Of a stretch of 64,000 nucleotides of DNA, positions 1 to 64,000 are shown one piece after another. The position numbers and the translations under genes were made by a program. Position 1 is the stretch's first letter; each line of letters opens with the position of its first letter. Under the pieces are notes generated by a model. That model had not been told where the DNA came from, made no database searches, and worked only from the letters and a program-made list of their open reading frames with translations. Origin of the DNA: Rhodococcus sp. UNC23MFCrub1.1 (lineage in GTDB: Bacteria; Actinomycetota; Actinomycetes; Mycobacteriales; Mycobacteriaceae); contig NZ_JMLQ01000001.1 of the NCBI RefSeq assembly GCF_000686025.1, positions 868,001 through 932,000 on the forward strand, read 5' to 3'.

Positions 1-590
1 CGCACGACGTACTCCGCCGAGAAGGCTCCTGCCGTCGTCGATCCGTCGACGCGGTCCCGCCCGCCGTAGGTGAGGGTGGGGAACTCACGGCAGTAGTTCT
101 CCTGCCCCGCAGCGCACATGTCGCAGCCATCAACAAGTCGCAGATCTATGCGTACTTCGGCAGCAAGCAGGCACTGTTCGACGCGGTCTTCGACAACCGG
201 GTGGACGTCGACATGGCGGACGTCCCGCTCGACGCGGACGACCTGCCCGGATACGTCGCGGCCCTCTACGACATGTACCTCGGCGATCCCGAGCTGGTGC
301 GCCTGGTGACCTGGGCGCGGTTGGAGCGGACTCCGATCGGCCCCCTCTTCGCGCACCGCGAGGATGCCGGTCGCGCCGAGTTGGACGCCATCCGCGACGC
401 ACAGAAGCGGGGCACTCTCGTCGACGACGTCGCGGCGGAGGATCTCTGGTCGATGCTGGTGTCGCTCGCCGCCACGTGGGCGCAGTCCGCGATCGTCCAC
501 ACCGCGCACGCGGGTGAGAGCGCGTCCGACCACGATCGCCGACGAGCGGCACTGGCAGCGACAGCGCGGAGGGCGTTCCACGCGATCTGA
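1..590 (+). pseudogene. TetR-family regulator, 5'-partial and probably frameshifted
   Basis: The reading frame that ends at the TGA at 588-590 carries a TetR recognition helix and helix 4 (NKSQIYAYFGSKQALF, about 132-179), followed by a helical ligand domain with LWSMLVSLAATW. Upstream of about position 110 this frame does not resemble a TetR N-terminus. A different frame at positions 1-60 reads RTTYSAEKA...VVD..TR, which is typical TetR helix 1, and it lies at the right distance (about 35 codons) from the NKS motif. That frame hits a stop at 67-69. I read this as one gene with frame damage between about 45 and 115, cut by the window edge. The first in-frame start (GTG 201) would give a 129-residue protein without the DNA-binding domain. 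A sequencing error is the alternative. Confidence 0.6.
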
Positions 591-606
591 GCCGACGAGG
601 CACCTG

Positions 607-1341
607 TCAGCCGAAGACCGTCTGCCGTTCGGTGTGGGTGAAGGTGAAGATCGTGGCACCGAAGCTGAACAGCGCGGCGAGCAGGAGCACCTGGGGACCG
701 GTGATGACGACGCCGATGAAAGCGCCGATCGCACCGCCGAGCGAGAACGACCCCAGCAGCATGAGGTAGCAGAGCCAGTCGTAGCGGGTTCCGCCACCGC
801 AGAGGTGGCGTTCGATTCCCTGCCCCAGCTTGACCAGCGTTCCGGTGACATAACTCAGCGGAATGTAGGTCTCCTCCTTCTTGGTGAAGGCGGTGTTCAA
901 CGCGCCGAGCGCGAAAGCGATGAGAAGGATCGGATAGAAGTTCACGTCGGCGGACGACCACCCGGACAGTGCGATGTCGGTCGACCCCGCCACCGCGAGC
1001 GCGATCGTCGTCACCACGGTGGCACCGTGCGGATGGTTCGACCAGTACTTCCGTCGGCAGATCGACGCGATGACCACGCCGAGCAGGAACGATCCCATCA
1101 GTGCCAGTGCGGCCCAGGGAGATGCGCCCGGAGCCACCTCCTTGCCGGCGGGCTCACCGAAATGTCCCACGACCGCGCGTTCGGTATTTCCCGTCATGAA
1201 GGTGACGAAGTATCCGGCGGAATGCAGAAATGCGACGGCGCCGACCATCCCGGCGAGGCCCGACAGAATCCAGGACAACCGGGCTTCCGGGCCGACTGCT
1301 GTGTCACGGCTGATCGCCACAGATGAGGTCATACCTGTCAT
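607..1341 (-). CDS. DUF1275 (YoaK-like) membrane protein
   Basis: This is a 244-residue integral membrane protein of the DUF1275/YoaK family. The family signature FLHSAGYFVTFMTGNTERAV lies in the first third. Around six hydrophobic segments follow, with the second conserved region near IPLSYVTGTLVKLGQGIE. The molecular function of the family is not established. An ATG three codons downstream (1332) is an alternative start. The gene is convergent with the TetR remnant on its left and divergent from the catalase on its right. The 200-nt intergenic region upstream is AT-richer than its surroundings and presumably holds both promoters, but no operator could be named. Confidence 0.85.
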   Translation of the reverse strand: MTGMTSSVAISRDTAVGPEARLSWILSGLAGMVGAVAFLHSAGYFVTFMTGNTERAVVGHFGEPAGKEVAPGASPWAALALMGSFLLGVVIASICRRKYWSNHPHGATVVTTIALAVAGSTDIALSGWSSADVNFYPILLIAFALGALNTAFTKKEETYIPLSYVTGTLVKLGQGIERHLCGGGTRYDWLCYLMLLGSFSLGGAIGAFIGVVITGPQVLLLAALFSFGATIFTFTHTERQTVFG

Positions 1342-1539
1342 TCTCCGGACGGAATGTGCTCGGACGGCTCCGTGAGGCGTGTATCACAGAACAATAAAGA
1401 TGGTTAACACCGGTGAAATGTGGTGGGTCACAACAGCGTTCTCCGAAAGCTGGAACAACACCGAAGGATTGAGGGTGGTCAGACTCGGGGCACCCGTGCT
1501 GCGTGGGCGGCAGTTCCGCCCCACGCCTGAGGAGGCCCC

Positions 1540-2493
1540 ATGTATCTGCACGTACAGAAGCTGATCCACGACATCGTTCCCGACGAGCCCGATCCCGCCG
1601 CAGCGAACGCGCTGCAGGAGGGCCTCGGTGGCCAGTTCGGCGAGATGCGCACGATGATGCAGTACCTGTTCCAGTCGATGAACTTCCGCGGCGCCGCGGC
1701 CAAGCCCTACCGGGACCTGATCCAGGGCATCGGTACCGAGGAGATCAGTCACGTCGAACTCATCGGCACCACCATCTCTCGCCTGCTCGACGGGTCGCCG
1801 CGATACCAGGGCAAGCAGAACGATCCGCTCGACACACCGGGCGCGGGCGGCGCCGTGCCGCTGAACATCGCCCTGTCCGAGGGCAACATCCACCACTACC
1901 TCGTCGGTGCTCAGGGCGCGATGCCCGTCGACTCGGTGGGCAACCCGTGGAGCGGCAGTTACGTCTACAACTCGGGCAACCTCGTGCTCGATCTGCTGTA
2001 CAACCTGATGCTCGAATCGACGGGCCGCCTGCAGAAGTGCCGCATGTACGAGATGACCGACAACAAGACCGCCCGGTCCACCATCTCCTACCTCATCGTT
2101 CGGGACCAGGCGCACGAGAACGGCTACGCGAAGGCACTCGAGACACTGGGTGTCGACTGGAAGAAGACGCTGCCCATTCCGAAGACGAACGCCGAGCAGT
2201 TCCCCGAGGTGAAGAAGCTCGTGGAGATGGGCCTGCAGAGCAAGCAGTACACCTTCGACCTCACCGGCGCGTCCGAGGCGGGCCGTATCTACCAGGGCAT
2301 GTCGCCGTCGAAGGACGGAACGGATCTCGACGCGAGCGAACAGGCGCCGGCGGGTGCACCCCTCGACATCGCGCCCGAGCGACCGGAGGAGTTCGCACCC
2401 GGGCTCGATCCGGAGCTCATGGAGCTGATCCAGCAGACCGCAGAGATGGAGATGGCCGACATAGACGCCACGTTCGGCGAACTCGGGAAGTGA
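1540..2493 (+). CDS. Manganese (non-haem) catalase
   Basis: This 317-residue protein matches the Mn-catalase family, which dismutates hydrogen peroxide with a di-manganese centre in a ferritin-like four-helix bundle. It starts MYLHVQKLIHDIV. The metal-ligand helices are visible as GQFGEMRTMMQYLFQ and GTEEISHVELIGTTIS in the first pair, and as LLYNLMLESTGRLQKCRMYEM and VRDQAHENGYAKAL in the second pair. They supply the Glu and His ligands. A strong ribosome binding site (GAGGAGG, 1529-1535) fixes the ATG at 1540. The gene is monocistronic and ends at a large hairpin terminator. The C-terminal tail of about 60 residues is acidic and low-complexity, as is common in actinobacterial members. Confidence 0.93.
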   Translation: MYLHVQKLIHDIVPDEPDPAAANALQEGLGGQFGEMRTMMQYLFQSMNFRGAAAKPYRDLIQGIGTEEISHVELIGTTISRLLDGSPRYQGKQNDPLDTPGAGGAVPLNIALSEGNIHHYLVGAQGAMPVDSVGNPWSGSYVYNSGNLVLDLLYNLMLESTGRLQKCRMYEMTDNKTARSTISYLIVRDQAHENGYAKALETLGVDWKKTLPIPKTNAEQFPEVKKLVEMGLQSKQYTFDLTGASEAGRIYQGMSPSKDGTDLDASEQAPAGAPLDIAPERPEEFAPGLDPELMELIQQTAEMEMADIDATFGELGK

Positions 2494-2502
2494 TCTGACA
2501 GT

Positions 2503-2553
2503 TCACCGATGCGGCACTGCGCGACTCTCGTTCGCGCAGTGCCGCATCGGTGA
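2503..2553. terminator. Bidirectional hairpin terminator, 22-bp perfect stem
   Basis: Left arm 2503-2524 is perfectly complementary to right arm 2532-2553, with a 7-nt loop at 2525-2531. It fills the space between the convergent stop codons of the manganese catalase and the ferredoxin reductase, so it can serve both genes. There is no long T tract, which is usual in high-GC actinobacteria. Confidence 0.85.
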
Positions 2554-3684
2554 TCACGACACCATGCGTCGCAACAACCCGACAGCCTTCTTCATCCCGT
2601 AAGCCACGACGGTCCTGCGACCGTCGTCGTGCGTCCACTCGAGGAGAGCCGAACCGTCCTCCATCGATCCCTCCAACACGGTGGGTGCACCGACGAGAGG
2701 CAGCGGACCGACGACCTTGATGGACAATCCCAGTACCTCGGTCCAGAAGTAGTCGTCCGTCGGTGCGCACCGGGCCGGCACATCCAACACCGATGCCGCG
2801 GCGACCCTGCCCTGCGCGATCGCAGTGGACCAGAACGGGGTACGGCGAACCCGGCCGTTCTCGTCCGAGCCACGAGTGACGTCTCCCGCAGCGAACACTC
2901 CCGGCACCGCGGTCGCACAGCGGTCGTCGATGTCCACGCCGCCGCCGTCACCGATCCCGCTGCCGTCGAGCCAGTGCGTGCCGGGGACCTCACCGACACA
3001 GCTGACCACGAGATCGGCCGTCGACTCGATGCCGTCGATCCGGACCCCACCCACCGGATCGCCGATCAACTCGACAGGCCGGTCCACCCGGCGGACGTCG
3101 ACCGAGCGTTCAGCCGCCCGTGCGGTGATCGCCTCGGACAGGAACGGGCCGAGTATCCGCTGCAACGGCGGATCCACGTCGATGACCGTGACCGGAACAT
3201 CGCGTGCCGCACAGGCACTCACCACTTCCATCCCCAGGAACCCTGCGCCGACGACGATCGCGGACGTCGCACTCTCCAGCCGCTCCCGCAGCAGACGAGC
3301 ATCGGCAAGGCTGCGCACCACCAGCTCACCGCTCTGGTCGGGTGCAGCCAGTCTGCGAGCGTCCGCCCCCGTCGCCACGATGAGAGCGTCGTACGGAACG
3401 TCGTCACCCTCCGCGAGAGTGATCACTCGTCGCCCGACATCGACTCCGGTCGCCAGCGCGGTGACGGCGGTCAGGTCGAGATCGGACAGGTCCCAGACAT
3501 CGGACGCACCGATGCCCTCCGCGAGAACGCGTTTGGACAGCGGCGGCCGGGCATAGCAGCCGTCGGGATCGCATCCGATCATGGTGATCGGACCGTCGTG
3601 ACCCAGCGCTCGGAGTTCACGTGCGGCGGTACATCCGGCGATGGAATCACCGACGATCACCACCCGGCGTGCGGCACCGCTCAC
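2554..3684 (-). CDS. NAD(P)H-dependent FAD ferredoxin reductase (P450 redox partner)
   Basis: This 376-residue flavoprotein resembles rhodocoxin or putidaredoxin reductase. It would pass electrons from NAD(P)H to the adjacent ferredoxin and so to the P450. The N-terminal FAD fold has VVIVGDSIAGCTAARELR, a relaxed GxGxxG with Asp and Ser at variable positions, followed by the conserved RPPLSK. The second dinucleotide site is VVGAGFLGMEVVSA near residue 140. GVFAAGDVTR is the C-terminal FAD-contact motif, and a reductase C-terminal domain follows. The GTG start (3684) overlaps the ferredoxin stop codon by 4 nt. It is the last gene of the catabolic operon. Confidence 0.9.
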   Translation of the reverse strand: MSGAARRVVIVGDSIAGCTAARELRALGHDGPITMIGCDPDGCYARPPLSKRVLAEGIGASDVWDLSDLDLTAVTALATGVDVGRRVITLAEGDDVPYDALIVATGADARRLAAPDQSGELVVRSLADARLLRERLESATSAIVVGAGFLGMEVVSACAARDVPVTVIDVDPPLQRILGPFLSEAITARAAERSVDVRRVDRPVELIGDPVGGVRIDGIESTADLVVSCVGEVPGTHWLDGSGIGDGGGVDIDDRCATAVPGVFAAGDVTRGSDENGRVRRTPFWSTAIAQGRVAAASVLDVPARCAPTDDYFWTEVLGLSIKVVGPLPLVGAPTVLEGSMEDGSALLEWTHDDGRRTVVAYGMKKAVGLLRRMVS

Positions 3685-3878
3685 GCGCGCTCACGCAGCG
3701 CCGCGACCGGACAGACACTCACGGCGGATCGAGCACCGGGCACCAACTCGTCCGGGACGTCCGCGCCGTCGTAGGCATGGTGCAGCTCGCCCTCGTCGTC
3801 GAGGCTGAACACCTCCGGCGCCTGCTCTGCGCAGATGCCGTGTCCCTCGCATCGATCCCAGTCGACATCGACGATCAT
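3681..3878 (-). CDS. 3Fe-4S-type ferredoxin of a P450 system
   Basis: This is a 65-residue ferredoxin. It has Cys10, His13, Cys16 and Cys56 in a CxxHxxC...CP arrangement. In this pattern histidine replaces the second cluster cysteine, as is known for actinobacterial P450-linked 3Fe-4S ferredoxins. Acidic residues dominate the surface, which fits docking to the reductase and P450. The ATG at 3878 overlaps the P450 stop codon by 4 nt, so the two proteins are translationally coupled. A longer open frame upstream is out of frame with the P450 and lacks ferredoxin character, so the short start was chosen. Confidence 0.92.
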   Translation of the reverse strand: MIVDVDWDRCEGHGICAEQAPEVFSLDDEGELHHAYDGADVPDELVPGARSAVSVCPVAALRERA

Positions 3879-5077
3879 GACGATCTCCTCTCTGCTGCGA
3901 CCAACCTCAGTGGGAGGCGGTCGAATCGGTGGATGACGTTGTTCACCGCACGCGACGGTGTGCCCGTGAGTTCGATGCGCTCGACGCGCTCGGCCAGCAC
4001 TCGCAGCATCGTGGACGCCTCGAGACGAGCGAGCCCTTGACCCGCGCATCCGTGCACGCCCGATCCGAAGCCGAGTTGACGGGACGCATCGCGGGTGATG
4101 TCGAAGGAGTCCGGGTCGTGCCACTCGCGGGGGTCACGGTTCGCCGACGCGTAGAGCACCAGCACTCGCGCGCCCCGAGGAATGATCGCGTCGCCGATGG
4201 TCTCCTGGCGCACCGCCCTGCGGGAGAACGCACGGATCGGCGACTCGTATCGCACGACCTCGTTGACCGCGTTGGGAATCAGGGACGGATCCGCGCGGAC
4301 CGCCTGCCACTGGTCCGGATGGGTCGCGAACAGGTGCAGTGCACCGGAGATGGCGCCGATGGTCGTGTCCAGCGACGGTCCGAGGTAGTCGATCATCAAC
4401 GCCGGGCACTGCGATCTCTCGATGCGCCCCTCGTCGGCCGCGGCGAGAACGTCCGCACCCATGCTGCCCGGCAGCACCGAGCGTTCACGGACCACCCGGC
4501 GGGAGTAGGCCATCATCTCCGACGCTGCTCGGGTCGCCGTCACCGCGTGCCGGTTCAGGGGACCGAGCGCATCGAATGTCGCTCCGGCCCAGCGCAGCAG
4601 GTCGTCACGGCCGTCCTCCGGCCACCCGACGAGATCGGGAACGATCGACGTCGGGAGCGCGGTGGCCAGGTCGTCGACTCCGTCGATGCACTGCTGCGTC
4701 AGCGCCGCGTCGACGATCTGCTCGGCCTTGTCCTGCACCGCCGACGCCATCTTCCGGACGGCCTTCGGAGTGAGACGATGTGCGAGCACGGATCGCTTCA
4801 ACGCGTGCTCGTCGCCGTCACTGTTGAGCGTCGTTCCACGACCGAGTCTGTTGGCGACGGGATTCAGCGCGACACCGTCGCCGGAGACGAACGTGCCGTC
4901 GTCGAGCAGCGTCGACTTGCATTCCGCGTAGCGCGTGATCGCGTGAACCTTCTGGCGAGTCAGCCACACCACCGGACCCAGAGCCCGCATCTCCGCATAG
5001 TGCGGGTACGGATCGAGAATGGCCGCGGTGGAGTAGATGTCCTCGGTGTAGCGAGGAAGTGCCGTGTCAGCTCTCAT
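3875..5077 (-). CDS. Cytochrome P450
   Basis: This is a roughly 400-residue soluble bacterial P450. The haem-binding loop is FGSGVHGCAGQG with Cys344 as thiolate ligand. The ExxR motif is present as EVVR in the K helix. The I-helix oxygen-activation region reads GPSLDTT. The frame is open upstream to a TTG, but the ATG giving MRADTALPRYTEDIYS matches the usual class-I P450 N-terminus and overlaps the end of the flavin hydroxylase by only 11 nt. With ferredoxin and reductase immediately downstream, it forms a complete three-component hydroxylase. The substrate cannot be read from sequence. Hydroxylation or O-dealkylation of an aromatic or alicyclic compound is inferred from its neighbours. Confidence 0.93.
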   Translation of the reverse strand: MRADTALPRYTEDIYSTAAILDPYPHYAEMRALGPVVWLTRQKVHAITRYAECKSTLLDDGTFVSGDGVALNPVANRLGRGTTLNSDGDEHALKRSVLAHRLTPKAVRKMASAVQDKAEQIVDAALTQQCIDGVDDLATALPTSIVPDLVGWPEDGRDDLLRWAGATFDALGPLNRHAVTATRAASEMMAYSRRVVRERSVLPGSMGADVLAAADEGRIERSQCPALMIDYLGPSLDTTIGAISGALHLFATHPDQWQAVRADPSLIPNAVNEVVRYESPIRAFSRRAVRQETIGDAIIPRGARVLVLYASANRDPREWHDPDSFDITRDASRQLGFGSGVHGCAGQGLARLEASTMLRVLAERVERIELTGTPSRAVNNVIHRFDRLPLRLVAAERRSS

Positions 5078-6614
5078 CGGCGCGTCCGATCGTGTTCGGG
5101 GGCAACGGGCTCGGCGACGGCGGTACAAGGGTGTGGAGGGCGGACAGTGACCGCGCGGTCGCCATCACCGTCCGGTCGGGGCGGACCAGAGCGGCGGACA
5201 CCCGTCCGCGGCGTAACCATCTGCCGTGGTCGGAGCCGGGGCTGACCAGAAGGACCTCCGCGCCGCGGCGGGCGATCTCCTGACGTTGCGCAGGTTCGGG
5301 TTTCACGGTGGTGACCACTGTGAACCGGTATGGTGCCACGGCATCGAAGCGAACACCGCGCTCGGTCGGCGCGTTGGGGCACAGCGTTCCCTCGAGCCTG
5401 CGCGGCGACATCGATCCACGTCGCACGAACATCGACGGGTGCAGACGCGGAGTCGCGCTGTCCGTGACGACGGAACTCAGTCCGGGAACACGTGTCACCA
5501 CCGGGAACACCCGGCGACGCAGACCCGCGACCCTCTCACCGCCGCCGTTCATGGCCCATCCGACGGCAACTGCCTGGCGGATCATGGCGCGCGCGTGCGG
5601 TACTCGTTCCTGCTCGTAGCTGTCGAGAGCCGCCTCGGGCAGAGATCCGCCCAATACCCCGGCCACCTTCCAGGTCAGGTTGTAGGCGTCACGCAGACCG
5701 GCGCCCATCCCCTGGCCGATGAACGGCGGTGTCAGATGCGCCGCGTCGCCCAGCAGGAACACCCGTCGATCACGCCACCGGTCTGCGAGCTGGGCCCGGA
5801 ACGTGTACTCGGTGACCCGGACGAGCTCGAGATCGGTGCGCGGTGCTCGGCGCAGCCACGGGTCGAGCAGCGATGCGAGTGCATCCAGATCCGGGAAGTC
5901 GTCGACGGTCTCGTGTTCGAGAAGTTCGAATTCCCACCGATAGCGAGTCTGGCCGATGCGCATGAACGTGCCCGCGCGGTGCGGATCGCACAGCTGATGC
6001 ACCCCGTCCCACAGGCCGGGGTCGACGGGACTCGACGCGTCGACCACCAGCCACCGCTGTTCGGGCGCGAGAGTCCGCATCGTCGTTCCGAGCGCGGCCC
6101 GCACTGCGCTGTTCGCACCGTCGCACCCGAGCACCACGTCCGCCGTGACGGCGCTGCGTTCGCCCGTGGCGACCTCCCGGACGATCACCTGCACGTGGTC
6201 CCTCATCGTGGCCACGTCGGTGATCTCCACGCCGCCGCGAAACTGCACGTGAGGATTCCGCGTCATCGCCGATCGCAGGATGCGCTCGAGCTCCGGCTGG
6301 TCGAACATGTTGGCCGGAGGGAAGCCGTGGGGACGGGAATCGGGATCACGCTCGAACTCGGCGATGGTGTCCATGGCGGGGTCCACCAGGCGCAGGCCGC
6401 GTCCGGGGCGGGAGATCTCGGTGAACGCCTCCGCGACGCCGAGGTCACCGAGGATGCGGTGGACCTCGTCGTCGAGGTGGACGGCACGCGGCTGCGGGAA
6501 GATGTCCTCCCACCGGTCGAGTACGAGGCACTCGATGCCGTGCCGTCCGAGCAGTGAGGCTGCCACCATTCCGGTGGGTCCCGCGCCGACGACGACGGCC
6601 GGGTGGTGCGTCAC
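5067..6614 (-). CDS. FAD-dependent aromatic hydroxylase, MhpA/PheA type
   Basis: This 515-residue flavoprotein belongs to the phenol/3-(3-hydroxyphenyl)propionate hydroxylase family. It has the N-terminal VVVGAGPTGM dinucleotide motif, the middle DG motif (VLGCDGANSAVR) and the GDAAHLTPPF GD motif that binds the FAD ribityl chain. A thioredoxin-like C-terminal region follows (HGRWLRRGRVSAALVRPD). Such enzymes add a hydroxyl ortho to an existing phenolic OH and so produce catechols for extradiol cleavage, which fits the dioxygenase in the same operon. The GTG start overlaps the stop codon of the FAH-family gene by 4 nt. Confidence 0.9.
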   Translation of the reverse strand: MTHHPAVVVGAGPTGMVAASLLGRHGIECLVLDRWEDIFPQPRAVHLDDEVHRILGDLGVAEAFTEISRPGRGLRLVDPAMDTIAEFERDPDSRPHGFPPANMFDQPELERILRSAMTRNPHVQFRGGVEITDVATMRDHVQVIVREVATGERSAVTADVVLGCDGANSAVRAALGTTMRTLAPEQRWLVVDASSPVDPGLWDGVHQLCDPHRAGTFMRIGQTRYRWEFELLEHETVDDFPDLDALASLLDPWLRRAPRTDLELVRVTEYTFRAQLADRWRDRRVFLLGDAAHLTPPFIGQGMGAGLRDAYNLTWKVAGVLGGSLPEAALDSYEQERVPHARAMIRQAVAVGWAMNGGGERVAGLRRRVFPVVTRVPGLSSVVTDSATPRLHPSMFVRRGSMSPRRLEGTLCPNAPTERGVRFDAVAPYRFTVVTTVKPEPAQRQEIARRGAEVLLVSPGSDHGRWLRRGRVSAALVRPDRTVMATARSLSALHTLVPPSPSPLPPNTIGRADES

Positions 6615-7546
6615 GCGTACCGCACCGTCGTGCGCTGCATCCCCAGGTCGAGCATCGCGTCGTCGGTGGCGATGGTCACCTCCACGACGTCACCGTCCTG
6701 CAGGTAGGCCGGGTTGCTCGCCTGACGCTTGAAGAAGGTCTTCCACTTCACGGCCGGCGGCAGCAGAGCGCCGATGATCTCGATGGGCTTCGGTGGCGCC
6801 TTCAGGGCCGTGCCTCCCGGAGTGCCGGTCAGGATCAGGTCGCCCGGGTCGACGCGCTGGAACCCCGTCAGGGTCCGCAGCGCTTCCGTGGGTCGGTAGA
6901 TCATGTCTCGCACCGTACTGTTCTGCCGGATCTCCCCGTTGACGCGCAGCATCAACCGCAGTTGCTCGAAACGATCGAGGTCGCCGTCTTCGAGAACAAG
7001 GAGGACGGGGCCGACGGGGGTGAAGGTCGGGTACGACTTCGCCTCGTAGAACTGGGTCTTGGGCAGCTGGACGTCGCGGGCCGACACGTCGTTGGTGATC
7101 ACCAGTGCCGCGATGTGGCGGGCGACCGTCGTGTCGTCGATCGTCGATCCGACGGGAAGGGTCGTCCCCACCACGAGCCCGATCTCCACCTCGTAGTCGA
7201 GCAGGGTGACATGGGCCGGCCGGACGATGTCGGCGGTCGGTCCGCTGATCGACCCCGACGACTTCCGGAAGAAAGTCAGTGGCACCGTCTCCGGATTCAT
7301 ACCGGAATCCTTCACGTGCGACACGTAATTGGTCATCTGTGCCACCACTCGACACGGCGCGGTGACGGGCGAGACGAGCTCCAGCGATGCCACGGGGACG
7401 GTCTCGCCACCGGCCGCGGCAGCATCGACGGCCGACCGGTCTGCGAGCAGGTCCGCGGTGGTGGTCGCTGTGGTGTCCACCCGAACGGCACCCTCGCGGG
7501 TCTGCACCCACCATCCGTCGGCGGTGCGGAGAACGGCGATGCTCAT
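6611..7546 (-). CDS. Fumarylacetoacetate hydrolase-family enzyme
   Basis: This 311-residue protein has an FAH-type catalytic domain. The motif YEVEIGLVVG supplies the metal-binding acidic residues, NDVSARDVQ is the conserved segment after it, and GDLILTGTPGGT is the C-terminal signature. Family members hydrolyse or isomerise 2-oxo/enol dicarboxylic acids formed after ring cleavage. Here it would act on the product of the extradiol dioxygenase. The ATG at 7546 overlaps the dioxygenase stop codon, and an upstream in-frame start (7693) would run deep into that gene, so it was rejected. No MhpC-type carbon-carbon hydrolase is present, so this enzyme may take that step. Confidence 0.88.
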   Translation of the reverse strand: MSIAVLRTADGWWVQTREGAVRVDTTATTTADLLADRSAVDAAAAGGETVPVASLELVSPVTAPCRVVAQMTNYVSHVKDSGMNPETVPLTFFRKSSGSISGPTADIVRPAHVTLLDYEVEIGLVVGTTLPVGSTIDDTTVARHIAALVITNDVSARDVQLPKTQFYEAKSYPTFTPVGPVLLVLEDGDLDRFEQLRLMLRVNGEIRQNSTVRDMIYRPTEALRTLTGFQRVDPGDLILTGTPGGTALKAPPKPIEIIGALLPPAVKWKTFFKRQASNPAYLQDGDVVEVTIATDDAMLDLGMQRTTVRYA

Positions 7547-8709
7547 GTCGAGGCTACTTTCATCAGGCCGAGAAGGCGTTCGGAGTCGAATTCGTTGTCG
7601 CTGCGCAGTCCGGTGAGGATGGATCGCAGTTCCGACAGGGACCGCTTGTTCGGTGCGATCCCCAGGAAGTCCTTGCTCGCGGGTGGTCCCCACTGCGCGA
7701 GACCGGACGCCGTCATCGGCGCCCAGCCCGGTTCGAGCGTGGCGTCGAAGCGGTCACCGTCGCTGAAGTGCTCGACGAGGAAGCCGTCCGGGTCGCGCCA
7801 GTAGTCGAAGATCTGACTGCCCTGGATGTGCCGACCGATCCCCCACGAGTGCCGGTAGCCGCGCTCGGTGAGATAGCGGCTCCCCGCACCGATGGCGTCG
7901 ATATCGCACACCTGGTATGCCGAGTGGACGTAGCGGTCCGACGGCCCCAGCGTCATCGCGAGCGTGTGGTGGTCGGTCGGTTCGGACCCCCGGTCGCAGC
8001 GGATGAAACTCATGACCGGTCCGCGGTGACGCTGCCCGTCGTAGTAGAGGAAATCGCTGACGATCAGGCCCAGGTGTTCGAGGTACCAGGTCAGATTCTC
8101 GAGATAACGCGTGCGCTGCAGCACCACGTGACCGAGCCGCTCCACGAGGGCGGGCTCGTGCGGTGGCCGCTGCGTGGCATTGGTGCGCGTGATCCCCGCG
8201 TCGTCGAGCGCCCCGAAGTTGTAGTCGTGGGTGCGCTGACCCGGCAGTGGGCGACCGTCGTCGAGATCGGCGACCACCCGCACCGGCTGGCCGCTCGGAT
8301 CCGTCACGGTCACCCCGATCCCCCCGATCGAGTCGGGCAGCCGCTCGACGCGATGACCCGTCGCGCGGGCGAGGCGCAGCACGTCGGCGGACTCGGCGGC
8401 ACGGAAGGCGGCACCGACGTAGGACGTCCGGCGCCCCTTGCGGATGATGACGCACGGCGCTCCGTCAGCCAGCCCGCGCAGATACAACTCGTCATCGGTC
8501 CGCACGGTGACTCCGAAGCCGAATGCTTCCGCGAACGTCTGCGCGCGGTCCAGGTCGGGCTTGCGGAACTCGAGCCAGGCGATGTCCTGGACCTTGATCA
8601 CCGGGTTCATCGCACGACCGGGATGCTCACCCGGCAACGCACCCTGATCGACGTGCATCCCCTGATGCCCGTCGACGTCGCGAGTTCGGTGCGCGTGATC
8701 GATAGTCAT
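7543..8709 (-). CDS. Extradiol ring-cleavage dioxygenase (type I, VOC fold)
   Basis: This 388-residue protein has two vicinal-oxygen-chelate modules, like catechol 2,3-dioxygenase and 2,3-dihydroxybiphenyl 1,2-dioxygenase. The C-terminal module carries a plausible 2-His-1-Glu iron site: His194 (LGHVVLQ), His248 (TDHHTLAM) and Glu313 (DGFLVEHF). It would cleave a catechol made by the flavin hydroxylase or P450. The start is supported by AGGAG six bases upstream. An internal ATG at residue 34 precedes the first VOC module and is an alternative. The length is greater than the usual 290-310 residues because of N- and C-terminal extensions. It is the first gene of the minus-strand operon. Confidence 0.88.
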   Translation of the reverse strand: MTIDHAHRTRDVDGHQGMHVDQGALPGEHPGRAMNPVIKVQDIAWLEFRKPDLDRAQTFAEAFGFGVTVRTDDELYLRGLADGAPCVIIRKGRRTSYVGAAFRAAESADVLRLARATGHRVERLPDSIGGIGVTVTDPSGQPVRVVADLDDGRPLPGQRTHDYNFGALDDAGITRTNATQRPPHEPALVERLGHVVLQRTRYLENLTWYLEHLGLIVSDFLYYDGQRHRGPVMSFIRCDRGSEPTDHHTLAMTLGPSDRYVHSAYQVCDIDAIGAGSRYLTERGYRHSWGIGRHIQGSQIFDYWRDPDGFLVEHFSDGDRFDATLEPGWAPMTASGLAQWGPPASKDFLGIAPNKRSLSELRSILTGLRSDNEFDSERLLGLMKVAST

Positions 8710-8771
8710 GGCCGCTCCTGAAGTAGATGATCACATCGTCACTCATGATCGGATCGCCCGTCAAGACTTTC

Positions 8772-8785
8772 TGATGAAATCATCA
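8772..8785. promoter_or_regulatory. Candidate operator: TGATGA-AA-TCATCA
   Basis: A perfect 6-bp inverted repeat with a 2-bp spacer lies 63-76 nt upstream of the dioxygenase start. A related motif, GATGATCACATC (from about 8726), sits closer to the gene. This is a good place for the operon regulator to bind. The regulator itself is not identifiable in the window. Confidence 0.5.
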
Positions 8786-8830
8786 CAAGGTGGTGTTCGA
8801 GTGGGAAGCACGGTGCTCGAGCGCTGACTC

Positions 8831-8869
8831 GTGTGCAGTGATCCGCGGTATCCGCGGATCACTGCACAC
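8831..8869. repeat. Perfect 18-bp inverted repeat with 3-nt loop between divergent genes
   Basis: Arms 8831-8848 and 8852-8869 are fully complementary around the loop TAT. The structure looks like a strong hairpin, but it lies between the leftward dioxygenase operon and the rightward MFS gene, where neither annotated gene ends. It has no T tract. It may be a regulator site, an insulator, or a terminator for an unannotated or antisense transcript. Confidence 0.6.
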
Positions 8870-8942
8870 AGGTGACTCGGGAGCGAGAGGTTCCCTGTCA
8901 GGGTCTCGTTGCGCCGCGAGGACGTCGATAGCGTCGACGACC

Positions 8943-10160
8943 GTGCCTTCCACCACCGAACGTCGACCGCTGCCCTTCCTCGTCTCCGTCCTGGCGATGG
9001 GCACGTTCCTCATGGGCACGTCCGAGTTCGTCGTGGCCGGGTTGCTGCCCGACATCGCCGGCGACCTGGCCATCGGGATCTCCGAGGCGGGTCTCCTGGT
9101 CACGGCATTCGCGATCGGCATGATCGCCACGCCGGCGGTGGCGGTGGCGGTGCTGCGAGTTCCCGAGCGCACGACGCTGCTGCTCTCGCTCGCCGTGTTC
9201 GCCGCCGGACATGTCGTCGTGGCACTCACCGACGAGCTCTCCGTCGTCCTCGTCGCCCGCTTCGTGACCGCGCTGGTCACGGGGGCGTTCTGGTCGATCG
9301 CAGCGTCCGTCGGTGCTCGAGTGTCCGGCCCGGACGACGCCGCGCGTGCCATCGGCATGGTCCTCAGCGGCGGCATCCTGGCGACCGTCATCGGCGTGCC
9401 CCTCGGGTCCGTCGCCGGTCAGCTCGTCGGGTGGCGTGGCCCGTTCTGGATCCTCGCCGGGCTGGCGCTGCTCGCGACCGTTCCCGTCGCTCGCATCGTT
9501 CCCGGCGGTCGCTCCGCCTCGACCACCGTCCCGCTGCGAGAGCAGACGGCGGCACTGATGTCGCGGCGCCTGTGGGTGGTCATGGCTGCCTGCGTCCTCG
9601 TCACCTCGGCCGTGATGTCCACCTACTCGTTCATCGCCCCGCTGCTGACGGAGCGCGCGGGCCTGTCCGCCGAACTCCTCCCGGTGGGTCTCGCGATCTT
9701 CGGCGTCGGGGCCGTCACCGGCACACTCGGCAGTGGCCGGCTCGCGGGCCGCGCGCCGTACGGGACTGCTCTGAGCGGGGGCATCGCCGTCGTGGCAGCA
9801 CTCGCCCTGCTCGGCGCGGTGTCGGACCACGCCGCACCGGCGATCGCACTTCTCGCGATCGCCGGTCTCGCCGGTCTCGGCATGAACCCGGTCCTCATGT
9901 CGATGGCCGTCAGGTTCGCCGAGGGCGCACCCACCCTGGCCACGTCGCTGTGCACGTCCATGTTCAACCTCGGCACCGCGATGGGGAGTGCGGTCACCGC
10001 GCGGGCCATCGGCGTCTTCGGCCCGGCCTCGATCCCGGTCGTCGGCGCAGCGTTCGCCGCCGCGCTGCTCGTTCCGCTGGCTACCCTCGTGATCATGGCC
10101 AGGCCCGGACACGGCCACCGCGCCGGCACCACCCCGCAGCACGACGCACTGGTGTCCTGA
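8943..10160 (+). CDS. MFS transporter, DHA1/AraJ-like exporter
   Basis: This is a roughly 405-residue, twelve-helix major facilitator protein. The N-terminal helix reads LPFLVSVLAMGTFLMGTSEF, the hallmark of the DHA1 sugar/drug exporter subgroup that includes AraJ and Cmx-like proteins. The conserved segment ILATVIGVPLGSVAGQ of helix 5 follows. The GTG at 8943 gives a short cytosolic N-terminus. The frame stays open to 8790, but that would translate the hairpin region, so it was rejected. No strong ribosome binding site is visible. A 6-bp inverted repeat (CGTCGA-TAGCG-TCGACG, 8923-8939) sits immediately upstream of the start. It may form a unit with the following dehydrogenases. Confidence 0.85.
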   Translation: MPSTTERRPLPFLVSVLAMGTFLMGTSEFVVAGLLPDIAGDLAIGISEAGLLVTAFAIGMIATPAVAVAVLRVPERTTLLLSLAVFAAGHVVVALTDELSVVLVARFVTALVTGAFWSIAASVGARVSGPDDAARAIGMVLSGGILATVIGVPLGSVAGQLVGWRGPFWILAGLALLATVPVARIVPGGRSASTTVPLREQTAALMSRRLWVVMAACVLVTSAVMSTYSFIAPLLTERAGLSAELLPVGLAIFGVGAVTGTLGSGRLAGRAPYGTALSGGIAVVAALALLGAVSDHAAPAIALLAIAGLAGLGMNPVLMSMAVRFAEGAPTLATSLCTSMFNLGTAMGSAVTARAIGVFGPASIPVVGAAFAAALLVPLATLVIMARPGHGHRAGTTPQHDALVS

Positions 10161-10188
10161 CTTCCACTCGATCAGAGGAGCAACGACC

Positions 10189-10851
10189 ATGACCACGATC
10201 GCCATCATCGGTGCGGGTGAGGGACTCGGAGCCGCCGTCGCTCGCCGCTTCGGCCGCGAGGGGTTCTCGGTCGCCCTGATCTCACGAGAGCAGGGCAATG
10301 TCGACCGCATCGCCGACTCGCTGGGCGATGCCGGGATCACCGCCGCGGGCTTCGCGGCCGACGTCCGGAACCCCGAGTCCCTGACCACCGCGCTGGACTC
10401 GGCGGCCGAGCGACTCGGACCGATCGAGGTGCTGCAGTACAGCCCTGTCCCGGCAAGGGAATTCATGAAGCCGGTCCTCGAGACACGCGTGGCCGATCTC
10501 GTCGGTCCGGTCGAGTTCTCCATCTACGGACCCGTCACCGCGGTGAACTGGGCACTGCCGGGAATGCGGTCGCTGGGACGCGGCACCGTGCTGTTCGTGA
10601 ACGGAGGCAGTGCAGTTCGTCCCGGCGCGACCGTCGCCGGGACCTCGGTCGCCTTCGCCGGCGAGAGTGCCTACGCCCAACTGCTGCACGACGCACTCGC
10701 ACCGGAGGGGCTGCACGTCGGCCAGCTGATCATTCCGCGGGGCATCGGCGCGGGTGAGCCGTCGCACGAACCGGACGCGCTCGCGGAACTATTGTGGACC
10801 ATGCACACCGAGCGCGGCGAATTCCGCACGTTCGCAGCACCTCTGGACTGA
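10189..10851 (+). CDS. Atypical SDR-fold protein lacking the YxxxK catalytic pair
   Basis: This 220-residue protein has an N-terminal Rossmann motif (IAIIGAGEGLGAAVARRFG) and the general order of a short-chain dehydrogenase. It is shorter than the usual 250 residues. Where SDRs have YxxxK it reads SAYAQLLH, so Tyr is present but Lys is missing. The NNAG motif is also replaced, by YSPV. It may bind NAD(P) without classical SDR catalysis. A good ribosome binding site (GAGGAGC) precedes the ATG. It follows the MFS gene by 28 nt and is probably co-transcribed with it. Confidence 0.78.
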   Translation: MTTIAIIGAGEGLGAAVARRFGREGFSVALISREQGNVDRIADSLGDAGITAAGFAADVRNPESLTTALDSAAERLGPIEVLQYSPVPAREFMKPVLETRVADLVGPVEFSIYGPVTAVNWALPGMRSLGRGTVLFVNGGSAVRPGATVAGTSVAFAGESAYAQLLHDALAPEGLHVGQLIIPRGIGAGEPSHEPDALAELLWTMHTERGEFRTFAAPLD

Positions 10852-10932
10852 CCGTCCCGACGAGAGGTGCCCTGCGTGTACACCCTTCGTCAGGGACTCC
10901 CTCGACCGCCGATGCGGGTGTCGACTGGAGAC

Positions 10933-11979
10933 ATGACCACTCCCGTGAAGGCGTACGCCGCCACCGCAGCAGACGAGCCACTGTCTCCCTACACCATCGA
11001 CCGCCGCGATGTCGGACCTCACGACGTCCGGATCGACATCGCGTTCGCCGGAATCTGCCACTCCGACATCCACACCGCCCGCGGCGAATGGGGCCCGGTT
11101 CCGTACCCCCTCGTCGTCGGCCACGAGATCGCGGGAATCGTGGCCGAGATCGGCTCCGAGGTCACGAAGCACGCGGTCGGCGACCGCGTCGGCGTCGGCT
11201 GCATGGTCGGCTCGTGCGGCGAGTGCGCCCAGTGCGTCAAGGGATTGGAACAGTACTGCCTCGTCGGCAACATTCAGACCTACGGCAGCACCGACCGCGA
11301 CGGCACGGTCACTCAGGGTGGCTACTCGCAGCAGGTCGTCGTCACCGAGCACTTCGTCGTCACGATCCCCGAGGGCATCGAGCTCGACGCTGCGGCGCCG
11401 CTGCTGTGCGCCGGCATCACCACGTACTCACCGCTCCGCCACTGGGGCGCAGGACCCGGCAAGAAGGTCGCCGTCGTGGGGATGGGTGGACTCGGGCACA
11501 TGGCCGTGAAGCTCGCGCACGCCATGGGAGCCGAGGTCACCGTCCTGTCGCAGTCGCTGGCGAAGCAGGAGGACGGACTACGTCTCGGCGCGGACCACTA
11601 CTTCGCCACCGGCGATCCGGACACGTTCACGGATCTCGCCTCCACGTTCGACCTGATCATCAACACCGTCAGCGCGTCGATCGATCTGAACGCACATCTG
11701 TCGCTGTTGGCCGTCGACGGTGCCATGGTCAACGTCGGCGCGCCGGCGGAACCACTCCCCCTGCAGGTCTTCTCGCTCATCCCGCACCGCCGTACCTTCG
11801 CAGGATCCGCCATCGGCTCGATCGCGGAGACTCAGGAGATGCTCGACTTCTGCGCCGAGCATCGTCTCGGAGCCGAGATCGAGGTCATCTCCGCAGACAA
11901 GATCGACGACGCGTGGGAACGCGTGCTCGCCTCCGATGTCCGCTACCGGTTCGTCATCGACACGGCGACGCTGGCCTGA
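10933..11979 (+). CDS. Zinc-dependent alcohol/aldehyde reductase (AdhC/YahK-like MDR)
   Basis: This 348-residue medium-chain dehydrogenase has catalytic zinc ligands in [10 protein letters not shown] and GHEIAG, and the structural zinc cluster [15 protein letters not shown]. The NAD(P) motif [15 protein letters not shown] is intact. It resembles the YahK/cinnamyl-alcohol dehydrogenase group, which usually reduces aldehydes with NADPH. The ATG at 10933, with GGAG five bases upstream, was preferred over a GTG at 10867 because it gives the standard N-terminus. It lies between the SDR-like gene and an MmyB-like regulator in the same direction. Confidence 0.9.
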
Positions 11980-12041
11980 CCGCGCGAGGGGTGTCATGAC
12001 AGGGCCTCCCCCATCGCCTCCGGTCGTCCTACGCTGAATTC

Positions 12042-12902
12042 ATGGACACCAAGGCCGAGGTTCGCGAGTTCCTCATGACCCGCCGCGCGAGGTTGACACC
12101 GGAGGCAGCGGGCATCACGACCAGTGGTACCCGTCGGGTGGCCGGCCTGCGTCGCAGCGAAGTGGCGTCGTTGGCCGGCCTGTCGGTCGAGTACTACGCC
12201 CGCATCGAGCGGGGCGCCATCGGCGGCGCATCGTCGTCGGTGCTCGACGCGCTCTCGCGCGCCCTGCAGCTCACCGACACCGAACATGCGCATCTGCTCG
12301 ATCTGGCTCGCGCGGCCGACGGTGTCCCCACGTCGGGACGCCCCCGTCGCAGGGCGGAGCGCATCACCCCACCGCGCATCAGCCTGCAGTGGGCACTCGA
12401 CTCCATCACCGACGGCGTCGCCTTCGTACGCAATCGACGGCAGGATCTGCTGGCCACCAACGAACTGGGAAAAGCGTTCTACGCACCCGTCATCGGTGAC
12501 GGCGGCCGGGTGCCCAACCTGGCTCGGTTCCAGTTCCTCGATCCGCTGTCGCGGGAGTTCTATCCCGACTGGGACCTGTTCGCGCAGATGTGCGTCTCCA
12601 TCATGCGTGCGGAGGCCGGCCGGGACCCACACGACAAGGGCCTGCAGGACCTCGTCGGCGAACTGTCCACACGCGACGAGACCTTTCGCAGGCTGTGGGG
12701 AGCGCACGACGTTCGCACTCACGGCGCCGGGACCAAACGCTTCCACCATCCCCTCGTCGGCGAGGTCCACCTCGCCTACGAGGAACTGGTGATCACCGCG
12801 GACCCCGGTTCCGTCCTCATGGTCTACACAGCGGAGCCCGGATCCCCGAGCGCGGATCGACTGCGACTGCTGGGGTCCTGGTCGACTGAAGCAGCCCGCT
12901 GA
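12042..12902 (+). CDS. MmyB-like XRE-family transcriptional regulator
   Basis: This 286-residue protein has an N-terminal XRE helix-turn-helix (GLRRSEVASLAGLSVEYYAR, about 40-60). The C-terminal MmyB-like ligand-binding domain follows, with the conserved segments LAVFLRN-like FVRNRRQDLLATN, ARFQFLDP and KRFHHPLVGEVHL. In the family this domain binds small hydrophobic ligands, and the genes usually sit beside the oxidoreductase they control. Here that would be the zinc dehydrogenase just upstream. A 10-bp palindrome, TGTCATGACA (11993-12002), lies about 40 nt before the start and may be its operator. Confidence 0.88.
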   Translation: MDTKAEVREFLMTRRARLTPEAAGITTSGTRRVAGLRRSEVASLAGLSVEYYARIERGAIGGASSSVLDALSRALQLTDTEHAHLLDLARAADGVPTSGRPRRRAERITPPRISLQWALDSITDGVAFVRNRRQDLLATNELGKAFYAPVIGDGGRVPNLARFQFLDPLSREFYPDWDLFAQMCVSIMRAEAGRDPHDKGLQDLVGELSTRDETFRRLWGAHDVRTHGAGTKRFHHPLVGEVHLAYEELVITADPGSVLMVYTAEPGSPSADRLRLLGSWSTEAAR

Positions 12903-12904
12903 TC

Positions 12905-12943
12905 GTGGAATCGAGACCCCGGAATCCGGGGTCTCGTTTCCAC
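12905..12943. terminator. Bidirectional hairpin terminator
   Basis: Arms 12905-12922 and 12926-12943 pair over 18 bp with one mismatch around the loop AAT. It lies between the convergent ends of the MmyB-like regulator and the glyoxalase-fold gene. There is a short T run (GTTTCC) in the right arm but no T tract after it. Confidence 0.8.
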
Positions 12944-12960
12944 TGTCGTCATCGCGTCGT

Positions 12961-13320
12961 TCAGGACGACGCCCACACACCCAGCACGGTGCCGCTCGGA
13001 TCGGTGAAGTGGAAGCGTCGTCCACCCGGGAAGTCGTAGGGGCCGGACACCACCGATCCGCCCGCGGCCTCGACCGCCTCGGCCGATGCGTCCAGGTCGT
13101 CGGAGTAGAGCAGCACGAGTGGTCCTCCCGCCGGCGCGGGGGTCTCGACCACGGCCAGCCCACCGACCTCGGCGCCGTCGGCTCCCACGATGCCGGCGTA
13201 CGTCGGGCCGTAGTCGACGAAGGTCCATCCGAAGGCCCCCGCGTAGAAGGCCCGAGCGACCGTCAGGTCGGTGACCGACAGCTCGATGTAGTCGATGCGG
13301 TGGTGCCTGGTCGTCGCCAT
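12961..13320 (-). CDS. VOC-family (glyoxalase-like) protein
   Basis: This 119-residue protein is one complete vicinal-oxygen-chelate domain. It begins HHRIDYIELSVTDLTVARAF and ends with FHFTDPSGTVLGVW. The VOC metal positions appear mostly absent: the first His/Glu position is Glu (YIELSV), and the last strand has no clear Glu ligand. This places it among the many small glyoxalase/bleomycin-resistance-like proteins of unassigned substrate. A longer upstream frame has no VOC homology, so the ATG at 13320 was chosen. It is divergent from the alpha/beta hydrolase. Confidence 0.85.
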   Translation of the reverse strand: MATTRHHRIDYIELSVTDLTVARAFYAGAFGWTFVDYGPTYAGIVGADGAEVGGLAVVETPAPAGGPLVLLYSDDLDASAEAVEAAGGSVVSGPYDFPGGRRFHFTDPSGTVLGVWASS

Positions 13321-13494
13321 TGCCCGATCATGCCGGTCGAGCACGCCCGGCGCGTGGCCTTCCGCGGGACCTCTGTCGCCGAGTGGCAACCCGCCGACCG
13401 CACGAGTAGTGTCCTCCCACGGTGTGCCGGGAAGTCTGGTCGGCGGTCGCTTCCGCGACCCCGAACGACGTCCAGCAGGAAGAGGCACCTCGAC

Positions 13495-14367
13495 ATGATG
13501 CTCGCCGTCGACACGGGCACGTACCGGACCACAGCAGGCCGAGACGCCGTGCAGGAATGGTGCCGACGCAGACTCGCCGACTGGTCCACGCCGCACACCG
13601 TTCGCCGGATCGACACCTCGCTCGGCTCGACCGTCGTCACGACCGTCGTTCGACCCGACGCGCAGCGCTCCGTCGTGGTGGTGCCCGGCGAACTGTCCTG
13701 CGCGGCACTTCTGACGCCGCTGATCGATGCGATGCCCGACGCCACGGTGCACGTCGCCGACATGCCCGGCCAGCCCGGGCTCAGTTCGGGGGTGCGCCCG
13801 CGCCGGGGCCGGGCCTCGGCCGACTACGGTCGCTGGCTGGAGGACACCCTGACGCAGATCGGCGCCTCGCGGCCGGTTCTGCTGGGCATCGGGAGCGGCG
13901 CCGCGGCGGCCCTCTCCGCCACCTGCCGATCGTCGGTCGGCGCGATGGTGCTGGTCCGTCCCGAAGGCATCGTCCCGGTCTCTCGCCCCGATGGGCGGTT
14001 CCTGCGACGCCGCACGTCAGCGCACAGCACCTCCAGGGCGGTGGCCGCACTCTGCGGACAACATTTCCGTCCGGACGACGACCTGGTGGAATGGCGACTT
14101 CTGGTGTCGACGCATTGCGCCGGAACGCGCGCGGATCGCCACATCTCGGAGCGGCGGCTCGCGGAGTGGAGCCGCGCGGTGCCGCTCGAAGTGGTGGCGG
14201 GATCGTGTGATCCGGTGCTCGACCACCGTCGACTGGACGACCAGGTGTGGGAGATCACCGGTCGGGACACGACGGTGCTCGACGACTGCGGCCACCTCCC
14301 GGAACACGAATGCCCGCGGGCGCTCACCGCCGCGATCGAGCGGGTCGACCGACTGGTCCGGACGTAG
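13495..14367 (+). CDS. Alpha/beta-hydrolase-fold protein
   Basis: This is a roughly 290-residue protein with alpha/beta-hydrolase organisation. The nucleophile elbow region reads LLGIGSGAAAALSA, with GIGSG matching G-x-S-x-G apart from its spacing. A late Asp lies in VVAGSCDPVLDHRR, and the C-terminal His in DDCGHLPEHE completes a plausible triad. The start at the paired ATGs (13495/13498) follows CAGGAAGAGG. A longer in-frame extension back to 13009 would overlap the VOC gene antisense and was rejected. The substrate is unknown. It stands alone before the osmolyte transporter. Confidence 0.75.
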   Translation: MMLAVDTGTYRTTAGRDAVQEWCRRRLADWSTPHTVRRIDTSLGSTVVTTVVRPDAQRSVVVVPGELSCAALLTPLIDAMPDATVHVADMPGQPGLSSGVRPRRGRASADYGRWLEDTLTQIGASRPVLLGIGSGAAAALSATCRSSVGAMVLVRPEGIVPVSRPDGRFLRRRTSAHSTSRAVAALCGQHFRPDDDLVEWRLLVSTHCAGTRADRHISERRLAEWSRAVPLEVVAGSCDPVLDHRRLDDQVWEITGRDTTVLDDCGHLPEHECPRALTAAIERVDRLVRT

Positions 14368-14439
14368 CGGATTCGCGTCCACCCCGGCCTCACCGCCATG
14401 ATCGACTGACCGATCGTCTATTTCTCAGGATGTGAACAA

Positions 14440-16302
14440 GTGAATTCAGTACGATCCGCCTGGCGCGGAATACGCAAACCGGTATTCATTCCCGCGTCCG
14501 CGATCATCGTCGCCATGATCGTTTTTTCCGTCATTTTCGCGGGTACCGCGGCCGACGCATTCGAGGCCCTCAACGGGGCCATCACCGACGGTGTCGGATG
14601 GTGGTACATCCTGACGGCGACGGGATTCGTCGTCTTCGCTCTGTACTGCGGCGCCAGTCGTATCGGCAACATTCGCCTCGGCCGCGACGACGAGAGCCCC
14701 GAATTCGGCGTCCTCTCCTGGTTCGCGATGCTCTTCAGCGCCGGCATGGGCATCGGACTGGTGTTCTACGGCGTCGCAGAACCGTTGTCGCACTACATCA
14801 CTCCCCCGGTTGCCGGGGGTGTCGACGGATCGACCGACGCGGCCGCCAACCAGGCCATGGAGCTCACCCTGTACCACTGGGGTCTGCACGCATGGGCGAT
14901 CTACGTCGTCGTCGGTCTCGGACTCGCGTACATGACCTACCGCAAAGGCCGCCCCCTGTCGGTTCGCTGGCTCCTCGAGCCACTGCTCGGACGGCAACGG
15001 ATCGAGGGCGGTATCGGTCACGCCATCGACGCGATCGCCATCATCGGAACGCTGTTCGGCGTCGCGACCTCACTCGGTTTCGGTGTTCAGCAGATTTCCG
15101 CCGGTCTGTCCTACCTCGGCTGGGTGGAGACGAACAATTGGCTGACCATCGCCCTCATTGCCTTCGTCACGTTGCTCGCCACGTATTCCGTCGTCTCGGG
15201 TGTGTCGAAGGGCCTGAAATGGCTCTCCAACATCAACATGGCACTCGCCGCCGGCTTGGCTGTGTTCGTCCTGATCGCCGGACCGACGCTGTTCCTCATG
15301 CAGTCGTGGGTGCAGAACCTCGGTGGGTACGTCCAGGCGCTGCCGGAATTGATGCTCCGTACATCGCCTTTCGCCGAGGACGGGTGGGCCGGCGCCTGGA
15401 CCATCTTCTACTGGGGATGGTGGATGAGCTGGGCACCGTTCGTCGGCATGTTCATCGCACGGATCTCGCGCGGCCGCACGATCCGCGAATTCGTCTTCGG
15501 CGTGCTGCTCGCACCGACTCTCGTCGGCTCGCTGTGGTTCACCATCTTCGGTGACTCCGGAATCCTCCGTCAGCGCAACGAGGGCACCATGCTCGCCGAC
15601 GACGGAACGGTCGGCACGGACACGAGCCTGTTCCAGCTTCTCGACGGTCTTCCGCTCGCGACCGTCACGAGCGTTCTCGCCATCGCGGTGATCGTGTTCT
15701 TCTTCGTCACCTCCTCGGACTCCGGCTCGCTGGTCATCGACATCCTCTCCACCGGTGGTGATCTCGACACACCCAAGATCACCCGCGTCTACTGGACCGT
15801 GCTCGAGGGCGTCGCTGCCGCTGTTCTGCTGCTGATCGGTGGATCCGGATCACTCACGGCCTTGCAGACGGCGTCGATCGCGACCGCGGTGCCGTTCTCG
15901 ATCATCATGGTGCTGGCGTGCGTGTCACTCCTGAAGGCCTTCCGCTACGAGGTGGCCACCACGCCGTCCTACGTCCGGATCACCCCTGCCGGAGATGCAC
16001 CGCCCGTGGACCGCGCGACACCGGCGCGACGGCCGGAGCGCGGCGGTATCTCCACCACGTTCGCCGGTCTGTCACCGTCTAAGGACGGCCTGTCCACTCC
16101 GTCGGGGCTGCTCGCGGTCCAGTCGGTACCGCAGAGCCGACTTCAGATCGACCCGGACACCGGCGCCGTTCAGTACTCGGAGCACGACGAGCCGGTCGAT
16201 CCGCTCGGCGGCGAGGTCTTCGACACCCCCGAGTTCGCGGACTCCGCCGAAGGCGAAGCCCACCAACGCCGTACCGACGACACCGCGTACGACAACTCCT
16301 GA
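14440..16302 (+). CDS. BCCT-family betaine/choline/carnitine transporter
   Basis: This 620-residue membrane protein belongs to the BCCT family of sodium- or proton-coupled trimethylammonium transporters. The family signature [18 protein letters not shown] lies near residue 105, and the tryptophan-rich substrate segment [20 protein letters not shown] lies near 325. About twelve helices are visible. A long hydrophilic C-terminal tail of about 110 residues may act in osmosensing, as in BetP, but this is inferred. The start is GTG. It is followed 25 nt later by nhaA, so the two may form an osmo/salt-stress transcription unit. Confidence 0.93.
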
Positions 16303-16327
16303 TCGTCAGAGCACCGAAGGGCACCCC

Positions 16328-17650
16328 ATGACGTCATCCTCGCCACCTCCCACGCGTCGCAGTCTGCTCTCGCGGGGGTCGTGGTCCGAAGCCTCGCGCA
16401 TCACCGACGTGCTGCGCAAGGAGACCGTCGGGGGTGCCCTGTTGCTGGTCGCCACGGTGATCGCTCTCGTCTGGGCCAACTCCCCGTGGTCGGCCGCCTA
16501 CGACACGCTCATGGCGACACGAGTGGGCCCGTCCGCGCTCCACCTCGATCTCACTCTCTCCACGTGGGCCGCGGACGGCCTGCTCGCGATCTTCTTCTTC
16601 GTCGTGGGCCTCGAACTCAAGCGCGAGTTCGTCGCCGGCGACCTCCGCGACCCGGCGCGTGCGGCCCTGCCCATCGCGGCCGCGATCGGCGGCATGGCCG
16701 TGCCCGCACTGATCTTCGTCGTCGTCAATCTGCGCACCGGTGACGGCGCACTGCTGGGGTGGGCCATTCCCACCGCGACCGACATCGCCTTCGCGGTCGC
16801 CGTTCTCGCCGTCGTCAGCACGCACCTACCGCTCGCATTGCGCACCTTTCTGCTCACGCTGGCCGTCGTCGACGATCTCCTCGCGGTGACGGTGATCGCG
16901 ATCTTCTACACCGCCGACCTGAACTTCGTGGCGCTCGGCGCCGCGATGATCCCGCTCGCCCTCTTCGCCGTCGCCGTGCAGCGACGGATCCGGTCGTGGT
17001 GGATTCTCATTCCCCTCGCGGTCGTCACCTGGGTTCTCATGCACGAGTCCGGCGTTCACGCCACGGTCGCCGGCGTGCTGCTCGGATTCGCGGTGCCGGT
17101 GATCCGCAGCCGCGCCGCCGGCGGTCCGGAGGCCGGTCCCGGTATGGCCGAACACTTCGAACATCGCATCCGACCTCTCTCTGCCGGTGTCGCAGTGCCG
17201 CTCTTCGCATTCTGCGCAGCCGGCGTGACCGTCGGCGGCGTGTCGGGCTTCTTCGAGGCGCTCGGCGACCCGATCGCCATCGGCATCGTCGCGGGACTGG
17301 TGGTCGGCAAGACCATCGGCGTGCTGGGCACCACGTATCTCGTGTCCCGCTTCACCCGTGCCACTCTCGATGCCGGACTCGCGTGGCGTGACGTGTTCGG
17401 CGTCGCCGTTCTCGCCGGCATCGGTTTCACCGTCTCGCTGTTGATCGGCGACCTCGCCTTCGGTGAGAGCACCGAGCGAGACGATCACGTCAAGGTCGGA
17501 GTGCTGACCGGATCGGTGATCTCGGCGTGCATCGCCGCCGCGATTCTGCGCAGCCGCAACCGCGCGTACAAGCTGATCCACGAGGAGGAGACTCGCGACG
17601 ACGATCACGACGGCATCCCCGACGTGTATCAGCGCCGCGAGGAGAGCTGA
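16328..17650 (+). CDS. nhaA: NhaA-type Na+/H+ antiporter
   Basis: This 440-residue antiporter matches NhaA throughout. The N-terminus has [12 protein letters not shown]. The unwound-helix Asp pair appears as [12 protein letters not shown] (Asp163/Asp164 in E. coli). The conserved [14 protein letters not shown] and [16 protein letters not shown] segments are intact. It exchanges sodium for protons and contributes to pH and salt homeostasis. The ATG at 16328 was chosen over a longer frame that overlaps the transporter upstream. The C-terminal tail is rich in Asp and Glu. Its stop is separated by 1 nt from the convergent MerR-family gene. Confidence 0.95.
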
Positions 17651-17651
17651 C

Positions 17652-18035
17652 TCAGAGTTCGGTGACCGGCGTGCGGGCCGCGAGCAGAGCTGCGAACTCC
17701 TCGCCGTAGGCAAGATGGCGTCGCAACGTCTCGCACCGATCCAGCGCCTTGTCGTGGCACTGGTCGACGAACTGTGTTGCGGCAGCGCGGTCCTCGTCGT
17801 CAGCATCGCCGTTCCCGAGGACGTCGAGAGCTGCGAGCAGCTCGCCCATCTCGGCCAGCGTGAACTCCAGCGGCTTCATCCGCCGGATCACCAACAACCG
17901 CTCGACGTCGGCCTCGGTGTAGAGCCGGAATCCGCCGGCCGATCGCGCCGACGGGACGACGAGACCCACCGAGTCGTAGTGGCGCAGTGTGCGAATGGAC
18001 AGTGCCGTGCGCTCGGCGACCTCACCGATCTGCAT
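17652..18035 (-). CDS. MerR-family transcriptional regulator
   Basis: This is a roughly 127-residue regulator with an N-terminal winged helix, MQIGEVAERTALSIRTLRHY, and the family segment RLYTEADVERLLVI. A coiled dimerisation helix follows, with a short C-terminus. No cysteine pair of the metal-sensing type is present; the only Cys residues lie in the last third. A GTG four codons upstream (18047) is an alternative start, and AAGGAG precedes both. It lies 67 nt downstream of the SulP gene on the same strand and is probably its partner, reading a MerR-like dyad upstream of that gene. Confidence 0.88.
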   Translation of the reverse strand: MQIGEVAERTALSIRTLRHYDSVGLVVPSARSAGGFRLYTEADVERLLVIRRMKPLEFTLAEMGELLAALDVLGNGDADDEDRAAATQFVDQCHDKALDRCETLRRHLAYGEEFAALLAARTPVTEL

Positions 18036-18114
18036 GCTCTCGCCCACTGTCCCGCTCCTTCGTCGTACGTCGAGTGTGCGTCGACTCTAGTTCCGACCCG
18101 GAGACCGGGCCCGA

Positions 18115-19620
18115 TCAGTGTCCTGCGCCGAGGTGTCCGCTGAGCCGGTCCCGTCGTTCCACGGACGACGCGTTCAGACCCACGATCTCGACCTTCTTGC
18201 CCCTCGCCGCGTACTTCGTGGTGACGGCATCGAGCGTCGCGACCGTGGAGGCGTCCCAGATGTGGGACTCCGACATGTCGATGACGATGTTCTCGGGGTC
18301 ACCGACGTAGTCGAACTGGTGGATCAGATCGTTGCTGGAGGCGAAGAACAGCTCTCCCAGCACCTTGTAGACGCGCGTGTTCTCGTCCGGGTGCGCCACG
18401 TCGACCACCTCGGTGAGGTGCGCGACCCGCCGCGCGAAGAGCACCATCGCGGTGACGACACCGACGACGACGCCGTAGGCCAGGTTGTGGGTCGCGACGG
18501 TCACGGCCACCGTGGCGATCATGACCAGCGTCTCGCTCTTGGGCATGCGCCGCAGGGTCGACGGACGGATGCTGTGCCAGTCGAACGTGCCCACCGAGAC
18601 CATGATCATGACCGCGACCAACGCGGCCATCGGGATGAGTGCCACGATGTCGCCCAGTCCCACCACGAGGATCAGCAGGAACGTCCCGGCGAGGAAGGTC
18701 GAGATCCGGGTACGAGCGCCGGAGACCTTCACGTTGATCATGGTCTGGCCGATCATCGCGCAGCCGCCCATGCCGCCGGTGAAGCCCGTGACGAGGTTGG
18801 CGACACCCTGGCCCCAACCCTCGCGGGTCTTGTTCGAGCGCGAATCGGTGATGTCGTCCACCAGCTTCGCGGTCATGAGTGATTCGAGCAGACCCACCAG
18901 GGCGATGGCGAGCGAGAACGGCGCGATGATCGACAGGGTGTCGAGGGTGAACGGCACGTTCGGGAGCAGCAGCGTCGGAAGCGAGGACGGCAGCTCACCC
19001 TCGTCGCCGACATCGGGAACCTGCAGCGCGAACACGAGGGTGGCGGCGGTGAGCATCACGATGGCGATCAACGGTGCGGGCACGACGGTCGTCAGCTTGG
19101 GAAGGAACACCATGACCACGAGACCCACTGCCACGAGGGGATACACCAGGGCGGGCACGCCGATGAGGTAGGGCAACTGCGACGTGAAGATGAGGATGGC
19201 GAGCGCGTTGACGAACCCGACCATCACGCTGCGCGGAATGAAGCGCATCAGCTTCGCCACTCCGACGACGCTGAGCACGATCTGCAGGACGCCACCGAGG
19301 ATCACGGCGGCGATGAGGTAGTCGAGGCCGTACTCGCGTGACAGTGGCGCGACGACGAGGGCGATCGCTCCGGTGGCGGCGGAGATCATGGCCGGACGAC
19401 CGCCGACGATCGAGATGGTGACCGCCATCGTGAAGGACGCGAACAGTCCGACGCGGGGATCGACACCGGCGATGATGGAGAACGAGATCGCCTCCGGGAT
19501 CAGCGCCAGCGCGACGACCAGGCCCGCCAGCACCTCGGTCTTCAGTCGACGAGGTGAGCGCAGCGCGGCCAGCACCGAGGTGTCCTCGGGTGGGGCGACG
19601 GTCGAGCCGGCGTGGGACAT
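18115..19620 (-). CDS. SulP-family anion transporter with STAS domain
   Basis: This 501-residue protein has the SulP transmembrane core, beginning with EVLAGLVVALALIPEAISFS and continuing through the GGMGGCAMIGQTMINVKV loop. It ends with a STAS domain around ENIVIDMSESHIWDASTVAT. The family transports sulphate, bicarbonate or other anions. Members with a bacterial SulP-STAS layout and a MerR neighbour are common in actinobacteria, but their substrate is not assigned. The transcript would start in the region shared with the divergent arsR gene, where a long perfect dyad lies. Confidence 0.9.
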   Translation of the reverse strand: MSHAGSTVAPPEDTSVLAALRSPRRLKTEVLAGLVVALALIPEAISFSIIAGVDPRVGLFASFTMAVTISIVGGRPAMISAATGAIALVVAPLSREYGLDYLIAAVILGGVLQIVLSVVGVAKLMRFIPRSVMVGFVNALAILIFTSQLPYLIGVPALVYPLVAVGLVVMVFLPKLTTVVPAPLIAIVMLTAATLVFALQVPDVGDEGELPSSLPTLLLPNVPFTLDTLSIIAPFSLAIALVGLLESLMTAKLVDDITDSRSNKTREGWGQGVANLVTGFTGGMGGCAMIGQTMINVKVSGARTRISTFLAGTFLLILVVGLGDIVALIPMAALVAVMIMVSVGTFDWHSIRPSTLRRMPKSETLVMIATVAVTVATHNLAYGVVVGVVTAMVLFARRVAHLTEVVDVAHPDENTRVYKVLGELFFASSNDLIHQFDYVGDPENIVIDMSESHIWDASTVATLDAVTTKYAARGKKVEIVGLNASSVERRDRLSGHLGAGH

Positions 19621-19682
19621 GACGAGCCTCTTTCACGGTGCGGGACTGCCGGAGGCCGAGCACGGCCCTCCGCTGGGGCGGA

Positions 19683-19708
19683 ACTCTACTCTCACCGGAG
19701 AGTAGAGT
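19683..19708. promoter_or_regulatory. 11-bp perfect inverted repeat, candidate MerR operator for the SulP gene
   Basis: Arms 19683-19693 (ACTCTACTCTC) and 19698-19708 (GAGAGTAGAGT) flank a 4-bp spacer. Long perfect dyads of this kind lie between the -35 and -10 boxes of MerR-controlled promoters. TAGAGT on either strand could serve as a -10 box. It lies 63 nt upstream of the SulP start and 42 nt upstream of arsR. Binding by the adjacent ArsR protein is the alternative. Confidence 0.6.
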
Positions 19709-19713
19709 GCGAA

Positions 19714-19743
19714 TTGACCGAGACCATCGACAACCGTCAATAT
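19714..19743 (+). promoter_or_regulatory. Candidate promoter of the ars operon, leaderless
   Basis: TTGACC (19714-19719), an 18-nt spacer and CAATAT (19738-19743) resemble a sigma-A promoter. The expected transcription start falls at or next to the arsR ATG at 19750, and no Shine-Dalgarno sequence is visible, so the mRNA is probably leaderless. Confidence 0.5.
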
Positions 19744-19749
19744 AGAAGA

Positions 19750-20112
19750 ATGTCGAATCAGTCAGAGCCCGACACGGGCGTCCGATGCTCGCCCCTGGTT
19801 CGTGAACCTCTGACCGAGCAGCAGTCGCACATCCTCGCGTCGATGTTCAAGGCGCTGGGCGACCCGGTCCGGTTGCGCCTGCTCAGTCTCATCGCGAGTC
19901 ACGACGGTGGTGAGGCGTGCGTGTGCGACATCTCCGGATCCTTCGACCTGTCGCAGCCGACCATCTCCCACCACCTCAAGGTGCTTCGCCAGGCCGGCCT
20001 GCTCGGCTCCGATCGGCGCGGAACCTGGGTCTACTACCGCGTGGTTCCCGATGCGCTGCAGCAGTTGTCGGCCGTCATGGCCATCATCGACCCGACGGTG
20101 GTGACCGCATGA
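19750..20112 (+). CDS. arsR: ArsR-family repressor of the arsenic operon
   Basis: This 120-residue winged-helix repressor has FKALGDPVRLRLLSLIASH and the recognition helix LSQPTISHHLKVLRQAG. The metalloid-binding segment is EACVCDIS, which matches the CVCD (ELCVCD) As(III) site. It would release DNA when arsenite binds and so derepress the export genes. The ATG at 19750 gives the usual ArsR N-terminus. Longer frames from 19612 lack homology. It overlaps the start of the arsenite permease by 4 nt. Confidence 0.93.
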   Translation: MSNQSEPDTGVRCSPLVREPLTEQQSHILASMFKALGDPVRLRLLSLIASHDGGEACVCDISGSFDLSQPTISHHLKVLRQAGLLGSDRRGTWVYYRVVPDALQQLSAVMAIIDPTVVTA

Positions 20113-21197
20113 GCACCGCGGCGAACACCAGCGACCACCCCGCCGTCGTCGGCAAGCTCTCCACCCTCGACCGCTTCCTCCCGGTGTGGATCGGCGTCGC
20201 GATGGTCGTCGGGCTGCTGCTCGGTCGCGTGATCCCCGGGATGAACGACGCCTTGTCGTCGATCTCCGTCGACGGTGTGTCCCTGCCGATCGCGATCGGC
20301 CTGCTGATCATGATGTACCCGGTGTTGGCCAAGGTCCGCTACGACCGGCTCGACACCGTCACCGGCGACAAGAAGCTCCTCCTCGGTTCTCTCGCTCTGA
20401 ACTGGATTCTCGGCCCCGCCTTGATGTTCGCGCTGGCCTGGCTGTTCCTCCCCGACCTGCCCGAGTACCGCACCGGACTGATCATCGTCGGACTCGCCCG
20501 CTGCATCGCGATGGTCATCATCTGGAACGACCTCGCCTGCGGCGACCGCGAAGCCGCCGCCGTACTCGTGGCCATCAACTCGGTGTTCCAGGTGATCATG
20601 TTCGCCGTCCTCGGCTGGTTCTACCTGTCCGTGCTCCCCGGCTGGCTCGGCCTCGACCAGACCACCATCGAGGCATCACCGTGGCAGATCGCGAAGTCCG
20701 TCCTGATCTTCCTGGGCATCCCGTTGATCGCCGGATTCGCCTCCCGGTACTTCGGCGAACGCGCCAAGGGCCGCGACTGGTACGAGACCTCGTTCATCCC
20801 CAAGATCGGGCCGTGGGCGCTCTACGGACTGCTGTTCACCATCGTCGTCCTCTTCGCCCTACAGGGCGACCGCATCACCTCCCAACCCCTGGACGTCGTC
20901 CGCATCGCGCTCCCGCTGCTGGCGTACTTCGCCGTGATGTGGGGCGGCGGATACGCCCTCGGCGCCGCCATGGGCCTGGGCTACGAACGCACGACGACCC
21001 TGGCGTTCACCGCGGCGGGCAACAACTTCGAACTCGCCATCGCCGTCGCGATCGCCACCTACGGAGCCACCTCCGGCCAAGCCCTCGCCGGCGTCGTCGG
21101 ACCCCTCATCGAAGTCCCCGTCCTCGTGGGACTCGTCTACGTCTCGCTGGCACTGCGCAGACGATTTTCACCCGCCCGACAGACGAAGGAATCCTGA
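20109..21197 (+). CDS. acr3: ACR3-type arsenite efflux permease
   Basis: This 362-residue, ten-helix permease belongs to the ACR3 family, not the ArsB family. The signature around the essential cysteine is visible as LARCIAMVIIWNDLACGD. The helix-9 motif TLAFTAAGNNFELAIAVAIA is also conserved. It exports As(III) across the plasma membrane. The start overlaps arsR by ATGA, and its stop overlaps arsC by TGATG, so the three genes are translationally coupled. Confidence 0.95.
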   Translation: MSTAANTSDHPAVVGKLSTLDRFLPVWIGVAMVVGLLLGRVIPGMNDALSSISVDGVSLPIAIGLLIMMYPVLAKVRYDRLDTVTGDKKLLLGSLALNWILGPALMFALAWLFLPDLPEYRTGLIIVGLARCIAMVIIWNDLACGDREAAAVLVAINSVFQVIMFAVLGWFYLSVLPGWLGLDQTTIEASPWQIAKSVLIFLGIPLIAGFASRYFGERAKGRDWYETSFIPKIGPWALYGLLFTIVVLFALQGDRITSQPLDVVRIALPLLAYFAVMWGGGYALGAAMGLGYERTTTLAFTAAGNNFELAIAVAIATYGATSGQALAGVVGPLIEVPVLVGLVYVSLALRRRFSPARQTKES

Positions 21198-21607
21198 TGT
21201 ACCGCAAGCCGAGTGTGTTGTTCGTCTGCGTGAAGAACGGCGGCAAGTCGCAGATGGCCGCAGGGCTGATGCGCACGGTCGCCGGTGACGATGTCGAGGT
21301 GCATTCCGCCGGGACTGCCCCCGGCAGTGCAGTCAATGCTCTGTCGGCCGAGTCGCTGCGTGAGGTCGGAGTCGATCTCACCGGTGAGCACCCCAAGCCG
21401 ATCGATCCGGATCTGATGTCCCGGATGGACTTCGTCGTCACCCTCGGCACCGAGGCGACCGTCGACCCGGTCGAGGGACCGACCTACCTGAACTGGGACA
21501 CCGACGAGCCGTCGACGCGAGGTATCGAGGGCATCGAGCGGATGCGCCTGGTGCGCGACGACATCGCCACGCGCGTCGACGAACTCGCGGCGCGACTGCG
21601 GATCTGA
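21197..21607 (+). CDS. arsC: Arsenate-mycothiol transferase/arsenate reductase (LMW-phosphatase fold)
   Basis: This 136-residue protein has a low-molecular-weight phosphatase fold. Its P-loop reads FVCVKNGGKSQMA, so the catalytic loop is CX5K rather than the phosphatase CX5R, as in the corynebacterial mycothiol-dependent ArsC1'/ArsC2' group. It lacks the additional redox cysteines of thioredoxin-coupled ArsC, which supports mycothiol/mycoredoxin coupling. It converts As(V) to As(III) for export by the preceding permease. It is the last gene of the operon and is followed by a hairpin. Confidence 0.9.
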   Translation: MYRKPSVLFVCVKNGGKSQMAAGLMRTVAGDDVEVHSAGTAPGSAVNALSAESLREVGVDLTGEHPKPIDPDLMSRMDFVVTLGTEATVDPVEGPTYLNWDTDEPSTRGIEGIERMRLVRDDIATRVDELAARLRI

Positions 21608-21619
21608 CACGGGCCGCAC

Positions 21620-21658
21620 CCGACGGCCGGCACTCCCGGTCGGAGTGGCGGCCGTCGG
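21620..21658. terminator. Bidirectional hairpin terminator after arsC
   Basis: Arms 21620-21636 and 21642-21658 pair over 17 bp with one mismatch and a 5-nt loop. It lies between the convergent ends of the ars operon and the DUF305 lipoprotein gene. Confidence 0.8.
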
Positions 21659-21665
21659 CCGGAGG

Positions 21666-22292
21666 TCAACCGAGAAGTTGTTCCATCCTGGCGATCTCGG
21701 CGTTCTGCGTGTCGACGATCGTGCGAGCCATCGCGACCGCGTCGTCGTTCGAGCCCTCCTCGATCTCCGTCTCCGCCATGGCGACCGCACCTCGATGATG
21801 GTCGATCATCATCGTCAGCCACCGCTGGTCGAACTCGTCGCCGGACAAGGCCGTCAGGGAGGCCATGTCCTGCGAACTCATCATTCCGCTCCCCGACCCG
21901 TGATCCATGCCCTGCATGTCGTCGGGCGTTGCCGACGGAGACGGCTGACCCCACTCCGCCAGCCATGAGGCCAACTGGTCCATCTCGGGTCCCTGCGCGT
22001 CCGCGATCTCGTCGGCGAGCGTGACCACGTCCGGGTTCGTGGACCGCCCGTCGACCATGGAGGCCATCTCGACAGCCTGAGCATGGTGCGGGTACATCAT
22101 CGATGCGAACGCGACGTCGGCGTCGGCGAAGTCCGCAGCGGGATCCTGAGACGGCGCGGACTCCATGGACGAGGAACCCATCGAGTGGCCCTCCATCGAC
22201 GCGGACGACCCGTCGTCGCCACAACCGGCGACGAGGGCGACTCCGATCGCGGCAGCGGCGAGTGTGGTGACTGTCGTGTTCTTGACATGCAT
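21666..22292 (-). CDS. DUF305 lipoprotein, His/Met-rich
   Basis: This 208-residue exported protein starts MHVKNTTVTTLAAAAIG and has a lipobox LVAGC, so it is anchored to the outer face of the membrane. The two DUF305 repeats are visible as FASMMYPHHAQAVEMA and WLTMMIDHHRGAVAMAE. The linkers are rich in Met, His, Asp and Ser (MEGHSMGSSSMES, MQGMDHGSGSGMM). DUF305 proteins are repeatedly found with copper and other metal resistance genes, so a periplasmic-side metal-binding role is inferred. The start at 22292 was preferred over an upstream ATG because it gives a signal peptide. Confidence 0.88.
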   Translation of the reverse strand: MHVKNTTVTTLAAAAIGVALVAGCGDDGSSASMEGHSMGSSSMESAPSQDPAADFADADVAFASMMYPHHAQAVEMASMVDGRSTNPDVVTLADEIADAQGPEMDQLASWLAEWGQPSPSATPDDMQGMDHGSGSGMMSSQDMASLTALSGDEFDQRWLTMMIDHHRGAVAMAETEIEEGSNDDAVAMARTIVDTQNAEIARMEQLLG

Positions 22293-22349
22293 GGGCGTAC
22301 TCCTGAGGTGTGTCGAACGGAAAAGGGGTCTGAATCGACGTGCGATCCG

Positions 22350-22369
22350 CCGGGGCATCACTGCCCCGG
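22350..22369 (-). terminator. Small hairpin after the DUF6153-like gene
   Basis: CCGGGGCA-TCAC-TGCCCCGG forms a perfect 8-bp stem with a 4-nt loop, 9 nt beyond the stop codon at 22378 on the minus strand. Confidence 0.6.
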
Positions 22370-22377
22370 GCTCCCCG

Positions 22378-22809
22378 TCACACCCGCAGAAGTACCGAGT
22401 CGTCCAGCGAGGACAGCGCCCATGGTGGAGCTCGACCTGCGCGGGCGACGATCATGACGACACGGTCGGATGCGTCATCGAGCGCCGGCAGGCACTCGAC
22501 GGCCCCGATCGGGACCGACATCGGCGGGAACGAGGTGACCGTCCCGATGCACGGATGCATCATGTCGTGACCGCCGGGGCACGGCAGTCGCTCCGCCGCC
22601 GGACCGGGCTCCGCGGTGTGCGTGGCGGCGCCAGCGTGGACCTCCGCGTCCATCGACGCGTGGTGGTTCGGCATCGCTTCATGGGCCGCGGCGGTCTGGA
22701 CGGGCACCACCATGTGCATCAGCACCACGCCCAGTGCGATCGAGACGGCCCACCAGGCCATCTGCACAGCGAGGGTCAGCGAACGTCGCTGCCGAAGACT
22801 GTGCAACAC
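22378..22809 (-). CDS. Small membrane/exported His-Met-Cys-rich protein (DUF6153-like)
   Basis: The product is about 143 residues, with one N-terminal hydrophobic segment (MAWWAVSIALGVVLMHMVVP). A periplasmic region rich in potential metal ligands follows (HEAMPNHHASMDAEVH, PCPGGHDMMHPCIGT). I take it as a DUF6153-type protein of unknown function. The frame is open to 22929, but that part covers two operator boxes. The GTG at 22809 follows a TACACT -10-like box by 7 nt, which suggests a leaderless transcript starting there. It is divergent from the MMPL operon and shares its operators. Metal binding is inferred from composition only. Confidence 0.68.
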   Translation of the reverse strand: MLHSLRQRRSLTLAVQMAWWAVSIALGVVLMHMVVPVQTAAAHEAMPNHHASMDAEVHAGAATHTAEPGPAAERLPCPGGHDMMHPCIGTVTSFPPMSVPIGAVECLPALDDASDRVVMIVARAGRAPPWALSSLDDSVLLRV

Positions 22810-22830
22810 GGGCCCCAGTGTACCGACGAG

Positions 22831-22845
22831 TACCCCCTGGGGGTA
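22831..22845. promoter_or_regulatory. CsoR/CstR-type operator box 1
   Basis: TACCCCCTGGGGGTA is a perfect GC-rich dyad of the type bound by CsoR-family tetramers. It sits just upstream of the -10-like box of the divergent small membrane protein gene, where bound repressor would block the promoter. Confidence 0.75.
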
Positions 22846-22887
22846 CGTCGGCGGTCGTCGCACCGACACCCGGCAACCTCGATCAGA

Positions 22888-22901
22888 TACCCCAGGGGGT
22901 A
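22888..22901. promoter_or_regulatory. CsoR/CstR-type operator box 2
   Basis: TACCCCAGGGGGTA repeats the core of box 1 at 57 nt centre spacing. It is followed by a looser copy (CATAC..GTATG around 22907-22922), and another half-like copy lies at 23060-23073 close to the MMPL start. Together these suggest cooperative control of the divergent promoters. Confidence 0.72.
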
Positions 22902-22971
22902 CTTGCATACCCCCCCTCGTATGTGACACGGTGTGCGCAGTCCAGCGGATCGAACGCGGAAGGAGTGTCCA

Positions 22972-23010
22972 GTGGGCCCCCCTGCCGAATGCTCACAGTT
23001 CCACCGCTGA
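22972..23010 (+). CDS. Candidate 12-residue leader peptide upstream of the MMPL gene
   Basis: A GTG at 22972 is preceded by GGAAGGAG (22958-22965) with a 6-nt spacer, a better ribosome binding site than most genes in the window have. The frame encodes MGPPAECSQFHR and stops at 23010, 75 nt before the MMPL start. It contains one Cys and two consecutive Pro codons and lies between the operator boxes and the transporter gene. A regulatory upstream ORF is possible. A chance occurrence cannot be excluded from one sequence. Confidence 0.35.
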   Translation: MGPPAECSQFHR

Positions 23011-23085
23011 GCACACCCTCACACCACTTCTCGACGATGGCCGATCCAGGCCCTTCACATACCCCCAGCCGTATAGGAGTCCACC

Positions 23086-25239
23086 GTGTCCCAGTCCGAC
23101 ACTGTCGCCGAACCCCGGCCCGGCGACCACCACGACAGCGCCCCCGGCCGCCTCGGCCGGTGGGGCGCAGCCATGGTCACCCGCCGCCGCTGGGTCTTCG
23201 GCACCTGGCTGGTTCTGCTGATCGCCCTCGGCTCCGCTGCATCGTCGGTGTTCTCGTCCCTCGCCGGCGCCGGGTGGCAGGCGAACGGATCAGAATCGGT
23301 CCAGGTCCGCGAGCTCGCCGAGGAACACTTCGGCGGCAACTCCTCCGCCGCGGTGCAGGTCGTCGTCCACAGCGACTCCGGTGCGCTGAGCGACCCGGCA
23401 GCGACCGCCGCGCTCGCCGAGGCCACCGCCATCCTGAACGCGGACCCGCGTTTCGGTGAGATCGTGCCCCCGCAGCCGGGGATGACGATCAGCCCCGACG
23501 GGCGCACCGGCATCCTCATCGCCGGAGCCGACGGCACCACCGACGAGATGGTCACCGCCGTCGACGACGTCAAGGACCAGCTCACCGCACTCTCCGGCGA
23601 CGGCATCGAGGTCTACCCCACCGGCGCATCGGCGCTGTGGTCGGACTTCAACAAGGCCAACCACGACGCGATGATTCAGGCCGAACTCATCTCCTGGCCC
23701 GTCACCCTCGCCATCATGGTCCTCGCGTTCGGCTCGCTCGTCGCCGCCGGACTCCCGCTGCTCTTGACCATCGCCGGTCTCGTCGCCTCCGCCGGCGGGC
23801 TGGTCCTGCTCAACGAGATCACCCCGATCTCGGTGTGGGCGATGAACTTCGCCATGATGTTCGCCCTCGCACTCGGTATCGACTACGCGCTGTTCCTCGT
23901 TGCCCGCTTCCGCGACGCCCTGCGCTCCCGCGATCCCCGCGCGGCCGTCGCCGAGACCATGGACACCGCCGGCAAAGCCGTGGTCCTGTCCGGACTCACC
24001 GTCCTCGTCAGCTTGTCCGCCGTGCTGATCGTCCCCGCCCCCGCGGTGCGGACCATGGCCGTCGGGATCATGCTCGCCGTCACCTTCGTCCTGCTCGCCA
24101 CCCTCACCCTGCTCCCCGCCGCCCTCGGCGCGCTCGGACCGAAGGTCGACGCTGCGTCCCTCCCCTACGCCAAGCGTCAGCAGCACCGCTCACCCATGTT
24201 CGCCGCGTGGGGCGCACTCCTGCACAAGCACCCGTGGCCGTTCGCGCTCGCCTCGATCGGCGTCCTCGTCGCACTGGCGCTGCCTGTTCTCGGCCTGAAG
24301 GTCGCGATGCCGTCGATCTCCGTCGTCCCCGAGGACGCGCCCGTGCGGCAGGGCTACGCGCTCGTCCAGCAGCAGTTCGGTGACGGCGCCCCCGGCGCAC
24401 TGCAGATCGTCATCTCTGACACCGACTCCGCAGACACGGCCGCCGCCGCGGCGCAGGTGTCCGGCATCGCCATGGTCACCCCACCGCAACCCGCCGCCGA
24501 CGGCTCCGGCTACGCACTCCTGCAAGCGATTCCGGCGGTCGACCCCTCCGACGAGTCGATGGGCACCATCCTCGCCGACCTGCGCGGCGAGCTCCCGGAG
24601 TCGGCGCTGGTCGGCGGCGCCCCCGCGGAGAACCTCGACCTGCAGCAGGCCCTGAACGACTACCTGCCGCTCGTCGTCACGATCATCCTGATCCTCGGAT
24701 TCGTGCTGCTCCTCGTCGCACTGCAGGCACCCTTGATCGCGTTCCTGGGCACCGCGGTCAGCCTGCTCTCCACCGCCGTCGCGTTCGGCGTCGCGAAACT
24801 GATCTTCCAGGACGGGCACGGCGCCTCGCTGCTCGGCTTCACTCCACAGGGCTTCCTGAACGGCTGGGGACCGGTGTTCTTCTTCGCGATGATCTTCGCC
24901 ATCGCCATGGACTACACCGTGTTTCTCCTTGCCACCGCCAAGGAACACGTCGAGCGCACCGGCGACGCGACGACGGCGATGATCGACGGTCTCGCCCACT
25001 CCGGGCGGGTCATCTTCGCCGCGGCCGCGGTGATGGTGGCGGTGTTCTTCACCTTCGCCCTCGCCGACCCGCTCCCGCCGAAGGAGATGGGCATCATCCT
25101 CGGCGTCGCCGTGCTTCTCGACGCCATCCTGATTCGGTTGATCCTGCTGCCCGTCCTGCTCCGACTGACCGGCTCCGCCGCCTGGTGGTCACCGGCCTGG
25201 CTCCGCAAGGCCCTCCCGTCCATCAGCTTCTCCCACTGA
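23086..25239 (+). CDS. MMPL/RND-family membrane transporter
   Basis: This 717-residue transporter has the MMPL layout: TM1 (RWVFGTWLVLLIALG), an extracytoplasmic loop, TMs 2-6, a second loop, then TMs 7-12. The proton-relay-type motifs ALGIDYALFLVARFRDAL and AMDYTVFLLATAKEHVER are both intact, with the Asp-Tyr pairs expected in MmpL proteins. It lacks the long C-terminal domain of lipid-exporting mycobacterial MmpLs. GTG start with AGGAG upstream. It leads an operon with DUF302, a CsoR-family regulator and a beta-lactamase, so its likely role is export linked to a metal or thiol stress. The substrate is unknown. Confidence 0.92.
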   Translation: MSQSDTVAEPRPGDHHDSAPGRLGRWGAAMVTRRRWVFGTWLVLLIALGSAASSVFSSLAGAGWQANGSESVQVRELAEEHFGGNSSAAVQVVVHSDSGALSDPAATAALAEATAILNADPRFGEIVPPQPGMTISPDGRTGILIAGADGTTDEMVTAVDDVKDQLTALSGDGIEVYPTGASALWSDFNKANHDAMIQAELISWPVTLAIMVLAFGSLVAAGLPLLLTIAGLVASAGGLVLLNEITPISVWAMNFAMMFALALGIDYALFLVARFRDALRSRDPRAAVAETMDTAGKAVVLSGLTVLVSLSAVLIVPAPAVRTMAVGIMLAVTFVLLATLTLLPAALGALGPKVDAASLPYAKRQQHRSPMFAAWGALLHKHPWPFALASIGVLVALALPVLGLKVAMPSISVVPEDAPVRQGYALVQQQFGDGAPGALQIVISDTDSADTAAAAAQVSGIAMVTPPQPAADGSGYALLQAIPAVDPSDESMGTILADLRGELPESALVGGAPAENLDLQQALNDYLPLVVTIILILGFVLLLVALQAPLIAFLGTAVSLLSTAVAFGVAKLIFQDGHGASLLGFTPQGFLNGWGPVFFFAMIFAIAMDYTVFLLATAKEHVERTGDATTAMIDGLAHSGRVIFAAAAVMVAVFFTFALADPLPPKEMGIILGVAVLLDAILIRLILLPVLLRLTGSAAWWSPAWLRKALPSISFSH

Positions 25240-25264
25240 CACCCCCGACCGAAGGACGACACTC

Positions 25265-25684
25265 GTGACCATCGCTCTGACCACCACCCTGACCGACACC
25301 GACTTCGACACCGCCGTCCAGCGCACGCGAGACGCCCTGGCAGAGCAGGGTTTCGGCGTGCTCACCGAGATCGACATGCAGGCCACCCTGAAAGCCAAGC
25401 TCGGTGAGGACATGGAGCGCTACCTGATTCTCGGCGCGTGCAACCCGCCCCTGGCCCACCGCGCCGTCGGCGTCATGCGACAGATCGGCCTGCTGCTCCC
25501 CTGCAACGTCGTCGTCCGCGAGGACCCGGACAACGCCGACGTGATCATCGTCGACGCCATGAACCCCGACATCATGGTCCAGTCGACGGGAGTGCCGGCG
25601 CTCGGCGACGTCGCCCACGACGCAGCGACCAAGCTCCGCGCTGCCATCGCCACGCTCGCCGACGAACCGGCACCCGGACACTGA
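25265..25684 (+). CDS. DUF302 protein
   Basis: This 139-residue cytosolic protein is a single DUF302 domain. The family signatures ILGACNPPLAHRAV and IGLLLPCNVVV are intact, including both conserved cysteines. DUF302 has no settled biochemical role, but it is often found with CsoR-family regulators and sulphur or metal stress genes. GTG start (25265) after a GAAGGACGA stretch. It lies between the MMPL transporter and the CsoR-family gene in the same direction. Confidence 0.9.
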   Translation: MTIALTTTLTDTDFDTAVQRTRDALAEQGFGVLTEIDMQATLKAKLGEDMERYLILGACNPPLAHRAVGVMRQIGLLLPCNVVVREDPDNADVIIVDAMNPDIMVQSTGVPALGDVAHDAATKLRAAIATLADEPAPGH

Positions 25685-25692
25685 GACCCTGA

Positions 25693-25706
25693 TGCCCCCG
25701 GGGGTA
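25693..25706. promoter_or_regulatory. CsoR/CstR-type operator box 3, upstream of the regulator gene
   Basis: TGCCCCCGGGGGTA shares the C5/G5 dyad and the GGGGGTA end with boxes 1 and 2. It lies 39 nt before the regulator start, so autoregulation from an internal promoter is likely. Confidence 0.65.
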
Positions 25707-25732
25707 CCATCGACAGCTCACGGCAGTTCTGA

Positions 25733-26915
<1,183 letters not shown>

Positions 26916-26934
<19 letters not shown>

Positions 26935-26955
26935 CCCCTGAACACCGTTAGGTAG
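26916..26955 (+). repeat. 19-bp direct repeat at the beta-lactamase stop codon
   Basis: CCTGAACACCGTTCGGTAG (26916-26934) and CCTGAACACCGTTAGGTAG (26937-26955) differ at one base and are offset by 21 bp. The first copy encodes the last residues and stop codon of the beta-lactamase. The second is a non-coding duplicate between it and the next gene. Confidence 0.85.
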
Positions 26956-26966
26956 TCTCGAAAAGT

Positions 26967-28118
26967 ATGATCACTGCACCACTCAACGACGACATCGTCC
27001 TCGGTGCAGCCGAGCTCGAACGCGTGGATCGGGGCGTGCGCCCACACCGGCTCCCCCGTGCCGTCCGGCAACGCGATGCGGACCCGCAGCTCGCGATGAT
27101 GGAGGCGCAACCGTCCGGAGTACGTATCGCCGCACGCACGACCGCCGTCCAGATGGTCCTTGAGGTCCACACCACGCGCATGACCTACCGGGGTGTGATG
27201 CGCGACCGGGGCGCCGTCGACGTGGTGGTGAACGACTCGATTCTTCAGTCCCACGTGCTCTCGGGCGGTGACACCGTCGAGATCGATCCGACCACCGGGA
27301 CGAGCACGGTCCACCCGGGAACGACGGAACGCATCACCCTCACCGATCTGCCGGCCGGGGAGAAGACGGTCGAGATCTGGCTCCCCCACAACGAACAGGT
27401 GGATCTGGTCTCGCTGTCCGCTGATGCCGTTCTGCACCCGGCGCCGACGAGCGGACCGAGGTGGCTGCACCACGGCAGCTCGATCAGCCAGGGATCCAAC
27501 GCCGCGAGCCCCACGCGCATCTGGCCTGTCGTCGCGGCCCGTCGTGCCGGCGTTCGGCTGCGCAACCTGGGTTTCGGGGGCAGCGCCTTCGTCGATCCGT
27601 TCATGGCTCGCGTCGTGCGGGACTCCCCCGCGGACGTCATCAGCGTCAAGCTGGGCATCAACGTCGTCAACCTCGATGCAATGCGCCTTCGTTCGTTCGT
27701 TCCCGCAGTTCACGGGTTCCTCGACACCGTCCGCGACGGGCACCCGACCACACCGCTGCTGCTGATCTCGCCGATCCACTGCGCGATCCACGAGAACACT
27801 CCGGGACCCGGGGCGATCGATCCCGACTCGTTCGCCGCCGGCTCCGCGAGATTTCGCGCGACGGGCACGGAGGGCGACATCGCGCTCGGACGCCTGACAC
27901 TTCGCGTGATCCGTGACGCGCTCGCTCAGATCGTCGACAGTCGATCGGACGACCCGAACCTCCACCACCTCGACGGACTGCTGCTCTTCGGCGAGGACGA
28001 CGAACGGCGCCACCCACTTCCGGACAACCTGCATCCCGACACCGACGCCCACGCCGTCATGGGACAGCGTTTCGCGGACATCGCCTTCGGCCCGTCAGGG
28101 CCGTTCGCGCCGGGGTGA
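26967..28118 (+). CDS. SGNH/GDSL-type hydrolase with N-terminal beta domain
   Basis: This 383-residue protein has an N-terminal region of about 160 residues that looks like a beta-sandwich. An SGNH esterase domain follows. Block I is RWLHHGSSISQGSN with the nucleophile Ser. Block II Gly lies in NLGFGGSAF, block III Asn in VKLGINVVN, and block V Asp-x-x-His in PDNLHPDTDAH. The substrate is probably an ester of a small molecule or polymer, and no signal peptide is evident. The gene follows the duplicated 19-bp repeat and probably has its own promoter. Confidence 0.83.
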   Translation: MITAPLNDDIVLGAAELERVDRGVRPHRLPRAVRQRDADPQLAMMEAQPSGVRIAARTTAVQMVLEVHTTRMTYRGVMRDRGAVDVVVNDSILQSHVLSGGDTVEIDPTTGTSTVHPGTTERITLTDLPAGEKTVEIWLPHNEQVDLVSLSADAVLHPAPTSGPRWLHHGSSISQGSNAASPTRIWPVVAARRAGVRLRNLGFGGSAFVDPFMARVVRDSPADVISVKLGINVVNLDAMRLRSFVPAVHGFLDTVRDGHPTTPLLLISPIHCAIHENTPGPGAIDPDSFAAGSARFRATGTEGDIALGRLTLRVIRDALAQIVDSRSDDPNLHHLDGLLLFGEDDERRHPLPDNLHPDTDAHAVMGQRFADIAFGPSGPFAPG

Positions 28119-28255
28119 TCACGGGGCGTGGGCCCGACCGGGGAACGTGAGTGTGACCAGTCGGTGCATTCTCACGGAATGCGCGTGGGGTGGCGAAAAT
28201 GGGGGTAGTCCCGAGTGAAGCGCGGCACCCGCGCACCGAGAGAGGACGACCCTCG

Positions 28256-28930
28256 ATGGTGAGCGCGGGGAACCACGACGGCGGGCTTCGCACGTCGATC
28301 ATCACCGACATCGTGGATGTCTGTGTCGATCTGACGGGCGCCGACGGCGCCGCCCTGGTTCTGGTCCCGCCCGGCGACTGGTCGGTGCAGAATGTCGCGC
28401 ACGTGACAGACACGACGGCGGCCCGCGTCGCACGGGAACTCCAGGCAATCGGGCTCGGTCCGGTCGTCGACGCTCTCGCCGACGGTGCGGTCCACGATGC
28501 CGCGGTGGAGGATTCACTCGATCGCCTGCGGTGGCCGCAGGTGACCGGCGCCCTGAGCGTCCTGGGCGTCGGGTGGCTACGGGTGTTCCCTGTGGGCCCC
28601 CGCGCCCGACCGTCGGGAACCTTGCAACTTCACCGACGCACCTGGAGAGGTCGAGGGTGGTCGACGGAGCTCGACGGCCCTCTCGGCCGACTGGCGCACT
28701 CTCTCGGCACTCTGTGCGCCACCGACTTCGCCGCCGAGAACGGTGCACAGCCCGGCCCCGACACCGACGTGGTGCACACGGCGATCGGAATGATGGCCGC
28801 CAGGCACGAGCTTTCCGTATCCGCCGCATCCGCACTTCTGCGCGCGGTCGCTGATTCTCACGGGCGCTCGTCGGTGGCGCAGGCACGGGTCATCGTCGAT
28901 TCAGTCGGGCGACGGGGAACCGGCACCTGA
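28256..28930 (+). CDS. GAF-ANTAR sensor/RNA-binding regulator
   Basis: This is a roughly 224-residue protein with an N-terminal GAF-like domain (VDVCVDLTGADGAALVLV) and a C-terminal ANTAR domain (AIGMMAARHELSVSAASALL). ANTAR proteins bind paired hairpins in mRNA leaders and prevent termination. GAF-ANTAR proteins are numerous in mycobacteria and rhodococci. The start at 28256 follows GAGAGAGGACGA. A GTG at 28190 would add 22 residues without domain content. No paired ANTAR hairpin was recognised nearby, so its targets are probably elsewhere. Confidence 0.82.
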   Translation: MVSAGNHDGGLRTSIITDIVDVCVDLTGADGAALVLVPPGDWSVQNVAHVTDTTAARVARELQAIGLGPVVDALADGAVHDAAVEDSLDRLRWPQVTGALSVLGVGWLRVFPVGPRARPSGTLQLHRRTWRGRGWSTELDGPLGRLAHSLGTLCATDFAAENGAQPGPDTDVVHTAIGMMAARHELSVSAASALLRAVADSHGRSSVAQARVIVDSVGRRGTGT

Positions 28931-28947
28931 CCTCGTTGATTGCGTCA

Positions 28948-28966
28948 TAAGGGCAGCCTACCCTTA
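28948..28966. promoter_or_regulatory. DtxR/IdeR-like iron box
   Basis: TAAGGGCAGCCTACCCTTA matches 13 of 19 positions of the IdeR consensus TTAGGTTAGGCTAACCTAA and is itself dyad-symmetric at its ends. It lies 10 nt upstream of the siderophore-binding lipoprotein start, where a bound repressor would block transcription under iron sufficiency. Confidence 0.72.
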
Positions 28967-28976
28967 GCATCAAGGC

Positions 28977-30026
28977 ATGATGCGTATTCCCGGCAGCGTT
29001 CCCCGATGGACGAGACGCTCGATCACAGTTCTCATCGCCGCCGTGGCGGTGACCGCGCACCTCGTCGGCTGCAGCTCGTCGGACCCCGCTGACCCCGGTT
29101 CGGCGACGACCGCCGATGCATCGTTCCCGAAGACGTTGCGGCACATGTACGGCGAGACCGTCCTCGACTCGACACCCGCCCGCGTGGCCACCTGGGGTGC
29201 CGGCGCCACGGATGCCGTGCTGGCTCTCGGGGTGATGCCGGTGGCCATGCCGTCGACCACGTACGGCGGCGGTGACGACCTGACGTACCCGTGGGTCGCC
29301 GAGTCGATCGCCCGGAACGGCGGTGAGGCACCGGCTCTCCTGGACGACGTCCTGGGTCCCCTGTCGGTCGAGAAGCTCGTCGCAGCCGACCCCGACGTTC
29401 TGCTGGCACCACATTCCGGCCTCACGCAGAGCGAGTACGACGCGGTCACTTCGGCCGGCATTCCCGTGGTCGCACCGCCGTCCGAGCTCTGGTCGACTCC
29501 GTGGCGAGACACGATCGGTGTCACCGGTGAGGTTCTCGGAAAGAGCGTCGAGGCAACGGAACTCGTGTCAGAACTGGACCAGCAGGTCGTCGATGCCGGC
29601 GCACGACACCCCGAGTTCCGAGACCGAACCATCGCCTACGTGTCCGAGGCGCAGGACGTCTACTACCTCCTGCTTCCCTCGGACCCGCGCGTCGAGCTGC
29701 TCGAGAACCTGGGATTCACGTCCGATCCGTCCGTCACCGAACTGGCGACCGGTGATTCCACGTTCTCGACCGCGGTGTCGTCCGAGGAGATCTCCCGAAT
29801 CGATGCCTCTGTCGTCTTTACACAGGTGGACACGGACGCGGCACTCCGGGAGTTCCTGTCATCCGACGTGTCGCGGCAGATCCCCGCTGTGGCGGCAGGT
29901 GCCGTCGCCGGATTCGTCGGCCAGGAAGCAGGGGCCGCCATCGGCCCGACGGCACTGACGATTCCCTACTTCCTCCCGACTCTCGTCGACGGCTTGGCGA
30001 CGGCGGTCGACGCAACGGAGCAGTGA
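28977..30026 (+). CDS. Iron-siderophore ABC transporter substrate-binding lipoprotein (orphan)
   Basis: This 349-residue protein has a Tat-like or Sec signal (RRSITVLIAAVAVTAHLVGC) ending in a lipobox with Cys near residue 32, then a FecB/FhuD-type two-lobed binding fold. Typical pieces are VATWGAGATDAVLALGV, SVEKLVAADPDVLLAP and GIPVVAPP. It would capture a ferric siderophore at the cell surface. No permease or ATPase gene is adjacent, so it must share a transporter encoded elsewhere. Two ATGs (28977/28980) are equivalent starts. An iron box lies directly upstream. Confidence 0.9.
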   Translation: MMRIPGSVPRWTRRSITVLIAAVAVTAHLVGCSSSDPADPGSATTADASFPKTLRHMYGETVLDSTPARVATWGAGATDAVLALGVMPVAMPSTTYGGGDDLTYPWVAESIARNGGEAPALLDDVLGPLSVEKLVAADPDVLLAPHSGLTQSEYDAVTSAGIPVVAPPSELWSTPWRDTIGVTGEVLGKSVEATELVSELDQQVVDAGARHPEFRDRTIAYVSEAQDVYYLLLPSDPRVELLENLGFTSDPSVTELATGDSTFSTAVSSEEISRIDASVVFTQVDTDAALREFLSSDVSRQIPAVAAGAVAGFVGQEAGAAIGPTALTIPYFLPTLVDGLATAVDATEQ

Positions 30027-30039
30027 CGAACCACGGGAC

Positions 30040-31878
30040 TCACCGGAGCGAATCGACGTCGCGCACCGCACCCTTGTCTGCGGACAGTGCGAGCGCGGCG
30101 TACGCACGGAGCGCGACGCTCACCTCGCGCTGCCTGTGGCGGGGCCGGAAGCCGTCGAGGGCAGAACGCCGTTGCGCGAGCACGCTGTCGGCGACGTCCA
30201 GTGTGATCGAGCGGTGCGGGATGTCGATGGTGATGCTGTCCCCGTCCTCGACCAGAGCGATCACGCCACCCGCGGCCGCCTCCGGAGACACGTGCCCGAT
30301 CGACAGACCCGATGTCCCGCCGGAGAAGCGGCCGTCGGTGATCAGCGCACACGAAGCCCCGAGGCCGCGACCCTTGAGAAATGCTGTCGGATAGAGCATC
30401 TCCTGCATTCCGGGCCCACCGCGCGGACCCTCGTACCGCACGACCAGCACGTCACCGGCCACGATCCGTCCGGACAGGATGGCGTCACATGCGTCCTCCT
30501 GCGACTCCACGACCACGGCCGGGCCGGTGAAGGTGAGGATGGAGTCGTCGACGCCCGCCGTCTTCACCACACACCCGTCGGCGGACAGGTTGCCGCGCAG
30601 AACCGCCAGGCCGCCGTCGGCCGAGTACGCGTGCTCCACATCGCGGATGCATCCGCCGGCGGAGTCGAGATCCAACGTCTCCCAACGCTCGGACTGCGAG
30701 AACGCAGTGGCGGAACGCACGCATCCCGGTGCGGCGTGGAACAACTCGATCGCGGCCTCGTCGGCACACCCGGACCGGACGTCCCACCGGTCGAGCCAGT
30801 CGGCGAGAGACTCCGAATGCACCGTGTGCACGTGATCGTGCAGATGCCCGCCCCTGCGGAGCTCACCGAGAATGGCGGGCACTCCACCGGCGCGGTGCAC
30901 GTCCTCGACGAGGTAGTGCCCGTTGGGTGCCACCTTGCACAGACATGGGACCATCCGCGAACGCTTCTCGATGTCGTCGAGGCTGTAGTCGAGTTCAGCC
31001 TCGCGTGCCGCGGCCAGGAGATGCAGGATCGTGTTCGTCGATCCACCCATCGCGATGTCGAGGGCCATGGCGTTGTCGAACGCAGCGCGTGAGGCGATCT
31101 GCCGAGGAAGGACCGACTCGTCGTCGTGGTCGTACCACCGACGGCACAGATCGACCACGGTGCGCCCGGCATTCTCGTAGAGGTCCCGACGCGCCGTGTG
31201 CGTGGCGAGCGTGGTTCCGTTGCCCGGCAGAGCGAGCCCCAGCGCTTCGGTCAGGCAGTTCATCGAGTTTGCCGTGAACATGCCCGAGCAGCTCCCGCAC
31301 GTGGGGCACGCTGACTCCTCCACGCGTGCCAGGTCCTCGTCCGAGATGTCACCGGCGGCGGCATCGGACATGGCGGACACCAGGGTGAGTCGGGTTCGCA
31401 CGGTGCCGTCGACGAGCACTGCGGTGCCACCCTCCATCGGACCGCCCGAGACGAACACGACCGGGATGTTCAGTCGCAGTGCGGCCATGAGCATCCCGGG
31501 GGTGATCTTGTCACAGTTCGAGATGCACACGAGAGCGTCCGCGCAGTGTGCGTTCACCATGTACTCGACGGAGTCGGCGATGAGATCGCGGGAGGGCAGC
31601 GAGTAGAGCATCCCGCCGTGTCCCATCGCGATGCCGTCGTCGACCGCGATCGTGTTGAACTCGCGCGGAATGCCGCCGGCTGCGGTGATCGCGTCCGAGA
31701 CGATGCGGCCGACCGGCTGGAGATGGGTGTGGCCGGGAACGAACTCGGTGAAGCTGTTCGCGACGGCGATGATCGGCTTACCGAAATCGTCGCCGTTCAC
31801 CCCCGCGGCGCGTAGTAGCGCGCGGGCCCCCGCCATGTTGCGTCCGTGCGTGACGGTTCTCGATCGAAGTGCAGGCAT
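30040..31878 (-). CDS. ilvD: Dihydroxy-acid dehydratase
   Basis: This 612-residue enzyme is full length and close to the E. coli IlvD class. It dehydrates 2,3-dihydroxy-isovalerate and -methylvalerate in branched-chain amino acid synthesis. The Fe-S and substrate motifs are clear: [10 protein letters not shown] with Cys122, [18 protein letters not shown] in the second region, and [12 protein letters not shown]. The C-terminal domain ends with [20 protein letters not shown]. The gene stands alone, not in an ilv operon. It is convergent with the siderophore-binding gene and divergent from an MmyB-like regulator. Confidence 0.96.
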
Positions 31879-31977
31879 GGGGACGACGATGCCGGTCGAG
31901 TGCCGCCGCAGGAAGACAGCTCCGGTACTGGTATCACCACCACCACCTTCACGCGTGGACGATCGTAGAGTTGCCGT

Positions 31978-32814
31978 GTGACCACCGACCGGGACTTCGC
32001 CGCGCGCCGTGAGCTGGGAGCTTTCCTGCGCGCCCGCCGCTCGGCACTGCCACGGTCGCGGCTCGGGTTGCCGCCCGTTCCGCGGGGCCGGTCGACAGGC
32101 TTACGTAGAGAGGACGTCTCGTCGCTGTCCCATGTCAGCGTCACCTGGTACACCTGGCTCGAACAAGGGCGGGACATCCACCCGTCACGCCAAGTCCTCG
32201 ATGCCGTCGCCGCGACGCTCCACCTCACGCCTGCCGAGCACGATTACGTTCTCGACCTCGCGGGACACCCGCCGACGCCGACCCCGTCGAGCGCGGAGAC
32301 GACGCCTCCGGCCGTGCAACGTCTGCTCGATGCCCTCACCGATTTCCCCGCGTTCGCTCTCCGTCCGGAGTGGACGATCGCCGGATGGAATCGTGCGTAC
32401 CGTGCGTTGTTCCCCCGCATCGAGACCGTGGAGGCGGCGGACCGAAACCTTCTGTGGCTGGTCTTCACCGACCCGTACGTGCGCGAGTTGCTCCCGCACT
32501 GGGAGTCCGACAGCAGACGCTTCCTCGCAGAGTTCCGGGCGGACGGAGGCGCCGCCCTCGGCACTCCCTCCTTCACGGACCTGGTCGATCGGCTCCGCTC
32601 GACGAGTGACACGTTCGCCGACGGGTGGGACAACCGCGACATCGAGGGATTCGCCTCGCGTGAGCGCGTCTTCCGGCACCCTGTCGTCGGAGAGTTGCGC
32701 TTCGAGCACCACCAGTTGGCGCCGACCGATCACAAGGACGTGAACATCGTCGTCTACCTTCCTGTCGCGGGCACCGACACTCGCGAGAAGGTGCAGCGCC
32801 TGATCGGCGAGTGA
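31978..32814 (+). CDS. MmyB-like XRE-family transcriptional regulator
   Basis: This 278-residue protein has an N-terminal helix-turn-helix ([20 protein letters not shown]) and a C-terminal MmyB-like ligand domain with [39 protein letters not shown] and [19 protein letters not shown] start. It is 38 nt upstream of the D-2-hydroxyacid dehydrogenase in the same direction and probably controls it. Control of the divergent ilvD is less likely, because MmyB-like proteins usually pair with small oxidoreductase genes. Confidence 0.88.
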
Positions 32815-32852
32815 CGCCGATCCGGATCGGCACGGACATGAAAGAGGGACAG

Positions 32853-33812
32853 ATGGCTACCGTCCTCATCACCACCGACTACCTCCACCCCGGCGACGAC
32901 GTCGACACCCTGCTCCGTGCGCACGGTCACGAGACCGTCCACTCCCCCGCCGTCGGGCCCCGCCCCGACGGTGAGATGGCCGCGCTCCTCGCCGCGAGTG
33001 ACGCTGCCATCATCGCCAGCGAACCCGTCACCGCCGCCATGCTGCGCGCGGCCCCGTCCCTCAGCGTGATCGCGCGCAGCGGAGTCGGATACGACTCGGT
33101 CGACATCGAGGCCGCCACCGCTCACGGCGTCCTCGTCTGCAACACCCCCGGAGCCAACCGCCATGCGGTGGCCGAGATGACCCTCGCTCTGCTCCTGATG
33201 TGCGCGAGGCGGATCGGCGAGACCACCGACGGCGTGCGGCACGGAGAGTGGCCACGCCACGACACTCGACAGCTACGGGGCGCGACTCTCGGCATCATCG
33301 GCCTCGGGCCGAGCGGACGGGCCGTCGTGGACCTCGCTCACGCGTTCGGCATGACCGTCCTGATCTCCACCGGCCATCCCGACCCCGCACTCGAGGTCAC
33401 CTACGTCGACAGAACCACTCTGCTCCGCGAGTCCGATTTCGTCAGCCTCCACGCCCGTGCCGGCGGCGCACCCGTCATCGACGCCGCGGCACTGGCCCAG
33501 ATGAAACCCTCTGCCTACCTGGTCAACACGGCCCGCGGATCGATGGTCGACGAGGATGCCCTCGTCGACGCGCTCCGCGACCACACCATCGCGGGAGCGG
33601 CGCTCGACGTCTTCGCCACCGAACCACCGAACCCGGACAACCCGCTCCTGGCCATGCCCACGGTCGTGGCCACCTCACACCTGGCCGGTCAGACCCGCGA
33701 GGCGCGCACCGATGCGGGTACCGCGGCCGCCGAGTCCGTCGTCGCAGCACTGGCCGGTCGGCCGGCCGCGGGTGCGATCAACGAGTCGGCGGTGGCGACG
33801 AGACGACCCTGA
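32853..33812 (+). CDS. D-2-hydroxyacid dehydrogenase family oxidoreductase
   Basis: This 319-residue NAD-dependent enzyme resembles phosphoglycerate/glyoxylate reductases. The cofactor motif is LGIIGLGPSGRAVVDLA. The catalytic Arg lies in VNTARGSMVDEDAL, the Glu in DVFATEPP, and the His in TSHLAGQT. It interconverts a 2-oxoacid and a D-2-hydroxyacid, and the exact substrate is open. The ATG at 32853 has GAGGGA seven bases upstream and gives a standard start. A GTG at 32811 overlapping the regulator gene was rejected. Confidence 0.9.
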   Translation: MATVLITTDYLHPGDDVDTLLRAHGHETVHSPAVGPRPDGEMAALLAASDAAIIASEPVTAAMLRAAPSLSVIARSGVGYDSVDIEAATAHGVLVCNTPGANRHAVAEMTLALLLMCARRIGETTDGVRHGEWPRHDTRQLRGATLGIIGLGPSGRAVVDLAHAFGMTVLISTGHPDPALEVTYVDRTTLLRESDFVSLHARAGGAPVIDAAALAQMKPSAYLVNTARGSMVDEDALVDALRDHTIAGAALDVFATEPPNPDNPLLAMPTVVATSHLAGQTREARTDAGTAAAESVVAALAGRPAAGAINESAVATRRP

Positions 33813-33864
33813 GCCGCCGCCGGACGGGGCCCCTGGACCATACAGGAGTACCCCCCGGTCGGCG

Positions 33865-34818
33865 TCAGGTCGACGAGCTCGTGCGGTCGACGGCGTCCGC
33901 AAGGCGGTCGAGCCAGTCCGCGTACTCGGTATAGGTGGTGGGACGCTTGTCGTCCCAGTCCAGAACATGGCCCGAGGTGACCGCAGGAATGGAACCGTAG
34001 ACGGGTGAGGCGTCCAGCATCTCGCGGCTCGCGGGGTACTCGAGAACGATGTCGGCAGGGTACTGAGCCACGTTCTCCCAGCTCACCGTCGCCCACGGTC
34101 CGTCGAATCCCGGACCCGCGAGACCCACGCCGAGGTCCGAGAGCAGTCCCAGCACCGACAACTGTTCCGTTCCGATGTACACGGCGTCGGCGGCCGCGTT
34201 GACGGGCAGCACCGTCACGCCGGGACTCGCGGCGACAGCATCGCGCACCCGCTGTTTCGCCGCGTCGTAGTCCGCACGGTCGGATGCGATCTCCGGGGAG
34301 TCCACGTCGGCGCCCAGTGATGCTGCGAGCGAACGGTATTGATCCAGCGTTCCGTCGAGCGACGAGGACGGGTCGATGCCAAGGAAGGGAGCGACGACGT
34401 TGATCTGCTCGGCCTGCGCTGCCTCCCACCAGATCCAGGACGTGGGATCGGTCTCGGCGGAATAGCCGACGACGAGGTCGGCGCCCATAGTCGCCGCCAC
34501 CTCCGTCTCGAACACCGCATCCGTACCCACGACGGTCATGGAATCGAGGTCCGCGTCACCGAGACCCAGCCCGTTGGTGATGCCGTAGCCGTAGACCCCG
34601 GCAGGGCGAACACCGTAGTCCCACAGTGCGGCAGCCGAGTACGCGTCGACAACCACCGTGTCCGGCGGTGCGTCCAGCGACACGGTGTTGCCGAAGGCAG
34701 TGGTGTGAGACCACCCTTCCCCACCGGAACTGCTCCCGGACTCGGTGGAACACCCGGCGACAGCCAGCGCGAGGGCAGCGAGGAGAGCGCCGGCGCGCCC
34801 GGCGGAGATGGTCGACAT
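33865..34818 (-). CDS. Iron-siderophore ABC transporter substrate-binding lipoprotein (second orphan)
   Basis: This 317-residue lipoprotein has the signal MSTISAGRAGALLAALALAV and a lipobox ending in Cys23. Its FecB-type fold is visible in VVVDAYSAAALWDYGVRPAG, ATMGADLVVGYSAETDP and ADIVLEYPA. Tryptophans in SWIWWEAA may face the ligand. Like the other binding protein in this window, it has no transporter genes beside it. A good iron box lies 10 nt upstream, so it is expected to be made only under iron limitation. Confidence 0.88.
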   Translation of the reverse strand: MSTISAGRAGALLAALALAVAGCSTESGSSSGGEGWSHTTAFGNTVSLDAPPDTVVVDAYSAAALWDYGVRPAGVYGYGITNGLGLGDADLDSMTVVGTDAVFETEVAATMGADLVVGYSAETDPTSWIWWEAAQAEQINVVAPFLGIDPSSSLDGTLDQYRSLAASLGADVDSPEIASDRADYDAAKQRVRDAVAASPGVTVLPVNAAADAVYIGTEQLSVLGLLSDLGVGLAGPGFDGPWATVSWENVAQYPADIVLEYPASREMLDASPVYGSIPAVTSGHVLDWDDKRPTTYTEYADWLDRLADAVDRTSSST

Positions 34819-34827
34819 GTCCGAATG

Positions 34828-34846
34828 TTAGCGCAGGCTTACCTCA
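34828..34846. promoter_or_regulatory. DtxR/IdeR-like iron box
   Basis: TTAGCGCAGGCTTACCTCA matches 14 of 19 positions of the IdeR consensus. It is 10 nt upstream of the minus-strand siderophore-binding gene. A small dyad (CTCACT-TC-AGTGAG, 34843-34856) overlaps its right end. Confidence 0.78.
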
Positions 34847-34856
34847 CTTCAGTGAG

Positions 34857-35069
34857 TCACCGTCTGCGTGAACGGCGGGCGCCTCCGAGATTGACGACCA
34901 GCGCAACGAGCGCCAGCACTACCGCCACGACCCACCCATCCGGGTCCACCGCGTGGACGAGGATAACGGCACCGAGAACGACGAGCGCAGCAAGCGCGAC
35001 CACCCCGAGCCCGGGGCCGCCGAGCGCTGTGCGGGTGCGACGGTCCAGAGCGCCGAGTCGTGTCCTCAC
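34857..35069 (-). CDS. Small two-helix membrane protein, unknown
   Basis: This is a 70-residue frame with a basic N-terminus, two hydrophobic segments (GVVALAALVVLGAVILV and WVVAVVLALVALVVNLGG) separated by a short DPDGW turn, and an Arg-rich C-terminus. That is a coherent small membrane protein topology. GTG start. No family was recognised. Its stop codon is 10 nt from the iron box of the next gene, so that promoter would lie right behind it. Confidence 0.55.
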   Translation of the reverse strand: MRTRLGALDRRTRTALGGPGLGVVALAALVVLGAVILVHAVDPDGWVVAVVLALVALVVNLGGARRSRRR

Positions 35070-35145
35070 ACGTCGACCCTACGACGTCGAGTCCACCGCT
35101 CCGGATCGCGTCGATCCCGTTCGCGGAGGTTCCAGAGTGCGGATC

Positions 35146-35382
35146 TCAGGCCAGCGCGAACCGGGTGCGCAAATTCTGCGTCTGCCGGTGCAGCTCTCGC
35201 AGAGTCCGCTTGTGTGTCGCGGCCTGCTGCTCGTGCCACGTACCGGTGGGCGCGTTCCCCCTGGCCCGAGCTTCTGCGGCGAGCCGACGCGCGTCCTCGA
35301 GTTGAACCGATACGGTCGCGATCTCGTCGTCCAGCGCCGCGAGAAACACCCGCGCCTGCGCCACGTCCGAATCGTCCGCCAC
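35146..35382 (-). CDS. Small charged helical protein, unknown
   Basis: This is a 78-residue frame (GTG start) that is almost entirely alpha-helical in character, with heptad-like spacing over LAALDDEIATVSVQLEDARR and a second basic helix THKRTLRELHRQTQNLRTR. It may be a coiled-coil protein. It has no recognised family. It is transcribed in the same direction as the small membrane protein 76 nt downstream, and the two may form a unit. Confidence 0.5.
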   Translation of the reverse strand: MADDSDVAQARVFLAALDDEIATVSVQLEDARRLAAEARARGNAPTGTWHEQQAATHKRTLRELHRQTQNLRTRFALA

Positions 35383-35481
35383 CCCGGTTCGCCTCCATCG
35401 TCATCGACCGTGCCGGTCCAGTCATTCACGATAGCGAGCCGACCCTGCTGCCACACCCCTCACAACTCCCGTGTGGCGGAC

Positions 35482-35528
35482 GATCCGGTGCAGTGAACCG
35501 TGTACAGCACGGTCAGCTGCACCGGATC
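35482..35528. repeat. 21-bp near-perfect inverted repeat between divergent genes
   Basis: Arms 35482-35502 and 35508-35528 match at 18 of 21 positions: 12 bp perfect outside, a 3-nt internal mismatch, then 6 bp perfect around a 5-nt loop. It lies between the leftward helical protein gene and the rightward VOC gene, not at a gene end. Confidence 0.7.
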
Positions 35529-35608
35529 ACGCACAGCGGGCGCGTGGTCGATGAGTTCCCGACCTCGCGCCGGTCCACATCAGTGACATCCGACGAGAGG
35601 ACGAGCCC

Positions 35609-35959
35609 ATGATCGACCACGTACTGACCGTCGTACCCGTGCGCGACATCGATGTCGCACGCGAGTGGTACACGCGCCTGCTGGGACGCGAACCCGACAA
35701 CAACCCCATGCCGGGTCTGATCGAGTGGCAGATCGTGCCGGGGGCGTGGATGCAGGTGTTCCTCGATGCCGACCGGGCCGGCGGGACGCGGTCGAACCTC
35801 GCCGTCGACGACCTCGACGCTCACACCACCGAGCTCGCGGGCCGCGGACTCGCCGTCGGCGACACCACGGACGCCACCCACGGAGTTCGGCTCGCGCCGA
35901 TCACCGATCCCGACGGCAACGTCATCACCCTGATAGGCGGTTTCCGAACGGTGTACTGA
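35609..35959 (+). CDS. VOC-family (glyoxalase-like) protein
   Basis: This 116-residue protein is a single VOC domain. It starts MIDHVLTVVPVRDIDVAREW and ends ITDPDGNVITLIGGF. The first metal position His4 is retained, but the last-strand Glu is replaced by Thr, so a metal-dependent activity is doubtful. The ATG at 35609 follows GACGAGAGGACGAG. The adjacent gene on the opposite strand appears frame-disrupted at its 3' end and therefore overlaps this one. Confidence 0.83.
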   Translation: MIDHVLTVVPVRDIDVAREWYTRLLGREPDNNPMPGLIEWQIVPGAWMQVFLDADRAGGTRSNLAVDDLDAHTTELAGRGLAVGDTTDATHGVRLAPITDPDGNVITLIGGFRTVY

Positions 35960-36413
35960 CCGACCCGACGATCGCGACGAACGTGTGCAGCCGAGTCACA
36001 CGATGCGATCGAGAGTCAGAGTCATCCACGGTGCCCCACGCCCCGTCGTCCACACGTTCCCACTCGGCACGCATTCGTTCGGTACCGGCGCGGGGGTCCA
36101 GCCGGGTCCGCACGTTGTCGCCCTCGAGCAGAAGTGTGGTGTCGTCCTGCAAGGTCAACCGCATGAGCGTCGGTTGCGCGGCGCTGTCGAACGCGTACAT
36201 GGCCCACCCACCCGAAGAGTGCTCTCCACCGATCAGCTCGTGTGCGACGACGTGGTCGGTGCCCATGACGACGTCGACGTCGTGGGCGATCCAGGATTCG
36301 CCAGGCAGTCTTCGATAGGTGCCGGTGCCGACGACGGTGACACCGTCTCCGACAACTTGCCCGGTCGTGTTCCAGGTCGCCAGAATGGGGAGCAACGGTC
36401 CGAGTGCATTCAC
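35925..36413 (-). CDS. DUF1579-like protein with probable C-terminal frameshift
   Basis: The 162-residue frame starts LGPLLPILATWNTTGQVVGD and contains GTYRRLPGESWIAHDVDVVM, typical of small lipocalin-like DUF1579/SRPBCC-type proteins that often accompany AraC regulators. After about residue 125 the sequence becomes atypical (GTVDDSDSRSHRV...) and runs 35 nt into the convergent VOC gene. The adjacent frame at the same place reads WMTLTLDRIV and stops at 35996, which would give a natural ending and no overlap. One base gained or lost in the G-rich stretch near 36035-36050 explains this. The GTG start overlaps the AraC stop codon. Confidence 0.65.
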   Translation of the reverse strand: MNALGPLLPILATWNTTGQVVGDGVTVVGTGTYRRLPGESWIAHDVDVVMGTDHVVAHELIGGEHSSGGWAMYAFDSAAQPTLMRLTLQDDTTLLLEGDNVRTRLDPRAGTERMRAEWERVDDGAWGTVDDSDSRSHRVTRLHTFVAIVGSVSTPFGNRLSG

Positions 36414-37243
36414 GATCGATCCTCTCGTTCCGACGAGCTGTTCTCACGTACGTACTGCCCCGGCGTCACCCCGGCAACGCCGCGAAAGTCCCGGATGAGG
36501 TGCGCCTGGTCTGCGTAGCCGAGGCATACCGCGATGTCGGAGACATCGACACCAGGAATGGACAGTTGTCGCACGACCTCCTGCAGCCGGATACGGCGAG
36601 CCACCGCTTTCGGTCCCATACCCAGCGTGGACTGCAGGGCCCGTTGCACGGCTCTCTCACTCGCACCCACTTCGGCTGCCAGCCGCGAGCCGGTTCGGGA
36701 ACGCACCGTCCGCGACAGCGTGTCCACCACAGCGTTGGCCAGAAGATGCTCGTGCGAGGGCGGTGTGGCGGCCCGGGCCTCCGCGATCACCTCATCGGCG
36801 CGCGCCGCGGGATCCTCAGCTTGTGCGATCTCGGTCATCATGTCGAAGAGAGTCGCGTCCATACCGCGCTCGAGTGGCGTCTGTGCAGACAAGTTCGACG
36901 GCGTGAGGCTCGATATCGCGGCCAGACCCGCGGGCCGCAAACGAATCGCGAACACCGTTCCGGCGCCTCGGATCGCGCGCACCCACGCGGATCGCTGCAC
37001 GCCGGTGACCATGAACGGAGCCGGGACATCACCCGACTCGATGCTCACCGTGATGGCCGGGAATTCCAGTATCCGTTGCGTGACTTGCTCGTTCGAAGCC
37101 ATGTTCCACTCGACAGCCCAGTATGTGTCCACCACGTCCGCGATCGACCCGGCCGGTGGCGACCACCGTGCTGCGAACCGTTCGAGATTCGACGGCACCA
37201 GAACGCCCGACCTTTCCGTCACGTCGATCGGCCGTTCGCCCAT
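36410..37243 (-). CDS. AraC-family transcriptional regulator
   Basis: This is a roughly 277-residue protein with an N-terminal DUF6597-like sensor region (LERFAARWSPPAGSIADVVD) and a C-terminal double helix-turn-helix. The recognition segments are LAAEVGASERAVQRALQSTL and DIAVCLGYADQAHLIRDFRG, ending with GVTPGQYVR. A TTG at 37258 would add five residues. Neither start has a clear ribosome binding site. It is coupled to the DUF1579-like gene by a 4-nt overlap and probably controls it. It is divergent from the DUF6157-like gene. Confidence 0.88.
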   Translation of the reverse strand: MGERPIDVTERSGVLVPSNLERFAARWSPPAGSIADVVDTYWAVEWNMASNEQVTQRILEFPAITVSIESGDVPAPFMVTGVQRSAWVRAIRGAGTVFAIRLRPAGLAAISSLTPSNLSAQTPLERGMDATLFDMMTEIAQAEDPAARADEVIAEARAATPPSHEHLLANAVVDTLSRTVRSRTGSRLAAEVGASERAVQRALQSTLGMGPKAVARRIRLQEVVRQLSIPGVDVSDIAVCLGYADQAHLIRDFRGVAGVTPGQYVRENSSSEREDRS

Positions 37244-37292
37244 GTCGTAATTGTGCAATACGACCGCCTCGAACGACGGACATCATGTACTC

Positions 37293-37697
37293 ATGACCAC
37301 CAACTACCGCAACGTCTTCATCGGAGTGGCGCCCGACTGCCCTGCCACCTCGGGCGAGAAACCACCGACGAAGAACGACAAGCCGACCATTGCCGAACTG
37401 CAGTACAGAATGATCGCCGACGCCCCCTACACACTCACATCGGACGACGTGTTGTACGCCGTACACGTGGAGCGGTCCGGGCTCGAACAGACCCGCCCCA
37501 CCACTGATCGTGTGAGCTTCTTCGCCGCCGATCGGGCATGCCTGCGCGCGTCTCCGTTGGGGAAACGGTACGGCTGGGGCATTCACCACGACGAGAACGA
37601 ACGTGTCGCCCTCCTCGCCGTCGGCACCGCGGAATACGACGCGCTCAGCTCGGACCCCCACATCACGCAGAAGAGCGCGATGCGGTCTCGGCGGTGA
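37293..37697 (+). CDS. DUF6157-like small protein
   Basis: This 134-residue soluble protein starts MTTNYRNVFIGVAPDCPA. It contains TIAELQYRMIADAPYTLTSD and GKRYGWGIHHDENERVALLA, which fit the uncharacterised DUF6157 family. No catalytic motif is recognisable. The ATG at 37293 was chosen because the 14 residues before it have no family resemblance. It lies between the divergent AraC gene and a dihydrofolate-reductase-like gene on the same strand. Confidence 0.75.
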   Translation: MTTNYRNVFIGVAPDCPATSGEKPPTKNDKPTIAELQYRMIADAPYTLTSDDVLYAVHVERSGLEQTRPTTDRVSFFAADRACLRASPLGKRYGWGIHHDENERVALLAVGTAEYDALSSDPHITQKSAMRSRR

Positions 37698-37765
37698 CGC
37701 GATGAGTTCCGGCCACACCCCGGGTCGATACGACTGACAGCCCACCTATTCGAGGATTGGCAGCG

Positions 37766-38350
37766 ATGGCGACGATCACCGCGTTTCAGAGCATCAGCAC
37801 CGATGGAGTCATGCAGGGCCTCGGACGGCCCGACGAGGACGACCGAGGAGGGTTCGTCCACGGCGGTTGGGGCCAGGGATACCAGGACGAGATCTCCATG
37901 TCGTTCGCGGCGGATGGCATGAGCGACGAGGGTGCGCTTCTGTTCGGCCGGAGGACGTACGAGGATCTACTCGGCTTCTGGACAACGACGTCCGAGCCGA
38001 ATCCCTTCACCGATGTGCTGGTCCGAACGACGAAATACGTCGTGTCGAGGTCCACCGACACCACTCTCGAGTTTCCCGACTCCCACCTCGTCGCCGGTGA
38101 CGCGGTGGACGAGGTACGCAGACTCAAAGAACGCACTGACGTGCCGCTGACCATCATGGGAAGCGGCGAGCTGGTGCGTAGCCTGCACGCGGCGAACCTG
38201 ATCGACGAGTACGTGCTGCAGATTCATCCGATCGTGTTGGGATCGGGCACGCGACTGTTCGGGACGGCCGACCGGGTCGATCTCGAGCTGGTCAGGTCCG
38301 TTCCCACGACCACGGGTGTGATCATCGCTCACTACGTGGCCCGTCGATGA
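37766..38350 (+). CDS. Dihydrofolate reductase/RibD C-terminal family protein
   Basis: This 194-residue protein starts MATITAFQSISTDGVMQG. It has ALLFGRRTYEDLLGFW, the NADPH-site segment TIMGSGELVRSLHAANLIDE and the conserved LQIHPIVLGSGTRLF, all typical of the YyaP/YwjB-like deaminase-reductase group. Its reductase substrate is unknown. An upstream TTG at 37757 would add three residues; the ATG is preferred. The next gene begins 22 nt after its stop, and the two are probably co-transcribed. Confidence 0.88.
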   Translation: MATITAFQSISTDGVMQGLGRPDEDDRGGFVHGGWGQGYQDEISMSFAADGMSDEGALLFGRRTYEDLLGFWTTTSEPNPFTDVLVRTTKYVVSRSTDTTLEFPDSHLVAGDAVDEVRRLKERTDVPLTIMGSGELVRSLHAANLIDEYVLQIHPIVLGSGTRLFGTADRVDLELVRSVPTTTGVIIAHYVARR

Positions 38351-38372
38351 CGCGGCAGGGAGCGTGGGTCTG

Positions 38373-39176
38373 ATGCCGCATGTCCGTTCCGCCGACGGCA
38401 CACCGATCTCCTGTGACCGCCTGAGCACTCACGGGCCGGCGGTGGTGCTCGTCGGGGGCGGTCTCGACGACGGCGCCGAGAATCACCCGCTGGGCGCGCA
38501 CCTGGCTGATCACTTCGCGGTGGTGAACTACCAGCGCCGCGGCAGAGGTGACAGCGGTGACGCTCCGTCGTATTCCGTGGGGCGGGAGGTCGAGGATCTC
38601 GCGGCCGTGATCGACACTGCCGGAGGGCACGCGCATCTGTTCGGTGCGTCGTCCGGAGGTGCGTTGGCGCTGGAAGCCGCCGCAGCAGGGCTTCCCGTCG
38701 ACCGCGTCGCCGTTCACGAGGTGCCGTACCAGGTGGAGGCCCCGATGATCTCCGCCTGGCATACGTACAGGCGTGAGCTCGAGTCAGCACTCGACGCCGA
38801 CGACCGCGACCTCGTACTGCGCCTGTTCATGCGACTCGCCGGATCCTCGGAGGACGACATCGCGGGCGCCGAGGCCTCCCCTGTGTGGTCTGCATTGCGT
38901 GAGCTCGCGCCGACACTGCGATACGACGCGGAATGCCTCGGCGACGGACCTCCGCCAGTCCACCGTCTCGGCCTCGTTCGGCAACCGGTACTGCTGACGA
39001 CGACTGTCGGCATCGACCCACAGATGGCCGGACTGCCCGTCGACTTCTTCGGAGGGGCGGCCGACGCCGCAGCCGACGCTCTGCCCGATGCCCGACGGGT
39101 CACCCTCGAGGTCGGTGGACATGTGGCAGATGCCGAAGCGCTTGCCCGAGTCCTCCGTCGGTTCTTCACGGAGTGA
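38373..39176 (+). CDS. Alpha/beta hydrolase
   Basis: This 267-residue protein has an alpha/beta-hydrolase fold. The oxyanion region is VVLVGGGLDD, NYQRRGRGDSG precedes helix A, and the nucleophile elbow is LFGASSGGALAL with Ser in GASSGG. The acid is uncertain, and the terminal His lies in EVGGHVADAEA. AGGGAG at 38357-38362 sits 10 nt upstream of the ATG at 38373, which favours it over the GTG at 38364. Role unknown; such enzymes hydrolyse small esters or lactones. Confidence 0.85.
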   Translation: MPHVRSADGTPISCDRLSTHGPAVVLVGGGLDDGAENHPLGAHLADHFAVVNYQRRGRGDSGDAPSYSVGREVEDLAAVIDTAGGHAHLFGASSGGALALEAAAAGLPVDRVAVHEVPYQVEAPMISAWHTYRRELESALDADDRDLVLRLFMRLAGSSEDDIAGAEASPVWSALRELAPTLRYDAECLGDGPPPVHRLGLVRQPVLLTTTVGIDPQMAGLPVDFFGGAADAAADALPDARRVTLEVGGHVADAEALARVLRRFFTE

Positions 39177-39263
39177 ACCAACTCGCCACGCGGGCGAGAC
39201 GTTCGGATCAGCTCGAGCACAACGGGTGACCGCGGGACAGCTCGTACGCCAGTATCGGAGTAC

Positions 39264-40616
39264 ATGACTGTCCTCACCGACTCGGCCTCGTACGAACCCG
39301 ATGCCGACCGGCGCAAGCGCCTTCGCACGGTCGTGGCGTCGAGTCTGCTCGGCACCACCGTCGAGTGGTACGACTTCTTCCTCTACGCCACGGCAGCGAG
39401 TGTGGTCTTCAATCGCCTGTTCTTCCCCGATCAGTCGTCCTTCGTCGGCACCATGCTGTCGTTCGCCACCTTCGCTGTCGGATTCGTGGTGCGCCCCATC
39501 GGTGGAGTCGTCTTCGGATACTTCGGAGACCGTATCGGCCGCAAGAAGACACTGGCGTTGTCGATGCTGATCATGGGTGTGGCGACCACCCTGATGGGCG
39601 TCCTGCCGACGACCGAGGACGTCGGTCTGCTGGCTCCGATTCTGTTGTTGCTGTTGCGCATCGCACAGGGTTTCGCTCTCGGCGGCGAGTGGGCCGGTGC
39701 CGTGCTTCTGGCCGTCGAGCACAGCCCGGCGCGTCGGCGTGGATTGTTCGGAAGCATCCCGCAGGTGGGTCTCGCGCTCGGCCTCGCGTTGGGCACCGGA
39801 ATGTTCGCCCTGCTGCAGGTGATCTTCGACGAAGAGCAATTCCTCTCCTACGGCTGGCGCATCGCGTTCCTCGTCAGTCTCGTTCTGGTGATCGTCGGTC
39901 TGGTCGTGCGCCTGAAGGTGGAGGAGACGCCGGCGTTCCGCGAGGTGTCGGAACTCCAGCAGCGATCGAGCGCACCGATCAAGGAGGTGTTCGCACGGCG
40001 CCATGCGCGAAGCACCGTCCTCGGACTGCTGTCGCGATGGGGCGAGGGTGCCGCCTTCAACACGTGGGGTGTCTTCGCCATCACCTACGCGACGACACAA
40101 CTGAAGTTCGACAAGGTCTCGGTCCTGCTCGTGGTCACCGTGGCGGCAGTGGTGATGGCGGTGCTCATCCCGGTGTCCGGGGTGCTCGTGGACAGGGTGG
40201 GCGCCAAGCGTGTGTACATCACCGGCATCGCGGCCTACGGGCTGGCCGTGTTTCCCGTGTTCGCCCTCTTCGACACGGGCAGCCTGTGGCTCTTCGGACT
40301 CGGACTGGTCCTGGTGTTCGGCATCGTCCACGCCACCTTCTACGGAGCACAGGGCACGCTGTACGCGAGCCTGTATCCGACCGAGATCCGCTACACCGGC
40401 CTGTCCGTGGTCTACCAGTTCTCCGGGATCTACGCCTCGGGCGTGACGCCTCTCGTTCTCACCGCACTGATCGCCGCGGCGAGCGGGTCACCCTGGCTCG
40501 CGTGCGGCTTCCTCGTCGGCACGTCGGTGATCAGCGTCATCGCCACGGCGCTCGTTCGCGAGGACGATCTGCATCTGTCGCGCCCTCGGTCCGACGCGGA
40601 GACAGAGCACGACTGA
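39264..40616 (+). CDS. MHS-family MFS transporter (metabolite:H+ symporter)
   Basis: This 450-residue, twelve-helix transporter has the MHS opening VVASSLLGTTVEWYDFFLYA and the motif RPIGGVVFGYFGDRIGRKKT between helices 2 and 3. A second motif, GGEWAGAVLLAVEHSP, follows. Related proteins import dicarboxylates, shikimate, proline/betaine or alpha-ketoglutarate, but the substrate here cannot be assigned. It is flanked by the alpha/beta hydrolase upstream and the convergent GGDEF-EAL gene, with a small imperfect hairpin at the shared 3' end (about 40614-40636). Confidence 0.92.
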   Translation: MTVLTDSASYEPDADRRKRLRTVVASSLLGTTVEWYDFFLYATAASVVFNRLFFPDQSSFVGTMLSFATFAVGFVVRPIGGVVFGYFGDRIGRKKTLALSMLIMGVATTLMGVLPTTEDVGLLAPILLLLLRIAQGFALGGEWAGAVLLAVEHSPARRRGLFGSIPQVGLALGLALGTGMFALLQVIFDEEQFLSYGWRIAFLVSLVLVIVGLVVRLKVEETPAFREVSELQQRSSAPIKEVFARRHARSTVLGLLSRWGEGAAFNTWGVFAITYATTQLKFDKVSVLLVVTVAAVVMAVLIPVSGVLVDRVGAKRVYITGIAAYGLAVFPVFALFDTGSLWLFGLGLVLVFGIVHATFYGAQGTLYASLYPTEIRYTGLSVVYQFSGIYASGVTPLVLTALIAAASGSPWLACGFLVGTSVISVIATALVREDDLHLSRPRSDAETEHD

Positions 40617-40626
40617 GGTGAACGGT

Positions 40627-42528
40627 TCACACCTCGTGAACCGTCTCCGCCCGTGGCGCACGGAGCTCCAGCACGGCGGTGGTGCGCTCGGCGTCGACGG
40701 GTCTGCCGAGCAGGAACCCCTGCGCCAGATCGCATCCCGTCTCGGCGAGTGCATCGAGTTGCACGCGGGTCTCGACGCCTTCCCCCACGACGGTCATCTC
40801 GTACGCCTTGGCCAACGCGACGATGGCGGTGACGACCGCACGGCCCCGCCGGGTGTCGAGTGCGTCGATGTATCCCTTGTCGATCTTGAAGCACTCGAAC
40901 ACCGGAAACCGTTCGAGGTAGGCCAGGCTGCTGTGACCGGCGCCGACGTCGTCGAGGAGCAGCGCGACGCCCATCTCGGTCACCGCGCTGAGGTTCCGGG
41001 CGACGCGTCCGGTGTCGGCGAGCCACACCGTCTCGGTCACCTCGAGCCCCAGTGCCTGTGGCGGTAGGCCGGTCTCCCGGAGCACCGACGCGACCTGGCC
41101 GGGGAACGCGGGATCTCGCAACTGAAGCGCGCTGACGTTCACCCGCACGGTGATCGAGAAGTCCCTGCGCCATCTCGCCGCCTGGCGGCACGCAGTGCGT
41201 AGCGCCCAATCCCCCAGTACCGCAGCCAGACCGGTGCGCTCGGCCACCGCTACGAACTCGGACGGCTCGATCTGCCCGAGCGTCGGGTGATTCCAGCGTG
41301 CGAGTGCTTCGACGGACACCACCTCCCCTGTCGCGATGTGCACCAAGGGTTGGTACGCGAGGGTCAACTCATCCTCGGCCAGGGCAGCCCGCAGGTCGAC
41401 CGACAGGGAGCGGACGCGGTCGGCGTCGTAGTGATCGTCCTCGGCGTCGAAGACGGCATGCGCTCCGCCGCCGCCGTCCTTGGCGCGGTGCAGCGCCAGA
41501 TCGACGCGCCGCAGCAACTCCCGCACCGTGACGCCGGGCTCGGACACCGCGATACCTATCGAGGCACTCATCGGAATGGGGGCATCGGCCGCGGACGGCG
41601 GCGCGGCCAGCGCAGCGGTGACACGGAACGCGAGATCCTCGGCGTTCCGGGCGTCCTCGAAGCCCCCGCAGACGACGAGAAACTCGTCACCTCCGAAGCG
41701 ATACACCGCGTCCCGCGTTCGGACCGCAGCGACGAGACGCTCGGCGAACCGGACCAACGCGCGGTCCCCGGTGTCGTGTCCGAGGCTGTCGTTGATGATC
41801 GCGAAATCGTCGACGTCGAGGAGGAGCAACGCCACCTCGTCGCCCTGCGCACGCGCACGAGTCAACGCATCGCCCACCGCCGAGTAGGCCCGCGTGCGGT
41901 CCGGAAGTCCCGTGAGTGGATCGTGATCGGTCTGTTCCCGGAGAAGCCGCGAGAGGTCGACGCGTTCGAGCGCTGCGGAGAACACTCCGGCCACCGCCGA
42001 CAGGAACGCGATGTCCGTGTCGTCGAACAGATTCGGTTCCGCCCCGAACACGATCAGCGCGCCCCACACCCCGGCGCTCGTCGTGATCGGCACAGCGGCG
42101 CCGCTGCGAAAGCCGACCGACGACATGGTGGACGTGTCGAACCGTGTCTCTGTCTCGCCGTCCGAGCAGACGGTCAATCGACCGTGCGCCAGAGCGAATC
42201 CGGCCAGGGAGCCGGCGCCGGACCGCACCTCGACATCGGTGCGCAGCACATGGGTGACCGCGTCGATGCGCAGAAACGGATCCTCCGGACTCTCGTGCCG
42301 AGCGAGCGCCGCGGACGCCACCCCCACCAGGGTCGCCGCGGTGGAAGTCGCTGCGGCGGACACCTCGTCCAGGTCGGCGGAGACGGCGAGCCCACTGAGC
42401 CTGGCGAGCGCGGTCTGCGCCAGCGCGAAGCGTCGGGATGCACGAACGTCCGCGAGGACACGGGCGGGGATCGTCACCATCACTCCGTTCGGCGTCTGTG
42501 AGTCGATGGTCGGTTCGACCACGGGCAC
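40627..42528 (-). CDS. GAF-GGDEF-EAL cyclic-di-GMP enzyme
   Basis: This 633-residue cytosolic protein has a GAF domain (about 40-190), a GGDEF domain with an intact FGGDEF at 278-283, and an EAL domain with VEALARW at 406-412. Downstream EAL residues are also intact (LLLDDVGAGHSSLAYL, FKIDKGYI, VVGEGVET). The inhibitory I-site RTRD lies five residues before GGDEF. Both synthesis and hydrolysis of c-di-GMP therefore look possible, with GAF input choosing between them. There are no membrane segments. It is monocistronic. Confidence 0.93.
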   Translation of the reverse strand: MPVVEPTIDSQTPNGVMVTIPARVLADVRASRRFALAQTALARLSGLAVSADLDEVSAAATSTAATLVGVASAALARHESPEDPFLRIDAVTHVLRTDVEVRSGAGSLAGFALAHGRLTVCSDGETETRFDTSTMSSVGFRSGAAVPITTSAGVWGALIVFGAEPNLFDDTDIAFLSAVAGVFSAALERVDLSRLLREQTDHDPLTGLPDRTRAYSAVGDALTRARAQGDEVALLLLDVDDFAIINDSLGHDTGDRALVRFAERLVAAVRTRDAVYRFGGDEFLVVCGGFEDARNAEDLAFRVTAALAAPPSAADAPIPMSASIGIAVSEPGVTVRELLRRVDLALHRAKDGGGGAHAVFDAEDDHYDADRVRSLSVDLRAALAEDELTLAYQPLVHIATGEVVSVEALARWNHPTLGQIEPSEFVAVAERTGLAAVLGDWALRTACRQAARWRRDFSITVRVNVSALQLRDPAFPGQVASVLRETGLPPQALGLEVTETVWLADTGRVARNLSAVTEMGVALLLDDVGAGHSSLAYLERFPVFECFKIDKGYIDALDTRRGRAVVTAIVALAKAYEMTVVGEGVETRVQLDALAETGCDLAQGFLLGRPVDAERTTAVLELRAPRAETVHEV

Positions 42529-42635
42529 ACGTCACGAGCGACAAACCCCGACATTCACGGCTTATGACCCGTCCAGCATCGCACGTCGATCGTTCCGTGG
42601 CCGTGCGAACGCCGACGGAGCCGAATGCACTCGTG

Positions 42636-43049
42636 TCAGGGGGCGGTCGGATAGTGACCGTCGGGTGCGTTGCTGACCACCAGGCTGCGACCCCGAAGGT
42701 CGTCGGGGAGCATGTCACGCCATCGCAGCGCCTCGTCGAGGTCGGTACTGGTCCACAGAGCCGACACCAGTTCGTCACGTCCCGTCGCGCGCGGCGATCG
42801 CAGTTCCACCGTGTACACGTACGGCAACGGATGGGGGCCGGTCATCGATGGTTCCCAGTCCGCGCGGTCGACTATCCGGCCGTCCGGACCCTCGATGTAC
42901 TGCACCCGTGCTCCCCAGGCCGCGCAGTACGCGCGAGCCGTCCGCACCGCCGACGACACGTCGGCCGCTGCCCGCACCACCACGGTGTCGCGGTCGTCGA
43001 TCAACCACACCAGGAACCGACTCGAGGGTTCGATGTCGGACGTGCCCAT
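42636..43049 (-). CDS. Hypothetical protein, unknown family
   Basis: This is a 137-residue frame beginning MGTSDIEPSSRFLVWLIDDR after GAGGTG. It contains an acidic/basic mix without membrane segments and two strand-helix units (VRAAADVSSAVRTARAYCAA and TDLDEALRWRDMLPDDLRGR). The frame stays open to 43115, but the added residues are low in quality. No family was recognised. It is bounded by the GGDEF-EAL gene downstream and a palindrome upstream. Confidence 0.6.
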   Translation of the reverse strand: MGTSDIEPSSRFLVWLIDDRDTVVVRAAADVSSAVRTARAYCAAWGARVQYIEGPDGRIVDRADWEPSMTGPHPLPYVYTVELRSPRATGRDELVSALWTSTDLDEALRWRDMLPDDLRGRSLVVSNAPDGHYPTAP

Positions 43050-43143
43050 CACCTCGAGGAAGTCACACGAGCGCGGCGTCGGTTGAGTGCGATGAACCAT
43101 GAAACACATTCGCACACGATCGCCGATCGGGATGCGTGCTCTT

Positions 43144-43163
43144 CCTCACCACGCGTGGTGAGG
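43144..43163. terminator. 20-bp palindrome after the SDR gene
   Basis: CCTCACCACGCGTGGTGAGG is a perfect palindrome 17 nt beyond the stop of the minus-strand SDR gene. It can fold into an 8-bp stem with a CGCG loop. A regulator site is the alternative, because the next minus-strand gene begins about 95 nt further on. Confidence 0.5.
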
Positions 43164-43179
43164 GTCCGGCGCCCGGTAG

Positions 43180-44118
43180 TCAGTCCGGGAACCCGACTCC
43201 GGCGAGCTCGGTCGACAGTTCCCAGACCCGTCGCGCCTCCGCACGATCGCGCAGCCGCGAGTACAGCTTCTGCGGTCCGGGACGCCCACCGAGGTGCCCG
43301 AGTCCCGCCGGCCCGTGGAAACTTCCGGACGTCACGTCGACGGCGGTCGCCGCGTACAGAGCCGGCAGCGCAGCGGTCTCGGTGGTGCCGACCAGTAATC
43401 CGCGACGGGACAGGGCCTCGATCACGCGACGGCTCGTCGTCTGCGAGGTCCGGTCGAGCTCGGGTCGCGCGGCGAGCAGACCTGTCGGCGCGATTCCGGG
43501 GTGCGACAGATGACTCGAGATACCCCAGCCACGCTGCGCGCTGAGCCGTCCCAGTTCGAGGCCGAACAGTCCGAAGGCGATCTTCGACTGGCTGTAGGCG
43601 CGCATTCCGTCGTACGACCGTTCCCAGTTCAGGTCGTCCCAGTTGATCGATCCGCTGTTCGCGGCAATGCTGATCTGTGAGACGACGCGGGCGCGCCCTG
43701 CTCGCAGCAGGGGAAGCAGACGGCTCACGAGCGCGACGTGGCCGAGGTGGTTCGTACCGAACTGCAGCTCGAATCCGTCCGACGTCGTCCGTCGCGACGG
43801 TGGAGTCATCACGCCGGCATTGTTCACGAGGATGCCGATCGGTCTGCCCTCCGACGACAGCGTGTCCGCGAGTGCGGACACGGAGTCGAGCGACGAGAGA
43901 TCGAGGCGCCGGAGTGAGACGTCGGCGCTGGGATGAGCCTGCCTGATCGCGTCGATCGCCGCCTTCCCCTTGCTCTGCGAGCGAACGGGCAGGACCACCT
44001 CCGCCCCTGCTGCCGCGAGGCGACGGGAGAGGACGTGGCCGATGCCGTCACTGCCGCCGGTGACGACAGCTCGGATACCGGAGAGATCGGGGACGGAGAT
44101 GTCGATGGTGTGTCTCAT
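43180..44118 (-). CDS. Short-chain dehydrogenase/reductase, retinol-dehydrogenase-like
   Basis: This 312-residue SDR has the NADP-binding [15 protein letters not shown] motif, VNNAGVM, Ser in [10 protein letters not shown], and the catalytic pair in [12 protein letters not shown] (YxxxK). The longer C-terminus and [13 protein letters not shown] are typical of the plant/retinol-type SDR group common in actinobacteria. A strong CAGGAGCGACCC precedes the ATG at 44118. It is divergent from an MmyB-like regulator across a 175-nt region with a long inverted repeat, so it is the likely target of that regulator. Confidence 0.9.
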
Positions 44119-44192
44119 GGGTCGCTCCTGATGGGTGTGAGGTGCCGTGTCGACGACGTGTGACCTCACCGTGCCGGGGTCCTCCCCCGACA

Positions 44193-44262
44193 ACCAGGAC
44201 TCGTCGATCCCCCGATGGCGGGTCACCCCTTGCGCGTGAGAGGGGGATCGACAGACCCTGGT
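44193..44262. promoter_or_regulatory. Long interrupted inverted repeat between SDR and MmyB-like gene
   Basis: GTCGATCCCCC (44203-44213) pairs with GGGGGATCGAC (44242-44252). Outer arms ACCAGG (44193-44198) and CCTGGT (44257-44262) extend the symmetry after a 4-nt mismatch on each side. It lies 31 nt before the regulator start. Two half-sites separated by about three helical turns suggest an operator for a looping or dimer-of-dimers regulator. Confidence 0.5.
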
Positions 44263-44293
44263 CGGCGCACGCGCCACGCGATAGGAAGAAGCA

Positions 44294-45148
44294 ATGGAGA
44301 TCGACAGAGCAGGGCTGGCCCAGTTTCTCCGGGGTCGCCGCAGCGCACTGCAACCCGAGGACGTGGGTCTTCCACGAGGGCTGCGACGTCGGACCGACGG
44401 GTTGAGGCGCGAAGAGGTCGCGGCACTGAGCCACATGTCGACCGACTACTACGCCCGTATCGAGCGGGAGCGAGGACCCCAACCGTCCGAACAGATGGTC
44501 GCCTCGATCGCACAGGGACTGCATCTCTCGCTACCCGAACGCGACCACTTGTTCCGGCTCGCCGGCCACACCCCACCGACACGCGGGGCCGTCGGCGATC
44601 ACATCGGTCCGGGCCTGCTGCGCATATTCGACCGACTGCACGACACTCCCGCCGAGATCGTCACAGAGTTGGGAGAGACGCTGCGGCAGACGGCACTCGG
44701 TGTCGCGCTCACCGGTGATCAGTCCGGCCGCACCGGGCCCTCACGCAGCATCGGGTATCGGTGGTTCGCCGACCCGGCGAGCAGGAACCTGTACGCCCCC
44801 GAGGATCACGCGCACCTCACCCGAACATGGGTGTCCGGCCTACGCGAGGTCGCCACTCTTCGCGGACCCGACTCGCGCGCTGCGCGTCTCGCGGCGACGC
44901 TGCTTCAGGAGAGCGACGAGTTCCGCACCGTCTGGGAGCGGCACGAAGTGGGAGTGCGGCCGGCCGAGACGAAGCGATTCGTCCACCCGGATCTCGGCCG
45001 CCTCGAACTGTCCTGCCAGACGCTCGTCGATCCGCTGCAGTCCCATTTCCTTCTGGTCTACACCGCAGTTCCCGGCAGCCCGAGTCACGAGAAGCTTCAG
45101 CTGCTCCCCGCACTGGGAACACGAACGTCCACGACACCGGGCCCGTGA
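44294..45148 (+). CDS. MmyB-like XRE-family transcriptional regulator
   Basis: This 284-residue protein has an N-terminal helix-turn-helix with [20 protein letters not shown] and a C-terminal MmyB-like domain with [20 protein letters not shown] and [18 protein letters not shown]. It is divergent from the SDR gene at 43180-44118 and shares its promoter region. The arrangement (regulator divergent from an SDR) is repeated 1.6 kb further on. GAAGAAG precedes the ATG. Confidence 0.9.
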
Positions 45149-45201
45149 CGAACACACAGTCACGTCGAGGAATCGATGCCATCAGCCGAACGACCGCCTG
45201 C

Positions 45202-45882
45202 TCACAACTCGATCCGCCCGGTGCGGTCGTGGAACTCCCCCGTGGGTCCGTCTGTGCCGAGCAGGGCCAGGCGAACGGTGGCGTCGGTTCCCTCCGCGAC
45301 GGTCTGATGCCCGGTGTTCCCGTTGAGGTCGGTGGCCGTGTAGCCGGGGTCGGAGGCGTTGATTCGCATCTCGGGGAGGTTCTTGGCGTACTGCACGGTG
45401 AGAGTGATGACGGCCGCCTTCGAGGCGGCGTACGGGATGGCGGCGACGGGGAACTCGTCCCGACCGGGATCCTGGAGGAAGCGGCCCATTCCCACACCCG
45501 AGGCCACGTTGACGATCACCGGGTTCGACGACTGCCGCAGCAGCGGCAGCGCTGCTTGCGTCACCCGGACGATGCCGACGACGTTGGTGTCGAGGGTGTC
45601 CGCCATGGAGTCGGCGTCCAGGTCGTCGACACCGCCGCCGTGTCCGATGACGCCGGCGTTGTTGATCAGGACGTCCAGTCGGGAAAGTGACGACACCGCC
45701 GCGGTGACCGAGTCGGTGTCCGTCACGTCCAGCCGTACCACGTGTGCGCCGAGTGCGCGGACGTCGTCTGCCCTGTCGGGGTCGCGGACGCCGGCGTACA
45801 CGTCGACACCGGAGTCGACGAGTCGTCGCGCCGTCTCGAGTCCGAGGCCCTTGTTCGCTCCCGTGATGAGTGCTGTTGTCAT
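45202..45882 (-). CDS. Short-chain dehydrogenase/reductase
   Basis: This 226-residue SDR is compact. The cofactor motif is TGANKGLGLETARRL, followed by DVLINNAGVIGHGG. The catalytic Ser lies in NVASGVGMG and the pair in YAASKAAVITLT. The acidic residue after the second strand (GVRDPDRADDV) does not clearly fix NAD or NADP. The ATG at 45882 was chosen because the frame upstream overlaps the divergent regulator. It pairs with the following MmyB-like gene. Confidence 0.9.
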   Translation of the reverse strand: MTTALITGANKGLGLETARRLVDSGVDVYAGVRDPDRADDVRALGAHVVRLDVTDTDSVTAAVSSLSRLDVLINNAGVIGHGGGVDDLDADSMADTLDTNVVGIVRVTQAALPLLRQSSNPVIVNVASGVGMGRFLQDPGRDEFPVAAIPYAASKAAVITLTVQYAKNLPEMRINASDPGYTATDLNGNTGHQTVAEGTDATVRLALLGTDGPTGEFHDRTGRIEL

Positions 45883-45917
45883 GTCTCGATCCTGTGGCCC
45901 GGTGACGTGCAGGTCTA

Positions 45918-45932
45918 GGTACTGCCGGTACC
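45918..45932. promoter_or_regulatory. Candidate operator GGTAC-TGCCG-GTACC
   Basis: A 5-bp inverted repeat lies midway in the 86-nt region between the divergent SDR and MmyB-like genes. It is the most symmetric element there and is preceded by CTA, giving CTAGGTAC. Confidence 0.4.
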
Positions 45933-45968
45933 ACCCGCGCTCCGGCGACGCGGTGCACGATGGTGTGC

Positions 45969-46796
45969 ATGAGTGAACTGTCGACGGTGCTCCGGGCTTG
46001 GCGGGACCGGACTCGACCGGAGGAGGTCGGCCTGTCCGCCGTCCCCGGCCGACGAGCACCCGGACTGCGTCGTGAGGAACTCGCCACGTTGGCGTCCATC
46101 AGCGTCGACTACATCGTCCGCCTCGAGCAGGGGCGGGCGCGGCACCCGTCGGCGCAGACCGTCGCCGCCTTGGCGCGAGCGCTGCGACTGAACGACGAGG
46201 AAGTGGATCACCTGTATCGGGTGGCCGGACTGGCATCACCGAACGGGCGCCTCGTACCGCACCACATCGGGCCCGGAGTGCGGCGCATGGTCGACCGCCT
46301 GGACGACGTGCCACTGGCGGTCTTCACGGCCGCGTGGGACATCGTCCATCACAACGGCCTCTGGGCAGCCATCAGCGGGGACCCCGCACTGCGACACGGT
46401 GTCGACCGCAATGTGGTGTGGCGCCATTTCACCGACGACTTCACCGGCGTCGGCTACGACGACCGGCATCACGAGGAATTCGGCGAGGACCTCGTCGCCG
46501 ATCTCCGAGCGGCACACGCCCGCTATCCCGACGACCCGTATCTGACCACCCTCGTCACCCGACTCCGGGCGAGGAGTGCGGACTTCGACGCTCGCTGGGG
46601 TCGCGCCACCATGTCGGTGCACAAGGCAAGCCGCAAGGTGATGACGACGCCGGTGGGACCGATCGCCGTCGACTGCGATGTGCTCACGGCACCGGGCAGC
46701 GATCTGCGCATCGTGGTCTACACCACCGTTCCCGGCTCCGAGGACGAGCAACGTCTGGAGTTGCTGCGCGTCGTCGGCACGCAGACTCTGGTGTGA
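45969..46796 (+). CDS. MmyB-like XRE-family transcriptional regulator
   Basis: This 275-residue protein starts MSELSTVLRAWRDRTRPEEV. Its helix-turn-helix is GLRREELATLASISVDYIVR, and its MmyB-like domain has RMVDRLDDVPLAVFTAAWDI, NVVWRHFTDDFTGVGYDDRH and RKVMTTPVGPIAVDCDVL. An ATG at 45960 would add three residues. It is divergent from an SDR gene and probably regulates it. It is convergent with the LysR-type gene, with 19 nt between the stop codons. Confidence 0.9.
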   Translation: MSELSTVLRAWRDRTRPEEVGLSAVPGRRAPGLRREELATLASISVDYIVRLEQGRARHPSAQTVAALARALRLNDEEVDHLYRVAGLASPNGRLVPHHIGPGVRRMVDRLDDVPLAVFTAAWDIVHHNGLWAAISGDPALRHGVDRNVVWRHFTDDFTGVGYDDRHHEEFGEDLVADLRAAHARYPDDPYLTTLVTRLRARSADFDARWGRATMSVHKASRKVMTTPVGPIAVDCDVLTAPGSDLRIVVYTTVPGSEDEQRLELLRVVGTQTLV

Positions 46797-46815
46797 GCCG
46801 GACGCGCGGAGCGGG

Positions 46816-47700
46816 TCAGGAGCGGCGAGTACCGATGCCCCGCGACACGAGATCGGCCACGAACCTCTGTGTCAGCGCGTCCGATTCCGCCCCGACCATC
46901 ACGACGACCGACCTCGTCAGCGGAGGTGTCATCGACTTGACGATCCCGGCGAAGCGAGCGGGAAGGGCGGTGGCCGGCACGAGCGCGACCCCCAACCCTG
47001 CGTGAGCGAGTTGTGCTGCCGTCGTGGCATGTCGAGTGTGCGTGACAGCGTCGAGCTGGACTCCGTGCGTCGCAGCCACGGTGTCGAACCATCCACGAAG
47101 GCCGTTCGACGGGTGATAGTGCACGATCGGCCTGCCGGCGAGGTTCGGCCAGGAGACGGCGTCCTCGTCGGCGAGATCGAGACCTTCCGGAATCACGACC
47201 AGGATCTCCTCGGTCCCGATCTCGGTCATCGCTGCGGACCCGCGCGACGGCGCCGGCCCCACTGCGATGTCGAGGTCGCCGTCCGTGATCGCCGTCGCCA
47301 TCGCGTCGGCGCTGGTGTACTCGGTCAGATCCAGACCGATGTCCGGATGCTTCCGGGTCCAGGTGCGCAACGTCGGCGCCAGGATCGGGACGGTCATGCT
47401 CTCCGCGCACCCCAGGCGTAGCCGGCCCGCATCACCCTGTGCCGCAGCGTGTCCGGTTCGCAGAACTCGCTCGGCCGCTGCCAACGCGATCCGCGCATCG
47501 ACGAGAACGGCACGGCCGATGGGCGTGGGACGCACGCCTCGCGGAAGCCGCTCCAGCAGAGGACTCCCGATCTCCGACTCCAACGACGCGAGGTGATGGG
47601 AGAGCGCGGGTTGCGACAGATGCAGCTGGGCTGCTCCCGCGGTGACAGAGCCGGCGTCGACGACGGCCACGAAGCATTCCAGGGCTCGCAGAGTCGGCAC
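46816..47700 (-). CDS. LysR-type transcriptional regulator
   Basis: This 294-residue regulator starts at a GTG (47700) giving PTLRALECFVAVVDAGSVTA. Its winged helix contains LHLSQPALSHHLASLESEIG. A periplasmic-binding-protein-like effector domain follows (RLRLGCAESMTVPILAPTLR). It lies 14 nt downstream of the truncated DHA2 transporter remnant on the same strand, which suggests it once belonged to that locus. The effector is unknown. Confidence 0.9.
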   Translation of the reverse strand: MPTLRALECFVAVVDAGSVTAGAAQLHLSQPALSHHLASLESEIGSPLLERLPRGVRPTPIGRAVLVDARIALAAAERVLRTGHAAAQGDAGRLRLGCAESMTVPILAPTLRTWTRKHPDIGLDLTEYTSADAMATAITDGDLDIAVGPAPSRGSAAMTEIGTEEILVVIPEGLDLADEDAVSWPNLAGRPIVHYHPSNGLRGWFDTVAATHGVQLDAVTHTRHATTAAQLAHAGLGVALVPATALPARFAGIVKSMTPPLTRSVVVMVGAESDALTQRFVADLVSRGIGTRRS

Positions 47701-47714
47701 CGATGGAGCGTATG

Positions 47715-48958
47715 TCAGCGGCGCACGCTCACGTCGGGGCGATCGTGCGACTCGTCGTCGTCGGTATGCGACGGGAGGGGATGCGAGGGGAGAAAGACCA
47801 GCGTCAGCACACCCGCCACGGCGGTGACCATCCCGGCGACGAGACTGCCGGTGGTGAAGCCGTCGACGAAGCGTTCGCGTGCGAGATCGGACAGTTGCGA
47901 CCCGAGCAGTGCCCCGGTGGCACCCAGCGAGTCCGCCGCCTGGCGTGCGGCTTCGAGCGCGGCGCCCACCGACTCCTGCGCGGGGTCCATCAGGACGGTC
48001 GGCAACTGCGTCGTGTTCAGACCGTCCCGGTACACCGACAGTGCGACCGACCCGATCACGGCGACACCGAGTGTTCCGCCGAGTTCGCGGGTGGCATCGT
48101 TGACCGCTGATCCCATCCCGGCCTTGTCGGTCGGAACGACTCCCATGATCGCCTCCGTCGCAGGGGCACTCGTCAGACCCAGGCCTGCGCCCAGCAGCAC
48201 CATCTGACCCGCGATCTGCAGGTAGGACGTGCCCGTGTCGATCTGCGAGATCCACAGGAACGCAGCCGTCAACGATGCCAGGCCGGCGGCCACCACGATC
48301 TTGGAACCGACCAGTACTGGCAGGCGGGGACCCACCAGCGAGAACACTGCCAGCGATCCCGCGACGGGCAGCATGCGCACGCCGGTATCGAGGGCACCGA
48401 AGCCGCGCACGGACTGGAAGTACTGGGTGACGAGGAAGATGAACCCGAACAGCGCGAAGAACGCACTGGTGACCGCCCCACTGGCAGCCGTGAAGCGCAT
48501 GTTCGTGAACAGCCGCACGTCCAGCATCGGGTGGCGAGCGCGCGACTCCCGGAGAACGAAGGTGACCAGCACTGCGGCGGCCACACCGAATCCGAGCGCC
48601 GTCGACGCCGAGGACCACCCGCGGTCCGGGCCTTCGATGATGGCGTGCACCAGTGACCCCAGTGCCAGCACGGACAGAAGCAAACCCGACTTGTCCAGCG
48701 GCGGCGTCGACGGATCACGGGAGTTCGGCACGAAACGCGCTGCGAGAGCGATGGTTGCGACAGCAGCGAGGCCGTTGAAGACGAAGATCGATCCCCACCA
48801 GAAGTGTTCGATCAACGCCCCACCCACCACGGGTCCGACCGCGACCGAGACGCCGGTCGCCGCGCCCCACAGTCCGATGGCCATGACGCGTTCGGACCGC
48901 TCCTGGAACACGTTGGTCAGAATCGACAGCGTCACCGGGTACACCACGGCAGCCGCGA
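47715..48958 (-). pseudogene. DHA2-type MFS drug transporter, N-terminus deleted
   Basis: The C-terminal 415 residues or so of a 14-helix DHA2 transporter are intact, from AAAVVYPVTLSILTNVF (end of helix 4) through IGLWGAATGVSVAVGPVVGG to a hydrophilic C-terminus. The first 100 or so residues, with helices 1-3 and the RGRRRV-type loop, are missing. The frame continues upstream only into Arg-rich sequence antisense to other coding DNA. Homology stops exactly where a TetR C-terminus begins on the other strand. The remaining fragment could not form a normal transporter. Confidence 0.82.
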
Positions 48959-49177
48959 CACGACCCGGAACAGATCGCCGCCCAGTTGTGGAGCCTGGTA
49001 CACGGGTTCGTCTCGCTCGAAGCGGCCGGCCACTTCGCCGATCACAGCGACCCAGTCGCGAGCGTCCTCGCGCCCATGGCTGTCGCCCAGCTCGTCGGTA
49101 TCGGCGACGACCGCGCTCGGGCCACCCGCGGAGCGCTCGACGCCTACGCGACCTGGACCGCGACGGCAGTCGAGTAA
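48956..49177 (+). pseudogene. TetR-family regulator, only C-terminal ligand domain left
   Basis: From about 48956 the plus strand reads RHDPEQIAAQLWSLVHGF and then VSLEAAGHFA, followed by about 45 more residues and a TAA at 49175-49177. This is the WHG-type C-terminal domain of TetR regulators. There is no helix-turn-helix, and the frame upstream is antisense to the MFS remnant. The MFS and TetR genes were presumably divergent neighbours, and one deletion removed both 5' ends and the intergenic promoter. Confidence 0.78.
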
Positions 49178-49312
49178 GAGAACGCCCTGCCCGCTCGAGA
49201 GCTCGCCGATCGCGACTGCGACAACCTCGCAACCCGGATCGCGGCGCGCGGAGATGGGCGCGGGCCCGGCGACCCCGTCGTGCCCGTCGTCGCACTGCCC
49301 TCACCTGCGTGA
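49178..49312. other. Non-coding or degenerate stretch after the TetR remnant
   Basis: No complete gene is seen. One plus-strand frame reads ELADRDCDNLATRIAARGDG and ends in a TGA at about 49311, so it may be the tail of a further decayed gene. No family was recognised. Confidence 0.35.
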
Positions 49313-49357
49313 TTGACATCACAAGGACGTCATACTACTTTCAAACTGACATCAGTT
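49313..49357 (+). promoter_or_regulatory. Promoter and TetR-like operator of the ABC-transporter operon
   Basis: TTGACA (49313-49318), a 17-nt spacer and TACTTT (49336-49341) form the clearest sigma-A promoter in the window. The dyad AACTGA-CA-TCAGTT (49344-49357) covers the expected transcription start, a position suited to repression. It resembles operators of TetR regulators. The TetR gene at 56398-57021 is the nearest intact candidate. Confidence 0.7.
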
Positions 49358-49416
49358 CAGGAAGTCCACTCGCACCGACAGCCGAGCGGCCCTGTGAGTC
49401 CGAGAGAGGTCTGACC

Positions 49417-50451
49417 ATGCGGAGGATTCCCCGAGCCATCGCCACCGTTGCCATGGCAGCGTCGGCGTTCGCGCTCACAGCGTGCGGCGGCAGCACCACC
49501 CCGTCCGGGCCCGTCGAGGGCAGTTGGGACGACGTCGTCGCCGCGGCGAAGACGGAGGGCAGCGTGATGCTCTACTCCAGCCAGAAGCCTGCGAACCTCG
49601 ACGCGCTGAAGGCCGCGTTCACGCAGAAGTACCCGGAGATCTCCATGGACTTCGTGCGCGGAACAGATTCCGAGATCAATCCCCGTGTCGAGACCGAGAA
49701 CCGCACGGGTACAGGCATTGCCGACGTCCACATGGTGACCGACGCGTCGTGGATCGCCAGCGCGTCCGAGTCCGGCACCTTCTCCACCGAGATCGTGGGT
49801 CCGGACTTCGACGCACCCGACTACGACCGCGCGGCCAGCGTGAAGAACGACCGCTTCTTCCTCTCGTCCGCCGCTGTCTTCGGCCTCGGGTGGAACACCG
49901 CCGCGGTGCCCGACGGTCTCGAGACCCCGCAGGACATTCTCGACCCGGCCTACCGCGGCCGCATCGGCATCGTCAATCCGACGGGCATCGCGTCGTACGT
50001 CGACCTGTATCGGCACTACGCCGAGAACTACGGCGAGGACTACTGGAACAAGCTGGCCGAACTGCAGCCGCGTGTCTACCCGAGCGCACTGGCGGTCGCG
50101 CAGGCCCTGACGTCGGGTGAAGTGGTGGTCTCGCCCAGCGTCCAGCCGCTCGTCACCGAGGTCGACGCGGGCGCTCCCGTCGACTGGGTGCTGCCGGAGA
50201 ACCCCTGGGGCACACCGTGGTACACCGAGGTTCTGAGTGCGGCGCCGCATCCGAACGCGGCTCAGGTCCTGGCGGACTTCATGGTGACCGCCGAGGGACA
50301 GGCCGCGCTGAACGGTGGCTACGCCGCCGCGCTGCCGGATGTTCCGGGCGCCGTCGAGCGGGCACAGAACATCGCCTCACCCGATCCCGCCGATCTGACC
50401 CCCGAGAACGTCGACCGGTACTCGCAGGAATGGTCGCAGCTCTTCCAGTGA
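49417..50451 (+). CDS. ABC transporter substrate-binding lipoprotein (Fbp/AfuA-like)
   Basis: This 344-residue protein has a signal peptide with lipobox LTACGG. It belongs to the extracellular binding proteins typified by iron-binding FbpA/AfuA. It has GSVMLYSSQKPANLDALKAA near the start, and GIADVHMVTDASW, GRIGIVNPTGIASYVDLYRH and NPWGTPWYTEVLSAAPHPNA further on. The paired tyrosines that bind ferric iron in FbpA are not evident, and the operon contains dehydrogenases. An organic substrate is therefore more likely than iron. GAGAGAGG precedes the ATG. Confidence 0.9.
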   Translation: MRRIPRAIATVAMAASAFALTACGGSTTPSGPVEGSWDDVVAAAKTEGSVMLYSSQKPANLDALKAAFTQKYPEISMDFVRGTDSEINPRVETENRTGTGIADVHMVTDASWIASASESGTFSTEIVGPDFDAPDYDRAASVKNDRFFLSSAAVFGLGWNTAAVPDGLETPQDILDPAYRGRIGIVNPTGIASYVDLYRHYAENYGEDYWNKLAELQPRVYPSALAVAQALTSGEVVVSPSVQPLVTEVDAGAPVDWVLPENPWGTPWYTEVLSAAPHPNAAQVLADFMVTAEGQAALNGGYAAALPDVPGAVERAQNIASPDPADLTPENVDRYSQEWSQLFQ

Positions 50452-50503
50452 CGGGGACGCGACCGCTCTCGACCATCCGAACTCGTCATCCAGGGAGGTG
50501 ATC

Positions 50504-51289
50504 ATGGACGCTCGGACAGCGCCTTCACACGGCTCCCGTGTGCTCGTCACCGGCGCCGCGCGCGGCATCGGTGCGGCATGTGCCGCGCGCTTCGCCTCTC
50601 TCGGAGCGACCGTGTACGTCACGGACGTGGACGACGAGGGTGGTCGCGCGGTCGCCGACACCCTCGGACCGTCGGTTCGCTACCTGCATCTGGACGTGGC
50701 GTCGGAAGCCGAGTGGGACGCGTGCGTGCAGAGAATCGAAGCGGACGGTGGAGGCCTCGACGTGCTGGTGGCCAACGCCGGGGCGGCGCACCGCGGCGAC
50801 ATCGCCGACACCTCACTGGCCGACTTCCGCCGCATGCTCGACATCAACCTGGTCGGCACCTTCCTCGCCCTCAGGACGGCGAGCACCGCCGTCAAGTCCG
50901 GCGGTTCCGTGATCACGGTGTCGTCCCTGCGCGGAATCCTCGCGACAGCGAAGCTCGGCGCCTACGGCGCCTCGAAGTTCGGGGTGCGGGCCCTCACCCG
51001 AGTGGCTGCGCTCGAGCTCGCCGAGCGGGGGATCCGAGTCAACTCGGTGTGCCCCGGAAGCATCGACACCGACATCACCGGTAGCGAGGACTTCGCCGAC
51101 CACGATGTCGCCGGCTATGTGCGCACCATTCCGATGCAGCGGCGGGGCACCACCGGCGACGTCGCAGACGCCGTCGTGTTCCTCGCCGGATCCGAGAGCA
51201 GCTACATCACAGGAACCGACCTCGTCGTCGACGGTGGTCTGGCGGCCGGCGCGCGAACACCCACACACACCTCTGGACAGAAGGCATGA
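50504..51289 (+). CDS. Short-chain dehydrogenase/reductase
   Basis: This 261-residue classical SDR has TGAARGIGAACAARFAS and Asp in VYVTDVDDEG, which favours NAD. VANAGAAHRG replaces NNAG. Ser lies in TVSSLRGILA and the catalytic pair in YGASKFGVRALT. The C-terminal LAGSESSYITGTDLVVDGG is typical. GGGAGG six to seven bases upstream favours the ATG at 50504. It lies between the binding protein and the ATPase gene, so it probably acts on the imported compound. Confidence 0.9.
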   Translation: MDARTAPSHGSRVLVTGAARGIGAACAARFASLGATVYVTDVDDEGGRAVADTLGPSVRYLHLDVASEAEWDACVQRIEADGGGLDVLVANAGAAHRGDIADTSLADFRRMLDINLVGTFLALRTASTAVKSGGSVITVSSLRGILATAKLGAYGASKFGVRALTRVAALELAERGIRVNSVCPGSIDTDITGSEDFADHDVAGYVRTIPMQRRGTTGDVADAVVFLAGSESSYITGTDLVVDGGLAAGARTPTHTSGQKA

Positions 51290-51290
51290 G

Positions 51291-52457
51291 ATGACCGATC
51301 GCTTCACCATTTCCGGACTGACCAAGACGTACGGCAGCACGAAGGTCGTGGACGGTCTCGACATCGATATCGAGCAGGGCGAGTTCCTTGTTCTTCTGGG
51401 CCCGAGTGGTTGCGGGAAGACCACCACGCTGCGGTGCCTCGCCGGGCTCGAGACACCCCAGGGCGGGCGTATCTCGTTCAAGGACAGGACGGTCTTCGAC
51501 GCGGACCAGCGAGTCGACGTCCCCGCGCACAAACGCAACATCGGCATGGTCTTCCAGTCCTACGCCCTGTGGCCGCACATGACGGTGCGCCGCAACATCA
51601 AGTACCCCCTCGACGTCCGCGGACTCACCAAGTCATTCGGGCCGGGAGCCGTGGAGGCAGCGGCCGACATGGTGGACTGCGGCGCGCTGCTCGACCGGTA
51701 TCCGTCTCAACTCAGTGGTGGCCAACAGCAGCGCGTGGCGGTCGCTCGCGGGCTGGTCGCGCGTCCGGACCTCATCCTCTTCGACGAGCCGCTCAGCAAC
51801 CTCGATGCCCGGCTGCGCGATCAGGTCCGTTCTCAGATCCACCGTCTGCACCGCGAACTCGGGTTCACCGCCGTGTTCGTGACCCACGACCAGTCCGAGG
51901 CTTTCGCACTCGGAGACCGCCTCGCGATCATGAAGTCCGGCCGCATCGAGCAGCTCGACACGCCGTCGAGCGTGTTCGAGAACCCCGGCTCGGACTACGT
52001 CGCGGCATTCATCGGCATGGCCAACAAGCTCGAACTGCGCAGGGCGCACGACGGCTGGCAGACCTCCGCGGGTGACGCGATCGATCTCCGCGACTCGGTG
52101 GTCCGCGATCGTGCCGACGAGGGCGATTCCGCGGTCGCACGGCTGCGTCCGGACGACCTGCTCCTGCACCGCAGCATGGCCGAGGTTCCGCCCGGCCACG
52201 TCGGACTGCACGCCGCCCTCGTCGATCACGAGTACGGAGGTCGGCACTTCGATGTGACCGTGCGGTCCGGCGCCGAGACACTCGCCCTGCGTGCGTCGGC
52301 CGCCGAGCACGGCCTCGCGCTGCGTTCGGCCGAGCCGGGTGACGCCGTGGTCGTCTCCTTCTCCCCCGCAGCGCTGCGGGTGTTCCCCTCGGCGCCCTCC
52401 ACCGCGACAGCCGCGGACACCGCACCCGTCGCCGCAGCAGTGGGGAGCGCATCGTGA
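51291..52457 (+). CDS. ABC transporter ATPase (Fbp/Pot-type)
   Basis: This 388-residue ATPase has Walker [10 protein letters not shown], the Q loop in [20 protein letters not shown], the signature [16 protein letters not shown], Walker [13 protein letters not shown] and the H loop [11 protein letters not shown]-terminal TOBE-like regulatory domain follows. It powers uptake through the fused permease encoded downstream. One base separates it from the SDR stop, and it overlaps the permease start by 4 nt. Confidence 0.94.
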
Positions 52458-54178
52458 CCGCCACCCTCACACCCCCCGACACCGACACGACGCCGCCGCC
52501 GGCGGGACGACGGTCACGGCTGACCGGCCCCTGGCGTGCCCGGCTCGGTTACGGCATTCTTCTCGCCGTTCTCGCCTATCTGGTCGTCCTCCCCATGGTG
52601 CGTCTGCAGATGCTCGCGTTCGAGGACGGAGCGCGGGGCTACCGCAGCCAGTACGGACGGTTCGACATCGCCCAGACACTGTGGACGACAGTGATTCTGG
52701 CGCTGGGATCGCTCGTCATCGCGCTCGTTCTCGGCACCCTGCTCGCCTACGCCGCGAGCCGCCTTCCGGCGCGACTCGGGTTCCTCAAGATGATTCCCAT
52801 CCTGCCCATCGTGCTTCCCGCGGTCGCCAACATCGTCGGCTGGGCCTTCCTGCTGTCACCGGGACCCGGCTACCTCAATGTCGTACTGCGCGCGCTGCCC
52901 TGGTGGAGCGATCTCGAGAGCGGCCCCGTGGACGTCTACACGGTGCCGTGGATCGTCATCCTGACCGGATTCGGTCTGACGTCGTTCGTCTATCTCTTCG
53001 TGTCCTCGGGGATGGACAACATCAGTTCGGAGCACCTCGAGGCCGCTCGGATCAGCGGATCGTCCTCGATGGGTGTGTTCTTCCGTATCGTTCTCCCCCT
53101 GCTCCGTCCGTCGCTCATCTACGGCGGTGGTATCGCGTTCCTCCTCGGGCTCGGCCAGTTCACCGGACCACTCCTGTTGGGTCAGAACAGCGGAGTGAAG
53201 GTCCTCACCACCGAGATGTACCGGCGGGTGTCGGAATCACCGTCCGACTTCGCGGCCGCCGCAGCTGCCGGTTCACCCCTCGTCCTGTTCGGACTGGCGC
53301 TGGTTCTGGTGCAGAAGATGTTGCTGGGCAATCAGAGCCGGTTCGTCACTCACGGCGGCAAGGCGTTCTCCGCACCCTCTGGCCGCGGAACGTGGGCGGC
53401 CGTCACCATCAGTGTGTACGCCCTGTTCGCGCTGCTGATCCCCATCGTCGGACTCGTCATCGTGTCGCTGACCCCGTACTGGTCGGACACCCTGACCCTG
53501 GATCTGTTGACGCTGGACAACTTCCGGGCCCTCATCTCCGACGACGCGATCGTCTCGTCCGTACTCACCAGCATCCTCACGTCCCTCGCCGCGGTAGCCG
53601 TGTGCATCCCCATCGGGTACGTCATGGCCAACCTGTTGGTCCGCGGTCGTCGCTTCCGCGTCCTGGGCATGATCGGCGACTTCATCACCGCCCTGCCACT
53701 GGGTATCCCCGCGGTCATCTTCGGTGTGGGGTTCCTGCTCACGTACACCGAACCTCCGTTGATCCTCTACGGCACTCGCACGGTGATCGTGCTCGTCTAC
53801 ATCGTGCTGATGTTGCCGTTCTCGGTCCGACTGCAGATGACGGCGATGCTCGCGCTGGGCAACACCTACACCGAGGCCTCGGCCACCAGCGGCGCCTCGC
53901 CCGTGGTGACCAATCTTCGAATTCTGTTGCCACTCATGCGAGGAGCCATCTTCGGCGCCGTCGCCCTGATGTTCATCCTTCTGACTCACGAGTTCGCCGC
54001 CTCGCTGCTCGTCCGCGCCTCGACGACCCAGGTCATGGGCACCCTGCTCTACGACATGTGGCAGAACGGCTCGTACCCGCTCGTCGCGGCGATGGCGCTG
54101 CTCATGACCGCGGTGACCACCACGGGAGTCGCGATCGCCATGCTCGTCGGCGGTCGCAACGTCCTCAGCAAGCTCTGA
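52454..54178 (+). CDS. ABC transporter permease, two permease domains fused
   Basis: This 574-residue membrane protein has two binding-protein-dependent permease domains in tandem, as in FbpB/AfuB-type importers. Each half has its own cytoplasmic EAA loop: HLEAARISGSSSMGVFFRIV in the first and TEASATSGASPVVTNLRILL in the second. About twelve helices are visible. The N-terminus is a Pro/Thr-rich cytosolic tail of about 20 residues. The GTG start is coupled to the ATPase gene. Confidence 0.92.
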   Translation: MTATLTPPDTDTTPPPAGRRSRLTGPWRARLGYGILLAVLAYLVVLPMVRLQMLAFEDGARGYRSQYGRFDIAQTLWTTVILALGSLVIALVLGTLLAYAASRLPARLGFLKMIPILPIVLPAVANIVGWAFLLSPGPGYLNVVLRALPWWSDLESGPVDVYTVPWIVILTGFGLTSFVYLFVSSGMDNISSEHLEAARISGSSSMGVFFRIVLPLLRPSLIYGGGIAFLLGLGQFTGPLLLGQNSGVKVLTTEMYRRVSESPSDFAAAAAAGSPLVLFGLALVLVQKMLLGNQSRFVTHGGKAFSAPSGRGTWAAVTISVYALFALLIPIVGLVIVSLTPYWSDTLTLDLLTLDNFRALISDDAIVSSVLTSILTSLAAVAVCIPIGYVMANLLVRGRRFRVLGMIGDFITALPLGIPAVIFGVGFLLTYTEPPLILYGTRTVIVLVYIVLMLPFSVRLQMTAMLALGNTYTEASATSGASPVVTNLRILLPLMRGAIFGAVALMFILLTHEFAASLLVRASTTQVMGTLLYDMWQNGSYPLVAAMALLMTAVTTTGVAIAMLVGGRNVLSKL

Positions 54179-54188
54179 AAGGCACACC

Positions 54189-54953
54189 ATGCCCGAAGGC
54201 AGTACCCGTCTGACCGACAAGGTGATCCTCGTGACCGGCGCGACCGGCGGGATCGGTGTCGACATCGTGACGAGGCTGGCGTCCGAGGGAGCCAGCGTGA
54301 TCGTCACCGATGTCGACCAGAGCGCCTGCGAAGCAGCGGTGCACGCGCTGGAACGCCCCGACTCGCATCTGGCGTGCGCGCTGGACATCACCGACGAGGA
54401 GCAGTGGGCGGCGACCCTCGCCCTCGTGGAGGACCGTCACGGCACGCTCGACGCCGTCGTCAACAACGGTGCGATCGGATCGCTCGCCACCGTCGTCGAC
54501 GAGACGGTGGAGCAGTATCGCCGCGTCGTCGAGGTGAGTCAGACCGGTACGTGGCTGGGGATGAAGCACGCCGGCGCCCTGATCGAGCGGACCGGCGGCG
54601 GATCGGTGGTCAACATCTGCTCCATCCTCGGCAGCGTCGGCGGACTGGGCAACAGCATCGCCTACGCCGCGGCGAAGGGTGCCGTGCGGACCATGACGAA
54701 GAACGCGGCGCTGCACTGGGCCCGCCTCGGGGTGCGGGTCAACTCGATCCACCCCGGTTTCATCGCGACCCCGCCACTGCTCGCGCGCTACGAGGGCACA
54801 CCGCGCCACGAGGCCATGCTGGCCGGCACGCCGATGGGACGACTGGGTTCCGGCGCGGAAGTCGCTGCCGCGGTGGCGTTCCTGGCCGGTGACGATGCAC
54901 GCTTCGTGACCGGTACCGAGCTGTACGTCGACGGCGGGTGGACCGCCGCCTGA
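54189..54953 (+). CDS. Short-chain dehydrogenase/reductase
   Basis: This 254-residue SDR has TGATGGIGVDIVTRLASEGA, Asp in VIVTDVDQS favouring NAD, and a slightly altered VNNGAIGS in place of NNAG. Ser lies in ICSILGSVGG and the catalytic pair in YAAAKGAVRTMT. It is the last gene of the transporter operon, 10 nt after the permease. Its stop codon is 3 nt from that of the convergent MBL-fold gene. Confidence 0.92.
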   Translation: MPEGSTRLTDKVILVTGATGGIGVDIVTRLASEGASVIVTDVDQSACEAAVHALERPDSHLACALDITDEEQWAATLALVEDRHGTLDAVVNNGAIGSLATVVDETVEQYRRVVEVSQTGTWLGMKHAGALIERTGGGSVVNICSILGSVGGLGNSIAYAAAKGAVRTMTKNAALHWARLGVRVNSIHPGFIATPPLLARYEGTPRHEAMLAGTPMGRLGSGAEVAAAVAFLAGDDARFVTGTELYVDGGWTAA

Positions 54954-54956
54954 GTC

Positions 54957-55973
54957 TCAGGCGACGCTGAACACGTCGACGCCGTCCTGGTTCTCCACAC
55001 GCAGCACGCCCCGGTGGACGTCCAGATCGAGGTGGGCCAGGGTCTCGCAGACCGCGACCATGCGATCGAACGTTCCGAGCTCCGCGAACGGGCGATCACG
55101 ACGGGTCCACGGAAGGCGTTCGGCGACATCGAGGCCGGTCGCCCGGGTCAGGTCGGCGACGACCGCCCGGGTCGCCGCCAAGCGGCGGGCGTGGTGATCG
55201 AGGAGTTCGCGCACGCGCGCGTGCAGACCGACACCGGTGTCCCCGTGGGCGGGCAGCACGGTGCGATCCCGATCGTCGAGCATCGTCTCCAACGACTGCA
55301 GGTAGTGCCCCAGGGGCAGGTCCCACTCACCGAGTTCGAATCCGATCGACGGGGTGATGGTCGGCAGAACGTGGTCGCCCGTGTAGCTGATGTCGCGGTC
55401 GAGATCGTGGAACACCATGTGGCCCTTGGTGTGGCCGGGCGTGTGCACCGCGGTCAACCGGTGTCCGGGGATGTCGAGGGCGCCCTCGGTGAGCCACGCG
55501 TCCGGCGGCTCCCAGTCGTCCGAGTCGAAGTCCCCGTCGCTGGTGTCCAGGCGAACCGCTCGCGCGATGTCGTCGGCGCCGGCCCGTTCCAGCTCACGCA
55601 GTGACGATGTCGGCATGTTGGAGGCAAGCTCCCCGATGGCGACGATCCCCGGCGCCTCGGCCGACCCGAGGTGGATGCGGCAGCCGTGTCGACGGCGGAG
55701 GTCGACGGCGAAGGTGTAGTGGTCACGGTGGACGTGAGTGACGAACACGTCGTGTACGTCGTCCGGTCGGCAACCGAATTCGGCCAGCGCGGTGGAGAAC
55801 TCGTCGTACGTACCCGGCCGTCGCCATCCGCCGTCGATCAGCGCCAGGCCCCTGTCGGTCTCCAGGGCATAGACGTTGATGGCACGGAGTCCGTCGGACG
55901 GCATCTGCAGTGGCACCCGGTGGATGCCGTCCGCGATCCGAACGGATCCCGGATCGGACCACCGGGCGGTCAC
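54957..55973 (-). CDS. Metallo-beta-lactamase-fold hydrolase
   Basis: This 338-residue protein has the MBL zinc motif THVHRDHYTF (HxHxDH) near residue 80. A later His lies in VHTPGHTKGHMVF, the Asp ligand in YTGDHVLPTI, and the last His in VLPAHGDTGVG. It resembles the SoxH/glyoxalase-II-like group, whose members often hydrolyse thioesters or lactones in catabolic operons. The GTG at 55973 overlaps the EthD stop codon by 4 nt and was chosen over a longer frame antisense-like in composition. It probably acts on an intermediate of the same pathway as the convergent transporter/SDR operon. Confidence 0.88.
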   Translation of the reverse strand: MTARWSDPGSVRIADGIHRVPLQMPSDGLRAINVYALETDRGLALIDGGWRRPGTYDEFSTALAEFGCRPDDVHDVFVTHVHRDHYTFAVDLRRRHGCRIHLGSAEAPGIVAIGELASNMPTSSLRELERAGADDIARAVRLDTSDGDFDSDDWEPPDAWLTEGALDIPGHRLTAVHTPGHTKGHMVFHDLDRDISYTGDHVLPTITPSIGFELGEWDLPLGHYLQSLETMLDDRDRTVLPAHGDTGVGLHARVRELLDHHARRLAATRAVVADLTRATGLDVAERLPWTRRDRPFAELGTFDRMVAVCETLAHLDLDVHRGVLRVENQDGVDVFSVA

Positions 55974-56305
55974 GAGGTGGTCGACGTGTCGGCGACCATG
56001 GTCCGCTCGTCGCCGTACCAGATCATCCGTCGCCCACGCATGGTTCCGACGTGCTCGACGGCGACCTTCCACTCCGGACTGGCGAGCGCGGTCTCGAGAT
56101 CGTCGCGCGAGGCGAAGCTCAGAATGGACAGTCCGTCCCACCCGGCGCTGCGCTCGTCTATCGAGTGGACGATGTCGATGTGCTGCCACCGCAGCAGGCC
56201 CGGGAGCGGGTAGGTCACCTCAGCGTGCTCACCGCGCCACCACGTCATGAACTGCTCGTGCGTCCAGTCGTTCGGACGGGCGGCGAGAACCATCAGATCG
56301 AACAT
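55970..56305 (-). CDS. EthD-like dimeric alpha/beta-barrel protein
   Basis: This 111-residue protein has the EthD signature WTHEQFMTWWRGEHAEVTYP in the first third and HVGTMRGRRMIWYGDE near the end. EthD-domain proteins occur in ether, steroid and aromatic degradation operons. Some are isomerases or decarboxylases, and others only support a monooxygenase. The ATG at 56305 has GGAGGAGATC directly upstream. It is translationally coupled to the MBL-fold hydrolase. Confidence 0.88.
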   Translation of the reverse strand: MFDLMVLAARPNDWTHEQFMTWWRGEHAEVTYPLPGLLRWQHIDIVHSIDERSAGWDGLSILSFASRDDLETALASPEWKVAVEHVGTMRGRRMIWYGDERTMVADTSTTS

Positions 56306-56397
56306 GATCTCCTCCAGGGTGTGGTCAACATGAATTCGGTTCGGTATGGGTGGACGTGATCGACACGAATGGCCGAGCCGGGCTCAGCGCCCAGCGG

Positions 56398-57021
56398 TCA
56401 GGGGCGCACCATCTTGAGCACCGCGGTGGTGACGGTCTCGGCGATCTCGTCGAGGGTGGCGGGGCCGTTCGGCCGGTACCACCGCCACACGCTGATGACG
56501 AGGGCGAGGACCAGGCGTCCCACCGTCTTCGGATCTCCCTCGGCGAAGACCCCGTCGTCCATGCCACTGGCGATCAATCTCGTCCACCGACGCTCGATCT
56601 CCTGGACCAGCTCTCGGGACTGGAGACGCTCGGCCTCCTCCTTCCCCGACTGCCGCTCCGTCGCCAGAAGGTCCATGTGGTTCTGCAGGATCCGGCGCTG
56701 CAGAGCGTCCAGCGGCGAGGCCTGGAGAGCTCCCGCGACGGCGGCTCGCAGTGCCGCCTCCGGGTCGCTCCGGTCGGCCGTGGCCGCGTCGAAGCGCTCG
56801 ACGGAATCCGCCAGTTCCAGACGCATGATGGTGAGCAGACAGTGCGCTTTGGATTCGAAGTAGTGGTAGAGCGCGGTCTGGCCTATTCCGACCTCGTCCG
56901 CCACCGACGCCCACTTGGTGTGGTCGTAGCCCACCCTGCCGAACTGCTCGATGGCGACGGTGAGAATACGAGACCGCTTGGAGCGCGGGCTCTCGCGGCG
57001 TGCCGTCGTTCCGACGCTCAT
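56398..57021 (-). CDS. TetR-family transcriptional regulator
   Basis: This 207-residue regulator has the N-terminal DNA-binding domain RSKRSRILTVAIEQFGRVGY and IGQTALYHYFESKAHCL, and a TetR C-terminal domain with LHNHM-like RILQNHMDLLATER. This layout resembles KstR2/FadR-like regulators that sense acyl-CoAs. It lies between the ligase operon upstream and the EthD/MBL pair downstream, all on the minus strand. It is the best candidate to bind the AACTGA..TCAGTT dyad at 49344. The ATG at 57021 was preferred over an earlier start (57069) that lacks homology. Confidence 0.9.
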   Translation of the reverse strand: MSVGTTARRESPRSKRSRILTVAIEQFGRVGYDHTKWASVADEVGIGQTALYHYFESKAHCLLTIMRLELADSVERFDAATADRSDPEAALRAAVAGALQASPLDALQRRILQNHMDLLATERQSGKEEAERLQSRELVQEIERRWTRLIASGMDDGVFAEGDPKTVGRLVLALVISVWRWYRPNGPATLDEIAETVTTAVLKMVRP

Positions 57022-57090
57022 CGCGGCACCCTCGAAGACTGGCCCGGCCGGCCTCCGGCCTCCCCGCAACGTGTCAGCATCGTGCTCATG

Positions 57091-58608
57091 TTACTCGTCC
57101 CGAGGTGAATTCGGATCGGGAACACCGGCGAGACGCGCTGCCATCCGCACGGCATCGGGTCGGGAGAGCTTCCCGACACGGTTCTGCGGCAGATCGTCCA
57201 CAGCGAAGACGTACTCCGGCCAGTTGTGTCGTGGCACGCCGCGACGGGACAATCCGTCCGTCACCTCGGCCAGACCGAGAGCGCGTCCGTCGGTCACCAC
57301 GAGGGCTCCGGCGCGCTCGGACAGCAGCTCGTCCGGGATCGGCACCACGCAGACCTGCACGATGCCGGGGACGCCGGCCACCGCCGCCTCGACCTCGTTG
57401 ATGTCGATGTTGCGACCACCACGGATGATGATCTGCTTCTGCCTGCCCATCACGGTGATGGTGCCGTCGGTCGCCACCTCGACGAGGTCACCGGTCGGCA
57501 GGTATCCGTCGTCGGTCAGTGTCGGTGCCGCGACCTGTCCTCCCCGTGCGTACCCGACGAACATCGAGGGTCCGCGGACCTGCGCGTCACCGATCTCCCC
57601 GGTGCCCACGTCCTCCCCCGCACCGTTCACGGCCCGCACGATCGTGCCGGGGAACGGCCGTCCGTCCGTACCGAGGCGAAGTCGAGGATCGTCGTCCGGG
57701 GTCGCGGTCGTGTGACCGAGGCACTCCGACATGCCGAACACCCGGAGGAACGTCGTTCCCAGGAACTGCTCGGCCCGTTCGAGAGCCGACGCGTTCATGG
57801 GCCCGCCGCCGACCGTCATCGCCCGCATCCCCGCGAGTCGACCGGCCCCGTTCTCGACGAGGGACAGCTGCAGCGCCATCGTCGGCACCAGCATCGTCCA
57901 GCGGACGTCGTGGGCGGCCATCGCGTCGAGTGCGGCCGCCGGTGACCACTTGCCGATCGACACCATCGGTCCGCCCACGAACAGCGGCAGATACATCCCG
58001 AAACATGCTGCGGCGACGGAGGACAGGGGGACGAAGGCGCCCACCGCGTCGCCCGGCCGCAGACCCACGGCGTCCCTCGTGCACGAACAGGCATAGCGCA
58101 GTGCGTCCTCGGACTGGACGACGCACTTCGGGCGACCGGTGGATCCGGAGGTCATCGCGATGACACTGCCTCCGTTCCAGCGCGACACACCTCGCGGATC
58201 ACCACGGCGAGCACGCAGATGACGGTCACCGACCGCCGCGTCGCCCGACGGGAAGTCCTGGTCGGACACCCCCCACTGTTCGAGTGTGCGAAGGTCGGCC
58301 ACCACCATGTCGGGGTCGACGTCCTCGACGGCGAGCACGAACTCCGATGCTGTGGCATGCGGGCTGAGCACGGCGACCACGCCTCCGCGCAGACCGACCG
58401 ACAGTGCGGTGGCCACCGTCTGCCAGGTGTTGTCCGCCTGGATCAGCACCGTGGGAGGTGTGGGGTCGTGCTGTGCCATGTGCTCGGCTCCGCGTTCGGC
58501 GGCAGCCATCACGTCGGCCAGTCGATGGGTGCCGTGCAGGTCGATCACGGCGATCGCGTCGGGGTGTTCCCGGACGCGGTCTCGCAGTTCGAGCGCGAGA
58601 GTCTTCAC
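57091..58608 (-). CDS. AMP-binding acyl-CoA synthetase/ligase
   Basis: This 505-residue adenylate-forming enzyme has the P-loop AMTSGSTGRPK at 151-161, the A5-like FGMSECLGHT, the A7 motif YLPTGDLVEV, the A8 hinge GRQKQIIIRGGRNI, and a C-terminal Lys in PQNRVGKLSR. It would activate a carboxylic acid to its CoA thioester and so start beta-oxidation-like degradation by the genes upstream. The substrate is not predictable. The ATG at 58608 overlaps the stop codon of the alcohol dehydrogenase gene by 4 nt. Confidence 0.92.
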   Translation of the reverse strand: MKTLALELRDRVREHPDAIAVIDLHGTHRLADVMAAAERGAEHMAQHDPTPPTVLIQADNTWQTVATALSVGLRGGVVAVLSPHATASEFVLAVEDVDPDMVVADLRTLEQWGVSDQDFPSGDAAVGDRHLRARRGDPRGVSRWNGGSVIAMTSGSTGRPKCVVQSEDALRYACSCTRDAVGLRPGDAVGAFVPLSSVAAACFGMYLPLFVGGPMVSIGKWSPAAALDAMAAHDVRWTMLVPTMALQLSLVENGAGRLAGMRAMTVGGGPMNASALERAEQFLGTTFLRVFGMSECLGHTTATPDDDPRLRLGTDGRPFPGTIVRAVNGAGEDVGTGEIGDAQVRGPSMFVGYARGGQVAAPTLTDDGYLPTGDLVEVATDGTITVMGRQKQIIIRGGRNIDINEVEAAVAGVPGIVQVCVVPIPDELLSERAGALVVTDGRALGLAEVTDGLSRRGVPRHNWPEYVFAVDDLPQNRVGKLSRPDAVRMAARLAGVPDPNSPRDE

Positions 58609-59699
58609 TGACGGTGGTCCTTTCCGGCATCACGTTCTGGGGTGGGCTCGTCGGACGTGGTGGGCAGGAGCACGGTTCGGCCGGCGTCCTCCCCGGCACG
58701 CAGACGCGCATAGGCGTCGATCGCCTCGTCGAGAGGTCGCGTGGTCACCTCGGGCAGCAGCGCCCCGGACTCCGCGAGCGCCACCACCTCCACCAGATCC
58801 GCCCGACTGCCCCAGAAGGGGGCCGAGACCTGCCACCCGGCGGCGATCCCCCGGTTCTTGGCCACCGACACGGACCCTCCGGCGCCCCCCACCACGACGA
58901 GGCGTCCTCCGGGTACGAGCGTGGCCAGCCCCTCGGCCATCGTGTCGTCGCTGCCGACGAAGTCGAACACCACGTCGACGCCCCCGAGATCTCTCGTGGC
59001 AGAGGCCGCGTCGGCCAGTGACGAGTACACCGCGGTGGCGCCCATGGTCGTCGCGGATCTCCGAGCCGCGTCGCGCGGATCGACGGCCACCACGTGGCCG
59101 GCTCCCAGCAGCGACGCCATTCGGACCGCGAGGTGACCGAGACCGCCGACACCGACGATCACGACCACGGCGTTCGAGTCGAGGAGGTCGGCCTGACCGC
59201 TGACGGCGTGATGCACGGTGGCGCCCGCATCGGCGAGGGGCGCTGCGAGTTCCGGTGCCAGGGAACCGGTGTCGACCAGCACCCCGCCGTGCGGAACCAC
59301 CATGTACTCGGCCAGTCCGCCCGGCGCGCCGAGGCCGTTGCCGATCACGGCGAGCCTGCCGTCGACCAGCCGCAGTGCCAGACAGTAGTTCTCCCGACCC
59401 CGGCGGCAGTTACGGCAGGTCCTGCAGGACCACACGCCGTGGACGACCACGGACGATCCCACCGTGCTCCCGTCGGCATCGGGGCCGGCACCGACGACGC
59501 GTCCGGCCACCTCGTGTCCCAGCGTGAGCGGCAACGGGTAGTCGAACCGTCCGGCCGGCGCATCGCAGACGGACAGATCGCTACGACACAGACCTGCCGC
59601 CGTGACTTCGAGCAGCAACTGCTCGCCCGTCGGTTCGGGAACGGGAATGTCCCGCAGCTCGGGAGCGGAGCCCCACTCGAGCAGTTGCACGGCCAGCAT
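58605..59699 (-). CDS. Zinc-dependent alcohol dehydrogenase (MDR)
   Basis: This 364-residue enzyme has catalytic zinc ligands in AAGLCRSDLSV and LGHEVAGRVVG, the structural zinc site CRTCRNCRRGRENYC, and the NAD motif VIVGVGGLGHLAVRMA. It oxidises an alcohol of the pathway intermediate. The ATG at 59699 overlaps the SDR stop codon (TGATG), and the same operon continues through a 4-nt overlap into the ligase gene. The C-terminal 20 residues are hydrophilic and may be disordered. Confidence 0.92.
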   Translation of the reverse strand: MLAVQLLEWGSAPELRDIPVPEPTGEQLLLEVTAAGLCRSDLSVCDAPAGRFDYPLPLTLGHEVAGRVVGAGPDADGSTVGSSVVVHGVWSCRTCRNCRRGRENYCLALRLVDGRLAVIGNGLGAPGGLAEYMVVPHGGVLVDTGSLAPELAAPLADAGATVHHAVSGQADLLDSNAVVVIVGVGGLGHLAVRMASLLGAGHVVAVDPRDAARRSATTMGATAVYSSLADAASATRDLGGVDVVFDFVGSDDTMAEGLATLVPGGRLVVVGGAGGSVSVAKNRGIAAGWQVSAPFWGSRADLVEVVALAESGALLPEVTTRPLDEAIDAYARLRAGEDAGRTVLLPTTSDEPTPERDAGKDHRQ

Positions 59700-60481
59700 C
59701 AGCGCGCCGTCCAGCCGCCGTCGACCACCAGGGTGTGCCCGGTGACGTACGACGAGGCATCGGAGGCGAGGAACAGCACCGCGCCGTCCACCTCGCCCGC
59801 AGTACCCCCGCGACCGAGCATCGTGTTGCGCCGCACCCACCCGGCCGACTTCTCGTTCTCGAAGAGCCCGTCGGTCATCTCGGTGTCGAACCACCCTGGG
59901 ACCACCGCGTTCACGCGGATCCGTCGTCGTCCCCACTGCCCGGCGAGTTCACGGGTCAGGCCGAGCACACCGGCCTTGGACGCCGCGTAACTCGCACCGC
60001 CGATGGGGGCGGTCGAGACGAGACCGACGACCGACGAGATGTTGACGATCGACACCGGGGCGGAGTCCGGCGTCGTCGAGGCGACGTGCACCGCCAGGTG
60101 GAAGCCTGCGAGGAGGTTCACCTCGAGGATCGCGGAGAAACCCTCCGCGGTCTCCTGCTCCGCGTCCGGTGGGCCGGGCATCCCGGCGTTGTTGATCAGG
60201 ATGTCCAGGCGCCCGGTCTCCGCACGGCACCGATCCACCAGCGCTCGACGGTCCTCGTCCGAGGTCACATCGCATCGCACGGGAACGAGGCCCGGGACGG
60301 TCTCCGCCACCGCGGCCAGACGATCCGCGCGACGTGCCGCCGCGTACACCGTGGCTCCGGCGGCGGCGAGCGTCCGGGCGAACCCGAGACCGAGACCGGA
60401 CGACGCTCCGGTCACCACCGCTGTTCGGCCGGTCAGATCGAACAAGGCGGCAGGGCTCGGGGTGTCGTTCACTTCTGTCAC
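59699..60481 (-). CDS. Short-chain dehydrogenase/reductase
   Basis: This is a roughly 260-residue SDR with TGASSGLGLGFARTLAAAGA, Arg-rich VYAAARRADRL after the second strand, which favours NADP, and LINNAGMPGP. Ser lies in VNISSVVGLV and the catalytic pair in YAASKAGVLGLT. GAGGAGG lies at an ideal distance from the GTG at 60481. An earlier GTG (60487) is too close to that site. It follows the next SDR gene by 13 nt. Confidence 0.9.
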   Translation of the reverse strand: MTEVNDTPSPAALFDLTGRTAVVTGASSGLGLGFARTLAAAGATVYAAARRADRLAAVAETVPGLVPVRCDVTSDEDRRALVDRCRAETGRLDILINNAGMPGPPDAEQETAEGFSAILEVNLLAGFHLAVHVASTTPDSAPVSIVNISSVVGLVSTAPIGGASYAASKAGVLGLTRELAGQWGRRRIRVNAVVPGWFDTEMTDGLFENEKSAGWVRRNTMLGRGGTAGEVDGAVLFLASDASSYVTGHTLVVDGGWTAR

Positions 60482-60494
60482 GTCCACGCCCTCC

Positions 60495-61256
60495 TCAGTA
60501 GACCGCGGTGCGGCCGCCGTCGACGGGAATGATGGCACCCGTCGTGTACGACGAGGCGTCACTCGCGAGATGTACGACGAGACCGGCAATCTCCTCGGGG
60601 CGACCCAGACGTCCCGACGGCAGCCGGTCGACGATCTTGCCGACGAACTCGTCGTCCCAGTGCTCGGCCATGTCCGTTGCAAATCCCCCGGGCATCACGC
60701 AGTTCACTCGCACGTGCGGCGCGTACTCCTGCGCGAACGCCATGGTCAGCGCATTGAGTCCGTTCTTGGCCGCGGCGTACATGGCTTCGGGCGGGCTCGG
60801 TCGAACAGCTCCGATGCTCGAGATGTTGACGATCGACCCGCGCCCGGCGGCCGCCATCCGCGCTCCGGCCACCGCCATCAGCCTGAACGGACCCTTGAGA
60901 TTGACCTCGATGGTCTTGTCCCACAGCCCTTCCGTCACTCCGACGAGGTTCTCGGACAGCGGCGCGATGCCGGCGTTGTTGACCACGATGTCGAGTGAGC
61001 CGAACTCGTCGACGATGGCGTCGACCGCGGGCTCGATCTCGTCCCAGCGACCGACGTGCAGAGCGCGGGCGTGAGCGCTGCCCACCGTCGACGGTCCAAG
61101 TGAGGCGACTGCCTCCTCGCACGCCTCGAGTTTGCGGCTGGACACCACGACGGTGGCGCCCGCGTCGCGCAGTCCACGAGCGATGGCAAGGCCGAGTCCG
61201 CGGCTCGCGCCGGTCACGAGCGCCACTCTGCCGGTGAGGGAATGTATGTCGGTCAT
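60495..61256 (-). CDS. Short-chain dehydrogenase/reductase
   Basis: This 253-residue SDR has TGASRGLGLAIARGLRDAGA, VVSSRKLEACEEA suggesting NADP, and VNNAGIAPLSE. Ser lies in VNISSIGAVRP and the catalytic pair in YAAAKNGLNALT. It overlaps the stop codon of the ACAD10/11-like gene by 4 nt, so it is translated directly after it. It would oxidise a 3-hydroxyacyl intermediate or the pathway alcohol. Confidence 0.92.
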   Translation of the reverse strand: MTDIHSLTGRVALVTGASRGLGLAIARGLRDAGATVVVSSRKLEACEEAVASLGPSTVGSAHARALHVGRWDEIEPAVDAIVDEFGSLDIVVNNAGIAPLSENLVGVTEGLWDKTIEVNLKGPFRLMAVAGARMAAAGRGSIVNISSIGAVRPSPPEAMYAAAKNGLNALTMAFAQEYAPHVRVNCVMPGGFATDMAEHWDDEFVGKIVDRLPSGRLGRPEEIAGLVVHLASDASSYTTGAIIPVDGGRTAVY

Positions 61257-62455
61257 CGGTACTTCTTCGTCTCGAGGCGGGCGATGGTGCGGAGATGGAC
61301 CTCGCTCGGTCCGTCTGCGATCTGGAGGGCGCGGGTGATGGCGTGCAGGCGGGCCAGGACGAAATCGTCGCTGACACCGGCCGCTCCGAACGTCTGAACA
61401 GCACGGTCGACCACCTTGTGCGCCACCTCCATCGCCGCGACCTTGATCGCGGCGACCTCGGAGCGCGCCGAGGCGTTACCGCGGGTGTCCATCATCCAGG
61501 ACGACTTCAGGACCAACAGTCGGATCTGGTCGATCTCGATACGACTGCGTGCGATCCACTCACGCACGACACCGCGATCGGCGAGCGGGGCACCGAAGGC
61601 CACTCGGTCGAGCGAACGGCGGCACATCATCTCCAGAGCGCGCTCGGCCATGCCGACGGCGCGCATGGCGTAGTGCATCCGGCCGGGGCCGAGACGACCC
61701 TGCGCGATGGCGAAACCGTCGCCCTCGGCTCCCAGCATGTTCGAGGCCGGCACCCGGACATCGGTGAACTGGACGTCGCCGTGCCCGAGACGGTCGTGGA
61801 AACCGAACATCGGGAGATCGCGCAGGACCTCGATGCCGGGACTGTCGGCGGGAACCAGGATCATGCTCTGCTGACGGTAGGTCGGACCGTCCGGATCCGA
61901 CTTGCCCATGAAGATGATGAGCTTGCAGTCCGGGTCGAGAACACCCGAGGTGTACCACTTTCGGCCGTTGAGCACGTACTCGTCACCGTCGCGCCGGATC
62001 GTCGAGGTGATGTTGGTGGCGTCGGAGCTGGCCACGGCCGGTTCGGTCATGGCGAACGCGGACCGGATACGACATTCGAGCAGGGGCTCGAGCCAGTCCT
62101 TCTTCTGCTCCTCGGTACCGAACATGGCGAGGATCTCCATGTTGCCGGTGTCCGGGGCGGAGCAGTTGATGGCCTCGTTGCCGATGATCGAGCGCCCGAC
62201 CACCTCGGCGAGAGGGGCGTACTCGAGGTTGGTGAGTCCGGCCCCGAGCCCGTCGTGCGTCATGAAAAGGTTCCAAAGTCCCTGCGAGCGCGCGGTCTCC
62301 TGCAGTTCGCGCATCACCGCCGGCTGCTCGTGCTTGTTCGTGTTCGCCGCGATCTGCGCGTCGTACACCTTCTCGGCGGGCAGAACATGATCGGTCATGA
62401 ATGTCTCGAGGGTCTCGAGCAGCGCGTCGGTACGAGCACTGTAGGAGAAGTCCAC
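61253..62455 (-). CDS. Acyl-CoA dehydrogenase, ACAD10/11-like
   Basis: This 400-residue flavoprotein has the acyl-CoA dehydrogenase layout of N-terminal helical, middle beta and C-terminal helical domains. AFAMTEPAVASSDATNI is the FAD/substrate segment, and QGRLGPGRMHYAMRAVGMAE is the second signature. Both closely resemble the ACAD10/ACAD11 subgroup, which in other organisms removes phosphate from 4-phosphoacyl-CoA as well as handling branched acyl-CoAs. It lies 52 nt downstream of the APH-like kinase gene. GGAGG precedes the ATG. Confidence 0.92.
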   Translation of the reverse strand: MDFSYSARTDALLETLETFMTDHVLPAEKVYDAQIAANTNKHEQPAVMRELQETARSQGLWNLFMTHDGLGAGLTNLEYAPLAEVVGRSIIGNEAINCSAPDTGNMEILAMFGTEEQKKDWLEPLLECRIRSAFAMTEPAVASSDATNITSTIRRDGDEYVLNGRKWYTSGVLDPDCKLIIFMGKSDPDGPTYRQQSMILVPADSPGIEVLRDLPMFGFHDRLGHGDVQFTDVRVPASNMLGAEGDGFAIAQGRLGPGRMHYAMRAVGMAERALEMMCRRSLDRVAFGAPLADRGVVREWIARSRIEIDQIRLLVLKSSWMMDTRGNASARSEVAAIKVAAMEVAHKVVDRAVQTFGAAGVSDDFVLARLHAITRALQIADGPSEVHLRTIARLETKKYR

Positions 62456-62507
62456 GGTTGGCCTCCTGGAGGGCGGATCGAGCGGGTGAATACGAGGACG
62501 AGGGAGC

Positions 62508-63479
62508 TCAGGCGAGCAGGGCGGTTCCGGTGTCGATCAGCCGAGAGATGGTGGCGGGCAGCTTCTCCTGGTCCGGATCGTGATGACGGCCCTCCCGGTG
62601 ACGACGCAGGTTGTGCCCCATGATGGCGGCCATCTTGAGTCGTCCCAGGGCGTCGAACCACGGCAGATCGGGCAGGTCGCGTCCCGCACCGGCGTAGATC
62701 TCCACCAACTCGTCGGCGCTCGGCAGACCGGGGACGGACCGCCCGACACCGGGGAAGTTGTCGCCATCGGCGAAGACGAGGAACCACCCCAGCTCGACAC
62801 GGGGGTCGCCCACACTCCAGATCTCCCAGTCGATGAGCGCGACCGGCTCGGTACCGTCCGCGATCAGATTGCCCAGGCGATAGTCACCGTGCACCAGCGT
62901 CGACGAGACCGCATCCGGGACGCGGGCACCGAGAAGGCTCAGCAGTCTGTCTCCGCCCTCCACCAGTTCCGGTGGAACGGCGCCGAGCGTGCGAGCCCAC
63001 CGGGCGAGTTCGTCACCCGGTGAGAGCGTGGGACCGGCGTCGGGCACAGCTCGGTGATCGACCGCGTGCAGCTCGGGCAGGACCGCCGCCGCACGCCGCA
63101 TGCGCGCGGCCGCCAGCTCCGGGTCGACGGCCGGATCGTCCAGAACAGGCTCGAGCGACTCACCGCGGACGAATGTCATGGCGTACCAGGAGGGCTCGGT
63201 GTCGTCGACCATCACGATCGTGGGCACCGGCACCGACGTACCCGCGAGTTCCCGCATGATGGTCGCCTGCCGCAGCATGTCGTGGCGCCCGACGGGGCGC
63301 TGCCCTGCGGGCACGGCCTTGACCACCAACTCGGCGTCGTCGGTCCGCACGCGGTAGGTCAGACCGGAGTGCCCGCCGAGGAGTGGATCGAAGCTGCGCA
63401 GCGATCCGAGGCCGCCGGCCTCCAGCTTCTCGGCGACGCGCTGCTGCAGTGCGGAGTGTGTCGTGTCGTCGGTGGTCAC
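62508..63479 (-). CDS. APH-like phosphotransferase (acyl-CoA kinase of the ACAD10/11 type)
   Basis: This 323-residue protein has an aminoglycoside-phosphotransferase-like kinase fold. Key parts are LLGGHSGLTYRV, Lys in LVVKAVPAG, the catalytic loop STLVHGDYRLGNLI and the metal Asp in VALIDWEIWSVGDP. This variant, with its GDPRVELGW continuation, is the one fused to the dehydrogenase in ACAD10/ACAD11 and present in levulinate catabolism. It would phosphorylate a 4-hydroxyacyl-CoA. The GTG at 63479 overlaps the second acyl-CoA dehydrogenase stop codon. Antibiotic resistance is unlikely in this context. Confidence 0.9.
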   Translation of the reverse strand: MTTDDTTHSALQQRVAEKLEAGGLGSLRSFDPLLGGHSGLTYRVRTDDAELVVKAVPAGQRPVGRHDMLRQATIMRELAGTSVPVPTIVMVDDTEPSWYAMTFVRGESLEPVLDDPAVDPELAAARMRRAAAVLPELHAVDHRAVPDAGPTLSPGDELARWARTLGAVPPELVEGGDRLLSLLGARVPDAVSSTLVHGDYRLGNLIADGTEPVALIDWEIWSVGDPRVELGWFLVFADGDNFPGVGRSVPGLPSADELVEIYAGAGRDLPDLPWFDALGRLKMAAIMGHNLRRHREGRHHDPDQEKLPATISRLIDTGTALLA

Positions 63480-64000
63480 GGCCTCGGCTCTCGGGGAAGG
63501 CCGAGAACGCGCTCGGCGATGATGTTGTGTTGGATCTCGTCGGTGCCGCCGGCGATGCGGTATCCGGGCGCGCCCAGGACGTGTTCCGTCCAGGCGAACG
63601 TGCCCCATTCACCGGTGTCGGACACCAGATCGGAGCCCAGCATCCGGCGGACCGCCGCTGATGTTCGGGACATCGTGGTGGTCGCCAGCAGTTTGCCGAC
63701 GGACGCCTCGGGGCCGGGATCGCGTCCGGAGACCACGACGCCGGCGACGCGCATGGCGGTGACGCGCTGAACATGGCTGTGCACAACGAGATCAGCAACC
63801 TGATCCAGCTCGATCTCGGTGAGGGGCCGACCCAGATTGCGCGCCAGTTCCACGGCCCGGTCGGCGTTCGCCAATCCGAGGTTGCCGCCATCGAGCCGTT
63901 CGGCCGCCAGCACGGTGAGAGCCACCTGCCATCCCTGTCCCTCCGGCCCGAGACGGTGCGCATCGGTCAGCCGCACGTTCTCGAGGTACACCTCGTTGAA
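63476..64000 (-). CDS. Acyl-CoA dehydrogenase, C-terminal part (cut by window edge)
   Basis: At least 175 C-terminal residues of a second acyl-CoA dehydrogenase are visible. It opens with NEVYLENVRLTDAHRLG, the region before the C-terminal helical domain, and ends with YRIAGGTDEIQHNIIAERVL, the conserved family C-terminus. The frame is open to the window edge. It differs in sequence from the ACAD10/11-like gene and probably acts earlier, introducing the double bond. It is coupled to the kinase gene by a 4-nt overlap. Confidence 0.92.
   Translation of the reverse strand, partial: FNEVYLENVRLTDAHRLGPEGQGWQVALTVLAAERLDGGNLGLANADRAVELARNLGRPLTEIELDQVADLVVHSHVQRVTAMRVAGVVVSGRDPGPEASVGKLLATTTMSRTSAAVRRMLGSDLVSDTGEWGTFAWTEHVLGAPGYRIAGGTDEIQHNIIAERVLGLPREPRP

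Follow-up and report, generated by a model that had tools for sequence, protein, structure and literature searches.

The 64,000-nucleotide window, the whole stretch of Rhodococcus sp. UNC23MFCrub1.1 DNA that was analysed, carries a widely conserved and apparently unstudied six-gene set. We read it, at roughly even odds, as an operon for the catabolism of a methoxylated phenolic compound: a cytochrome P450 would demethylate the substrate, after which a flavin hydroxylase (FMO), an extradiol dioxygenase (EDO) and an FAH-family hydrolase (FAH) would act in order. The set appears suited to the breakdown of plant-type aromatics, with the P450 preparing the ring, probably by removing a methyl ether. 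No experimental description of the six-gene system was found in the literature on sorgoleone, on orcinol and alkylresorcinols, or on CYP199 enzymes combined with extradiol cleavage.

Overlapping genes and intact active sites

The genes run EDO–FAH–FMO–P450–ferredoxin–ferredoxin reductase on the minus strand, across positions 2554–8709 (Table 1). Adjacent reading frames overlap by 4, 4, 11, 4 and 4 nt, in exact agreement with a preliminary description of the sequence that reported overlaps of 4–11 nt at every junction. The same description had recognised a complete P450 electron chain joined to an MhpA-like hydroxylase, a type I extradiol dioxygenase and an FAH enzyme. Pfam and NCBIfam searches bore this out for all six proteins, identifying Glyoxalase/VOC, FAA_hydrolase, FAD_binding_3, p450, Fer4_15 and Pyr_redox_2 domains. 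It was also right that the operon itself holds no MhpC-type hydrolase, aldolase or transporter. A divergent MFS gene (8943–10160) lies outside it, starting ∼230 bp upstream. A generic scan found neither a sigma-70 consensus promoter nor a terminator. EDO, FAH and the P450 all scored far under the cut-offs of the NCBIfam equivalog models, so specific names cannot be assigned to these three enzymes.

Table 1. Genes of the operon and candidate promoter elements (window positions)
Feature	Position	Strand	Length	Remarks
EDO, type I (VOC) extradiol ring-cleavage dioxygenase	7543..8709	minus	388 aa	
FAH-family hydrolase	6611..7546	minus	311 aa	probable acylpyruvate-type C-C hydrolase
FMO, class A flavin hydroxylase	5067..6614	minus	515 aa	MhpA-like subfamily PRK06183.1-3
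Cytochrome P450	3875..5077	minus	400 aa	nearest solved relatives CYP199A4
Single-cluster ferredoxin	3681..3878	minus	65 aa	C-x2-H-x2-C...CP type, from PF13459 and sequence
FAD/NAD(P)H ferredoxin reductase	2554..3684	minus	376 aa	Pyr_redox_2; top NCBIfam model an HcaD-type reductase
Candidate operator site 1, TGATGAAATCATCA	8772..8785			inverted repeat TGATGA/TCATCA; matches regulon motif TGAYGANNTCRTCA
Putative -35 element, TTGACG	8759..8764	minus		between the two operator sites; aligned with TTGAC of relatives
Degenerate candidate operator site 2, TGACGATGTGATCA	8728..8741			44 nt from site 1

The active sites of the three core enzymes are intact. EDO belongs to the type I (VOC) extradiol dioxygenases, having both their two-domain fold and their His-His-Glu metal site. 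Beyond its Glyoxalase domain it gave partial matches to HpaD, BphC and catechol 2,3-dioxygenase models, and the Fe ligand positions H194, H262 and E313 are invariant in 34 orthologues. Its AlphaFold model (mean pLDDT 70.7, the N-terminal 24 residues without resolved structure) predicts the two-domain fold with a Z score of ∼26 to homoprotocatechuate 2,3-dioxygenase. An N-terminal extension (about residues 1–35) is conserved. FAH matches PF01557 at 155 bits, and its residues E119, E121, D153 and K170 are near-invariant across 43 sequences. FMO exceeds the cut-off of its subfamily model comfortably (578 bits versus 390), and its DG and GDAAH motifs are near-invariant among homologues.

The P450 is 38.3–38.6% identical to CYP199A4 (E about 1e-83), which falls just under the usual family threshold of at least 40% identity and leaves it outside the CYP199 family by that rule. 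The two proteins share a D-T pair, the heme Cys and two ring-packing Phe residues; D237, T238 and C344 are invariant in 70 homologues. The substrate pockets diverge. At CYP199A4 residues R92, S95, R243, S244 and S247, which we take to anchor the carboxylate of para-substituted benzoates, the P450 has L78, G81, I229, D230 and G233, and D230, at the Ser244 position, is likewise invariant in the 70 homologues. With only 38% identity and none of the carboxylate-binding residues, it could depart from CYP199A4 in substrate and even in reaction, and the CYP199-type para-methoxybenzoate O-demethylases sit in an unlike gene context. Nonetheless, its best relatives are CYP199-type aryl O-demethylases, and demethylation is therefore favoured over terpenoid oxidation, terpenoid phenols being among the compounds that the preliminary description had named for testing. 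Genes for formaldehyde oxidation accompany related P450s in some lineages. For example, Sphingopyxis P450s of the same family (43–44% identity) flank an FMO-VOC-FAH triad together with S-(hydroxymethyl)glutathione dehydrogenase and S-formylglutathione hydrolase, and an Aminobacter P450-ferredoxin-reductase set occurs with formaldehyde dehydrogenase and BKACE. Such neighbours were seen only in Alphaproteobacteria, with none at the actinobacterial loci examined.

Conserved linkage and a shared operator motif

The EDO-FAH-FMO order is kept in Rhodococcus, Nocardia, Mycobacterium, Amycolatopsis, Streptomyces and others. These three genes are a conserved actinobacterial core, and the six-gene set is no chance assembly. 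The core FAH occurs in 48 of 397 sampled Mycobacteriales genomes and in every one of the 26 that encode a close P450 homologue (>490 bits; hypergeometric 7e-28, a value not corrected for kinship). The whole core is present at 44 of 80 named P450 loci, and where the P450 is unlinked, EDO is encoded elsewhere in the genome (29/29). The P450 module is separable, being missing from many core loci and located elsewhere in the genomes of many relatives. The same gene set has also been reassembled in unrelated lineages, where formaldehyde dehydrogenase and beta-keto-acid genes are in some cases close by.

Linkage, co-occurrence and a shared operator motif together support the placement of the P450 chain and the core in one pathway. 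The preliminary description had envisaged a self-contained upper pathway and had proposed a neighbourhood search as a check on it. That search showed that the homologues do not always occur separately, as linked sets were found in many relatives. The idea of a single pathway thus stands, but self-containment does not: the core often stands by itself, the P450 module is frequently unlinked or missing, and genes for a TetR regulator and an acyl-CoA or acetoacetate-CoA ligase accompany the core in many relatives.

In relatives, a twin palindromic motif, TGACGAWWTCGTCA, lies at the EDO and P450 promoters, its copies spaced 43–44 nt apart around TTGACT. The sequence TGACGANNTCGTCA was counted 74 times over 1.56 Mb, and 59 of these occurrences fall within the 12.2 kb made up of intergenic DNA between TetR and EDO or TetR and CYP genes. 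In the genome of Antrihabitans sp. YC2-6 all four sites are at the EDO and P450 promoters, at loci separated by 455 kb. Judged from the promoter sequences, the shared motif links the P450 with the genes for ring cleavage, also where the two are far apart, and a TetR-family regulator, presumably binding this motif, probably governs both promoters in relatives.

The window holds a diverged copy of the operator pair, spanning 8728–8785 with 4 mismatches in 24 positions. Its 44-nt spacing matches that of the intact twin sites, both of which R. globerulus, for one, retains at an EDO promoter accompanied by TetR, and a TTGAC aligns with the window's TTGACG in all 13 of the relatives' promoters compared. 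The regulon motif TGAYGANNTCRTCA has only three sites in the 4.7 Mb genome. The TetR gene that adjoins the operon in many relatives is absent next to the window operon, where the diverged operator may nevertheless function. The TetR of the same genome that most resembles the regulon's (C1:389977-390549), 41–51% identical to members of that family, is not claimed as the regulator because its neighbours are unrelated and none of the three operator matches is nearby.

A proposed route for aryl ether breakdown

We infer the order of reactions, the O-demethylation, the substrate class and the direction of FAH cleavage as follows. The P450, with electrons from the ferredoxin and reductase of the operon, would O-demethylate (or otherwise oxidise) a neutral aryl ether to a phenol, which FMO would hydroxylate ortho to the phenolic hydroxyl. 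The resulting catechol or trihydroxybenzene would be meta-cleaved by EDO. The substrate ring most likely bears meta-related oxygens, as in resorcinol; with such a further ring oxygen, the cleavage product would be a 2,4-dioxo (acylpyruvate-type) acid. Acids of this type are the kind of substrate that FAH-family enzymes hydrolyse, and FAH would here yield both a pyruvate-type fragment and either a carboxylic acid or a beta-keto acid.

The released acid would finally be converted to its CoA ester by an acetoacetate- or acyl-CoA ligase, whose gene adjoins the core in many relatives and would lie elsewhere here. The genome of the window encodes one true acetoacetate-CoA ligase, unlinked to the operon, which may serve other pathways. 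The ligase at Mycobacterium loci belongs to a different subfamily (PRK07529), so the released product could be something other than a beta-keto acid. BKACE genes lie near related sets in some other genomes; a search for BKACE in the window's own genome found none.

A more tentative proposal, to which we give somewhat less than even credence, extends this pathway to an actinobacteria-wide regulon. A single repressor of the TetR family, acting at a twin 14-bp operator, would control both a new-family P450 O-demethylase and the EDO-FAH-FMO core. Together these would mineralise a compound of methoxyresorcinol type, from plants or microbes, via an acylpyruvate hydrolase, and the same set would have been assembled independently in Alphaproteobacteria. 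If borne out, the proposed pathway would assign a substrate class and a regulator to a gene set that many Actinobacteria of soil and plant habitats carry (Rhodococcoides, Mycolicibacterium, Nocardia, Amycolatopsis, Streptomyces). It would also provide the bioconversion of lignin and plant phenolics with a P450 demethylase whose pocket is of a non-carboxylate kind. Through the conserved operator, a promoter reporter could reveal the inducing compound with no prior guess at the pathway.

Related systems and competing readings

The closest experimental precedent is the 7-hydroxycoumarin degradation operon hcdABC of Pseudomonas mandelii 7HK4, in which the FAA-hydrolase-family HcdC was shown in E. 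coli to remove the product of ring cleavage by HcdB (PMC6222606). This supports the earlier suggestion that FAH may replace the usual C-C hydrolase. Compared by gene family, hcdABC likewise joins co-directional genes for a class A FAD hydroxylase, a type I extradiol dioxygenase and an FAA hydrolase, an arrangement kept in relatives of the window operon. It differs in lacking a P450 module, in belonging to another phylum and in acting by ipso-hydroxylation of a dihydroxyphenylpropionate, 3-(2,4-dihydroxyphenyl)propionate (PMC6222606). The MhpABC/HppABC pathway for 3-(3-hydroxyphenyl)propionate shares the FMO subfamily name and the logic of ortho-hydroxylation then meta-cleavage, whereas here EDO is of type I (VOC) and FAH takes the place of an alpha/beta hydrolase. 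The MhpC-type hydrolase, MhpD and MhpE are absent from both the operon and its conserved neighbour families.

The ipp cluster of Rhodococcus sp. D-6 (PMC12442392) and the unknown-substrate 'pathway VIII' of R. jostii RHA1 and R. ruber Chol-4 (PMC6498646) also cluster a hydroxylase, a type I extradiol dioxygenase, FAH and acetoacetyl-CoA synthetase; their nitroreductase-like gene recurs in a Streptomyces relative. The ipp hydroxylase is a two-component flavin enzyme and its dioxygenase a small BphC2-type protein (211 aa), and a P450, TetR and twin operator are not described. Degradation of 2-isopropylphenol by this cluster (PMC12442392), together with the remodelled pocket of a P450 only 38% identical to CYP199A4, would fit a P450 that removes no methyl ether and instead hydroxylates either the ring or a side chain of alkyl or terpenoid type, the core then degrading the phenol. 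We consider this unlikely, given the different ipp hydroxylase, the lack of a listed P450 in that cluster and the formaldehyde-oxidation genes beside same-family P450s in Sphingopyxis and Aminobacter.

Slightly less probable is a flavonoid or isoflavone A-ring pathway, in which FMO would 8-hydroxylate the A-ring, EDO would open it and the P450 would demethylate methoxylated (iso)flavones. An FMO and a VOC-type dioxygenase open the phenolic A-ring of daidzein in Variovorax (ifc; PMC11069340) and of naringenin in Herbaspirillum (fde; PMC8552027), and many hosts of the present set are plant-associated (Rhodococcoides, Mycolicibacterium, Streptomyces). However, IfcA homologues are reported from Proteobacteria only (PMC11069340), and the cupin, alpha/beta hydrolase or Rieske carrier partners of ifc and fde occur neither in the operon, which has a P450 chain instead, nor among its conserved neighbours, a distinction drawn from the partner genes. 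The FMO superfamily includes rifampicin monooxygenases and polyketide hydroxylases, and a detoxification or antibiotic-modifying cluster might be suspected from RdmE and rifampin monooxygenase among the PDB neighbours of FMO and from the MFS gene adjoining the operon in this species. Such a role is improbable: both matches are far weaker than that to the MhpA-like subfamily model, the MFS gene is not kept among the neighbour families of relatives, and ring cleavage, FAH and CoA-ligase neighbours suggest carbon recovery. The separability of the P450 module, absent from many core loci and elsewhere in many genomes, would also suit a bystander brought to the locus by chance or horizontal transfer. 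This reading is strongly disfavoured by the 26/26 and 29/29 co-occurrence and by the twin operator common to unlinked sites.

The operon and the spread of its core

All six reading frames proposed in the preliminary description lie on the minus strand where it placed them, and domain searches concur with its domain assignments. In transcription order the gene junctions overlap by 4, 4, 11, 4 and 4 nt. The flavin hydroxylase (FMO) reaches 578 bits with PRK06183.1-3, the model of the MhpA-like subfamily, whose cut-off is 390. With equivalog models, the remaining operon enzymes all fall far short of the cut-off, so their families are clear but not their specific functions.

Genes of the operon and operator sites in the window
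Feature	Position	Strand	Remark
Extradiol dioxygenase (type I, VOC; EDO)	7543-8709	-	1st in transcription order
FAH-family hydrolase (FAH)	6611-7546	-	2nd in transcription order
FMO	5067-6614	-	3rd in transcription order
P450	3875-5077	-	4th in transcription order
Ferredoxin	3681-3878	-	5th in transcription order
Ferredoxin reductase	2554-3684	-	6th in transcription order
Operator site 1, TGATGAAATCATCA	8772-8785		matched change in both half-sites
Operator site 2, TGACGATGTGATCA	8728-8741		degenerate

The putative iron ligands of the EDO (H194, H262 and E313) are invariant; FAH residues E119, E121, D153 and K170 and the DG and GDAAH motifs of the FMO are near-invariant. In an AlphaFold model (34 orthologues; mean pLDDT 70.7), the EDO resembles the type I extradiol enzymes homoprotocatechuate 2,3-dioxygenase, AphC and catechol 2,3-dioxygenase (Z ∼26). 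EDO residues 1-35 form a conserved N-terminal extension in which H15, H19, G23, G27, E28 and R32 are invariant among 34 actinobacterial orthologues; the model resolves no structure for the first 24 residues of this extension.

The EDO is present in 28 of 37 genomes of the genus, and the FAH in 48 of the 397 sampled Mycobacteriales genomes. The order EDO-FAH-FMO, here termed the core, is repeated across the fetched neighbourhoods of relatives. Among named relatives, the operon of Rhodococcus sp. Leaf247 is nearest to that of the window (EDO 93%). Of the core loci examined, 32 have a TetR gene. Many Mycobacterium, Amycolatopsis and other loci have an acyl-CoA synthetase of the PRK07529 family inserted between FAH and FMO, and in a subset the core is followed directly by the genes for P450, ferredoxin and reductase. 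The same core is found in annotated plasmid relatives from Rhodococcus qingshengii, Prescottella equi and Streptomyces; Burkholderia and Microvirga have a more remote version that comes with a CoA ligase of its own. The conjugative P. equi plasmid PVAPB1533 (locus L106, 11182-15614) holds TetR-EDO-FAH-FMO together with vapB, and the core therefore travels on mobile elements. A second VOC-FAH-FMO-SDR cluster lies in the strain's own genome, ending and beginning ∼3-7 kb before the window starts (contig C1 861023-865245; L065:11023-15245). Its FAH is 55% identical to that of the operon, and several relatives have comparable FAH/FMO pairs close to the core.

Linkage of the P450 module to the core

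In the Mycobacteriales sample, 26 genomes have a best P450 match above 490 bits. All of them also carry the FAH, and in 18 the two genes lie within ∼6 kb by coordinates (hypergeometric probability for co-occurrence 7e-28, which overstates independence, as the genomes are akin). Scanning the P450 alignment against 84,980 named species genomes returned 80 loci with 58-82% identity; among their hosts are Rhodococcoides fascians, R. corynebacterioides, R. trifolii, Rhodococcus globerulus, Nocardia, Mycolicibacterium, Amycolatopsis, Kutzneria, Nocardioides and Streptomyces scabiei. The complete core stands at 44 of these loci, and whole-genome searches of 29 genomes without a complete core near the P450 found the EDO in every one.

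A 14-bp palindrome, TGACGANNTCGTCA, is found both in TetR-EDO intergenic DNA and in the DNA that separates TetR from unlinked P450 genes. Of its 74 copies in 1.56 Mb of loci, 59 fall inside 12.2 kb of such intergenic DNA, and most others sit immediately upstream of P450 or EDO genes. Across 15 whole genomes it appears only 1-4 times per genome (reversed-pattern control: 0). Copies are usually paired, 43-44 nt apart, flanking a conserved TTGAC, with the second at the expected position of the -10 element. Position suggests that TetR binds the palindrome. In Antrihabitans (L192), all four copies lie at the EDO and P450 promoters, 455 kb apart; TetR adjoins the P450, and none was found next to the EDO. 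The Leaf247 genome has three further copies (L267:2694, L268:2566, L269:2643): one precedes the gene for an NtaA/DmoA-type flavin monooxygenase, another is close to an SDR gene, and a third separates a TetR gene from that of an MhpA-like hydroxylase. These genes are possible additional regulon members.

The preliminary description suggested that the six genes may form a self-contained upper pathway for a compound requiring P450 oxidation as well as ortho-hydroxylation. In general this holds, P450 and core being linked by neighbourhood, co-occurrence and a shared operator, but it needs corrections.

Candidate chemistry

The operon falls outside the definition of the Mhp pathway, and its P450 outside CYP199. 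An fde/ifc-type flavonoid pathway (PMC11069340, PMC8552027) is a rival explanation. The hcdABC, ipp and RHA1 'pathway VIII' clusters (PMC6222606, PMC12442392, PMC6498646) are closest in logic to the operon, which differs in adding a P450 chain and a TetR operator. A search that covered mainly open-access papers found no description of the six-gene set.

The nearest solved relatives of the P450 are CYP199A4 structures (38% identity). The acid-alcohol pair D237/T238, heme cysteine C344 and aromatic packing residues F168 and F284 are kept, while the positions that in CYP199A4 hold the benzoate carboxylate carry other residues. The aspartate D230 is unchanged across 70 homologues and also in two Sphingopyxis ones. 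From these residues, we infer a neutral substrate, possibly a phenol hydrogen-bonded by D230.

The strongest hint, pointing to O-demethylation, is that the same functions are repeatedly assembled from different lineages. O-demethylation yields formaldehyde as by-product. On Sphingopyxis plasmid pRW412a, P450s of the same family (43-44% identity) flank an FMO-VOC-FAH triad accompanied by glutathione-dependent formaldehyde dehydrogenase, S-formylglutathione hydrolase and a BKACE gene. In Aminobacter, a P450 with ferredoxin and reductase occurs together with formaldehyde dehydrogenase and BKACE. All functions of the operon are represented in Pannonibacter (P450, 2Fe-2S ferredoxin, reductase, FMO, VOC and FAH), along with a TRAP transporter, but its core enzymes are only distantly related to those of the operon.

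The third enzyme of hcdABC in Pseudomonas mandelii is an FAA-hydrolase-family protein, and when it is added to HcdA and HcdB the ring-cleavage product 2,4-dihydroxy-6-oxonona-2,4-dienedioate disappears (PMC6222606). Since the aromatic ring bore a third oxygen, this product is a 2,4-dioxo acid in enolised form. The FAH of the operon would, by analogy, stand in for an alpha/beta C-C hydrolase where the aromatic substrate is resorcinol-like.

Neighbours handling beta-keto acids recur among relatives: a true acetoacetate-CoA ligase in Streptomyces (902 bits; cut-off 639), an annotated acetoacetate-CoA ligase and thiolase in Rhodococcus sp. BH4, and BKACE in Sphingopyxis, Burkholderia and Paraburkholderia. 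The ipp cluster includes an acetoacetyl-CoA synthetase (PMC12442392). The strain's own genome has one acetoacetate-CoA ligase above cut-off, unlinked to the operon. This last step, the handling of a beta-keto acid, is the least certain, because Mycobacterium loci carry a different ligase subfamily. Two Streptomyces loci, L107 and L230 (S. scabiei), both add acetoacetate-CoA ligase; in L230 the P450 module comes next, and in L107 a malonic-semialdehyde-reductase/nitroreductase-like gene follows the FMO. The ipp cluster also has a nitroreductase-like gene.

The window's own operator

The operator pair in the window keeps the spacing seen in relatives and a -35-like TTGACG, and the relaxed motif has only three matches in the 4.7 Mb genome. 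The TetR gene that adjoins the EDO in Leaf247 is absent from this locus; a plus-strand MFS-SDR-zinc ADH set (8943-11979), not conserved next to relatives' operons, fills its place. The closest TetR in the strain's own genome is located elsewhere, amid unrelated genes. At window 1-590 lies a TetR-type regulator with a clear C-terminal domain (TetR_C_21) and a DNA-binding part readable only from about position 117; it may be a broken gene, since the upstream frame is unlike TetR.
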